Shown here: one piece after another, positions 1 through 35,940 of the stretch
How positions within the stretch are numbered: position 1 is the first letter of the stretch
Layout of the letters: each line of letters starts with the position of its first letter
Notes under the pieces: model-generated
The model's database searches: none
The model's input: the letters and a program-made list of their open reading frames with translations, nothing else
Told to the model about the DNA's origin: nothing
Assembly (NCBI GenBank): GCA_944332715.1
Contig: CALVKN010000011.1
Location: 1 to 35,940 of the forward strand
Direction: 5' to 3'
Length of the DNA stretch: 35,940 nucleotides
Origin: an uncultured Bacilli bacterium
Lineage (GTDB): Bacteria > Bacillota_I > Bacilli_A > RF39 > UBA660
Program-made: the position numbers and the translations under genes

Positions 1-206
1 ACTTTCTTTGGGGTAAGGGGAAGTCTGCCCTTTTTGTTTAATTTTATAAAATAAATTTATTTTTTGTTTTCAGACTACCTCCATTTGCCGATATTATAGC
101 ATATCAACGAAAAACTATAAAGTTTATTATTGATATAAAATACAAAACATTTTTCGGGTAATACAAATTCTTTTTTAAAATATTTCATATTAATAGTTGT
201 ATATTA
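1..206. other. Gene-free left edge, AT-rich
   Basis: No open frame with a ribosome binding site is visible here. The only structure is a short hairpin at 15-32 (AAGGG / CCCTT) followed by TTTTG, which could be the terminator of a plus-strand gene lying left of the window, and an AT palindrome near 49-62. Nothing else was recognised up to the IS end at 207. Confidence 0.4.
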
Positions 207-242
207 TTTTTTCAAAAAGTTGTGTTAAACATAATGACTGAT
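207..242 (+). repeat. Left terminal inverted repeat of the IS
   Basis: This matches the reverse complement of 1428-1463 with two mismatches in 36. The core GTTGTGTTAAACAT is shared. The outermost six bases are a T-run in both copies, so the exact outer border is uncertain. Confidence 0.85.
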
Positions 243-262
243 AACTAGAAATGGTGTATAAT
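234..262 (+). promoter_or_regulatory. Likely transposase promoter
   Basis: ATGACT at 234-239 (a fair -35), a 17-base spacer and a perfect TATAAT at 257-262. The -35 lies within the left terminal repeat, as in many IS. The predicted start near 269 coincides with the first base of the interlocked inverted repeats, so the transcript would begin with that structure. Confidence 0.55.
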
Positions 263-269
263 TATATTA

Positions 270-373
270 GCCAAGCAAAAGATAAAGAGAGGAGATATCC
301 TTAATCAACTAGCCTATCTTTATCTTTGTTTGGCGATAATGGTATATGATTTAGGCTAGTTGATTAAGGATAT
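270..373 (+). promoter_or_regulatory. Interlocked inverted repeats in the transposase leader (candidate RNA switch)
   Basis: Two long inverted repeats are interleaved in the order A-B-A'-B'. A (270-288) pairs with A' (317-334) over 18 positions with one bulge and one G-U. B (295-315) pairs perfectly with B' (353-373) over 21 positions. B' contains AAGGA (366-370), the only SD-like sequence before the transposase ATG at 383, and B contains the complementary TCCTT (298-302). Pairing B:B' would therefore hide the ribosome binding site. The six-base A-B linker looks too short to span a full 21-bp B:B' helix, so the two stems are likely alternative rather than simultaneous. The structure is seen; the regulatory role is inferred. 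Confidence 0.7.
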
Positions 374-382
374 TTTTATAAT

Positions 383-1438
383 ATGAAAATAGAAGAATTA
401 TTAAAAGATTTAGATCCTATAACTATTATTGAATTTAAAAATTATATTATTAATCATCTATCTGAATTATGTTCTACCAAAAATTCTAATTCGAAAATTA
501 TTTCTAAATTCAAAAATGAAAACATGATTTGTAAAGAATGTGGAAGCAAAATATATAAGAATGGTAGAACCCAAAATGGCATTCAAAAATATATATGTAG
601 TTGTTGTAAAAAAACATATTCGGAAACAACCAATACTATTATATGCCATAGTAAATTACCATTTGAAGTATGGAAAAATATTATTGATAATTTATTAAAT
701 GGCTTTAGTTTAAGAAGAATCGCAGAAGAAAATAATATATCCCTTTTAACATCTTTTAGAATAAGGCATAAAGTTTTATATGCTTTAAAAACATTTGTGA
801 ATTCTATTAATTTATCTGTTGAAATACAGTCTGATGAGAAATATTTTTCCATTAATTTAAAAGAAACAAAGCCTATAAATATGCCAAGATATTCTAAAAA
901 AAGAAGCTCTATAAAATCTCCATATAGAGGCATTAGTCATCATAAAATATGTGTTGTTTCTAGTATTGATGAATTTGATAATTTATTGTTAGAAATAGTG
1001 GGCTTAGGAAGATGCACAACCGATATGTTAAATGATTCTTTAGGTCAAAAATTAAACAATGCAAAATCAATAAATGCAGATAGTGCTAGTGCTTATCAAG
1101 AATTTTGTCAAAATAATCAACTTATTTTAAATGCAATTTCTTCTGGATTTCATAGTGATGGCATTTACAATATATCAAAAATTAACGGAGTACATTCACA
1201 ACTCGAAACATGGTTAAAAAAATTTCGAGGAGTTTCTACTAGACATTTACAAGAATATTTAGATTGGTTTGTTTATATATTTATCATGAAAAAAAGATTC
1301 ATGTTAAATAAAATAAAAACAGAATCTTATACTAATATTATTATTGATAATAATTATATTAAAGCCAAGGATATTTTTCATATAAAAATGCCGATTGATT
1401 TAAATATCGCTTATGCTGAATATTTTAATCAGTCATAA
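383..1438 (+). CDS. IS1595-family (ISXO2-like) transposase
   Basis: This 351-residue protein would catalyse movement of the surrounding element. The N-terminus has a zinc ribbon (C50, C53, C72, C75), followed by a helical DNA-binding stretch with a helix-turn-helix look (LRRIAEENNISLLTSFRIRH). The catalytic domain shows D in SDEKYF, D in NADSASAYQ, and then INGVHSQLETWLKKFRGVST with a downstream YLDWFVY, the pattern of the ISXO2-like/IS1595 transposase domain. The third position reads N, consistent with the DDN-K subgroup of that family as I recall it. Length is normal and there is no frameshift, so the gene looks intact. The only SD-like AAGGA (366-370) is 12 bases upstream and lies inside a perfect inverted repeat, so translation is probably kept low. 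Confidence 0.88.
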   Translation: MKIEELLKDLDPITIIEFKNYIINHLSELCSTKNSNSKIISKFKNENMICKECGSKIYKNGRTQNGIQKYICSCCKKTYSETTNTIICHSKLPFEVWKNIIDNLLNGFSLRRIAEENNISLLTSFRIRHKVLYALKTFVNSINLSVEIQSDEKYFSINLKETKPINMPRYSKKRSSIKSPYRGISHHKICVVSSIDEFDNLLLEIVGLGRCTTDMLNDSLGQKLNNAKSINADSASAYQEFCQNNQLILNAISSGFHSDGIYNISKINGVHSQLETWLKKFRGVSTRHLQEYLDWFVYIFIMKKRFMLNKIKTESYTNIIIDNNYIKAKDIFHIKMPIDLNIAYAEYFNQS

Positions 1439-1463
1439 TGTTTAACACAACTTTATGAAAAAA
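1428..1463 (-). repeat. Right terminal inverted repeat of the IS
   Basis: This is the inverted partner of 207-242 (34 of 36 identical). It begins inside the final codons of the transposase, so coding and transposase-binding sequence overlap at this end. Confidence 0.85.
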
Positions 1464-1733
1464 GCATAAATATTTTTGCACCAATGCACTTTACAATCAA
1501 GTAAATGTAAAGCAAATTAGCATTAATATAACTTTTTTCTCATATATATGTACGACAAAAACCAATGGATTTTTTATCATATCTCCTAAAACAATTATAA
1601 TTTTTTTATATTTTGGGCTTTCTGTCGCTCAATATTCACTAAATTTATTGCCCATTTTATTTTTATATATGTCAATTTCAATATTATATAATTAATACAT
1701 GTTAAAATTTTTATATCTCAAACGATTCATAAA
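1464..1733. other. AT-rich spacer, no gene seen
   Basis: Between the IS end and the stop of the minus-strand gene at 1734 I see no supported frame, no tRNA and no clear terminator hairpin. It may contain decayed target DNA. Confidence 0.4.
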
Positions 1734-2609
1734 TCAATTATTTAATATTTCTTTTACTTTATCTATATAATTTAATTCTACCAATTTTTTATCTACTTCT
1801 TTTGAAACTTGTTTTAATGTTAAATCCATATTATTCTTTTCTATTTTAAAATTTTTAAATTCTTTAATAAACTTCTCTTGTAAATCCTTTAAATACTTTT
1901 GATTTTTTTCTCCATAAAAATAACGCATTAATTTTCTATTTGTTTTGCTAGAATATGCCCCAAAATATATTACATTTAATATTTCCGGATAACTGGATAT
2001 AGCTATTATATCGTCTATTAAATCTTTATCCAATTTCAATTTTTTATACATAAAATCTAAATATAAATATTCTATAAAAATCAAAATATACTTTATCTCA
2101 TTTACAATATACTTTTTTATATAGCTATTACCTATTAAGTAACTAACTGCTTCTTTTAAATTAGTAATATGTGTAAGTTTAGATAAATATGAATAAATTT
2201 CTTTTATATCATCTTCATTAATGTTATCACTTAAAAGTTCATTAATATTCTTTACAACTATTCTTTTAAAATATCCAGCTGCAGTCTCTGCATCTATATC
2301 TAAATTTACATTTAATGACGAAGCCATCACATATAGAATTTCTTCATATGTATTTCTAAGCAAGCAGATACTGCTTATTACTTCTCCTTTTTCTAACAAC
2401 TCATATACTAATTTAAATTCATTAATAATCTCATTAAATATATATTTTGAGCCTTTATATTCTGAAATCTCATTATGTCTTATCTGGTTCATTAGCTCTA
2501 AATATATATAATTGCTCGCATCTAATAATTTAATTATTTTATCAAAACTATAATTTTTATTTCTGTTTTCCAAATCCCTAATAAAACCTTTTATTTTCGT
2601 TTGCTTCAT
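1734..2609 (-). CDS. Hypothetical helical protein next to KAP NTPase (possibly DUF5677/HEPN-like)
   Basis: I do not recognise this 291-residue protein with certainty. It is predicted to be almost all helical, with no signal peptide or membrane span. The middle holds LLRNTYEEILYVMA followed about 50 residues later by YSYLSKLTHITN, which resembles the layout of DUF5677-type proteins (an arginine-containing helix, then a conserved H after a Y-x-x-L-S helix). The spacing also recalls HEPN-type folds, but the canonical R-x4-6-H is not clear. The start has a G-rich SD (GGGGG) 8 bases upstream. It follows the KAP NTPase gene on the same strand after a 223-bp gap with a hairpin. The neighbourhood (IS, KAP NTPase) suggests an accessory or defence role; that is inference. 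Confidence 0.6.
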   Translation of the reverse strand: MKQTKIKGFIRDLENRNKNYSFDKIIKLLDASNYIYLELMNQIRHNEISEYKGSKYIFNEIINEFKLVYELLEKGEVISSICLLRNTYEEILYVMASSLNVNLDIDAETAAGYFKRIVVKNINELLSDNINEDDIKEIYSYLSKLTHITNLKEAVSYLIGNSYIKKYIVNEIKYILIFIEYLYLDFMYKKLKLDKDLIDDIIAISSYPEILNVIYFGAYSSKTNRKLMRYFYGEKNQKYLKDLQEKFIKEFKNFKIEKNNMDLTLKQVSKEVDKKLVELNYIDKVKEILNN

Positions 2610-2728
2610 TATTTTGCCCCCTAATATTTAAATAATTTTATATTATATCATTAATTATTTGGATATTTTTTGATAAAAATAATCTAAAGAAAATATTATT
2701 TACGTCTTATTCTGGTACTTATGACGAC

Positions 2729-2758
2729 AATCTAAACAAGAAAATTCCTGTTTAGATT
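2729..2758 (-). terminator. Hairpin between KAP NTPase and downstream gene
   Basis: A perfect 10-bp stem (AATCTAAACA / TGTTTAGATT) closes a 10-base loop. Neither strand has a strong U-run after it, so it could be a weak terminator, an RNA-processing site or an operator. Confidence 0.4.
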
Positions 2759-2832
2759 CTTCTATATCTATCATTATATAAACACTCCATCATTTCTACT
2801 ATTGATATCTACTTACTATAAAATTATACTTT

Positions 2833-4116
2833 TCAACATATAGAAGAAAAATTGCTTATCATTGAAATTACATCGAGAAACATTGCTTTTGTTTTATGCG
2901 TTAGGCGATTTTTAGATGAATAATTGTTAAAGTAAATATTATATATATCTTCTACATATTCAATTGGAGTTTTTCTTTGACTTAGGTTACTTTTATCCTT
3001 TGAAATTATATCATCTATTACATCAGTCAAATCTTTTTCTTTTTTAATTATTGAAATAAAATCATCAATATTTCTTCCACTTATAAATTCATTAAATATT
3101 TTTACACTTCTAATTTTCAAAGCCAAACAATATGGAACAAAAACATATTTTAATAAAGAATTTTCACTAAAACTATCAAAACTATTATAGTAATCAGATA
3201 ACAAATCCATTATATAGATATAACGATTAATTTCCCGCATGCTAAAATTATAATATTCGCATAATGACTTAATTACTGAAACGCTCCATGTATCTCCAAG
3301 ATAAACAGATAATATATCATCAATATATGTATTAGGATCTATATTTTCTAGTGTAAATATAAGATCATAAATTTTGTTTAAATAACCATAGCCATCAAAT
3401 TTTTCGCCATAAAATTTTGAAATAGTACATGCCAACTGCTCATTATTACTCGCTAATATAAAAATTAAGTTATTATTATTAAAAAAGTGTTTTATGGTTT
3501 CAATTAATTTAACAGCAAAATTTGGATTACATCTATCTAATTCATCTATAATCATGACAATTTTTTTGTCGTTTGGTATTATATTATTTAACAAATTATT
3601 TAATGCCTTTTTTTGCTCTTCTACAGTGTAAATACTTTCAACTAAATCTTTATAGCTTTTTACTTTATCAATATTTATCAAATCACAACTAATAGATTTT
3701 ATAAATTTTTTAAAATCTAGAGGTAATTGTACAGTTTCATCAAAAATTTGGTTTTGTTCTTTAGGAAAATCATTTACAATTTTAAATATAATAGATTTCA
3801 AAGGATCTTCGTGATTATCATTTTCCCACGCATTATAGTAATAAACAATGTATTTACTATTAAATTCATCAATTACGTTTTTTTCTAAACCAATATTATT
3901 TCCTAAATCTTTCAATTTTTCTTTATTTATTAGTTCAATTTGTTTTACAAAAACTGTTTTACCACACCCCCAATTTCCATCAATTGATAATATAGTATTT
4001 TTTTTCAACAAATTTATTATTTTTAATAAATTGTTTATTTTAGTGTTTCTCTTTAACTTATTAGTTTTCATAAGTTCAAACAGTTTTTCTTTAGTTAATT
4101 CCAAATCATAATTCAT
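2833..4116 (-). CDS. KAP family P-loop NTPase
   Basis: This 427-residue protein is a predicted ATPase of the KAP group (STAND-like P-loop NTPases that include phage-exclusion proteins such as PifA). The Walker A motif GNWGCGKT is at about residues 47-54, the family motif YYNAWENDNHEDP follows near 93-105, and Walker B with the family signature IIDELDRCNP is at about 189-198, followed by a sensor-like FILASN. Unlike many KAP proteins it shows no obvious pair of membrane helices inserted in the ATPase core, so it is probably cytoplasmic. The start is supported by GGTGA 9 bases upstream and a TATAAT at 4134-4139 (minus). It may act with the gene at 1734-2609; a defence role is possible but rests on family and context only. 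Confidence 0.85.
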   Translation of the reverse strand: MNYDLELTKEKLFELMKTNKLKRNTKINNLLKIINLLKKNTILSIDGNWGCGKTVFVKQIELINKEKLKDLGNNIGLEKNVIDEFNSKYIVYYYNAWENDNHEDPLKSIIFKIVNDFPKEQNQIFDETVQLPLDFKKFIKSISCDLINIDKVKSYKDLVESIYTVEEQKKALNNLLNNIIPNDKKIVMIIDELDRCNPNFAVKLIETIKHFFNNNNLIFILASNNEQLACTISKFYGEKFDGYGYLNKIYDLIFTLENIDPNTYIDDILSVYLGDTWSVSVIKSLCEYYNFSMREINRYIYIMDLLSDYYNSFDSFSENSLLKYVFVPYCLALKIRSVKIFNEFISGRNIDDFISIIKKEKDLTDVIDDIISKDKSNLSQRKTPIEYVEDIYNIYFNNYSSKNRLTHKTKAMFLDVISMISNFSSIC

Positions 4117-4133
4117 TTTTAGTCACCATAATT

Positions 4134-4139
4134 ATTATA
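4134..4139 (-). promoter_or_regulatory. -10 element upstream of KAP NTPase gene
   Basis: A perfect TATAAT on the minus strand, 17 bases before the KAP start codon. No convincing -35 is visible (TGCAGT at the right spacing). The leader would be very short and hold only the GGTGA ribosome binding site. Confidence 0.45.
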
Positions 4140-4159
4140 CTACATCTTTAGTTTTTACT

Positions 4160-4228
4160 GCAAAAAAACTAGGTTTTCCTATTAAAATTCCTAGTTTTTG
4201 CTATAAAACAAACCAAAAAAGTTTGTTT
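4160..4228 (-). terminator. Terminator hairpins after tRNA-His
   Basis: Two hairpins follow the tRNA on the minus strand. One is AAACAAAC / GTTTGTTT (4206-4228). A longer one, AAACTAGG / CCTAGTTT (4163-4199), is followed by T-rich sequence. The second has the form of an intrinsic terminator and separates the tRNA from the KAP gene. Confidence 0.7.
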
Positions 4229-4239
4229 ATTTCCATAAA

Positions 4240-4316
4240 TGGGGCGAAATATGAGGATCGAACTCATGCATACCGGAGCCACAATCCGGCGTGTTAACCA
4301 CTTCACCAATTCCGCC
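4240..4316 (-). tRNA. tRNA-His (GTG)
   Basis: The minus strand folds as a full cloverleaf: acceptor GCGGAAT / ATTTCGC (one G-T), anticodon stem GCCGG / TCCGG with loop ATTGTGG giving anticodon GTG, and T-arm ATGAG / CTCAT around TTCGATC. An extra G lies at position -1 opposite C73, the histidine identity element, and CCA is encoded. The accessory genes lie on its 3' side, which is compatible with use as an integration site, but no attachment repeat was found. Confidence 0.95.
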
Positions 4317-4404
4317 ATGACTGTTAATAGAATATCAAAAAAATTACTAAAAATCAATACTTTCTACTAAATTTATGGTATATTAATAATGGATGGTGAT
4401 TATA

Positions 4405-4926
4405 ATGAATGAAGTAACAAAAACTTTATGTGAAAGAAGAAGTATTAGAAAATTTAAAAGTGACCAAATACCTATGGAAACTCTTGAAGAAATATTAAAA
4501 TGTGGTACCTATGCTCCAAATGGCAAAAGTAAACAAAGTGCTAGAATCGTTGTTGTCCGTGATCGTGACACTATCGAAGCAATTGCCAAAGTAAATGGTA
4601 GCTTTGTAAATAAACCAGGACTAAATCCCTTTTATGAAGCACCAACTCTATTAATAGTCTTTGCTGATAAAAATGTATCAACATATGTTCAAGATGGTTC
4701 TGCAGTTATCATGAATATGCTTAATGCTGCCTTCTCTTTAGGTGTTGATTCATGCTGGATTCATCGTGCCAAAGAAACATTTGAAACCGACTTTGGTAAA
4801 GAACTTATGCAAAAATGGGGTCTTGATGAAAACTATGAAGGAATCGGCAATATAGTACTTGGATACAGAGACTGCCCACTACCACCTGCAGAACCTCGCA
4901 AAGAAAATTACATAATATTCGATTAA
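4405..4926 (+). CDS. Nitroreductase family protein
   Basis: This 173-residue protein matches the FMN-dependent nitroreductase fold: the N-terminal CERRSIRKFKSDQIP is the classic phosphate-binding start of the family, APNGKSKQS supplies the FMN-contact loop, and the C-terminal part has LGVDSCWIHRAKETF and GNIVLGYRD. It would use NAD(P)H to reduce an unknown quinone, nitro or ene substrate in the cytoplasm. An in-frame ATG lies 12 bases upstream, but it falls over the GGTGAT ribosome binding site, so I start at 4405, as with other genes here that use GGTGAT. It is monocistronic, ending in a terminator at 4926-4951. The substrate cannot be told. Confidence 0.9.
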   Translation: MNEVTKTLCERRSIRKFKSDQIPMETLEEILKCGTYAPNGKSKQSARIVVVRDRDTIEAIAKVNGSFVNKPGLNPFYEAPTLLIVFADKNVSTYVQDGSAVIMNMLNAAFSLGVDSCWIHRAKETFETDFGKELMQKWGLDENYEGIGNIVLGYRDCPLPPAEPRKENYIIFD

Positions 4927-4951
4927 AAGAACAAATTACTGTTCTTTTTTT
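4926..4951 (+). terminator. Intrinsic terminator after nitroreductase
   Basis: Stem AAAGAACA / TGTTCTTT with a 6-base loop, ending in a run of Ts, directly after the stop codon. Confidence 0.85.
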
Positions 4952-4962
4952 ATACCCATTTA

Positions 4963-4985
4963 TGGTATAATTTTATGTATGAGGT
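4963..4985 (+). promoter_or_regulatory. Extended -10 promoter and SD for the transporter operon
   Basis: TGGTATAAT (4963-4971) is an extended -10 element. GAGGT (4981-4985) precedes the ATG at 4991. The same TGnTATAAT form recurs upstream of other genes in this window. Confidence 0.65.
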
Positions 4986-4990
4986 AGATA

Positions 4991-5827
4991 ATGAAAAAAG
5001 AGCGTAAATCACTTGTATTTAGTATGTTTATTAATTTAGTAGTTTCTATGTTAAAAATTATCGGAGGAACATTCTTAAAAAGTTATACTCTAATAACTTC
5101 TGGATATTACACTTTATGTAATTTCTCCGAGGAATTTTTAGCAACAATTGGAAGTATCGTTGGACACAAAAGAGCAAACAAAAAGCATCCCTTCGGTTAT
5201 GGCAAAACAGAATATTGCGCCCAAATTTTAGTAGGAGTCTTATTCATTCTATTAGCAATATACCTTTTTGTAAAGTCATTATTTTTAGAATATGCTCAAA
5301 CTGAACCAATACTTGCTTTCGTAATTATATCAGTTACTCTAATGCTATTTTTAAATTCTAATTACTTACTACAAATTGGTAAAGATATTCACAGTCAAAT
5401 GCTATTTGCATCAAGCCATAGTTCTTACTTTGATGCCCTACTTACAATTGCCTCATCATTATTTATCCTTTTAAGCGTATGGATTTCTTTCTTTGATTAT
5501 TTAGGTGTACTATTTATCATATTCTTCATTTTCTATCGTGGTCTAAAAATTATTGCAGATAATATAATCCTTATCAATGGTCAAAATGATAATTCTGAAA
5601 AAATAACTAATAAAATCAAAAGTATTGTTAAAAAAACTAAAAATGTAACATTTTCTTCTATATCTTTAATAAATATTAAAAATTATTATTGCATAACAGT
5701 AGAAATTGGTGTTGAAGATGCCATTACTATGGGAGAATTAATTCGCCTAGAATATAGTTTGCGAAAAAAAATCCAAACTAATATCAAAAATATTAAAGAT
5801 ATTGATTTTGAAATATTAAAAAAATAA
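4991..5827 (+). CDS. CDF-like (cation diffusion facilitator) membrane protein, degenerate metal site
   Basis: This 278-residue protein has about six membrane helices and a cytoplasmic C-terminal ferredoxin-like domain, as in the CDF family of divalent-metal/proton antiporters. The family motif HPFGYG is at residues 66-71. However, the paired aspartates expected in helix 2 are replaced (ITSGYYTLCNFSEE), and in helix 5 the H-x3-D site reads S-x3-D (SSYFDAL), with a histidine one position off. The usual transport site for zinc, iron or manganese therefore looks lost or altered, and the protein may carry something else or act as a sensor. It is followed after 15 bp by the ABC fusion gene, so the two are probably co-transcribed. 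Confidence 0.8.
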   Translation: MKKERKSLVFSMFINLVVSMLKIIGGTFLKSYTLITSGYYTLCNFSEEFLATIGSIVGHKRANKKHPFGYGKTEYCAQILVGVLFILLAIYLFVKSLFLEYAQTEPILAFVIISVTLMLFLNSNYLLQIGKDIHSQMLFASSHSSYFDALLTIASSLFILLSVWISFFDYLGVLFIIFFIFYRGLKIIADNIILINGQNDNSEKITNKIKSIVKKTKNVTFSSISLINIKNYYCITVEIGVEDAITMGELIRLEYSLRKKIQTNIKNIKDIDFEILKK

Positions 5828-5842
5828 CAAGGAGATGAAACA

Positions 5843-8398
5843 GTGTTAAAATTAAACAATATCAAAAAAAATTATGAAACAGGCAATGAATCTGTTAAAG
5901 CCTTAAAAGGTATCAGTATCGAATTTCGTGAAAACGAATTCGTTTCTATTTTAGGTCCATCCGGTTGTGGTAAAACTACTTTACTTAATATCATCGGTGG
6001 ACTTGATCATTATACTTCCGGAGACTTAACCATCGATGGCATAAGTACCAAAAAGTATAAAGATCGTGACTGGGATACTTACCGTAATCATCGTATTGGT
6101 TTTGTTTTCCAAAATTATAACCTTATTACTCATCAATCAGTGTTATCCAATGTTGAACTTGCCCTAACCCTTTCTGGCGTTGACAAACAAACTAGAAGAA
6201 AAAAAGCCATTGAAGTTTTAGAAAAAGTTGGCCTTAAAGATCAAATGCATAAAAGACCTAATCAAATGTCCGGTGGTCAAATGCAAAGAGTTGCTATAGC
6301 AAGAGCCCTAGTAAATGATCCAGACATATTACTAGCTGATGAACCAACCGGTGCTCTAGACACTAAAACCAGTGTTCAAATCATGGAAATATTAAAAGAA
6401 ATTTCCAAAGACCGTTTGATAATCATGGTTACTCACAATCCTGAGTTAGCTAAAAAATATTCAACTAGAATAATTAACTTACTCGATGGTGAAGTAACCA
6501 GTGACTCTAAACCTTACAGTTCTAAAAAAGAAGAAAAAGAAAAAATTAAAGAAGAAAAGAGAAAAGCCAAGAAAACCTCAATGTCCTTCCTAACAGCCAT
6601 GAACTTAAGTTTAAATAACTTGATGACTAAAAAAGGAAGAACTATTCTTACTGCTTTCGCCGGTTCCATCGGTATCATCGGTATAGCCTTAATTCTTTCT
6701 ATCTCTAATGGCGTTCAACAGTATATAAACAACGTTGAAGAAGAAACATTAACTAGTTACCCGTTAACAGTTCAAGAAGAATCTGTTCAAATTGCTGATT
6801 TTCTCGAATCTATGCAGCCAGATCCTGATAAAGAAATCCACGATGATGGCAAAATTTATTCCAACGATGTCATGAGTGGCATGATGAGTACTGTTGCTGC
6901 TAAAGTAAAAAGCAATAACTTAGAAGCCTTCAAATCATACATCGAAAGTGATGAAACTAACATTAAAGATTACACATCAGCAATCAGTTATTCTTATAAT
7001 CTAAACTTACAAATCTATAAAGATGATACTGATGAAATCGTCCAAGTAAATCCTAATACTGTTTTAGATGAACTTGGCATGTCAATGAATGAAATGCAAT
7101 CTGCATTCGTATCTACTGATGTTTTCTCGGAAATGTTTGATAGCGAGGAAATGAATAAGCAAATGTATGATTTAGTTGCAGGTTCTTGGCCAACCAAATA
7201 TAATGAAGTTGTCTTAGTAGTAGATGAAAACAATGAAATCAGTGACTTCACATTATATGCTCTAGGTCTAAAAGATTCAGATGAACTATCTGAAATGTAT
7301 CAAAATATTTTAGATGGTACCCCATTTGAAGTAGAACAAACATCATATGATATTGATGACCTTGTTGGAATGAATTTCAAATTTCTTTTAAACTCTGATT
7401 ATTATGACAAAGAAAATGGCATCTGGGTTGATAAAAAATCAGATGAAAAATACATGAAAGAATTACTGGAAAATGCTGAAGAACTAACAATAACAGGTAT
7501 TATCAAACCAAATGAAGAATCTGTTGTTACTTCTACTGCTGGTGGAATCCTTTACTTAAAAGATTTAAAAGAATACGTAATTAACAAAATAAATGAATCA
7601 GAAATTGCTAAAGAACAAACCGAAAATCCTGATATCAATGTTTTCACAGGGCAAGAATTTAGCGATGAAGAATTCGATGTTAATTCTCTAACACCTGAAC
7701 AACTTGCCTATTTACAAAGTCTAAGTCCTACCGAAATGGCTCAAGTAATTGAAAATTATGAAAAACAAGCTGGAGCAACTTATGAAGATGTTTTAAATCA
7801 AATTGGAGTAATCGATTTAGATAAACCATCATCTATAAACATCTATCCCAAAGACTTCGATTCTAAAGAAGAAATTGTTAATATAATTAATAACTATAAT
7901 GAAAAAGCCCAAGAAGAAGGACACGACGAAAACGTTATCAACTATAGTGATTTAGTTGGAGTTATGATGAGTGGTGTTTCTACCATCATCGATGTTATAA
8001 GTTATGTTCTAATGGCTTTCGTTAGTATATCCTTAATAGTATCTTCCATCATGATTGGTATAATTACTTATATCTCTGTTCTAGAAAGAACTAAAGAAAT
8101 TGGAATACTTCGAGCAATCGGAGCCAGCAAAAAAGATATATCTCGTGTATTTAACGCCGAAACATTTATCGAAGGCTTAATTGCAGGAGTCATGGGAATA
8201 CTTATTACCATACTTCTAACAATTCCAATAAATATCATAATTAAAAATTTAGCAGGTATATCAAATGTTGCAATATTACCTATCGGTGGAGCAATAATAT
8301 TAGTAATAATAAGTATCTTACTTACAACAATCGCTGGACTTATACCATCTCGCATGGCTAGTAAAAAAGATCCAGTTGAAGCTCTAAGAGTAGATTAA
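5843..8398 (+). CDS. MacB-like ABC transporter, ATPase and FtsX-type permease fused
   Basis: This 851-residue protein starts with GTG behind a strong AAGGAGATG. Residues 1-230 are a LolD/MacB-type ATPase: Walker A GPSGCGKTT, Q-loop FQNYNLI, signature MSGGQMQRVAIARAL, Walker B ILLADEPTGALD, and the switch H in VTHNPE. A charged linker leads to a first membrane helix (about 275-290, IGIIGIALILSISNGV). A very large acidic extracytoplasmic region follows, then three C-terminal helices of the FtsX-like permease ending in IPSRMASKKDPVEALR. Such fusions export lipid-linked or peptide substrates or confer peptide resistance; this substrate is unknown. It is the second gene of an operon with the CDF-like protein and is closed by the terminator at 8397-8424. 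Confidence 0.93.
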   Translation: MLKLNNIKKNYETGNESVKALKGISIEFRENEFVSILGPSGCGKTTLLNIIGGLDHYTSGDLTIDGISTKKYKDRDWDTYRNHRIGFVFQNYNLITHQSVLSNVELALTLSGVDKQTRRKKAIEVLEKVGLKDQMHKRPNQMSGGQMQRVAIARALVNDPDILLADEPTGALDTKTSVQIMEILKEISKDRLIIMVTHNPELAKKYSTRIINLLDGEVTSDSKPYSSKKEEKEKIKEEKRKAKKTSMSFLTAMNLSLNNLMTKKGRTILTAFAGSIGIIGIALILSISNGVQQYINNVEEETLTSYPLTVQEESVQIADFLESMQPDPDKEIHDDGKIYSNDVMSGMMSTVAAKVKSNNLEAFKSYIESDETNIKDYTSAISYSYNLNLQIYKDDTDEIVQVNPNTVLDELGMSMNEMQSAFVSTDVFSEMFDSEEMNKQMYDLVAGSWPTKYNEVVLVVDENNEISDFTLYALGLKDSDELSEMYQNILDGTPFEVEQTSYDIDDLVGMNFKFLLNSDYYDKENGIWVDKKSDEKYMKELLENAEELTITGIIKPNEESVVTSTAGGILYLKDLKEYVINKINESEIAKEQTENPDINVFTGQEFSDEEFDVNSLTPEQLAYLQSLSPTEMAQVIENYEKQAGATYEDVLNQIGVIDLDKPSSINIYPKDFDSKEEIVNIINNYNEKAQEEGHDENVINYSDLVGVMMSGVSTIIDVISYVLMAFVSISLIVSSIMIGIITYISVLERTKEIGILRAIGASKKDISRVFNAETFIEGLIAGVMGILITILLTIPINIIIKNLAGISNVAILPIGGAIILVIISILLTTIAGLIPSRMASKKDPVEALRVD

Positions 8399-8424
8399 TC
8401 ACTTCCTAATTCGAAGTGATTTTT
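8397..8424 (+). terminator. Intrinsic terminator after ABC transporter
   Basis: Stem AATCACTTC / GAAGTGATT, 7-base loop, followed by TTTTC. It overlaps the stop codon. Confidence 0.85.
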
Positions 8425-8449
8425 CTTTTAATGTGAAACTTTTGTGAAC

Positions 8450-8491
8450 TTAGCACTCATGCTTGACAACTGCTAATTTTAGTAGTATATT
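8450..8491 (+). promoter_or_regulatory. CIRCE-like operator overlapping a consensus promoter (Hsp20)
   Basis: TTAGCACTC (8450-8458), nine bases, then AACTGCTAA (8468-8476) is the HrcA-binding CIRCE element (TTAGCACTC-N9-GAGTGCTAA) with two mismatches, both in the right arm. It overlaps a perfect -35 TTGACA (8463-8468), which is followed by a 17-base spacer and TATATT (8486-8491). Repressor binding would directly block RNA polymerase, so Hsp20 should be induced by heat or protein misfolding through HrcA. Confidence 0.85.
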
Positions 8492-8583
8492 ATTAGTGTC
8501 AATAGGAAATATTGATAAAAACATTTTCAAGTATAAACGTAAATATTTTGAAAATAATAATTAAGAAAGGATGATGATTATTT

Positions 8584-8958
8584 ATGTTACCTAGTAGAAT
8601 GTTTTTTGATGATATGTTAAGTGATTTGACAGTAGAAAATAAGATGAAATGTGATATTTATGAAAAGGATAATAAAGTATTCATAGAAATGGATATTCCT
8701 GGCTATGATAAAGGGGATATTAAAGTAGAATGCAATAAAGGAAATATTGTAATTCGTGCTGAAAAAGAACAAAAAGAAGAAGAAAACAAAAAATATCTTC
8801 ATCGTGAAAGAAAAATGTATGGCAAGATTGAAAGAAGTTTCCATCTAGAAGATATTGATGAAGATACAATATCTGCTGAATTTAAAGATGGTATCCTTAC
8901 AGTCAGCGTTGATAAAGTTGATGAAGATAAAAACAAGAAATTTATCGAAGTTAAATAA
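8584..8958 (+). CDS. hsp20: Hsp20/alpha-crystallin small heat-shock protein
   Basis: This 124-residue protein is an ATP-independent holdase that binds unfolding proteins. It has the alpha-crystallin domain: KCDIYEKDNKVFIEMDIPGYDKGDIKVE, then a loop rich in lysine and glutamate, YGKIERSFHLEDIDEDTISAEFKDGILTVS (the A-x-x-x-n-G-x-L motif reads AEFKDGILTV), and a short C-terminal tail. The I-x-I oligomerisation motif is not obvious in the tail (KFIEVK). The start is preceded by AAGAAAGGATGATGA with a somewhat long spacing. It is monocistronic, under the CIRCE-like promoter at 8450-8491 and closed by the hairpin at 8972. Confidence 0.93.
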   Translation: MLPSRMFFDDMLSDLTVENKMKCDIYEKDNKVFIEMDIPGYDKGDIKVECNKGNIVIRAEKEQKEEENKKYLHRERKMYGKIERSFHLEDIDEDTISAEFKDGILTVSVDKVDEDKNKKFIEVK

Positions 8959-8971
8959 TTTAACACAAAAA

Positions 8972-9000
8972 CCAGTGCTTACTACACTGGCTTTTATTTT
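8972..9000. terminator. Bidirectional terminator between Hsp20 and M14 peptidase
   Basis: Stem CCAGTG / CACTGG with a 7-base loop; T-rich on the plus side and TTTTTG on the minus side. It serves both converging genes. Confidence 0.8.
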
Positions 9001-9007
9001 GTCTTAA

Positions 9008-10540
9008 TTATCTTCTTGAAGTAGTACCATATACTACTCTTCCATTTTCATAATGCATAGTATAATTTGTATCATATAAATAACTTAAACTTCTAATTGT
9101 TTGCATCATTTTAGAACAAGCCCTCATATTAGCAAACATTGTTGGAACATAGTTTCCTTTATAATCACAATATGGTGCTATTGGATTTCCTCCAGCTTTG
9201 GATAATTCTAGCAAAAATGATGCAATATATTTTTTACGTAAAACATCTCCTACGCCAGTTATTTTATCAGGATATCCCATATGTTTATAAGGATCATTTA
9301 CTCCCTTTACATCTTCATATGCCCTACCTGTTTCTTTAACATATTCAGTAGCAATACGATTATTAATATAAAACGAAAAGTTTCTTTCTACTCCTGTATC
9401 GTGAGCTTGCTCTAAGTCATCATCAGCAACAGGATATAAATAAATTACACCTCCAGTACCGTGACAATTAATAAAAGCATAGTTTTCACTAGATTCATCT
9501 TGTCTAGCCAAAAATTCATATAATGCTTCATTTTCGGGTTCACTAACAAATTCGCCATTTAAATCAACACTTGCTGAACCAACTGGACCAGGAATACTTT
9601 TTGCTAAGTTATTATCTCTAAGATTAGCATAAACAATTCCTTCTTCCGCTACTTGCCTTTTTTGTGTTTCAAAATAAAATTCATTATTATCATTCAAATT
9701 AACACCAGCAGAATTAGAGAAAAAATTAGCAAGGGTTGCGATTGGAAAATCATTATTAGCATATATTTTTCTTAAAGATTCTTTTAGTTTGATATGGGCA
9801 TCATCAATCTCCGGAATACAATCTATACTAATATTATCAAAAATCTTATGATGCATCTTATCTTTAGGTATTACCAAATCTGGATCTAACTTTCTTTGTT
9901 GCCAAACATTACGTACTGTTTCACTAACAGTCATTCCATTTATTTTAGTATTAGCAATTAAAAAATCTTCTACATCCCTTAAGGAAAAATCTTTATTTAA
10001 ATAAGTTTTCCAAAATAATTTAATAAGTTTACTACTAAGTTCACTAAGGCCATTTTCATTGCAAACTGTTCTTATACAAGCATTAACAGCCATCGAATTT
10101 ATATCATCACTTTTATATGCTAAATAATATCTTTTACTAAATGCTTCAATCTCTTGTGGACTCATATCATTCATTACTGAATTTAAAGCATAGGTTGTTG
10201 TAAAATAGCCCTCTGGATTTTGACAAGGAATAAAATCAATTGTAAATTCATTAGGATCAAAATCCTCAAAAGTTCCTTTACCTAAAGCAATATTATTCAT
10301 AAGTTGGCTAACGAAATCAACACTAATTATTTCATTACCATGTGCTCCTCCCATATAAACTATATGTTTAGGCCCATTACCAATAGTATAATGTTCAATT
10401 GGAAATCCACATCTGCTTTTACCCAAATCTTGCTGTTTTATAACTTGAAACTTATTATTAGGATTACTACAAATATCTAACAATCTCTTATTATATTTAG
10501 CATAATCAAGTATCTCATATTTAATATCAAAATCATTCAT
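9008..10540 (-). CDS. M14-family zinc carboxypeptidase-like protein
   Basis: This 510-residue protein carries the metal-binding H-x2-E of M14 carboxypeptidases (GGAHGNE, H67 and E70), a following substrate-pocket motif FIPCQNPEGY, the later zinc histidine in INCHGTGG, and a candidate catalytic glutamate in FLLELSKAGG near the C-terminus. A helical insert of about 130 residues separates the first zinc site from the rest, making it longer than typical M14 domains. There is no signal peptide or lipobox, so it probably works in the cytoplasm, perhaps on peptides or recycled cell-wall fragments. It lies 87 bp downstream of the DUF2828 gene, with that gene's terminator between them. The substrate is unknown. 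Confidence 0.82.
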   Translation of the reverse strand: MNDFDIKYEILDYAKYNKRLLDICSNPNNKFQVIKQQDLGKSRCGFPIEHYTIGNGPKHIVYMGGAHGNEIISVDFVSQLMNNIALGKGTFEDFDPNEFTIDFIPCQNPEGYFTTTYALNSVMNDMSPQEIEAFSKRYYLAYKSDDINSMAVNACIRTVCNENGLSELSSKLIKLFWKTYLNKDFSLRDVEDFLIANTKINGMTVSETVRNVWQQRKLDPDLVIPKDKMHHKIFDNISIDCIPEIDDAHIKLKESLRKIYANNDFPIATLANFFSNSAGVNLNDNNEFYFETQKRQVAEEGIVYANLRDNNLAKSIPGPVGSASVDLNGEFVSEPENEALYEFLARQDESSENYAFINCHGTGGVIYLYPVADDDLEQAHDTGVERNFSFYINNRIATEYVKETGRAYEDVKGVNDPYKHMGYPDKITGVGDVLRKKYIASFLLELSKAGGNPIAPYCDYKGNYVPTMFANMRACSKMMQTIRSLSYLYDTNYTMHYENGRVVYGTTSRR

Positions 10541-10600
10541 TTATATCAACTCTAAATCTATAATAACAAGGATTTCTTAAAATAACAAGTATTACATAGC

Positions 10601-10629
10601 AAACAAAAAAACGACTAAAAATCGTTTTT
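10601..10629 (-). terminator. Intrinsic terminator of the DUF2828/vWA gene
   Basis: On the minus strand, AAAACGA / TCGTTTT with a 7-base loop runs into TTTG. The stem overlaps the stop codon of the gene that ends at 10628. Confidence 0.75.
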
Positions 10630-12049
10630 ACAACATTTCTAGATAATCCTTAAGTTGCTCTAGCATTACATCCGTTGGATTATACTCATCTAATGTAAAT
10701 AGATTTTCTAAAACATTAACTGAAAAACCACTAACTATAGCAACATCACTATCGTATTTAGTTACAGGTATACCTAATGTCATCCCAGCAGCATTCCAAA
10801 ATATCACTGTTGGCAATTTATATCCTTTATCAGCAAATGCCTTTTTCCATCCACTAAAATTAGTCCCCCCTTTTGATTGTACCCCATCATCAAATTCCAT
10901 ATCGGAAATAATTAAAATATGACTAGGCACATCACTTTCTTTAACTTCATTTTGAACTAATACATTAAGCAAAAGCTCAAATACTTTATCGATATCCGTA
11001 TTCTGTGGATTAATACACTCCATATTTTGAACAATATCATAAATTGTTTTTCCTTTTATCTCTTGAATAGTGGGTTCTTCGGAAAATGTAATATAATGAT
11101 TTTTAAATATTCCACTATTTCTCTCAGCTGTATATATTGCCAAACCAATAGATGCGAAAATAGGAATACCTCCATACAATGTCATAGATCCAGATGTATC
11201 AGCAACAACTAAAACATTTTTATCTGTTGTTATTTTCTTTTGATTTTTCCACATTAAATCAAATAATTCTTTATCTCCATTGTTGTTCAATATCTTATTT
11301 ATTATTTCATAACAAAATAATCCATTAGTATTAACTTTGCCTTCTCCCTTAGTTACATTAGTTTTATATTCCCTAAACTTATCAGGCATCCATTTATTAA
11401 AAGCATTACTATATTTTAGCATTGCTTTTGCAGGGACTTTATTAAAATCAATATTTTCATATTGTTTATTAGTTAAATTTTTTTCTACAATATTTATTTT
11501 TTTTCTAAGCACACTTAAAGTAGAGCGATATTCTTTTTCACTCATATCAAGTAACTTAACTAATCTCTTAGCAAGCAAATTATTCTTTTTATGTGTTCTA
11601 AGTGAAGGCATCCACTTAGCAAGCAAACTTGGATTATCACTATCCATATCTTTAGTTAACTGTTCCTTAATTAAAGCAACAGTCTCCTTTTCAACAAAAG
11701 TATTAATGCCTTCAAGAATATAATCATATCTTCCCAAAGAACCAATAAAAGGCAAAATCTTTAAAGCTGCATCAGAATTAGTTTCACATAAAAACTTATA
11801 AATAATTTTAAATACTCGTCTTTCTCCTTTACCATTTCTAATATCTAGTATATAAAGTAAATTAGCTAAGGCTAAATCTTCATTTTCTAGGAAAGCTTTA
11901 TTAAACTTAGTTATGATATCACTTTCCCTATTAAATCTTGAAACCATACTAAATAAATCTAAATTAGCATTAAAACTAGTTGCATAATATTTAGATCCCT
12001 TAGTATTAAGTACTGTATTGTTTTTCTTTAATTCATCTAATAAGTTCAT
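10628..12049 (-). CDS. DUF2828 family protein with C-terminal vWA domain
   Basis: This 473-residue protein has a helical N-terminal part containing ILDIRNGKGERRVF (about 68-80), a hallmark of the DUF2828 family, which is distantly like the TROVE/Ro60 RNA-binding ring proteins. The C-terminal half is a von Willebrand A domain with an intact MIDAS motif DTSGS (D284, S286, S288) and further conserved acidic positions (ISDMEFDDG). Ro-like proteins bind small structured RNAs in RNA quality control; whether this one does is not known. It has a strong SD (AGGAGG) and a roughly 110-base leader with a notable hairpin (see 12080-12130). It reads toward an M14 peptidase and is preceded by a small HTH-like gene. 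Confidence 0.85.
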   Translation of the reverse strand: MNLLDELKKNNTVLNTKGSKYYATSFNANLDLFSMVSRFNRESDIITKFNKAFLENEDLALANLLYILDIRNGKGERRVFKIIYKFLCETNSDAALKILPFIGSLGRYDYILEGINTFVEKETVALIKEQLTKDMDSDNPSLLAKWMPSLRTHKKNNLLAKRLVKLLDMSEKEYRSTLSVLRKKINIVEKNLTNKQYENIDFNKVPAKAMLKYSNAFNKWMPDKFREYKTNVTKGEGKVNTNGLFCYEIINKILNNNGDKELFDLMWKNQKKITTDKNVLVVADTSGSMTLYGGIPIFASIGLAIYTAERNSGIFKNHYITFSEEPTIQEIKGKTIYDIVQNMECINPQNTDIDKVFELLLNVLVQNEVKESDVPSHILIISDMEFDDGVQSKGGTNFSGWKKAFADKGYKLPTVIFWNAAGMTLGIPVTKYDSDVAIVSGFSVNVLENLFTLDEYNPTDVMLEQLKDYLEML

Positions 12050-12079
12050 GATACATACCTCCTATAATTAGCAAAAAAC

Positions 12080-12130
12080 AAGCCACAAAATTTACCTAAT
12101 TTTCACTTTTTTTTCTGCTGAATGTGGCTT
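12080..12130 (-). ncRNA. Structured leader upstream of the DUF2828/vWA gene (candidate small RNA or attenuator)
   Basis: On the minus strand, AAGCCACA (12130-12123) pairs with TGTGGCTT (12087-12080) around a 35-base loop. The 3' arm is followed by G and TTTTTT, like a terminator. A TATAAT at 12173-12168 (minus) would start transcription near 12161. The arrangement fits either a short terminated RNA or an attenuator controlling the vWA gene. A Y-RNA-like partner is a speculative alternative given the Ro-like family. Confidence 0.4.
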
Positions 12131-12276
12131 TAACAAGACACCCACTAAGTAAACACGAAAATTACCAATTATACTTTCTTATAATGTGTTGCTGTATGTG
12201 TCTTTTTCTTTTTGCACAATCATTATAGTATATGCACTTAAACTTTAGGTCGCTTTTAAAGCGACAAAAAATACTG

Positions 12277-12648
12277 TCATAAAACAGTATTGGTGAAAAT
12301 GAATAGATAATTATTCACTACATCGATATCATAAATCTTATTATCCAAGCAATATGCAACAACTAAATCAAAATCACTATTACTCTTTAAAGAATAACCG
12401 GCACTATTTAACAATTTATTAAAATCGCATCTTTCCAAATTAAGAGCAAAGCCTAATTTGATAACTGTATTCTTTTTAGGAATGTAATTTCTATTACATC
12501 TTATCTTAGAAAATAATCTTCTATCGATATCTACCTTTTTATAAATCTCCGAATCCCGAAAGCCACTCTTATCAATATAAAAAAATAGCAATTCATTAAA
12601 ATCCAAAGATTTATGATGATTTAAATATGTCTTTAAAGACTCCTTCAT
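12277..12648 (-). CDS. Small helix-turn-helix-like protein
   Basis: This 123-residue protein reads DFNELLFFYIDKSGFRDSEIYKKVDIDRRLFSKIRCN, then a lysine-rich turn, VIKLGFALNLERCDFNKLLNSAGYSL, and a C-terminal helix pair. I recall a common Firmicutes domain with this ELLF..IDK.G..D.E.YK.A.IDR..FSKIR pattern, an XRE-like fold found alone or joined to vWA or macro domain proteins. DNA or RNA binding is likely but not proven. The start has a perfect AGGGAGG five bases upstream. Directly upstream of that is a perfect inverted repeat (12665-12688), so the protein may control its own gene. It lies just before the DUF2828/vWA gene on the same strand, separated by about 230 bp. Confidence 0.72.
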   Translation of the reverse strand: MKESLKTYLNHHKSLDFNELLFFYIDKSGFRDSEIYKKVDIDRRLFSKIRCNRNYIPKKNTVIKLGFALNLERCDFNKLLNSAGYSLKSNSDFDLVVAYCLDNKIYDIDVVNNYLFIFTNTVL

Positions 12649-12664
12649 ATGAACCTCCCTTGTG

Positions 12665-12688
12665 AATTCGTATTATCAATTACGAATT
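12665..12688 (-). promoter_or_regulatory. Palindrome upstream of HTH-like gene, candidate operator
   Basis: AATTCGTA (12665-12672) and TACGAATT (12681-12688) form perfect 8-bp arms around an 8-base spacer. It lies next to the ribosome binding site of the HTH-like gene, the usual place for an autoregulatory operator. Confidence 0.5.
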
Positions 12689-12742
12689 TTAATCACAATA
12701 TTTTCCAGTTCACAACTTTAGTTCATATAAATATAAATCACC

Positions 12743-12760
12743 GAGTTAGATAACTAACTC
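12743..12760 (-). terminator. Hairpin after LigD-like gene
   Basis: GAGTTAG / CTAACTC with a 4-base loop, about 30 bases past the stop codon at 12792. The following sequence on the minus strand is T-rich but not a clean run, so terminator strength is uncertain. Confidence 0.45.
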
Positions 12761-12791
12761 ACCAATAATATATCAAATTAGATTTATAAAA

Positions 12792-14153
12792 TCAAGACCA
12801 AAAATTTTCCCATGGATCTTTTCTTCTTATTCTTTTAATTGCTTCTTTTATCGTTATTTCATCAGGCCTTACTTTATCAAGTTCACTCCACTTTATAGGC
12901 ATAGATACCGTCGCTTTCCTTCTAAGCCTAATAGAATATGGTGCAACACTCGTAGAACCCTTTATATTTCTAATCCAATCAATAAATATTTTACCTTTTC
13001 TTTTGCTTTTCTTCATATTGCTAGTATATTTATCTGGCCAAGTAAGTTCCATCAATTTAGCAATATCACGTGCTATCTTTCTAGCATTTTTCCATGTCAC
13101 TTTACTTCTTAAAGGAACTACTACATGATATCCTTTACCACCGCTAGTTTTTAAAAATGATTCTAATTTATACTCATCTAATATCATCTTTAAATCCTTA
13201 ACTCCTCTTCTCAGTTTTTCTAAACTTAAACCTTCATCGGGATCTAAATCAAAAACTAACATATCTGCATGATTTACATCATCTACTCTACTTCCCCATA
13301 TATGAAATTCATAACTATTCATTTGCACTTCACTAAGTAAACCAAACTTATCCTTAATGTAATAGTAGTCATTCCTTTTATCTTCATTGGTTTTCAATTT
13401 CTTAACACCTAAAAAAGAATCCAAATTTTCAAAATGTTTCTTATAAAAAGGCTTCCCTCCATAACCATCGGGAAGTCTTATAGTACTAATAAGTCTATTT
13501 TTTAAAAAGGGAAGCATTCTCTCACTTACAATTTCATAATAATCAAAAATATCTTTTTTAGTTACTTTCGGATTTTTAAAAATAACTTTATCAGGATTGG
13601 TGAGTTCTACCCCATTATTTTCTTTTATCTCTTCCATTGTTTTTCCACTTTTAATACTTGTATTAAATTCTAAAATATCATCATATAAGTGGTATTCATC
13701 TTGATCCTTAATTAATAACCAATTATTATCACTCATCAAAACTAAAGTCCATAATCCTTTTAATCTTTTTCCATGTAATTTAAACTTTATTAGCCCCTTT
13801 TTTAAATCTAATCTCTTTCCATCTACCAATTCCCATGTCCCATAATCCCAAAGCATTACTACTCCTGCACCATATTCTCCTTTAGGAATTACCCCTTCAA
13901 AATCCCGATAACTTAAAGGATGATCCTCAACCATCACCGCCAGTCTTTTATTCTTTGGATTATATGATGGCCCTTTAGGAACCGCCCAACTTTTTAATAC
14001 TCCGCCCCACTCTAATCTAAAATCATAATGATCTTTTCTTGCTATATGATGTTGTACTACAAATCTAAGTCTTTTTTTACCTTTCTCTCGCTTCCCTCTT
14101 GGTTCACTAGTTTTATTAAAATCTCTTTTTTGGTTATATTCTTTTAATGCCAT
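12792..14153 (-). CDS. LigD-type 3'-phosphoesterase and polymerase, no ligase domain
   Basis: This 453-residue protein is the end-processing part of bacterial non-homologous end joining. Residues 30-165 are the phosphoesterase domain, with conserved FVVQHH, DHYDFRLEWGG (H36, H42, D44, R46) and HPLSYRDFEG (H78). Residues 185-450 are the primase-like polymerase: DLDPDEG (D302, D304), SGGKGYHV and the third acidic residue in FIDW. Together they trim 3' ends and fill gaps with a preference for ribonucleotides. The ATP-dependent ligase that is fused in classical LigD is encoded separately at 16073, and Ku at 16926. The domain order (phosphoesterase first, no ligase) differs from Mycobacterium and Bacillus LigD. 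Its SD (AGAGG) lies inside the terminator stem of the PHP gene, so translation may be restrained. Confidence 0.93.
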   Translation of the reverse strand: MALKEYNQKRDFNKTSEPRGKREKGKKRLRFVVQHHIARKDHYDFRLEWGGVLKSWAVPKGPSYNPKNKRLAVMVEDHPLSYRDFEGVIPKGEYGAGVVMLWDYGTWELVDGKRLDLKKGLIKFKLHGKRLKGLWTLVLMSDNNWLLIKDQDEYHLYDDILEFNTSIKSGKTMEEIKENNGVELTNPDKVIFKNPKVTKKDIFDYYEIVSERMLPFLKNRLISTIRLPDGYGGKPFYKKHFENLDSFLGVKKLKTNEDKRNDYYYIKDKFGLLSEVQMNSYEFHIWGSRVDDVNHADMLVFDLDPDEGLSLEKLRRGVKDLKMILDEYKLESFLKTSGGKGYHVVVPLRSKVTWKNARKIARDIAKLMELTWPDKYTSNMKKSKRKGKIFIDWIRNIKGSTSVAPYSIRLRRKATVSMPIKWSELDKVRPDEITIKEAIKRIRRKDPWENFWS

Positions 14154-14196
14154 ATAAAAAACCTCTATTTTTAGTTTAAGTAAAATAGAAGTTTTT
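14154..14196 (-). terminator. Terminator of PHP gene that contains the LigD ribosome binding site
   Basis: On the minus strand a 12-bp stem with one mismatch (arms 14193-14182 and 14171-14160) is followed by TTTTTTAT and then the LigD ATG at 14153. The SD AGAGG is part of the 3' arm. Confidence 0.75.
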
Positions 14197-14201
14197 ATGT
14201 A

Positions 14202-15137
14202 TTAATCTAAATAAATCGGCTGACTCCAAGCACACTTCCCACTATTATCTATAATTTTAACCCAAACGTAATATTCACTACCCTTTAGTTCATATTCACC
14301 TTGAGTTATTTCTTCATCATTTAAATCAAATATATTTTTGCATCTTCTTAAATTACTATAAAAAATTATTCTTTTAACTGGAGTTGTTTCTATCTTAAAT
14401 ACTTTTTCTTCTCTTCTTAAGTCTAGTATTAAAGGTCCAGTCGACGGATAAAAATTGCCAGATTTTATAGCATCTAAAATACTTTCTTCATTATTATCAG
14501 CACAAACCATATTAAAGCCTCCAAAACATCTATCAATTTTTGTTCCATAATATGGTCCATGAAAATCATCATTAGCACTTATCAAAAACTTTTTATGATT
14601 ATTAAGTAATGTTCTAATTAAAGTATCAGCACTATAAATACCAGTTTCTTGCAAAAAATCCTTATTATTAAATATCTCTATTACATCATACCCATTTAAA
14701 GATAAATGTTCATTATCTGTAAGTCTCGAAAAGAGCGGATGATTAAATTGCACTAAAGAATACATTTTATTAAGTTCATCAATATTTTTTTGTAAATCGC
14801 TAGCATTTTCATAAAATTTAACTTCTGGTTTAACCTTCATTTTAGGTATAAAACAATTAAAATGCGCATAAGTTCCTCTTCTATCATCATCCCTAACATA
14901 TAAACTAGATTCTTCCACTCCATGAATTAAAGTAATACCTTCATTATATTCTTCTTCACAAAATACTTCATGATCAGTTATTCCTAAAAAATCATAACCA
15001 TTATTCTTATAAATATTTAATACTTCCTTAACACTATAATCACCATCTGAATTAGTTGTATGTGTATGTAAATTACCCTTTAAATACTTTCTATTTTTAT
15101 CAATATATACTTCTCTATCAGACAAAATTACTAGCAT
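14202..15137 (-). CDS. PHP-domain metal-dependent phosphoesterase
   Basis: This 311-residue protein has the PHP motifs: NLHTHTTNSDG (motif I), GITDHE (II), QFNHPLFSR (III) and ISANDDFHGP (IV). PHP proteins hydrolyse phosphate esters with two or three metals; relatives act as nucleases, phosphatases or polymerase proofreading domains. The C-terminal 70 residues look like a beta-rich accessory domain. It starts one base after the TGA of the DUF1848 gene, with GGGTGATG as SD, so the two are co-translated. Sitting inside an end-joining cluster, it could remove 3' phosphates or process nucleotides, but this is inference. Confidence 0.88.
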   Translation of the reverse strand: MLVILSDREVYIDKNRKYLKGNLHTHTTNSDGDYSVKEVLNIYKNNGYDFLGITDHEVFCEEEYNEGITLIHGVEESSLYVRDDDRRGTYAHFNCFIPKMKVKPEVKFYENASDLQKNIDELNKMYSLVQFNHPLFSRLTDNEHLSLNGYDVIEIFNNKDFLQETGIYSADTLIRTLLNNHKKFLISANDDFHGPYYGTKIDRCFGGFNMVCADNNEESILDAIKSGNFYPSTGPLILDLRREEKVFKIETTPVKRIIFYSNLRRCKNIFDLNDEEITQGEYELKGSEYYVWVKIIDNSGKCAWSQPIYLD

Positions 15138-15138
15138 A

Positions 15139-16026
15139 TCACATCACCCTTTCCTTTATTATATCATCACTTGCCAAATTACCAATAAGTAAAGTTGAAT
15201 TATCATCATGCTTTAAACAATTAGAATTTACTATATCTTCCATATAATTAGCATAGCAATATTTACACATATGTTTACATGTATTATACACCCCTATATC
15301 AACCATTTGAACGCATTCACACTTTCCACCCTTGCGAGCATTCTGCACCTTATACTTTTTGCCAGTCATTTTAAATGCTAATTTTCTAGATAAACAATCT
15401 CCCTTAACAAAGCCATACTCAACTAAATTGCGGTTTTCAAAACACGTCTGAACAACCATTCCATTATTCTCTGCAACCTTACTAAAAGACCTACCCAACT
15501 CTTCATACATATCTTCTGTAAATGCGTGTGGTTTCATATAAGCAATATTCTTTTGAACATTTTTATAATTATCTAAAAAAGAAACAATTACTTTTTTTAC
15601 ATACCCATTTAATAGTTCACACATTCTTTTAAATGCTTTTTTATGATAATCCATTGTATAAACATTATTTATAAATATTGGATCATACCTAACAACTACA
15701 TTATCACTCCCTATAATTTTAGATATCTCTTTTATTCCTTCGATTATTTTTCTTTTATCTATAACATTTGGTTCTATATTTTTTTTATAAGGTGTAAGTG
15801 TTACATGAAATAAAATTGGTTTATCAATCTCTTTTAAATAAGGAATAATCGGCAAAGGATTTTTCGTACAAAACATAATCATATCGACATCACTAAAATT
15901 AATACGACTTACTAACTTAGGATTAAAAGGATTTCTAACATCAACAAAGCTAGCCCTATACCTATTCATAAACCACTTGCTATAAAAAGCCACAATATCG
16001 CATCTTCCACTTACAAATAAAACCAT
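15139..16026 (-). CDS. DUF1848 family radical-SAM-like protein
   Basis: This 295-residue protein matches DUF1848: an N-terminal SGRCDIVAFYSKWFMNR, FCTKNPLPI, and the C-terminal cysteine group KCECVQMVDIGVYNTC followed by KHMCKYCYANY. The last part carries a C-x3-C-x2-C set typical of a 4Fe-4S cluster for S-adenosylmethionine cleavage, placed unusually at the C-terminus, and the overall look recalls the spore photoproduct lyase group. No reaction is known to me for the family. It is translationally coupled to the PHP gene and follows the ligase gene, though a terminator lies between. Its presence among Ku, ligase and LigD genes, opposite another radical SAM repair-type gene, hints at DNA lesion chemistry. 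Confidence 0.85.
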   Translation of the reverse strand: MVLFVSGRCDIVAFYSKWFMNRYRASFVDVRNPFNPKLVSRINFSDVDMIMFCTKNPLPIIPYLKEIDKPILFHVTLTPYKKNIEPNVIDKRKIIEGIKEISKIIGSDNVVVRYDPIFINNVYTMDYHKKAFKRMCELLNGYVKKVIVSFLDNYKNVQKNIAYMKPHAFTEDMYEELGRSFSKVAENNGMVVQTCFENRNLVEYGFVKGDCLSRKLAFKMTGKKYKVQNARKGGKCECVQMVDIGVYNTCKHMCKYCYANYMEDIVNSNCLKHDDNSTLLIGNLASDDIIKERVM

Positions 16027-16052
16027 AATTAATCACATAAATATTAAAGCAG

Positions 16053-16091
16053 AAAAATAAAAAAAAGACAACCTACAAAAAAGGATGTCTT
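16053..16091 (-). terminator. Intrinsic terminator of the FAD/Rieske-Ku-ligase operon
   Basis: On the minus strand AAGACATCCT pairs with AGGTTGTCTT (one G-T or mismatch), followed by a run of at least eight Ts. It overlaps the ligase stop codon and separates that operon from DUF1848. Confidence 0.85.
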
Positions 16092-16933
16092 AACATATTA
16101 CTCTTCGTTTTCTCTAAATAATTAACAGTTATTTTTATCTTAGGTTTTATAAAAATGCCAATACTATCATAATTACAAAAATAATTTTTACTTATCTTTT
16201 CTTTTAAAACCTCACTTACTATATCTCTACTTTTACTAACACTTAACTTACCAACAAAATATAGTTTACTATTATTTTTTTCCCCTAAAAGCAAACTAAG
16301 TCCTACTTTGTTTTTAATATATCCACCGATATAAAAAGTATCTGTTTGATAATTTTTTAACTTAATCCACACATCACTTCTTTTATTTACGTAATATCTA
16401 CTTTCCTTTTCTTTAGCAACAATTCCTTCCAATCCCATTTTTTTAACTGCTCTAAACAATTTTTCTCCATCATCATAAGTAACTGACTTAACAAAATATT
16501 TTGTATCTTTAAATTTATTTAAAACCATTTTTCTATCCACTAACTTACATTCTGTTAAATCTTGATCCTGATAAATTATATCAAATGCTACAAATACTAC
16601 TGGATTATCTCTAACTTCTTCCTTAATCTTTACTTCATTTTTTAATCGCATTCTTTTTTGCAAACTATTAAAAGATGGTTTATCTCTATTAAATAAAACT
16701 ATTTCTCCATCAAAAATACATTTTTTATTATGCATTATTTTTCTTATTTCATCTAATTCAGGAAATAAATGTGTAACATCAACATTATTTCTAGTTCTAA
16801 TATTAATTTTTTCCTTACTTACATAAATTAAAGCCCTAATTCCATCAAATTTTATTTCATATAAATACTTTTTATCAAAATCAAATGGCATCTCTGCAAG
16901 TAACATTGGTTTTAAATTTTTCTTATCAAACAT
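16073..16933 (-). CDS. ATP-dependent DNA ligase (LigD ligase-type, stand-alone)
   Basis: This 286-residue protein seals DNA ends using ATP. The adenylation lysine is K28 in EIKFDGIR (motif I). RTRNN, FDGEIV, VFVAFDII, GLEGIVAKE and DVWIKLK cover the other nucleotidyltransferase motifs. An OB-fold-like C-terminal part (FYIGGYIKNK...LYFVGKLSVS) follows, with a shortened motif VI region. Length and sequence resemble the ligase domain of LigD rather than NAD ligase (LigA). The start codon overlaps the last codons of Ku by 8 bp, so the two are coupled, as expected for partners in end joining. It ends at a strong terminator. Confidence 0.93.
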   Translation of the reverse strand: MFDKKNLKPMLLAEMPFDFDKKYLYEIKFDGIRALIYVSKEKINIRTRNNVDVTHLFPELDEIRKIMHNKKCIFDGEIVLFNRDKPSFNSLQKRMRLKNEVKIKEEVRDNPVVFVAFDIIYQDQDLTECKLVDRKMVLNKFKDTKYFVKSVTYDDGEKLFRAVKKMGLEGIVAKEKESRYYVNKRSDVWIKLKNYQTDTFYIGGYIKNKVGLSLLLGEKNNSKLYFVGKLSVSKSRDIVSEVLKEKISKNYFCNYDSIGIFIKPKIKITVNYLEKTKSNMLRHPFL

Positions 16934-17666
16934 TTTTTAAACTTAACTCCAAGGCTTTCATTAAATCCTTAATATTATTTTTCTCTTTAACTTTAACAGC
17001 CTTTGGTTTAATCCCTTTTTGCTTTTTACTTATTGCTTTTTTTATATTTTCTTGATATTCATCGACATACTCTAGAGGTTCAAATTTCATCTTTAATGAA
17101 TCAATTAATTTTACTGCTAAATCTAATTCTTTCTTAGTATATTTAGCGCTAGTAATAGCATCAGGTACAACTATTTCTTCTTCAAAATAAAGGGTACTCA
17201 TAATCATTACATCTTGAAGCATCCTTATAGCAACATAATAAAATTTGGTAGAAATTATTGTTTTAGCAATAGCTATTTTTTTACTAGAAATTAAAGCATC
17301 CCTAAATAAACTAAATGCTTTACTCCTGCTTGGAACTGATACAACGTAACTTTTTTCATAATATATTGGATCAATTTCTTTTTCTAGAACAAACCCTACA
17401 ATTTCAATATTTCCTTCCGTTTCAACTCGCAAACTTTTTAACTCATCATTTGTTAAAGTTATATATTTATCATCACTTATTTTATATCCCTTTATAATGT
17501 CGCTTTGCTTAACTTCTTTTTTACAATGTGGACAATACTTTACATATTTAATACGTGTCAAACACTTCTTATGAAGTTGATTAAAACTAACATCATTATC
17601 TTGAATAATTGGATTAATTGTTACTGGTATATTTACTAATCCAAAAGAAATACTACTTTTCTTCAT
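16926..17666 (-). CDS. ku: Ku protein, end-joining DNA end binder
   Basis: This 246-residue protein forms the ring that binds broken DNA ends and recruits ligase. The start MKKSSISFGLVNIPVTI is the canonical Ku N-terminus. Other family marks are LHKKCLTRIKYVKYCPHCKKEV, YEKSYVVSVP, AFSLFRDAL, KFYYVAIR and the C-terminal LMKALELSL followed by a basic linker. I start at 17666: a longer frame runs 27 codons upstream, but AAAGGTG precedes this ATG and family alignment fits. The start overlaps the end of the FAD/Rieske gene by 14 bp, and the end overlaps the ligase start by 8 bp, so all three are one tightly coupled operon. Confidence 0.95.
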   Translation of the reverse strand: MKKSSISFGLVNIPVTINPIIQDNDVSFNQLHKKCLTRIKYVKYCPHCKKEVKQSDIIKGYKISDDKYITLTNDELKSLRVETEGNIEIVGFVLEKEIDPIYYEKSYVVSVPSRSKAFSLFRDALISSKKIAIAKTIISTKFYYVAIRMLQDVMIMSTLYFEEEIVVPDAITSAKYTKKELDLAVKLIDSLKMKFEPLEYVDEYQENIKKAISKKQKGIKPKAVKVKEKNNIKDLMKALELSLKNV

Positions 17667-19110
17667 CACTTTCACCTTTCTTAAATGTAATATCATAATT
17701 GCTCGGTCCTTCGATACATGCTCCATCAATATCAAATCTTGAACCATGACATAAACAATCCCAAGTCATCTCAACTTCATTAAAAACTAAACCGCATTTC
17801 ATGTGAGGACACCTATTTAAGACAATATGTTCTACTCCCCTTTCATCTTTATAAATTGCTACATTCTTATCATCTATCTTTGTATATAAAACATTTTTAT
17901 TATTAACATTTCCCTTATTACATTTAACCATTGCTTTAACACTCCCATAAACATCTGGAAAAAATCTTACAACCTTATTCCAATTAAGAAGTCGATCAGG
18001 TTTAAAAAGTTGCGCATATTTATTAAATTTTTTTATAATTATATCTTTAATAAGAACTCCCGAAAGTGTTGCATTAGTCATACCCCAAGTGTTATATCCA
18101 CATGCTACTAACAACCCATCATCATCCTCATCAATTCTCCCAATTAAAGGTAAATAATCACTAGTTATAATATCTTTATTGCTCCATACATACAAAAAAT
18201 CATAAATTTTCTTTAAATAATCAAAATTTTGTTTAATACTTTTAACATTAGGAGTAGCATAAGAATTAAATAAATATATTAAATAATTATTATTCTTATC
18301 ATGGTGATATCTATAAGAAATAGTTGGTGTATCTATATTAATAGCATTTATATTTTTATATTCACTCAACCTTACAGCCCCAACATATGATGTTTCTGTA
18401 TGACTTTTAAAAGGTAAAAATAATGGCACCACAAAATAGGGATAATGAGTAGCTATTACTATATGATTTGCTTGAATAGTTTTTCCATTAACTAACCCAC
18501 TATATTTTCCATCATCTCTAATAATTTTTTCTACTTTCGAATTTTCATAAACATAATCACGCAAGATATTTTTAAGCCCCAACACATACTTAACTGGATG
18601 AAACATATATGTATCATCTACACTTATCGCCCACTTGAAATCACTGCTATTTTGGACAAAAGAAACATCAACTCCTGCTTCTTTTAAAAAATTATATTCT
18701 TCAATTAACGCATCTTTATTTTCATTGGTAAAAAGATATGATGTTGTTTTTTCTATATTACAATCGATATTTTCTTTATCAATTATTCTTTTCAATTCCC
18801 TAACGGCCCATCTTTGACTCTCTAAATACTTAAAGGCTGTATCTTTATTACCGAATCTCCGAATATTTCTATAAATATTCTCCTGTAAATATGTAATCTT
18901 CGCGGTACTTCTACTTGTTACACCTGCGCCACACTTATTTCTTTCAACTAAAATTGCATCAACACCACTTTTTCGCATGTTGTAAAGAACTGATAAACCT
19001 GTAATACCTCCACCAACAACTAAAGTATCACATTTTAAATCCTTAATCACTTTCTTAGCAACTGGCATTTTTACATCTAACCATATACTTTTATTTTTCA
19101 TAAACATCAT
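17653..19110 (-). CDS. FAD-dependent oxidoreductase with C-terminal Rieske domain
   Basis: This 485-residue protein has an N-terminal FAD-binding fold of the DAO type (TLVVGGGITGLS, ILVERN, and later GLLVACGYNTWGMT) and a C-terminal Rieske 2Fe-2S domain with CPH and CLCH ligands (C-x-H ... C-x2-H). It resembles the Bacillus YhfW group, whose substrate is unknown. No signal peptide is present. Three start codons lie close together (19110, 19107, 19101) and no strong SD decides between them. It is the first gene of the operon with Ku and ligase, overlapping Ku by 14 bp. That a redox flavoprotein leads an end-joining operon is unusual and may reflect oxidative-damage control or a shared stress promoter. 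Confidence 0.9.
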   Translation of the reverse strand: MMFMKNKSIWLDVKMPVAKKVIKDLKCDTLVVGGGITGLSVLYNMRKSGVDAILVERNKCGAGVTSRSTAKITYLQENIYRNIRRFGNKDTAFKYLESQRWAVRELKRIIDKENIDCNIEKTTSYLFTNENKDALIEEYNFLKEAGVDVSFVQNSSDFKWAISVDDTYMFHPVKYVLGLKNILRDYVYENSKVEKIIRDDGKYSGLVNGKTIQANHIVIATHYPYFVVPLFLPFKSHTETSYVGAVRLSEYKNINAINIDTPTISYRYHHDKNNNYLIYLFNSYATPNVKSIKQNFDYLKKIYDFLYVWSNKDIITSDYLPLIGRIDEDDDGLLVACGYNTWGMTNATLSGVLIKDIIIKKFNKYAQLFKPDRLLNWNKVVRFFPDVYGSVKAMVKCNKGNVNNKNVLYTKIDDKNVAIYKDERGVEHIVLNRCPHMKCGLVFNEVEMTWDCLCHGSRFDIDGACIEGPSNYDITFKKGESDEEK

Positions 19111-19235
19111 TATTAGTATGTAAAATATTCATAATTTTAAACTAATCACCACAAATATTTACATATTAATATTTATTGGCAAATTTTAGCAATCATTTGT
19201 TCGTTATTTATGATATAATATTATCGGTGATTATT
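19111..19235. promoter_or_regulatory. Divergent promoter region between end-joining and radical SAM operons
   Basis: Both repair clusters start from this 125-bp gap. On the plus strand TGATATAAT (19211-19219) is an extended -10, and GGTGAT (19226-19231) is the ribosome binding site, so the plus leader is only about ten bases. On the minus strand no clear consensus promoter is visible. Confidence 0.6.
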
Positions 19236-20435
19236 ATGACTACTGAAGAAAAACTTCAAATACTTGCTGATAGTGCTAAATATGATGCATCATGCTCATC
19301 TAGTGGAAGCACTCGTTCCAACAAAAATGGTTTAGGTAATGCCGCTGTAAATGGAATATGCCACTCATTTTCTGCTGATGGTAGATGTATTTCCCTACTA
19401 AAGATACTACTTACTAATTGTTGTATTTTTGATTGTAAATACTGTTTAAATCGCCGAAGTAATAACATTAAAAGAGCGATATTTACTCCCGAAGAAGTAT
19501 GTGAAATTACAATTAACTTTTACAAACGCAACTATATCGAAGGCCTATTTTTGAGTTCTGGTATTATCAAAAGTCCTGACTATACCATGGAATTACTTAT
19601 TAAAACCATTTCTCTACTTAGATATAAATATAATTTCCACGGCTATATCCACGCTAAGGCCATACCAGGATCTAATGAAATGCTTGTCAAAAAATTAGGA
19701 AAATTAGTAGATCGTTTAAGTACTAATATTGAACTACCTAGCAAGTCTAGTCTGAAATTACTTGCACCAAATAAAAATAGTGATGATATTGAAACTATTA
19801 TGACAACTATTAAAAAAAACACTAATAAAACTTTTGCACCCGCTGGCCAAAGCACTCAAATGATCATCGGAGCTACCAAAGAATCCGATAAGGAAATAAT
19901 GCAAAAAAGTTCCACACTTTATCAAAGCATGCACCTAAAAAGAGTCTTCTATTCGGCATACATACCAGTAAATAAAGATAATTATTTACCAAGCATTACC
20001 ACCCCACCATTAATCCGCGAAAATCGCCTTTATCAAACAGACTGGTTACTAAGATTTTATCACTTTAGCGTTTCAGAAATTTTTGATAAAGATGAAAACT
20101 TAAATGTTTTAATTGACCCCAAAACAAATTGGGCAATCAACCATTTAGAATACTTTCCTAAAGAAATTAATACCGCATCATTTAATGAACTAATACGCAT
20201 ACCTGGTATAGGTATTACATCCGCTAAAAAAATTGTTTCTTCGCGAAAATATTTTACTATAAATTTTACTGATTTAAAAAATATGGGGATAAGTATAAAG
20301 AAAGCCAAATACTTTATTACTTGTAATAATAAATTTTTTGATAACTTATTCACTATAAATAAAAGTTCCATCTTACAAAGTTTAATAGCACCCAAGAAAA
20401 AAATTGTTCAATTAAGTTTATTTAATAATGAATAA
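19236..20435 (+). CDS. Putative DNA modification/repair radical SAM protein with C-terminal clamp motif
   Basis: This 399-residue protein matches the radical SAM family usually described as linked to a UDG-like partner (TIGR03916 type). The cluster motif C63-x3-C67-x2-C70 (CCIFDCKYC) binds the 4Fe-4S cluster, and an N-terminal segment with C20, C42 and C51 is typical of the family. Residues about 320-340 (IRIPGIGITSAKKIV) form a helix-hairpin-helix that would grip DNA. The C-terminus ends in QLSLF (392-396), the textbook bacterial beta-clamp-binding motif, implying action at the replication sliding clamp. I start at 19236 with GGTGAT upstream, not at the longer frame. The next gene overlaps its stop by 8 bp. 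The reaction is unknown. Confidence 0.92.
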   Translation: MTTEEKLQILADSAKYDASCSSSGSTRSNKNGLGNAAVNGICHSFSADGRCISLLKILLTNCCIFDCKYCLNRRSNNIKRAIFTPEEVCEITINFYKRNYIEGLFLSSGIIKSPDYTMELLIKTISLLRYKYNFHGYIHAKAIPGSNEMLVKKLGKLVDRLSTNIELPSKSSLKLLAPNKNSDDIETIMTTIKKNTNKTFAPAGQSTQMIIGATKESDKEIMQKSSTLYQSMHLKRVFYSAYIPVNKDNYLPSITTPPLIRENRLYQTDWLLRFYHFSVSEIFDKDENLNVLIDPKTNWAINHLEYFPKEINTASFNELIRIPGIGITSAKKIVSSRKYFTINFTDLKNMGISIKKAKYFITCNNKFFDNLFTINKSSILQSLIAPKKKIVQLSLFNNE

Positions 20436-21186
20436 CTACTCTGTTTTATATGATGGCACTTTTATAAACTTACTAACAACTATAAAATATTTATTAATAG
20501 AAAAAATCAAACCTACAAATATTGTCGAAGAAGGAACATGCTTTCCTACTATATTTGATACTATTTATAAACCAAATATAGAAAACAATCCTACTATTAT
20601 CAAAGAAATAATTAATATAAGTTCAAAACAAATCTTAAAAATTATTTACTACATTTATTTAAGTAATAATGAAAATAAAGAACTAATAATTTATTATTTT
20701 GTTTTAAATACATTTATATTCAAAGAAAAAGTTATTTATCAAAGAAACTTAAAATGTGTTAGAGAAGCCTTAAAAATTAGTCATCATGTAAGTAGTGAGG
20801 CTCACAAATTAAAGGGATTTACTAGATTTAAGATGATTAAAGGTAAATTTCTCTATGCAGAGATATCTCCCGATAATAATATATTAGAGTTATTATCGCT
20901 ACACTTTAAAAAAAGATTACCAAATGAACTATGGATAATAAAAGATACCAAAAGAAATATTTTAAGCATCTATAATAAAAAGGATTTTACCATATATTTA
21001 GCGGATGATATAAATTTATTAGAGTTAGAAAATAATACCGGTGATACCTATTATGAAAATTTGTGGAAAACATTTTTCCAAACAATTGCTATCAAAGAAA
21101 GAACCAATAAAAAAAGACAAATGAGTTTTATGCCTAAAAAATATTGGCATAATATGATTGAAATGGAGGATTTATGCAAAAAGTAA
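20428..21186 (+). CDS. UDG-superfamily-like DNA metabolism protein (DUF4130, TIGR03915 type)
   Basis: This 252-residue protein is the standard partner of the preceding radical SAM protein. Family marks are the middle REALKISHHVSSEAHKLKGFTRFKMIKGKFLYAEISPDNN and the C-terminal KRQMSFMPKKYWHNMIEM. Families of this type are placed near uracil-DNA glycosylases, so it may bind or excise a modified base, but no activity is known to me. Its ATG lies within the last codons of the radical SAM gene (8-bp overlap) with only a weak SD, pointing to translational coupling and a roughly 1:1 complex. Its own last codons hold the SD (GGAGG) and start of the chaperonin gene. Confidence 0.9.
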   Translation: MNNYSVLYDGTFINLLTTIKYLLIEKIKPTNIVEEGTCFPTIFDTIYKPNIENNPTIIKEIINISSKQILKIIYYIYLSNNENKELIIYYFVLNTFIFKEKVIYQRNLKCVREALKISHHVSSEAHKLKGFTRFKMIKGKFLYAEISPDNNILELLSLHFKKRLPNELWIIKDTKRNILSIYNKKDFTIYLADDINLLELENNTGDTYYENLWKTFFQTIAIKERTNKKRQMSFMPKKYWHNMIEMEDLCKK

Positions 21187-22706
21187 TTAAAGGAAAAGAA
21201 CTATTAGATTATATTGAAACATCTATAACTATATTATCGGATGCAGTTAAAACAACTCTTGGACCAAATGGCAATAATGTAATTATCAACAATAATGAAA
21301 GTGCCCCGTTTATTACTAATGATGGAGTAACTATAGCAGCAAATATAAATGATGAAGATGAAATAATTAACACTATATTATCTATAATTAAGGAAAGTGC
21401 CATCAAAACTGATAGTGATGTTGGGGATGGTACTACTACCACTATTGTTCTACTTGAAAGTATTTATAAAAACAGTTTAAAATGTCTTAGAACTAAAAGC
21501 GCTTTAGCCTTAAAAGAAGAACTATTAGTAGCAAGTAATATTATTATTGAAAAACTAACTGCTTTAAGTCATACACCCAAAGACACTGAATTAACAAGCA
21601 TTGCAAGTATTTCTGCTAATGATGAAAATATCGGTAAATTAATTACGGACTTTTATCTAAAACTAAATAAAAGTGATAACATAAAAATAATTGAAAATAC
21701 TCAAAATTCCAAAGATTACGTAATAAAAGAAACAGGATATTTTATTGAAAATACCATATCTTCTCCTTACTTTATCAAAGAAAAAAATCTAACTATTAAA
21801 AACCCCACCATTATTTTATCAACCAAAGAAATAGCTAACATTTTAGAACTAGAAAAAATCATTTATGATAATAACAAATTAAAAAAAGATATCATCATTA
21901 TTGCTGATTCATTTACTGATAATGTAATTAATGATTGTTTAGCCTTAAACTATGAAACCGAACAAAAAATAATTTTAATAAATAATCCAGAATATGGAAC
22001 AAGGAGACTTTCGATAATTGATGACTTAATAAAAATATCTGCTAGTAAATACGAATATGATTTTTATCAAGGATCAATAAATGAATTTAAATTCACAGAA
22101 GATAAATTATATTTTATATATGAACCTAATGAAAATATAAATAAATATATTATCAAATTGAAAAATACATACGAAAAAGCAAGTGATGAATATGAAAAAA
22201 ATTTCCTTAAAAATCGTATTAGTAAACTAACTATGACCTATGGTTATATCTGTGTTGGAGGCCAAACTATCCTTGAACGCCGCGAAAAAAAGATGCGTTT
22301 TACTGATGCCCTATGTGCCCTTAATGCTACCAAAGATGGCGTAATCCCTGGTTCTTCTCTTCCCTTTTATCAAATTAGTGAAGAATTAAATTTAGATAGT
22401 GATGCTAACACTATATTACATGATGCCCTAAAATCCCCACTTATTAGGATACTACAAAACAGTAATACTAACCCTGAAGAAATTATCAAAAAAATAAAAG
22501 ATAAAGATTACAAAATAATTTATAACGCCAAAAATAAAACATTTGAACCCTTAAATAGCACAAATGTTTTAGACAATTTACGTGTAGCAAAGTGTGCATT
22601 TAATAATGCTTTATCAATTGCAAGTATGTTACTTACAACTTCCCACTTAGTAATAAACACTACTCCCAAAAATTATAATATAAATAGTTTCAACGATGAA
22701 ATTTAA
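21174..22706 (+). CDS. Divergent GroEL-like chaperonin
   Basis: This 510-residue protein is a group I chaperonin relative: [11 protein letters not shown] and ITNDGVTIA (24-54), DVGDGTTTT (82-90, ATP site, D85), [16 protein letters not shown], and [19 protein letters not shown] (372-390, D378 equal to the catalytic D398 of E. coli GroEL). The other hydrolysis residue, D52 in E. coli, is asparagine here (N39), and the apical domain is very divergent. There is no GGM-repeat tail and no GroES gene beside it, so it is not the housekeeping chaperonin. The start overlaps the previous gene by 13 bp behind GGAGG. It is the third gene of the repair operon, so it may fold or assemble the radical SAM/DUF4130 pair (inference). 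Its stop codon overlaps the stop of the converging AAA gene. Confidence 0.9.
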
Positions 22707-23623
22707 CCCATATCATCTAAATTTACACCTTCAGCAACAATCATATCTGCAAATTCCACTTTAAATCTTTCAATTTCTTTCTTTTTAGCATCTTCATATA
22801 TGTTTTTAGCATTACATATTGCTTTATAAAAATGTTTTAATGTTACAATCTTTTGATTATCATATAAGGCATAAGTAAATGCATTAGCAACAATTGTTAA
22901 ACAAATATCTGGATACCTACTAGCAACTTCATACACTCTTTTATATTCATCAGTCATCTCTACAATAAAAGCCATGATTTTTTCTACCACAAATGGTTGA
23001 TAATTAAGTTTTACGCCAATTTGCTTTTCTAGTTTTGGAATAGTACCCATTAATATTTTTACAACTGTTGGTTTATCGGCCTCTAAAACATCGATTTTTT
23101 GAAATCTTCGCAAGAAAGCTCTATCTCTTAAAATATATTGTTCATATTCTTCTGTCGTTGTTGCCCCAATCATCTTTATTGTTCCTCGGTCAAGACCCGC
23201 TTTTAACATATTAGCAAAGTCTAGTCCTCCTGATTTATTAACTAACAAGTGTGTTTCATCAATAAATATAATTGTATTTGTTCTCTCAGTTAATTCTCGT
23301 ACTAATAAATCAATTCTATTTTCAATTTGTCCTTCACTATTAGTTGAACCAATTAAACTAGTAATATTTACCTTTATTAGTGACCAACCCTTTAATGCAT
23401 CGGGGACCATACCTTTTTGAATACGATAAGCAAGGCCTTCCACTATTGCTGTTTTACCAATCCCAGGCTTACCAACAAGCAAAGCACTTTTTTCAGGTGT
23501 TAAAAGTGTTAAAATCATTTGTTTTATTTCATTATCTCTTGCAATCGCTGGATCAGTAATATATTCTTTTTTCGTTAAATCTTCTCCATATCTTTCTAAC
23601 ATAGATATTTTTTCTTCATTCAT
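22703..23623 (-). CDS. Stand-alone Clp-D1-like AAA+ ATPase
   Basis: This 306-residue protein equals the first ATPase domain of ClpA/ClpB/ClpC without the N-domain, middle domain or second ring. Walker A is GKPGIGKT, Walker B IIFIDETH, sensor 1 [10 protein letters not shown], and the arginine finger region [10 protein letters not shown]. The pore loop that reads KYRGEFE in ClpB is NSEGQIE here, so the substrate-gripping tyrosine is missing and threading activity is doubtful. I start at 23623, behind GGGAAGTG, four bases after the glycosyltransferase stop; a longer frame to 23641 would cover that SD. It is the third gene of a coupled operon with a glycosyltransferase and a membrane protein, and it converges on the chaperonin gene with overlapping stop codons and no room for a terminator. 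Confidence 0.88.
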
Positions 23624-23627
23624 ATTT

Positions 23628-24713
23628 TCACTTCCCATCATTCATATATTTTATCACATATTCTACTAAACTTTTAGCAGAATATTTATTTATCAATTTC
23701 TTTTGGTTGCTAATCATATCGTTTCTTAATTTACTATCTTCAAGTAATCTTTTAGTAGCATTAACTATATTATCTATATTATTTGCTCTTATACTCATAT
23801 TATTACGTTCAAAAAAATTAGCATTATAATCTTCCACTCCTGGAATTGGCATCATATGCACAAGTGGTTTATTCATCGCTGCAATTTCTGTTGTAGTAAG
23901 TCCACCAGGTTTAGATATTATAACTGTACTTGAAGCCATATAATCATTCATATTATTAACAAAACCTTTAACAATTAAATGTTTATTATCTATTTTTTCT
24001 AAATCATTTTTTAAAGTTTCATTTGTTCCACATATAACAACAACATAAGCATTAGGTATATTAGCAAGCAAATTCAAAACAATATCTTTAACATGACCAA
24101 ATCCCATACTTCCACTAGTGAGTAAAACAACTTTTTTATTTTTAAATTCCGGCATTTCTTTAGTATTAAAAAATGAACTAGCAACGGGTATTCCAGTTGG
24201 AAGCAAAATATCTTCTTTAAATCCTTTTTTTATAAAATCATCCTTTAATAAAGAGCTAGGTATTACAAACAAATCTGGATTAGTTTCCTCCCAAAAAGGA
24301 ATACACTCATAATCTGTTGCTACATTTATAAACTTAATATCTTTTTCTTTTTTTAATTTAGTTAACGCTAAGCACGGAAAAAGATGCGTACCAATTGCTA
24401 AATCATAATTATTTTCTGTTAAAAATTTATCTAACTTTTCTTTAACTAAAACATTAAGTCCATAAACAGGACTAGGGATATTTGTTTTACTATAAAGTTC
24501 TCCAAGTTTATATACTCCCCCAAATATATTGCCATTACCTTTAGTACTATCTAAATATAATTTTTCAATAATCTTTGCAGCATTATCCCCTACAAGTTTA
24601 AGATAATCTTGAACATCACAAGTAATACCAAAATCATCAAATTCTTGTTTTATATATCTGGCACAGGCATTATGTCCACCACCTGTACTACAAGTAAAAA
24701 CAACTACTTTCAC
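23628..24713 (-). CDS. MGDG-synthase/UgtP-like glycolipid glycosyltransferase (GT28)
   Basis: This 361-residue protein has the N-terminal diacylglycerol-binding motif [10 protein letters not shown], the middle PTGIPV, and the nucleotide-sugar site [17 protein letters not shown], as in processive diacylglycerol glucosyltransferases (UgtP/YpfP) and MurG-like GT28 enzymes. It should attach sugar from UDP-glucose or UDP-galactose to diacylglycerol at the membrane, making glycolipid for membranes or lipoteichoic acid anchors. The start is GTG at 24713, which shares bases with the TGA of the upstream membrane protein (GTGA), with GGTGG as SD; an upstream TTG gives a longer frame but is less likely. 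It is followed four bases later by the AAA gene. Confidence 0.88.
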
Positions 24714-25354
24714 TTTCCACCACCCCAATTATTATTAAACATATTTGTAAGATATTCTTTATTAAAAGTTCTATCTAAAACTTCTTCATAAGCATTTTGT
24801 GGAGGAATCCCTCTTTCTGCTGCTTGAGCCCGCTCCACCGCACTATAAGTAAGTAACATATCACAAACTAAAAATATAGCAAGTCCTATAGCAAGCCTCT
24901 TACCGATATCATAATCTAACTTTTTAATAAAATTAATAACAAATGGATATATAGTCTTTATCCAAAATATCGCTAAAAGGCCCCAAAATAAAGAATACAT
25001 TAAACAAACACGTCCATTAATATTAAAAGGTTTAGCAGAATAGTCCCACGCTGTAAAGCCTAATACTAACTCCATACCAATACTCATTAGATATTCTAAA
25101 ATAGTACCACCAACAAAACCAATTATAAAAAGTTTAAAATTGTTATCATTTCGATGTTTATAAAGCATTGCTGATAAAACACAAGCACACAAACCATAGG
25201 CCATATTAAATGGTCCAATGACAACTGCTGAATGATTGATAATTACTCCTTTTTTAATAAAAGTCCATAAGCCTTCGATAATCCAACCCGCAACACACCC
25301 AAAGATAAATATCCAAAATAAATTATATAATTTCTCAATATTCTCTTTTTTCAT
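24710..25354 (-). CDS. CmpB-like integral membrane protein (putative ABC transporter type IV, PF06541)
   Basis: This 214-residue protein has about five to six membrane helices. The family pattern is clear: FIFGCVAGWIIEGLW, GPFNMAYGLCA, FVGGTILEYLMS, TAWDYSAKPFNINGRVCLMYSLFWGLLAI. The domain is common in Firmicutes and is labelled putative ABC transporter, although no ATPase partner is here and the function is unknown. The C-terminal tail is polar and ends in NWGGGK. The stop overlaps the GTG start of the glycosyltransferase, so membrane protein and enzyme are translationally coupled and may act on the same lipid pathway. An extended -10 (TGATATAAT) lies about 30 bases upstream. Confidence 0.85.
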   Translation of the reverse strand: MKKENIEKLYNLFWIFIFGCVAGWIIEGLWTFIKKGVIINHSAVVIGPFNMAYGLCACVLSAMLYKHRNDNNFKLFIIGFVGGTILEYLMSIGMELVLGFTAWDYSAKPFNINGRVCLMYSLFWGLLAIFWIKTIYPFVINFIKKLDYDIGKRLAIGLAIFLVCDMLLTYSAVERAQAAERGIPPQNAYEEVLDRTFNKEYLTNMFNNNWGGGK

Positions 25355-25381
25355 ACTATCACTTATTTTTCACATAACTAA

Positions 25382-25390
25382 ATTATATCA
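25382..25390 (-). promoter_or_regulatory. Extended -10 promoter of the membrane protein/glycosyltransferase/AAA operon
   Basis: TGATATAAT on the minus strand, TATAAT at 25387-25382. The -35 is weak, as expected for an extended -10 promoter. Confidence 0.5.
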
Positions 25391-25463
25391 TGAATATTCA
25401 AATATGAAAACTTAAACCAACAACGTGTTACATTATAATATGTATAATTAATAATTTTGTACA

Positions 25464-25494
25464 TAAAAACAAACCTAGGAAATACCTAAGTTTG
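25464..25494 (-). terminator. Intrinsic terminator after tRNA-Asn
   Basis: On the minus strand CAAACTTAGG pairs with CCTAGGTTTG (one wobble) around a 5-base loop, followed by TTTTTATG. Confidence 0.8.
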
Positions 25495-25507
25495 CTTAAA
25501 TACTTAA

Positions 25508-25583
25508 TGGCGCCCGATGTAGGACTCGAACCTACGACCTAACGGTTAACAGCCGTGCGCTCTACCGACTGAGCTAATCGGGC
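25508..25583 (-). tRNA. tRNA-Asn (GTT)
   Basis: 76-base cloverleaf on the minus strand: acceptor GCCCGAT / ATCGGGC, D-arm GCTC / GAGC, anticodon loop CTGTTAA (GTT), T-arm GTAGG / CCTAC with TTCGAGT, discriminator G and encoded CCA. Confidence 0.96.
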
Positions 25584-25670
25584 ATTACTCATTAAGTATA
25601 TATAAAATTTATTAAAAAATCAAGCATTTATTAAAGATTTTTACAAAAAAATGCATTTTTTTAGTAATAT

Positions 25671-26096
25671 TTACAAATAAGGCTTTAAATTGTTGATTTG
25701 ATCTTCCAACGTTGCAAGCAAATCTAAAAGTAATTTTTGTTCTTCACTATTTAGATTATCTAAATCATTATTCTTAAATCCATTTAATTTAAGGATTCCT
25801 TTATTCATGCCTTCGATCATCATTTTAGTAATTTTTTTATCATCATCTTTAATTAATTTTATATCTGTATACATTTCATTAAATAACTTAACAAACATAT
25901 TTATTTCTTTCGGAGTTTCCTCTTCCTTATTAAGAAGTTTATTTATTTTTAATTTATATTGTTGATAAACCTTCTTTTTACCAACAATAATTTCTTTTAA
26001 TTCTCTACATAAAACTTTATCTTTAACTTCATCAATACCTACAATACCCATTGTAACTACCTTGTACATTTCATTTAATATATCTATATTATTCAT
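25671..26096 (-). CDS. Small helical protein, resembles the protein at 34726
   Basis: This 141-residue protein is unrecognised, all-helical, and has no membrane span or signal. It reads IDILNEMYKVVTMGIVGIDEV...CRELKEIIVGKKKVYQQYKLKINK and later MIEGMNKGILKLNGF. The same layout appears in the protein at 34726 (INVLDELNKGVCMRQDAI...NLKKVLNEQYKKYQNITKKIAK...LLQGTNMGIIEGRKLL), so the two are paralogues of a lineage-specific family, possibly a four-helix bundle. Its SD (GGTGA) lies in the 3' arm of a perfect hairpin (26104-26122), so translation may be regulated. It follows RNase J on the same strand, with 39 bp between. Confidence 0.7.
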   Translation of the reverse strand: MNNIDILNEMYKVVTMGIVGIDEVKDKVLCRELKEIIVGKKKVYQQYKLKINKLLNKEEETPKEINMFVKLFNEMYTDIKLIKDDDKKITKMMIEGMNKGILKLNGFKNNDLDNLNSEEQKLLLDLLATLEDQINNLKPYL

Positions 26097-26103
26097 TAGT
26101 ATT

Positions 26104-26122
26104 CACCATTTATATTATGGTG
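26104..26122 (-). promoter_or_regulatory. Hairpin that hides the ribosome binding site of the small helical protein
   Basis: CACCAT / ATGGTG with a 7-base loop; on the minus strand the second arm carries the GGTG SD 7 bases before the ATG at 26096. On the plus strand the same hairpin is followed by a T-run, but no plus-strand gene ends here. Confidence 0.5.
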
Positions 26123-26135
26123 ATATTTTTTTATA

Positions 26136-27773
26136 TTATACTTCTTGTACAACTGCAATAATCATTGGTTTACATTCAGTTTCTTGATATAAATAATTAC
26201 TTAATTTTTCTCTTATTTCAACCTTTATTTGATTAAAATCAACATGTGTTGGAGTTATATTTCTACTAATTATTTCTTCACAGATATTTTTTATTTCTTT
26301 AATCATATCTTGAGAATCTTTTACATAAATAAATCCTCTTGTAGTAACCTCAGGTCCAACAAGTAAAACTTTATCATGTTTATCAACTGTTGCACTAATA
26401 AGTACTATTCCATTTTCTGATAACATTTCACGGTCTTTAATAACTAAATCTCCGATATCATCATTACTTGTTCCATCAATTAACACATCATCTACTTTAA
26501 CCTTAGCAAAATTATCAACTAGCTTACCATCAACAAATGTTACTACATCTCCATTTTGTTTAAGTAAAATATTACTATCGGGAATTTTTAAAGCACTTGC
26601 TAAATTAGCATTATTTACCATATAACGGTACTCACCTTTAACAGGCATATAATACTTAGGATTAATAAGTTTAATCATTATCATCAAGTCTTCCCTAGAT
26701 GCATGATGTAATATTTCTTTTTCACTAGGAATAGTTTCAATACTACATCCAAACATAGCAAGTTCATTTTGTAACTTAACAAGTATCTTTTCCGTACTAT
26801 CATATCTCGGTTCAGCAAAAACTATCGTATCAGTACTCTTCAAAGTAACAAACTTATCATAATTATTTAGTATTTTATTCATATTCGCATATGGTTGTGT
26901 TTTATCATCCATAATTAAAAGAATTGCATTATCATCATTTACATTTGATAAATCCCCAAGAATTTCTGGATTGAAATCTAAATAACCTTCCTTTTTACTA
27001 AAATTAACAACATTTTGTAAACGTTTACCCATAATTACAATCTTTCGATGACTATTAGCTGCCGCTTCAAAAATTTCCGCAATTGTATATAAATGACTTG
27101 GTAAAACCGAAAATAAAATCCGTTTGTCATGATGGTTAATTACATCCCGCCAAAACTCTACCAAACGATGCTTCGGCGATGTATGACCATTTTTTTCGGC
27201 AAATGATGACTCAGATAAAAGGCACAAAACACCTTGTTTACCAACATAAGCAATTTTACCTAAATCCATATCATATGCGCCTTGCATGCTTGGATCAATT
27301 ATAAAATCTCCCGTATAACAAATTGCTCCATCTTTTGTATTAATAACATACATCACGGCATCAGGGCAACTATGGGAAACCGCAATTGGAAAAATAGAAA
27401 CATTACCAAAATTAATCTTACGATGCGGCTTAATCATTACAATATTTTTTTCATTTACGCCATCTTCCATAAGTTCAAATTTCGTAAATTTAGTAGCATA
27501 CACCTTAAGTTCTGGTATATCTTTAAGTAAATCGGCAACTGCTCCCATATTTTCTTTGTGTCCATGGGTAATAAATAATCCCTTAATTCTCTTACGGTTT
27601 TTTACTAAATATTTAAAATCTGGCATTATATAATCAATACCTAATAAATTTCCACTAGCAAACTTAATACCAGCATCAAAAACATAGATTTCATCATCTA
27701 CTTCAACAACATAAGAGTTCTTTCCACTTTCAGAAAGTCCTCCCAAACCAAAAATCTTTATTTTACTCAACAT
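26136..27773 (-). CDS. rnj: RNase J family protein with degraded metal site (J2-like)
   Basis: This 545-residue protein has the full RNase J architecture: metallo-beta-lactamase fold (FGLGGLSESGKNSYVVEV, VFDAGIKF), beta-CASP (SESSFAEKNGHTSPKH) and the C-terminal domain. The catalytic motif H-x-H-x-D-H reads H70-G-H72-K-E74-N75, so the aspartate is glutamate and the last histidine is asparagine. Later motifs PVHGE and HASGH read PVKGE and HASRED. It is therefore probably inactive or weak and acts as a partner of a catalytic RNase J1, as in the J1/J2 pairs of Firmicutes. The start is ATG 27773, with AGAAGG upstream; a GTG two codons earlier overlaps that site. The promoter TTGATT-N17-TATAAT is visible at 27817-27845. 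Confidence 0.9.
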   Translation of the reverse strand: MLSKIKIFGLGGLSESGKNSYVVEVDDEIYVFDAGIKFASGNLLGIDYIMPDFKYLVKNRKRIKGLFITHGHKENMGAVADLLKDIPELKVYATKFTKFELMEDGVNEKNIVMIKPHRKINFGNVSIFPIAVSHSCPDAVMYVINTKDGAICYTGDFIIDPSMQGAYDMDLGKIAYVGKQGVLCLLSESSFAEKNGHTSPKHRLVEFWRDVINHHDKRILFSVLPSHLYTIAEIFEAAANSHRKIVIMGKRLQNVVNFSKKEGYLDFNPEILGDLSNVNDDNAILLIMDDKTQPYANMNKILNNYDKFVTLKSTDTIVFAEPRYDSTEKILVKLQNELAMFGCSIETIPSEKEILHHASREDLMIMIKLINPKYYMPVKGEYRYMVNNANLASALKIPDSNILLKQNGDVVTFVDGKLVDNFAKVKVDDVLIDGTSNDDIGDLVIKDREMLSENGIVLISATVDKHDKVLLVGPEVTTRGFIYVKDSQDMIKEIKNICEEIISRNITPTHVDFNQIKVEIREKLSNYLYQETECKPMIIAVVQEV

Positions 27774-27816
27774 AATCACCTTCTAAAAATTAAAAAATAA
27801 GTTCTTCGGTAAATAA

Positions 27817-27845
27817 ATTATACCAAAAAACCCAATATTAATCAA
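27817..27845 (-). promoter_or_regulatory. Promoter of RNase J gene
   Basis: On the minus strand TTGATT (27845-27840), a 17-base spacer ending in TGG, and TATAAT (27822-27817): a -35 plus extended -10. The -35 overlaps the stop codon of the upstream gene. Confidence 0.7.
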
Positions 27846-28617
27846 CATATTCTTCACTTATGAGTTCACTAATTTTAACAATATCCAAGTCTTTAAAAAT
27901 AATACTATTAATAATTAATTGAATACTTTTTGTATCTGTATTCTTACTAACATAATATATATCTCCACTTTCAATATTGTTTTTTATATCAATTATAGTA
28001 CTATTATTTATAATTTTATCTGTTTTTACTAAATACTTACTATGTTTTCTACAAATATCCTCATTTGTTGGAGTAACATAACATACATTTGAATTATTAC
28101 TATACTTACTTAACAACGTTTCTAAATCATCAAAACTACTTACATCTCCATTTAACTGCTCTAATTTAGATTCCTGACTAAAAGTTTCTTTCGTAACCAC
28201 GACACTCGCAGGATAATTATTATCTTCAAAATAATTTATTATATCTTCATCATATTCTAAAATAAAAGAAACACTCCTCTTAGCACTATTTCCTTTATTA
28301 ATTATTTTATCAACATTACTATTTAAAGATACATCAGGATAAGTTACATCATACATTAAATAATAAGAATTAAATATTTCCATATCTTTCATATTATAAT
28401 AACTATCTCGCACATCAACAACTTTCCCATTTAAACCCGGAACAATGTAGTCTCCATTTATTGAAGCATTAACACTTGCAACCTCATAATTATCTTTTTC
28501 ATTTGTAATTTCTTTATATAAGTCATTATTTTCTAACATATAATTAGCTATTTTCTCCGTGTAAAAAAAACTAAAAATCACAATACCTATGATACCTATG
28601 TTTCTAAAAAGTTTCAT
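27838..28617 (-). CDS. Membrane-anchored extracytoplasmic protein, possible polysaccharide-deacetylase-like relic
   Basis: This 259-residue protein has one N-terminal membrane helix (about 7-20, IGIIGIVIFSFFY) and is otherwise outside the cell. The segment VPGLNGKVVDVRDSYYNM, then INKGNSAKRSVSFILEYDED, resembles the opening of secreted proteins of low-GC gut Firmicutes sometimes annotated as polysaccharide deacetylase. The catalytic D-D and H-x3-H motifs of that fold are not visible, so I do not claim activity. The SD GGGTGA lies 6 bases before the ATG. It sits between the XRE regulator (terminator between) and RNase J, whose promoter overlaps its 3' end. Confidence 0.6.
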   Translation of the reverse strand: MKLFRNIGIIGIVIFSFFYTEKIANYMLENNDLYKEITNEKDNYEVASVNASINGDYIVPGLNGKVVDVRDSYYNMKDMEIFNSYYLMYDVTYPDVSLNSNVDKIINKGNSAKRSVSFILEYDEDIINYFEDNNYPASVVVTKETFSQESKLEQLNGDVSSFDDLETLLSKYSNNSNVCYVTPTNEDICRKHSKYLVKTDKIINNSTIIDIKNNIESGDIYYVSKNTDTKSIQLIINSIIFKDLDIVKISELISEEYVD

Positions 28618-28663
28618 TTACTTCACCCAATAAAAATATATGATATTTATTATTTAATTTTCA

Positions 28664-28696
28664 TAAAAAAACAAATAGTGGAAAATCTATTTGTTT
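28664..28696 (-). terminator. Intrinsic terminator after XRE regulator
   Basis: On the minus strand AAACAAATAG / CTATTTGTTT, 8-base loop, then TTTTATG. Confidence 0.85.
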
Positions 28697-28698
28697 TA

Positions 28699-29055
28699 CT
28701 AACCAATTCTCTTTTTTACTAAATCCGAACCTCTTTTAGGATCTTCGAATAATATTTCATATACTAACTTATCCTTACGAAGTTCATCAATAAACATAAC
28801 TTCTTCACGAGTCATAGTCCTATATTCAGGCAATTCAGCATTTTCAACTTTAATAATATCATCTGTTCCAAGCAAGTAATCAGAAGTAACACCCAAAATG
28901 TTCATAAATTCAATAATAGTTTCGAGTGTTGGGTTTCTAGTTTCTTTCTCATAACAGCAAATTGCTGATTTACCAACACCAACCAAATTACCCAATTCCT
29001 CTTGCGTTAATTTTTTTCTTCTTCTAGCATCTCTAAGTCTACTACCTTTAAGCAT
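28699..29055 (-). CDS. XRE-family transcriptional regulator
   Basis: This 118-residue protein has an N-terminal Cro/CI-type helix-turn-helix: LKGSRLRDARRRKKLTQEELGNLVGVGKSAICCYEKETRNPTLETIIEFMNILGVTSDYLLG, followed by a short helical C-terminus that may mediate dimerisation. It would bind an operator as a dimer; the targets are unknown. I start at MLKGSRL (29055), where GAGGT lies just upstream; the frame continues 18 codons further but without SD. It lies downstream of ssb on the same strand with a 76-bp gap, and ends in a terminator. Confidence 0.92.
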   Translation of the reverse strand: MLKGSRLRDARRRKKLTQEELGNLVGVGKSAICCYEKETRNPTLETIIEFMNILGVTSDYLLGTDDIIKVENAELPEYRTMTREEVMFIDELRKDKLVYEILFEDPKRGSDLVKKRIG

Positions 29056-29131
29056 ACTATACCTCACTTTTCTTTTTTTAGTATAACTAAGTAATAGATA
29101 ATAATGCACAAAATTAACCTACAGTAAACTA

Positions 29132-29476
29132 TTAACTATTTTCTTTTGTCTTTTCTTTATAAGAACTAGATAAAAAAGTAACTCGTTCGGCAATTACTTC
29201 CGTAATATACTTCTTTTCCTTATCTTCTGTTTCATAACTTCTATTTTGAAGTCTTCCTTTAACTCCCAAAGTATCCCCAGTATGGCAAAATTCACTAGTG
29301 TTACTTGCAATACCATTCCATAAAACACAACGAATAAAATCAGTTTCATATTTACCATCGGTATTTTTAAAAGGTCTTTGAACTGCTAAAACTATTGTTG
29401 TATATTTTTTGCCATTTTCCGTTTCTATAACTGCAGGATCTTCTGTAAGGCGACCAACCAAAACCACTTGATTCAA
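29132..29476 (-). CDS. ssb: Single-stranded DNA-binding protein, short form
   Basis: This 114-residue protein is a single OB-fold SSB: MNQVVLVGRLTEDPAV, TTIVLAVQRPFKN, ETDFIRCVLWNGIA and GDTLGVKGRLQNRSYE are family-typical. The C-terminus stops at KEKTKENS and lacks the acidic DDDIPF tail that recruits partner proteins, so it resembles the short SsbB (competence/recombination type) rather than the main replicative SSB. It is not beside rpsF or rpsR either. The start is TTG, fixed by a perfect AAGGAGG eight bases upstream. Confidence 0.93.
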   Translation of the reverse strand: MNQVVLVGRLTEDPAVIETENGKKYTTIVLAVQRPFKNTDGKYETDFIRCVLWNGIASNTSEFCHTGDTLGVKGRLQNRSYETEDKEKKYITEVIAERVTFLSSSYKEKTKENS

Positions 29477-29572
29477 AATTTTTACCTCCTTTCTTAAAAG
29501 AATTTATCAATAAATTAAAAATAATGCAAATCACCATTCAGTAAATTTTCCTTGTATTTTTGCCATTTTTTT

Positions 29573-29622
29573 CTTATTTTATTAAAAATTTTTCAAAAAT
29601 TACTTTCAATTTTTAAAATAAG
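29573..29622. repeat. AT-rich imperfect inverted repeat between ssb and the tail-anchored gene
   Basis: CTTATTTTATTAAAAATT (29573-29590) and AATTTTTAAAATAAG (29608-29622) form a hairpin with a small bulge in the 225-bp divergent region. It could be an operator or simply AT-rich chance. Confidence 0.3.
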
Positions 29623-29701
29623 TAAAACTTTCAAAATAATTAACTATTGTATTTTTCGTCAAAATTTGCTAAACTATTTACAGAATATAGGAGTGTTTGC
29701 T

Positions 29702-30469
29702 ATGGGTGAAATAATTAATCTAAGTGAAAAAATTAAAGAAAATTTAGAACACAAAAAAGAAAAGTATCCTAACTTAAGAGAATTTCAATATGATGATACG
29801 ACAGATACACTAACTTTTCGTGGTGAATCATTTTCTCCAGCAGGATTTTCTTTAATTCATACTGATCCAGCTTTTTTTGAATTAGTTCCAGAGTCTATCT
29901 TTGCTTATTTAAAAAATGGTTTTTATTATCAAAGCCCTAATGAACTATCCAAAATAAAAAATATGATTGCTGCAGAATTAGTTATAACTGAAGAAGAAGT
30001 ATTGCAATTAAAAAAATTCGTTGTCCAATATTTAACTAGACTAACAATTTATATGAATAATAAACATTTAATTGATAGTAAAGCATCTCAAAATAATGAA
30101 ATAAGTAATTTCCTTAGCAATTTACTAGAAAGAGGAAAAGTTATTGATGGTGCTAAAAGCGGTTTTTATAAAGGTCCCGCTGCTCAAGTAGTAAAAGATG
30201 AATACGAAGAATTTATTAAACCACCTGAAAATAATTTAAATACTCAAGAAGAAACAAATACTCAAACTTTAGGTAATAGCATGGATAGAGGTATGTCCCT
30301 AACTAGAAAATCACCTAAAAATATAACCTATATATTCCCAGAACAACAAGATGTTGATGAATCATTCAACAAAAAACAACATTTGGGAATGGCTGGTTTT
30401 ACAAGCATTGTCCTTATAATTGCTACTGCTATAACATTCGGTATGTATCTAGCATTAAAACTTATGTAA
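29702..30469 (+). CDS. Hypothetical tail-anchored membrane protein
   Basis: This 256-residue protein is not recognised. It has a soluble N-terminal part with TDTLTFRGESFSPAGFSLIHTDPAFFELVPESI, a helical middle (ELVITEEEVLQLKKFVVQYLTRLTIYM), and a flexible linker rich in N, T and Q (about 175-195). A single C-terminal membrane helix (GFTSIVLIIATAITFGMYLALKLM) ends at the stop, so the bulk faces the cytoplasm. The start at 29702 has AGGAG eight bases upstream; the longer frame has 50 extra codons through AT-rich promoter DNA. It is monocistronic, divergent from ssb, and ends at a bidirectional terminator facing rubrerythrin. Confidence 0.75.
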   Translation: MGEIINLSEKIKENLEHKKEKYPNLREFQYDDTTDTLTFRGESFSPAGFSLIHTDPAFFELVPESIFAYLKNGFYYQSPNELSKIKNMIAAELVITEEEVLQLKKFVVQYLTRLTIYMNNKHLIDSKASQNNEISNFLSNLLERGKVIDGAKSGFYKGPAAQVVKDEYEEFIKPPENNLNTQEETNTQTLGNSMDRGMSLTRKSPKNITYIFPEQQDVDESFNKKQHLGMAGFTSIVLIIATAITFGMYLALKLM

Positions 30470-30479
30470 TTTAGGCACT

Positions 30480-30511
30480 CAAAAACAGAACCATAACGGT
30501 TCTGCTTTTTT
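30480..30511. terminator. Bidirectional terminator between tail-anchored gene and rubrerythrin
   Basis: CAGAACC / GGTTCTG with a 5-base loop; T-rich on both strands after the stem. Confidence 0.85.
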
Positions 30512-30519
30512 GTTGATTA

Positions 30520-31059
30520 TTAATAATTTTCTTTTCTAAGTTCAAAGAAACTTTGAGGATGTGCACAAACTGGACATACTTTTGGAGCTTCTTTTCCAAC
30601 AACAACATGTCCACAATTACGGCAAATCCAAATTGCTTCTCCATCTTTACTAAATACTAACTTATCTTCAACATTCTTAAGAAGTTTACGATATCTTTCT
30701 TCATGTTCTTTTTCAATTGCAGCTACACCTTCAAACAAAAAGGCAATTCTTTCAAATCCTTCTTCACGTGCTACTTTAGCAAATTCTGCATACATATCAG
30801 TCCATTCATAATTTTCTCCTTCAGCAGCATCAAGTAGGTTTTCTGCAGTTGTAGGAATATCTCCACCATGAAGTTCTTTAAACCACATCTTAGCATGTTC
30901 TTTTTCATTATTAGCAGTTTCTTCAAAAATTGCTGCTATTTGTTCATAACCTTCTTTTCTTGCTTTTGATGCATAATAAGTATACTTATTTCTTGCTTGA
31001 GATTCTCCAGCAAATGCTGCCATTAAGTTAGCTTCAGTTTTACTTCCTTTTAATTCCAT
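30520..31059 (-). CDS. rbr: Rubrerythrin
   Basis: This 179-residue protein is a peroxide-reducing di-iron protein of anaerobes and microaerophiles. The N-terminal four-helix domain has the E-x2-H type iron ligands ([40 protein letters not shown]). The C-terminal rubredoxin domain binds one iron through CRNCGH and CPVCAH. The start is ATG 31059; its SD (GGAGGAG) is formed by the last codons of the PerR-like gene, which ends two bases before it. They form an operon, which fits peroxide-sensing control. Confidence 0.96.
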
Positions 31060-31061
31060 TT

Positions 31062-31427
31062 TTACTCCTCCTTCTGACAATTCTCACAAAGTCCTTCTAA
31101 AACTATTTTGTAACTCACTACTTTATTATCTTTATAGTTCGTAGGTTTCTTGAAATCTAAATCATAAATATCAATTATTTTATGACATTTAGTGCACAAA
31201 AAATGTTGATGATCTTCTCTTTTATCATAACGAAGTTTGTCTGTTCCATCATATATCACATCAATTTCTCCAGTATCAACCAAAGACTTTAAATTGCGAT
31301 AAATTGTCCCTAAACTAATTCTAGATAACTTTTCTCTTGCTGCATAATAAAGTCCATAAGCATCTAAATGTTCATTACTATTATTAATGATATCTAGTAT
31401 TATTTTTCTTTGCATTGACCTTCGCAC
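31062..31427 (-). CDS. perR: Fur-family peroxide regulator (PerR-like)
   Basis: This 121-residue protein has the Fur winged helix ([33 protein letters not shown]), the metal-binding H-rich segment [19 protein letters not shown], and a second CxxC (CENCQ), giving the structural zinc site of PerR/Fur. The start is GTG with TTAGGAGG six bases upstream. Coupling to rubrerythrin and a palindromic operator at the transcription start point to peroxide-responsive autorepression. Fur or Zur cannot be excluded by sequence alone, but the rubrerythrin partner favours PerR. Confidence 0.9.
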
Positions 31428-31442
31428 TATAAACCTCCTAAC

Positions 31443-31490
31443 TAGTAATGATTACTATTTAATTATACCAAATCATCTAATTTTAATCAA
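31443..31490 (-). promoter_or_regulatory. PerR-rubrerythrin promoter with Per-box-like operator
   Basis: On the minus strand TTGATT (31490-31485), a 17-base spacer ending in TGG, and TATAAT (31467-31462). Just downstream, over the likely start point, is a perfect 7-1-7 palindrome, TAGTAAT-N-ATTACTA (31443-31457), which fits the Per/Fur box form TTATAAT-N-ATTATAA at five of seven positions per arm. Confidence 0.8.
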
Positions 31491-31532
31491 CGTAATTTTA
31501 TAAATTTTAACACATTAACATTTATTATACAC

Positions 31533-31560
31533 AAAAATCAAGAGTAAAATTACTCTTGAT
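31533..31560 (-). terminator. Intrinsic terminator after spoVS
   Basis: On the minus strand ATCAAGAGTA / TACTCTTGAT with a 4-base loop, then TTTTTG. The stem reaches the spoVS stop codon. Confidence 0.85.
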
Positions 31561-31820
31561 TATTTATTTTCTACAACTAATTTAATTGCTGTCTTCGCTT
31601 CTCCATTAATAACAATATCATTAAATGCTGGAGTAACAACTAAATTATCTCCCGTCGGAGCAACAAACCCACGGCATATAGCAATTGCCTTGATTGCTTG
31701 ATTAAGTGATCCAGCTCCGACCGTTTGAATTTCCACTTGTTTTTTCTCACGATAAATATTTGCTATCGCTCCCGCAACTTTACTTGGATTAGATTTTGAT
31801 GAAACCTTTAAAATTTCCAT
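31560..31820 (-). CDS. spoVS: Stage V sporulation protein S (SpoVS)
   Basis: This 86-residue protein matches SpoVS along its length: MEILKVSSKSNPSKVAGAIANIYREKKQVEIQTVGAGSLNQAIKAIAICRGFVAPTGDNLVVTPAF is almost invariant in the family. SpoVS is an Alba-like small nucleic-acid-binding protein needed for spore coat assembly and septation in Bacillus, but it is also present in many non-sporulating bacteria. It is monocistronic here, with SD (AGAGAGGA) upstream and a terminator after it. Its presence alone does not prove sporulation. Confidence 0.96.
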   Translation of the reverse strand: MEILKVSSKSNPSKVAGAIANIYREKKQVEIQTVGAGSLNQAIKAIAICRGFVAPTGDNLVVTPAFNDIVINGEAKTAIKLVVENK

Positions 31821-31873
31821 TATAATGTCCTCTCTTTCTATCCAATTATATTAAAGAAAAATAAAAAATATCA

Positions 31874-31898
31874 CTAAAAAAGGAAGATTACTTCTTCC
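31874..31898 (-). terminator. Terminator of DUF308-like gene
   Basis: On the minus strand GGAAGA / TCTTCC with a 5-base loop, then TTTTTT. The stem includes the stop codon. Confidence 0.8.
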
Positions 31899-32415
31899 CT
31901 ACTAAATAATTTGTAAGCGGATCAATTAATTCTAATATTCCATGTATTAAATAAAAGTAACCTAATACAAGTATTTGAATATCATTTTCATAGTATAAAT
32001 TAATAGTTGTAAGTAAACCACTTAATATAAATAGTATTAATGTAACAATTTCTAAGATCCATATTTTATTTTTTCTATCATTGTAGTAGTCGGCTTTTTT
32101 TAACTTAATTAAAGACATAAATATAATCCAAATAAATAGTGATAATGCTAAATACCAAGGAACATTTTCAACATCTAAGAAACATACTATAACTAATGAA
32201 ATAATTGATGCAATTGTTGTAAGTAGTCCTTCATAATCTTTAGATTCACGCACTAAAATGAATTTAACCAAATTAAGTAAGCCATAAACACCTAAAACTG
32301 CTATAAATACAAGTTTAACTTGCACAAATTTAAATAATGGAAAAATAAGTACTAAACTACCACATACAATTAAAAATGCTGCAATAATAAGTTCTACCTT
32401 TTGTTTTTTATTCAT
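31888..32415 (-). CDS. HdeD/DUF308-like membrane protein
   Basis: This 175-residue protein has about six membrane helices in hairpin pairs (for example IIAAFLIVCGSLVLIFPLF and ILVLGYFYLIHGILELIDPL), the pattern of the DUF308/HdeD group. In E. coli HdeD is linked to acid resistance, but the role in Firmicutes is not known. The start has AGGAGG upstream. It lies 35 bp downstream of the HD-domain gene and may share its transcript. No functional residue can be named. Confidence 0.7.
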   Translation of the reverse strand: MNKKQKVELIIAAFLIVCGSLVLIFPLFKFVQVKLVFIAVLGVYGLLNLVKFILVRESKDYEGLLTTIASIISLVIVCFLDVENVPWYLALSLFIWIIFMSLIKLKKADYYNDRKNKIWILEIVTLILFILSGLLTTINLYYENDIQILVLGYFYLIHGILELIDPLTNYLVGKK

Positions 32416-32450
32416 CAGATACCTCCTACTTAAATAATAAGTTAGTTTTA

Positions 32451-33464
32451 CTAAAAAGTCAATTCTTTAATATCTTCCACATATGCATAAGTAGTATCAT
32501 GATAACTAAAAAATTTTTCATATTCATCTTTTGCAAAACTTGAAACTTCATTTATTCTTTTATAACTTCCATTAAACTTTACTAAAGGAATTACATTTCT
32601 CTTCTTTGTTTCAAAAGAAATATAAAAGCCATTAGGTTTATTATTTGTCTTAATCAATTTAGAAGATTCATTAAACTTTTTCCAACTAACAAAGTTATCT
32701 ACAAAAATACTAACTATTTCACTTTCTTTTTTATTATATAAATCATCTAAAGTTATAAGGCCTTTTTCATTTGCCATTTTTACCATTTCACTAACAAACT
32801 TCATTACATATTTATCAGTATTACCTTGTAATTCTTTAGCATATACTAAAACCATACACACAAACTCTAAAGCAATTTCTATATCTTTAAAACCTATTTC
32901 AGGACTTCCCTCTTCATTAGTTAAAACATCTAAGTTATCATATACTTTTTTTATTTCAGAAATTTTATAAGTATGTAACCAAATATAACAAGTATGAAGT
33001 ACCCCATCTAAGCGATCACAACATAAATTCGGCGATTTATTTTCTAGTATTGGATACTTACTTAAATCCTCTAGATCACTTAATTGAATGCCATCTTTCT
33101 TTAAAAACGCAAGTATTTCTTTATCACTAGCTAAAACATCTGTTATTTTCTTTTCTGAACTTTCTTGATTTAAATAATCTCCAAATACATAATCAATTGA
33201 ATGAGCAAAACAAGGGGTACCAACATCATGAAGTAATGCTGCAATAGTTGAAAACTTATCGTGGGTAAAATGCCAAGTCATATGTGCAACAACTAAACTA
33301 TGATCAAAACGAGTATATAAAAATAATGGACTATAAAATTTGGTATAATCACAACCACAAAACTGCGTAATATATTTAAGTCTATTTAAAGTTTTAGTAT
33401 TCAAATACTTATCTAAAAAATCTGGATACTCTTCATCTATAAATAGATTAAGATATTCTTGCAT
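32451..33464 (-). CDS. HD-domain phosphohydrolase
   Basis: This 337-residue protein has the HD metal site: TRFDHSLVVAHMTWH, then AALLHDVGTPCFAHS (H-D), and a later D in LCCDRLDGVLHTC. The overall plan (DHSLVV, LLHDVG-x-P-x-FAHS, CCDRLDGVL) is like the dGTPase/SAMHD1-like group, so nucleotides are the likely substrate, perhaps dNTPs. The C-terminal third is a mixed accessory domain. It starts one base after the stop of the 5'-nucleotidase gene, so the two are coupled, and together they could trim deoxynucleotide pools. The substrate is not proven. Confidence 0.85.
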   Translation of the reverse strand: MQEYLNLFIDEEYPDFLDKYLNTKTLNRLKYITQFCGCDYTKFYSPLFLYTRFDHSLVVAHMTWHFTHDKFSTIAALLHDVGTPCFAHSIDYVFGDYLNQESSEKKITDVLASDKEILAFLKKDGIQLSDLEDLSKYPILENKSPNLCCDRLDGVLHTCYIWLHTYKISEIKKVYDNLDVLTNEEGSPEIGFKDIEIALEFVCMVLVYAKELQGNTDKYVMKFVSEMVKMANEKGLITLDDLYNKKESEIVSIFVDNFVSWKKFNESSKLIKTNNKPNGFYISFETKKRNVIPLVKFNGSYKRINEVSSFAKDEYEKFFSYHDTTYAYVEDIKELTF

Positions 33465-33465
33465 A

Positions 33466-34083
33466 CTATCGCCCTTTTCTTGTTAATTCACTATTTCTTG
33501 TTAAAAGTATCTTTAAAACTTCATTCCAACCATTTCGCCAATCATATCCAGCTCTAATAACACCTTTACTCCTAAGTTCTTCATCAGTTACATCTTTATT
33601 GTGATATGATGGAAATAATATTTTTACTTCCACTTCATCTCCATCAAAGTTAGGCATTCTATCATCAATTTTAACATCTGCTTTAAATAAATGTTTAGCA
33701 CTAGTAAATATAAAATTTCCTGGTTTAATAAATGGCAAAGTTTGAATTAAAAAATTATATTTATCTGAAAACATTCTACCAGAACCATTAACATCCAACG
33801 GATTAACACAAGATGATAAAATATAAATGTCATACTCTTCACTCAAAAGCTTTATAGCATCAATTGCCCCAGGTAAAATATGAGCATTTTCATACATATT
33901 TCTGCCATTAATAAATTTATTAAATTCATCCATTCTTTCTGCTGGTATTACTGCCTCATCTATATAATAATCACTAAAATCATCAATTACATAATTAGCC
34001 CCCAAAAATTCATTTACGGCTTCTAAAAAACCTGAAAAACAAATTACTTCATCACAATCTAATAACAACTTTTTCTTTTCCAT
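33466..34083 (-). CDS. 5'(3')-deoxyribonucleotidase-like HAD phosphatase (NT5C)
   Basis: This 205-residue protein is a HAD-superfamily phosphatase. The nucleophile motif is LLLDCDEVI (D9, D11), motif II is ILSSC, and the C-terminal acidic motif is VKIDDRMPNFDG, the pattern of the cytosolic 5'-nucleotidase NT5C family that dephosphorylates deoxynucleoside monophosphates. I start at 34083, behind AGGAGG; the frame runs 12 codons further but into the preceding gene. It lies eight bases after the lipoprotein gene and one base before the HD gene. Confidence 0.85.
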   Translation of the reverse strand: MEKKKLLLDCDEVICFSGFLEAVNEFLGANYVIDDFSDYYIDEAVIPAERMDEFNKFINGRNMYENAHILPGAIDAIKLLSEEYDIYILSSCVNPLDVNGSGRMFSDKYNFLIQTLPFIKPGNFIFTSAKHLFKADVKIDDRMPNFDGDEVEVKILFPSYHNKDVTDEELRSKGVIRAGYDWRNGWNEVLKILLTRNSELTRKGR

Positions 34084-34091
34084 AATTCCTC

Positions 34092-34619
34092 CTAATACAT
34101 TCCTGTAAGCATTATACATTTTCCCGTATCTCTAGAAAATGTAGCATTTAAATACTTATTATCATTATCAACCCACTTATAAGTTAAACTATCAGTATTC
34201 TTTTCTATTAAAACACCTTCAACGTCACCTAACATATCTACCAACTTTTGATAATCTAGTGAATCCTCATCATTAACAAGTGTCTCAATTTCATTAATTT
34301 TGGCAAAACTTAACTTTCTACTTGCAATAAGTTCATCTGGAATCTCCACTCTAATTTCTCCAACATCTGTATCATAATATGTAACATATATACCAGCATC
34401 TTCAGAAATTTCCCAATAATATTCATTATATCCAGCATCAACCAAAATGCCATCAACGCCGATTATTTCATTAATATCTGCAACACTATTATCAACATCA
34501 ACCATTTCCATACATTCAGCTACAGTACATTTTCCTTTTGCATCAACTGCTTCTTCTTTACTACAACCACTTAATACTATCATTAAAAATAAAACTACAA
34601 ATAAATGCCTCAATTTCAT
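34092..34619 (-). CDS. Putative lipoprotein
   Basis: This 175-residue protein starts with a lipoprotein signal (MKLRHLFVVLFLMIVLSGCSKEE), with lipobox LSGC giving a lipidated cysteine at residue 19. The mature part is acidic and has no domain that I recognise. It includes DVDNSVADINEIIGVDG and a repeated tendency to E/D-rich strands, which could suit a small extracytoplasmic binding fold. The SD is AAGGAGAT eight bases upstream. It leads the operon with the nucleotidase and HD genes. Confidence 0.75.
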   Translation of the reverse strand: MKLRHLFVVLFLMIVLSGCSKEEAVDAKGKCTVAECMEMVDVDNSVADINEIIGVDGILVDAGYNEYYWEISEDAGIYVTYYDTDVGEIRVEIPDELIASRKLSFAKINEIETLVNDEDSLDYQKLVDMLGDVEGVLIEKNTDSLTYKWVDNDNKYLNATFSRDTGKCIMLTGMY

Positions 34620-34725
34620 GTTCTTATCTCCTTATATTGGCTAAAAAAAGTATAACATAATTAATCGCATTTAACAATTCATGGTATAAATTATTATAAT
34701 TATTTCAAATAATAATGGTGATAAA

Positions 34726-35160
34726 ATGGAAAAGGAAAACGAAATTAATGTGTTAGATGAACTAAACAAAGGAGTATGCATGAGACAAGATGCAATTCGC
34801 TTTATATTAGATAAAGTGAAAGATAAAAATTTAAAGAAAGTATTGAATGAACAATACAAAAAATATCAAAACATTACAAAGAAAATTGCTAAAATTTATC
34901 CAGATTATAGTGAAAATAAACCTCACGAAACAAGCACCATGAATAAAGCAATGACTTGGTATGGCATCGAAATGAAAACTCTTATGGATGATTCAACATC
35001 TAAAATTACTGACTTACTACTTCAAGGAACAAATATGGGAATTATCGAAGGAAGAAAATTATTAAATCATAAAAATATAGATAGTACGATTCACAAGTTA
35101 GTTCAAGAATATGCCGACATGCAAGAAGAATCTGTTGAAAAATTAAAGAAATTTTTATAA
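34726..35160 (+). CDS. Small helical protein, paralogue of the protein at 25671
   Basis: This 144-residue protein is all-helical, without signal or membrane span. It shares order and key residues with the protein at 25671-26096 (LDELNKGV / LNEMYKVV, LKKVLNEQYKKYQ / LKEIIVGKKKVYQ, GTNMGIIEGRKLL / GMNKGILKLNGF). The function is unknown; the family may be ferritin-like or DUF2383-like four-helix bundles, but no metal ligands are clear. The SD is GGTGAT, and a terminator follows directly. It is divergent from the lipoprotein operon. Confidence 0.75.
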   Translation: MEKENEINVLDELNKGVCMRQDAIRFILDKVKDKNLKKVLNEQYKKYQNITKKIAKIYPDYSENKPHETSTMNKAMTWYGIEMKTLMDDSTSKITDLLLQGTNMGIIEGRKLLNHKNIDSTIHKLVQEYADMQEESVEKLKKFL

Positions 35161-35181
35161 CTGCTTTCTAGCAGTTTTTTA
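35159..35181 (+). terminator. Terminator after the 34726 gene
   Basis: AACTGC / GCAGTT with a 6-base loop, then TTTTAT. The stem overlaps the stop codon. Confidence 0.85.
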
Positions 35182-35182
35182 T

Positions 35183-35210
35183 ATAAAAAAACTTGAGCAC
35201 CATGCCCAAG
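35183..35210 (-). terminator. Terminator after tRNA-Thr
   Basis: On the minus strand ACTTGGGCA / TGCTCAAGT (one G-T) with a 3-base loop, followed by a run of seven Ts. Confidence 0.85.
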
Positions 35211-35222
35211 TATCAATCAATA

Positions 35223-35296
35223 TGGTGCCGTAACAGTGAATTGAACACTGATTTAATCCTTACCATGGACTTGTAATACCATTATACTATTACGGC
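35223..35296 (-). tRNA. tRNA-Thr (GGT)
   Basis: A 74-base cloverleaf on the minus strand: acceptor GCCGTAA / TTACGGC, a weak three-pair D-stem (GTA / TAC) with GG in the loop, anticodon stem AGTCC / GGATT with one G-T, loop ATGGTAA giving GGT, T-arm CAGTG / CACTG, discriminator A and encoded CCA. G1-C72, C2-G71, G35 and T36 are threonine identity elements. The anticodon stem and D-arm are weaker than usual. Confidence 0.88.
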
Positions 35297-35304
35297 CTAA
35301 AACA

Positions 35305-35333
35305 ATTATACTAAAATATTATATCGGTTGCAA
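35305..35333 (-). promoter_or_regulatory. Promoter of tRNA-Thr
   Basis: On the minus strand TTGCAA (35333-35328), a 17-base spacer and TATAAT (35310-35305), just upstream of the tRNA. The terminator at 35376-35397 isolates it from the other tRNAs. Confidence 0.75.
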
Positions 35334-35375
35334 GGAAATTTGTTACTATCACCTTTTCCTCCACAAAAGTTACAT

Positions 35376-35397
35376 TAAAAAAAGCCATTTCTGGCTT
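35376..35397 (-). terminator. Terminator after tRNA-Phe
   Basis: On the minus strand AAGCCA / TGGCTT with a 4-base loop (GAAA), then a run of Ts. Confidence 0.85.
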
Positions 35398-35410
35398 GTA
35401 TCTATCTTTC

Positions 35411-35486
<76 letters not shown>

Positions 35487-35490
35487 ATCA

Positions 35491-35567
35491 TGGCGGTTCG
35501 TACGGGATTTGAACCCGTGATCTCTTGCGTGACAGGCAAGCGTGATAGACCCCTACACTAACGAACC
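35491..35567 (-). tRNA. tRNA-Asp (GTC)
   Basis: 77 bases: acceptor GGTTCGT / ACGAACC, anticodon stem and loop TTGCC-TGTCACG with anticodon GTC, T-arm ACGGG / CCCGT, discriminator G and encoded CCA. Confidence 0.95.
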
Positions 35568-35569
35568 AT

Positions 35570-35647
<78 letters not shown>

Positions 35648-35660
35648 ATATCTAAAAAAT

Positions 35661-35753
35661 TGGCGGAGGAAAAGGGATTCGAACCCCTGCGCCGATTTCT
35701 CGACCTGTCGGTTTTCAAGACCGATCCCTTCAACCGGACTTGGGTATTCCTCC
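35661..35753 (-). tRNA. tRNA-Ser (TGA)
   Basis: 93-base class II tRNA: acceptor GGAGGAA / TTCCTCC, anticodon loop CTTGAAA (TGA), a long variable arm, T-arm with TTCGAAT, discriminator G and encoded CCA. It is the first tRNA of the unit. Confidence 0.95.
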
Positions 35754-35776
35754 ATGCATTTTGTGAATGCATTTAG

Positions 35777-35805
35777 ATTATAACAAATTGAAATTAATGT
35801 GTCAA
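35777..35805 (-). promoter_or_regulatory. Consensus promoter of the Ser-fMet-Asp-Phe tRNA unit
   Basis: On the minus strand a perfect TTGACA (35805-35800), a 17-base spacer and a perfect TATAAT (35782-35777). An ATGCATT / AATGCAT inverted repeat lies between the start point and tRNA-Ser. Confidence 0.85.
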
Positions 35806-35894
35806 CTATATTTTGTGAAAAAAATATCACAAAAGTCTTGAAATTATTGAAAAATCATATTATAATCTCAAATTTATCAGTTTTAGAAAAGTAA

Positions 35895-35938
35895 AATCTC
35901 TCAACCCCTTGTAAATAAAGGGATTGAGAGATTTTTTT
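35895..35938. terminator. Strong terminator at the right edge
   Basis: A 16-bp stem with one mismatch (35895-35910 with 35919-35934), followed by seven Ts on the plus strand. T-rich flanks on the minus strand make it bidirectional. It probably ends a gene to the right of the window, because no plus-strand gene lies before it. Confidence 0.75.
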
Positions 35939-35940
35939 AC

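Follow-up and report, generated by a model that had tools for sequence, protein, structure and literature searches.

An apparent RNA switch of two interlocked helices in the transposase leader of IS1595-family insertion sequences

The window, that is, the whole stretch of 35,940 nt analysed here from contig C11 of a draft genome (G000; 1.52 Mb, 75 contigs), contains one complete copy of an IS1595-family insertion sequence with a leader, located on the plus strand at about 218-1452. Its transposase gene, tnp (383-1438, plus strand), encodes 351 amino acids and matches the IS1595-family profile NF033547 with 127.3 bits (cut-off 75), together with PF12762 (28.6 bits, cut-off 27) and the IS1/IS1595 zinc domain (32.6 bits, cut-off 28). 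Terminal inverted repeats of 41 nt (90%) lie within 202-242 and 1428-1468. The possession of both a DDE transposase and terminal repeats places the element in the IS1595 family. Target duplications of 8 bp were found for four relatives (L008, L011, L012 and L013) and are imperfect in the window copy. The flanks of the window copy (about 205-217 and 1453-1465) and the sites of L009, L011, L013, L040, L041 and L072 are AT-rich with T-runs on one or both sides, and several such IS1595 insertions lie directly 3' of an intrinsic-terminator-like hairpin, which suggests that this group of elements may favour terminators as targets. Elsewhere in the window, a gene for a KAP-family P-loop NTPase (2833-4116, minus strand) adjoins an ORF of 291 aa (1734-2609, minus strand) that had no match in a Pfam search.

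A sigma-70-like promoter of tnp was predicted at 234-262 on the plus strand (ATGACT-17 nt-TATAAT), with a predicted transcription start at ~268-270 that coincides with the first base of arm A. A TATAAT-like box at ~6-7 nt from A recurs in relatives. Four plus-strand arms follow one another between the predicted start and the tnp ATG in the order A (270-288), B (295-316), A' (317-334) and B' (352-373), and since A pairs with A' and B with B', the two helices cannot nest as hairpins. Helix A:A' comprises 18 pairs including one G-U, with one bulged base, while B:B' is a perfect helix of 22 Watson-Crick pairs, or 26 when G-U pairs with the T-run are counted. The linkers L1, L2 and L3 measure 6, 0 and 17 nt, the last (335-351) separating A' from B'. 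A small hairpin, C, is predicted to form between an SD-like GAGGA strand (289-293) and positions 298-302, which double as part of arm B. The only Shine-Dalgarno sequence (SD) near the ATG, AAGGA at 366-370, lies within B', and an intrinsic-terminator-like T-run (373-377) is located directly 3' of B'. The original prediction had described interleaved repeats A-B-A'-B' at 270-373 on a transcript starting at A; its coordinates, topology and start agree with these results, with B:B' having 22 rather than 21 pairs.

The leader RNA folded with a z score of -6.2 and none of 200 shuffled sequences was equally stable, so the structure is not due to chance. A scan for interleaved stems across the whole window gave the leader a score of 77, with no more than 47.5 elsewhere. 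Two additional features were considered and rejected. A leader peptide starting from AAAGGAG (289-294) would find only TTA within B and no ATG, GTG or TTG in the window clade, and an extension of A:A' into the -10 region, which is AT-rich, was present in some alignment rows only and absent in others.

Relatives were gathered by the transposase protein alone, which leaves the sample unbiased as to RNA. In a covariation alignment of 23 rows with the interlocked structure specified (40 pairs), two-sided compensatory changes that kept the pairing were found in 37 of the 40 pairs; within the close clade only, they were found in 21 of 40. This comparison of related copies was the check that the original prediction had proposed for itself, and both repeats were kept. 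Paired cells amounted to 93.3%, whereas shuffling the columns left 74.6% and sliding one strand left 32-46%. The slid control favours the structure, which was drawn from one alignment row, although the two-sided changes sit in other rows. An alignment of the stems that gave G-U and A-C the same score contained 76 G-U and 5 A-C, whereas DNA palindromes predict equal numbers; thus, both helices are under selection as plus-strand RNA. In addition to pairing, sequence was conserved in parts of B and at the ends of A. The leader matched no Rfam family at the gathering score, and matches to microRNA families, far under their gathering scores, were dismissed as chance.

In addition to the topology and conservation, which were observed directly, the order and stability of the possible states were modelled by RNAfold, which scores nested structures and not pseudoknots. 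Nascent RNA beginning with A and ending immediately short of B' was predicted to form A:A' in 32 of 34 leaders, and the full leader was predicted to prefer B:B' in 30 of 34, where it was typically 9-20 kcal/mol more stable. Nested refolding barriers were mostly 22-34 kcal/mol, so that the RNA would stay in whichever state it adopted during transcription, barring help from a pseudoknotted path. Hairpin C, formed between the 5' half of B and the linker, is predicted to extend the A:A' nascent fold in most window-clade members and shares that half of B with helix B:B'. Its support is moderate, with a combined shuffle p value of 4e-4 when related rows are taken as independent, and uneven across clades. 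Two predicted states, together with the strand bias that identifies the selected molecule as RNA, support the two-state RNA switch of the original prediction. Its further proposal that transposase is made only from certain transcripts was not supported, because adding ~90 nt of upstream sequence left the nascent A:A' unchanged and, with few exceptions, the full-length B:B' as well. No factor tipping the switch was found, and folding alone predicts that A:A' always forms first.

Copies of the leader were located by homology or by sequence motif. The same architecture was present in intact copies whose transposases are 66-83% identical to that of the window and in most of those at about 34-48%. 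It was also found in further families of the same class (L075 and L077 in f22, L076 in f12, L078 and L089 in f10, and L097 in f14) and in a decayed copy (L090, f21). L1 measures 4-11 nt in the window clade and 12-25 nt in other clades, so the earlier argument that the linkers strain simultaneous pairing holds for the former, whereas partial coexistence of the helices could be possible in the latter. L2 is 0-4 nt in most members and is short in most leaders, including the second leader type and the IS5-associated leader described below. A third interlocked helix, D, which joins the linker after A to the linker after A' (L1-L3), was clear in L050, L055 and L074 (shuffle p values of 0.003, 0.003 and 0.017). 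The leader was absent from ISSag10, ISCaje5 and IS1595 elements of Pontibacillus, Enterococcus, Niallia and Collinsella, and from L056, L080, L081, L083, L086, L091, L092, L096 and L098, while L079 may carry a relic of the A hairpin. Placing leader presence on the transposase tree requires three changes, which may represent one ancient gain followed by losses; the deepest branches of this tree are long, leaving the history of the leader uncertain. In the decayed L009, upstream of a tnp remnant, and in L061, the stretch from B to B' is deleted between AAGGA repeats, with A kept and the SD open. Viral contigs contained no IS1595 relatives, and a motif pattern search of them returned, among the matches listed, mostly chance ones. 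One viral contig, L155 (IMGVR_UViG_3300028595_000107, 7166-7272), has an unrelated A-B-A'-B' arrangement with arms of 20 and 21 bp, preceded by a promoter-like TTGACT and followed by T7. It lies between genes of the phage, with no transposase in the vicinity, and resembles a small RNA whose terminator is interlocked.

A covariance model of the leader was built and searched, and it matched L113, in which the same architecture precedes an IS5-family transposase (Pfam DDE_Tnp_4, 87.8 bits; NCBIfam IS5 model, 126 bits, below the cut-off of 140) inside that element's own, different terminal repeats. Related IS5 elements from Spiroplasma, Annamia and G054 (L124-L126) lack the leader, which suggests that it was acquired. 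Used as a search pattern, the conserved ends of A (TGCYAAAC...GTTTRGCGAY) recovered a second leader type (type II) in genomes G609, G620, G637, G643, G649 and G667, while the reversed pattern, as a control, returned almost nothing. Type II leaders precede a divergent IS1595-type transposase and have a B sequence unrelated to that of the first type (type I), yet the order is again A-D-B-A'-D'-B'. Their pairs consist of 201 Watson-Crick, 8 G-U and 0 A-C, and D' (GACGTTCC) can pair either with D or with the SD located 3' of B'. In this type, A:A' and B:B' may have swapped their on and off roles relative to the window. G667 harbours at least 14 leaders, seven of each type, on its single contig C1 (for example at 382904, 1102042 and 34789; L078, L128 and L140-L154), and most copies are identical, which suggests that these elements were recently active. 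A type II leader was also found on a plasmid of Tenericutes bacterium MO-XQ (CP017949). The type II element L131 sits between two equal-score tRNA matches (140-213 and 1486-1559), with a 5S rRNA gene upstream.

The position of the SD relative to B' bears on what B:B' does. The original prediction that the second repeat hides the only SD is correct for the window clade, where the sole SD lies inside B' and a T-run follows, but does not extend to L015, L075-L078, L089 and L090, where both helices are kept and the SD comes after the B' stem, with the ATG 11-25 nt past that stem. In these same leaders a T-rich tract follows B', with a longest T-run of 3-6 in the stretch counted. Among type I leaders the T-run after B' is mostly 4-7, with the exception of L030, which has its SD within B' and no T-run. 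An SD beyond B' combined with a T-rich tract after it fits a terminator and does not fit mere SD burial, and a terminator would therefore be the more general reading of B:B'. Type II leaders lack a T-tract, so termination is not universal. A simple terminator scan did not call B:B', because its loop is 35 nt.

The leader is apparently a real, undescribed RNA switch that probably limits the amount of transposase. We give about even odds (a probability of roughly 0.5) to the reading that the tnp mRNA leader is a co-transcriptional two-state switch of two interlocked helices, with termination after B' and a low level of transposase as the outcome. A:A' would close at the 5' end of the RNA once A' leaves RNA polymerase, while hairpin C would hold the 5' half of B and leave the 3' half single-stranded. 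The first half of the emerging B' could then pair with the exposed half of B, and the helices might stack on each other, since L2 is 0-4 nt long in most members. With B trapped inside the loop that A:A' closes, B:B' could be completed only by opening C and a large part of A:A'. As long as A:A' stays paired, the base of B:B', next to the T-run and SD, would remain open and transposase would be expressed; once B:B' is complete, the RNA would terminate after B', and in the window clade the SD would be buried as well. Transposase would be kept low by the balance between these outcomes. Termination, the topological block and the identity of the "on" state are the elements that we infer in this scheme. 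More tentatively, these RNAs could constitute a leader class defined by topology, in which the 5' ends of transposase mRNAs carry two long helices, or in some cases three, arranged as A-(D)-B-A'-(D')-B'. Such leaders would have been exchanged between transposase families or have evolved independently in them, and a topological lock would let the first-folded helix stop the second from winding up.

There are other explanations. B:B' might only bury the ribosome site, with A:A' as a competitor that frees it and no termination involved, as the SD inside B' in the window clade, L030 with its buried SD and no T-run, and the precedents of IS200 (PMC12594629) and ISPpu9 (PMC8450116) would all allow; this is nevertheless unlikely, since L015, L075-L078, L089 and L090 keep both helices although their SD lies past B' and a T-rich tract follows. 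We consider it similarly improbable that the helices coexist in one stable H-type pseudoknot, which might for example protect the 5' end, serve RNase III as a substrate or provide a binding platform for a ligand, a host factor or the transposase. Interleaved helices that both covary, a short L2 as is typical of stacked pseudoknots, an L1 of 12-25 nt in some clades that would permit coexistence, and an arm A beginning at the predicted 5' end are all compatible with such a fold. However, full pairing by our reasoning looks strained in the window clade, where an L1 of 6 nt faces 22 bp, and neither a conserved unpaired aptamer-like core nor an Rfam match was apparent.

A function in trans, as a stand-alone small RNA of about 110 nt for which control of tnp is secondary, would account for the sequence conservation beyond pairing in parts of B and at the ends of A and has a precedent in the 5'tnpA RNA of IS200 (PMC12594629). 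Yet the inspected leaders directly precede a transposase ORF, in some cases decayed or truncated by the contig end, and the covariance-model search gave no clear orphan copies, making this quite improbable. Long inverted repeats close to an IS end could be DNA-level palindromes that bind transposase or a regulator or extrude as cruciforms, but the pairing is kept while the sequence diverges and the plus-strand excess of G-U over A-C contradicts this reading, to which we assign hardly any probability.

Only for a few elements is it understood in detail how an insertion sequence keeps its transposase scarce. In IS10 and IS50, an RNA structure limits transposase and is described as forming only in transcripts from outside, whereas the present structure is predicted equally with or without upstream sequence. 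In IS200, a structured tnpA leader buries the RBS, and the available part of that report describes no interleaved partner helix (PMC12594629). The tnp 5'-UTR of ISPpu9 (IS110/IS492 family) is long and structured, hides the RBS and limits transposase (PMC8450116); it is opened by the antisense RNA Asr9, whereas the present leader differs in topology and has no known antisense RNA. An SD within a stable helix, as in these systems, was found in the window clade, but SD burial is not a shared, conserved feature of the leaders. Mobile attenuators are terminators before IS transposases that guard against outside transcription in Bacilli and others (Naville and Gautheret 2010; PMC2965389). Type I leaders, except L030, likewise carry, ahead of the ORF, a stable hairpin with a T-rich tract directly after it, and type II leaders do not. 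In the accessible portion of that work, the attenuators are conserved terminators and not one of two covarying interlocked helices, and IS1595 is not named among their families. A literature search covering few subscription papers retrieved no transposase leader described as having two long interlocked helices, and both this topology and its occurrence in more than one transposase family look new. A conserved RNA architecture with 14 copies in one genome (G667) offers a clear two-state model. In the fluoride and ZTP riboswitches, a pseudoknotted aptamer and strand displacement co-transcriptionally decide the fate of a downstream terminator (PMC11077080, PMC10085676). These platforms, as the available parts of both reports describe them, have a ligand-binding core, whereas the present leader consists of two helices of 18-25 bp with no evident aptamer. 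The leader lends itself naturally to testing whether gene expression can be decided during transcription by the order of the helices and the threading of the strands rather than by ligand binding.
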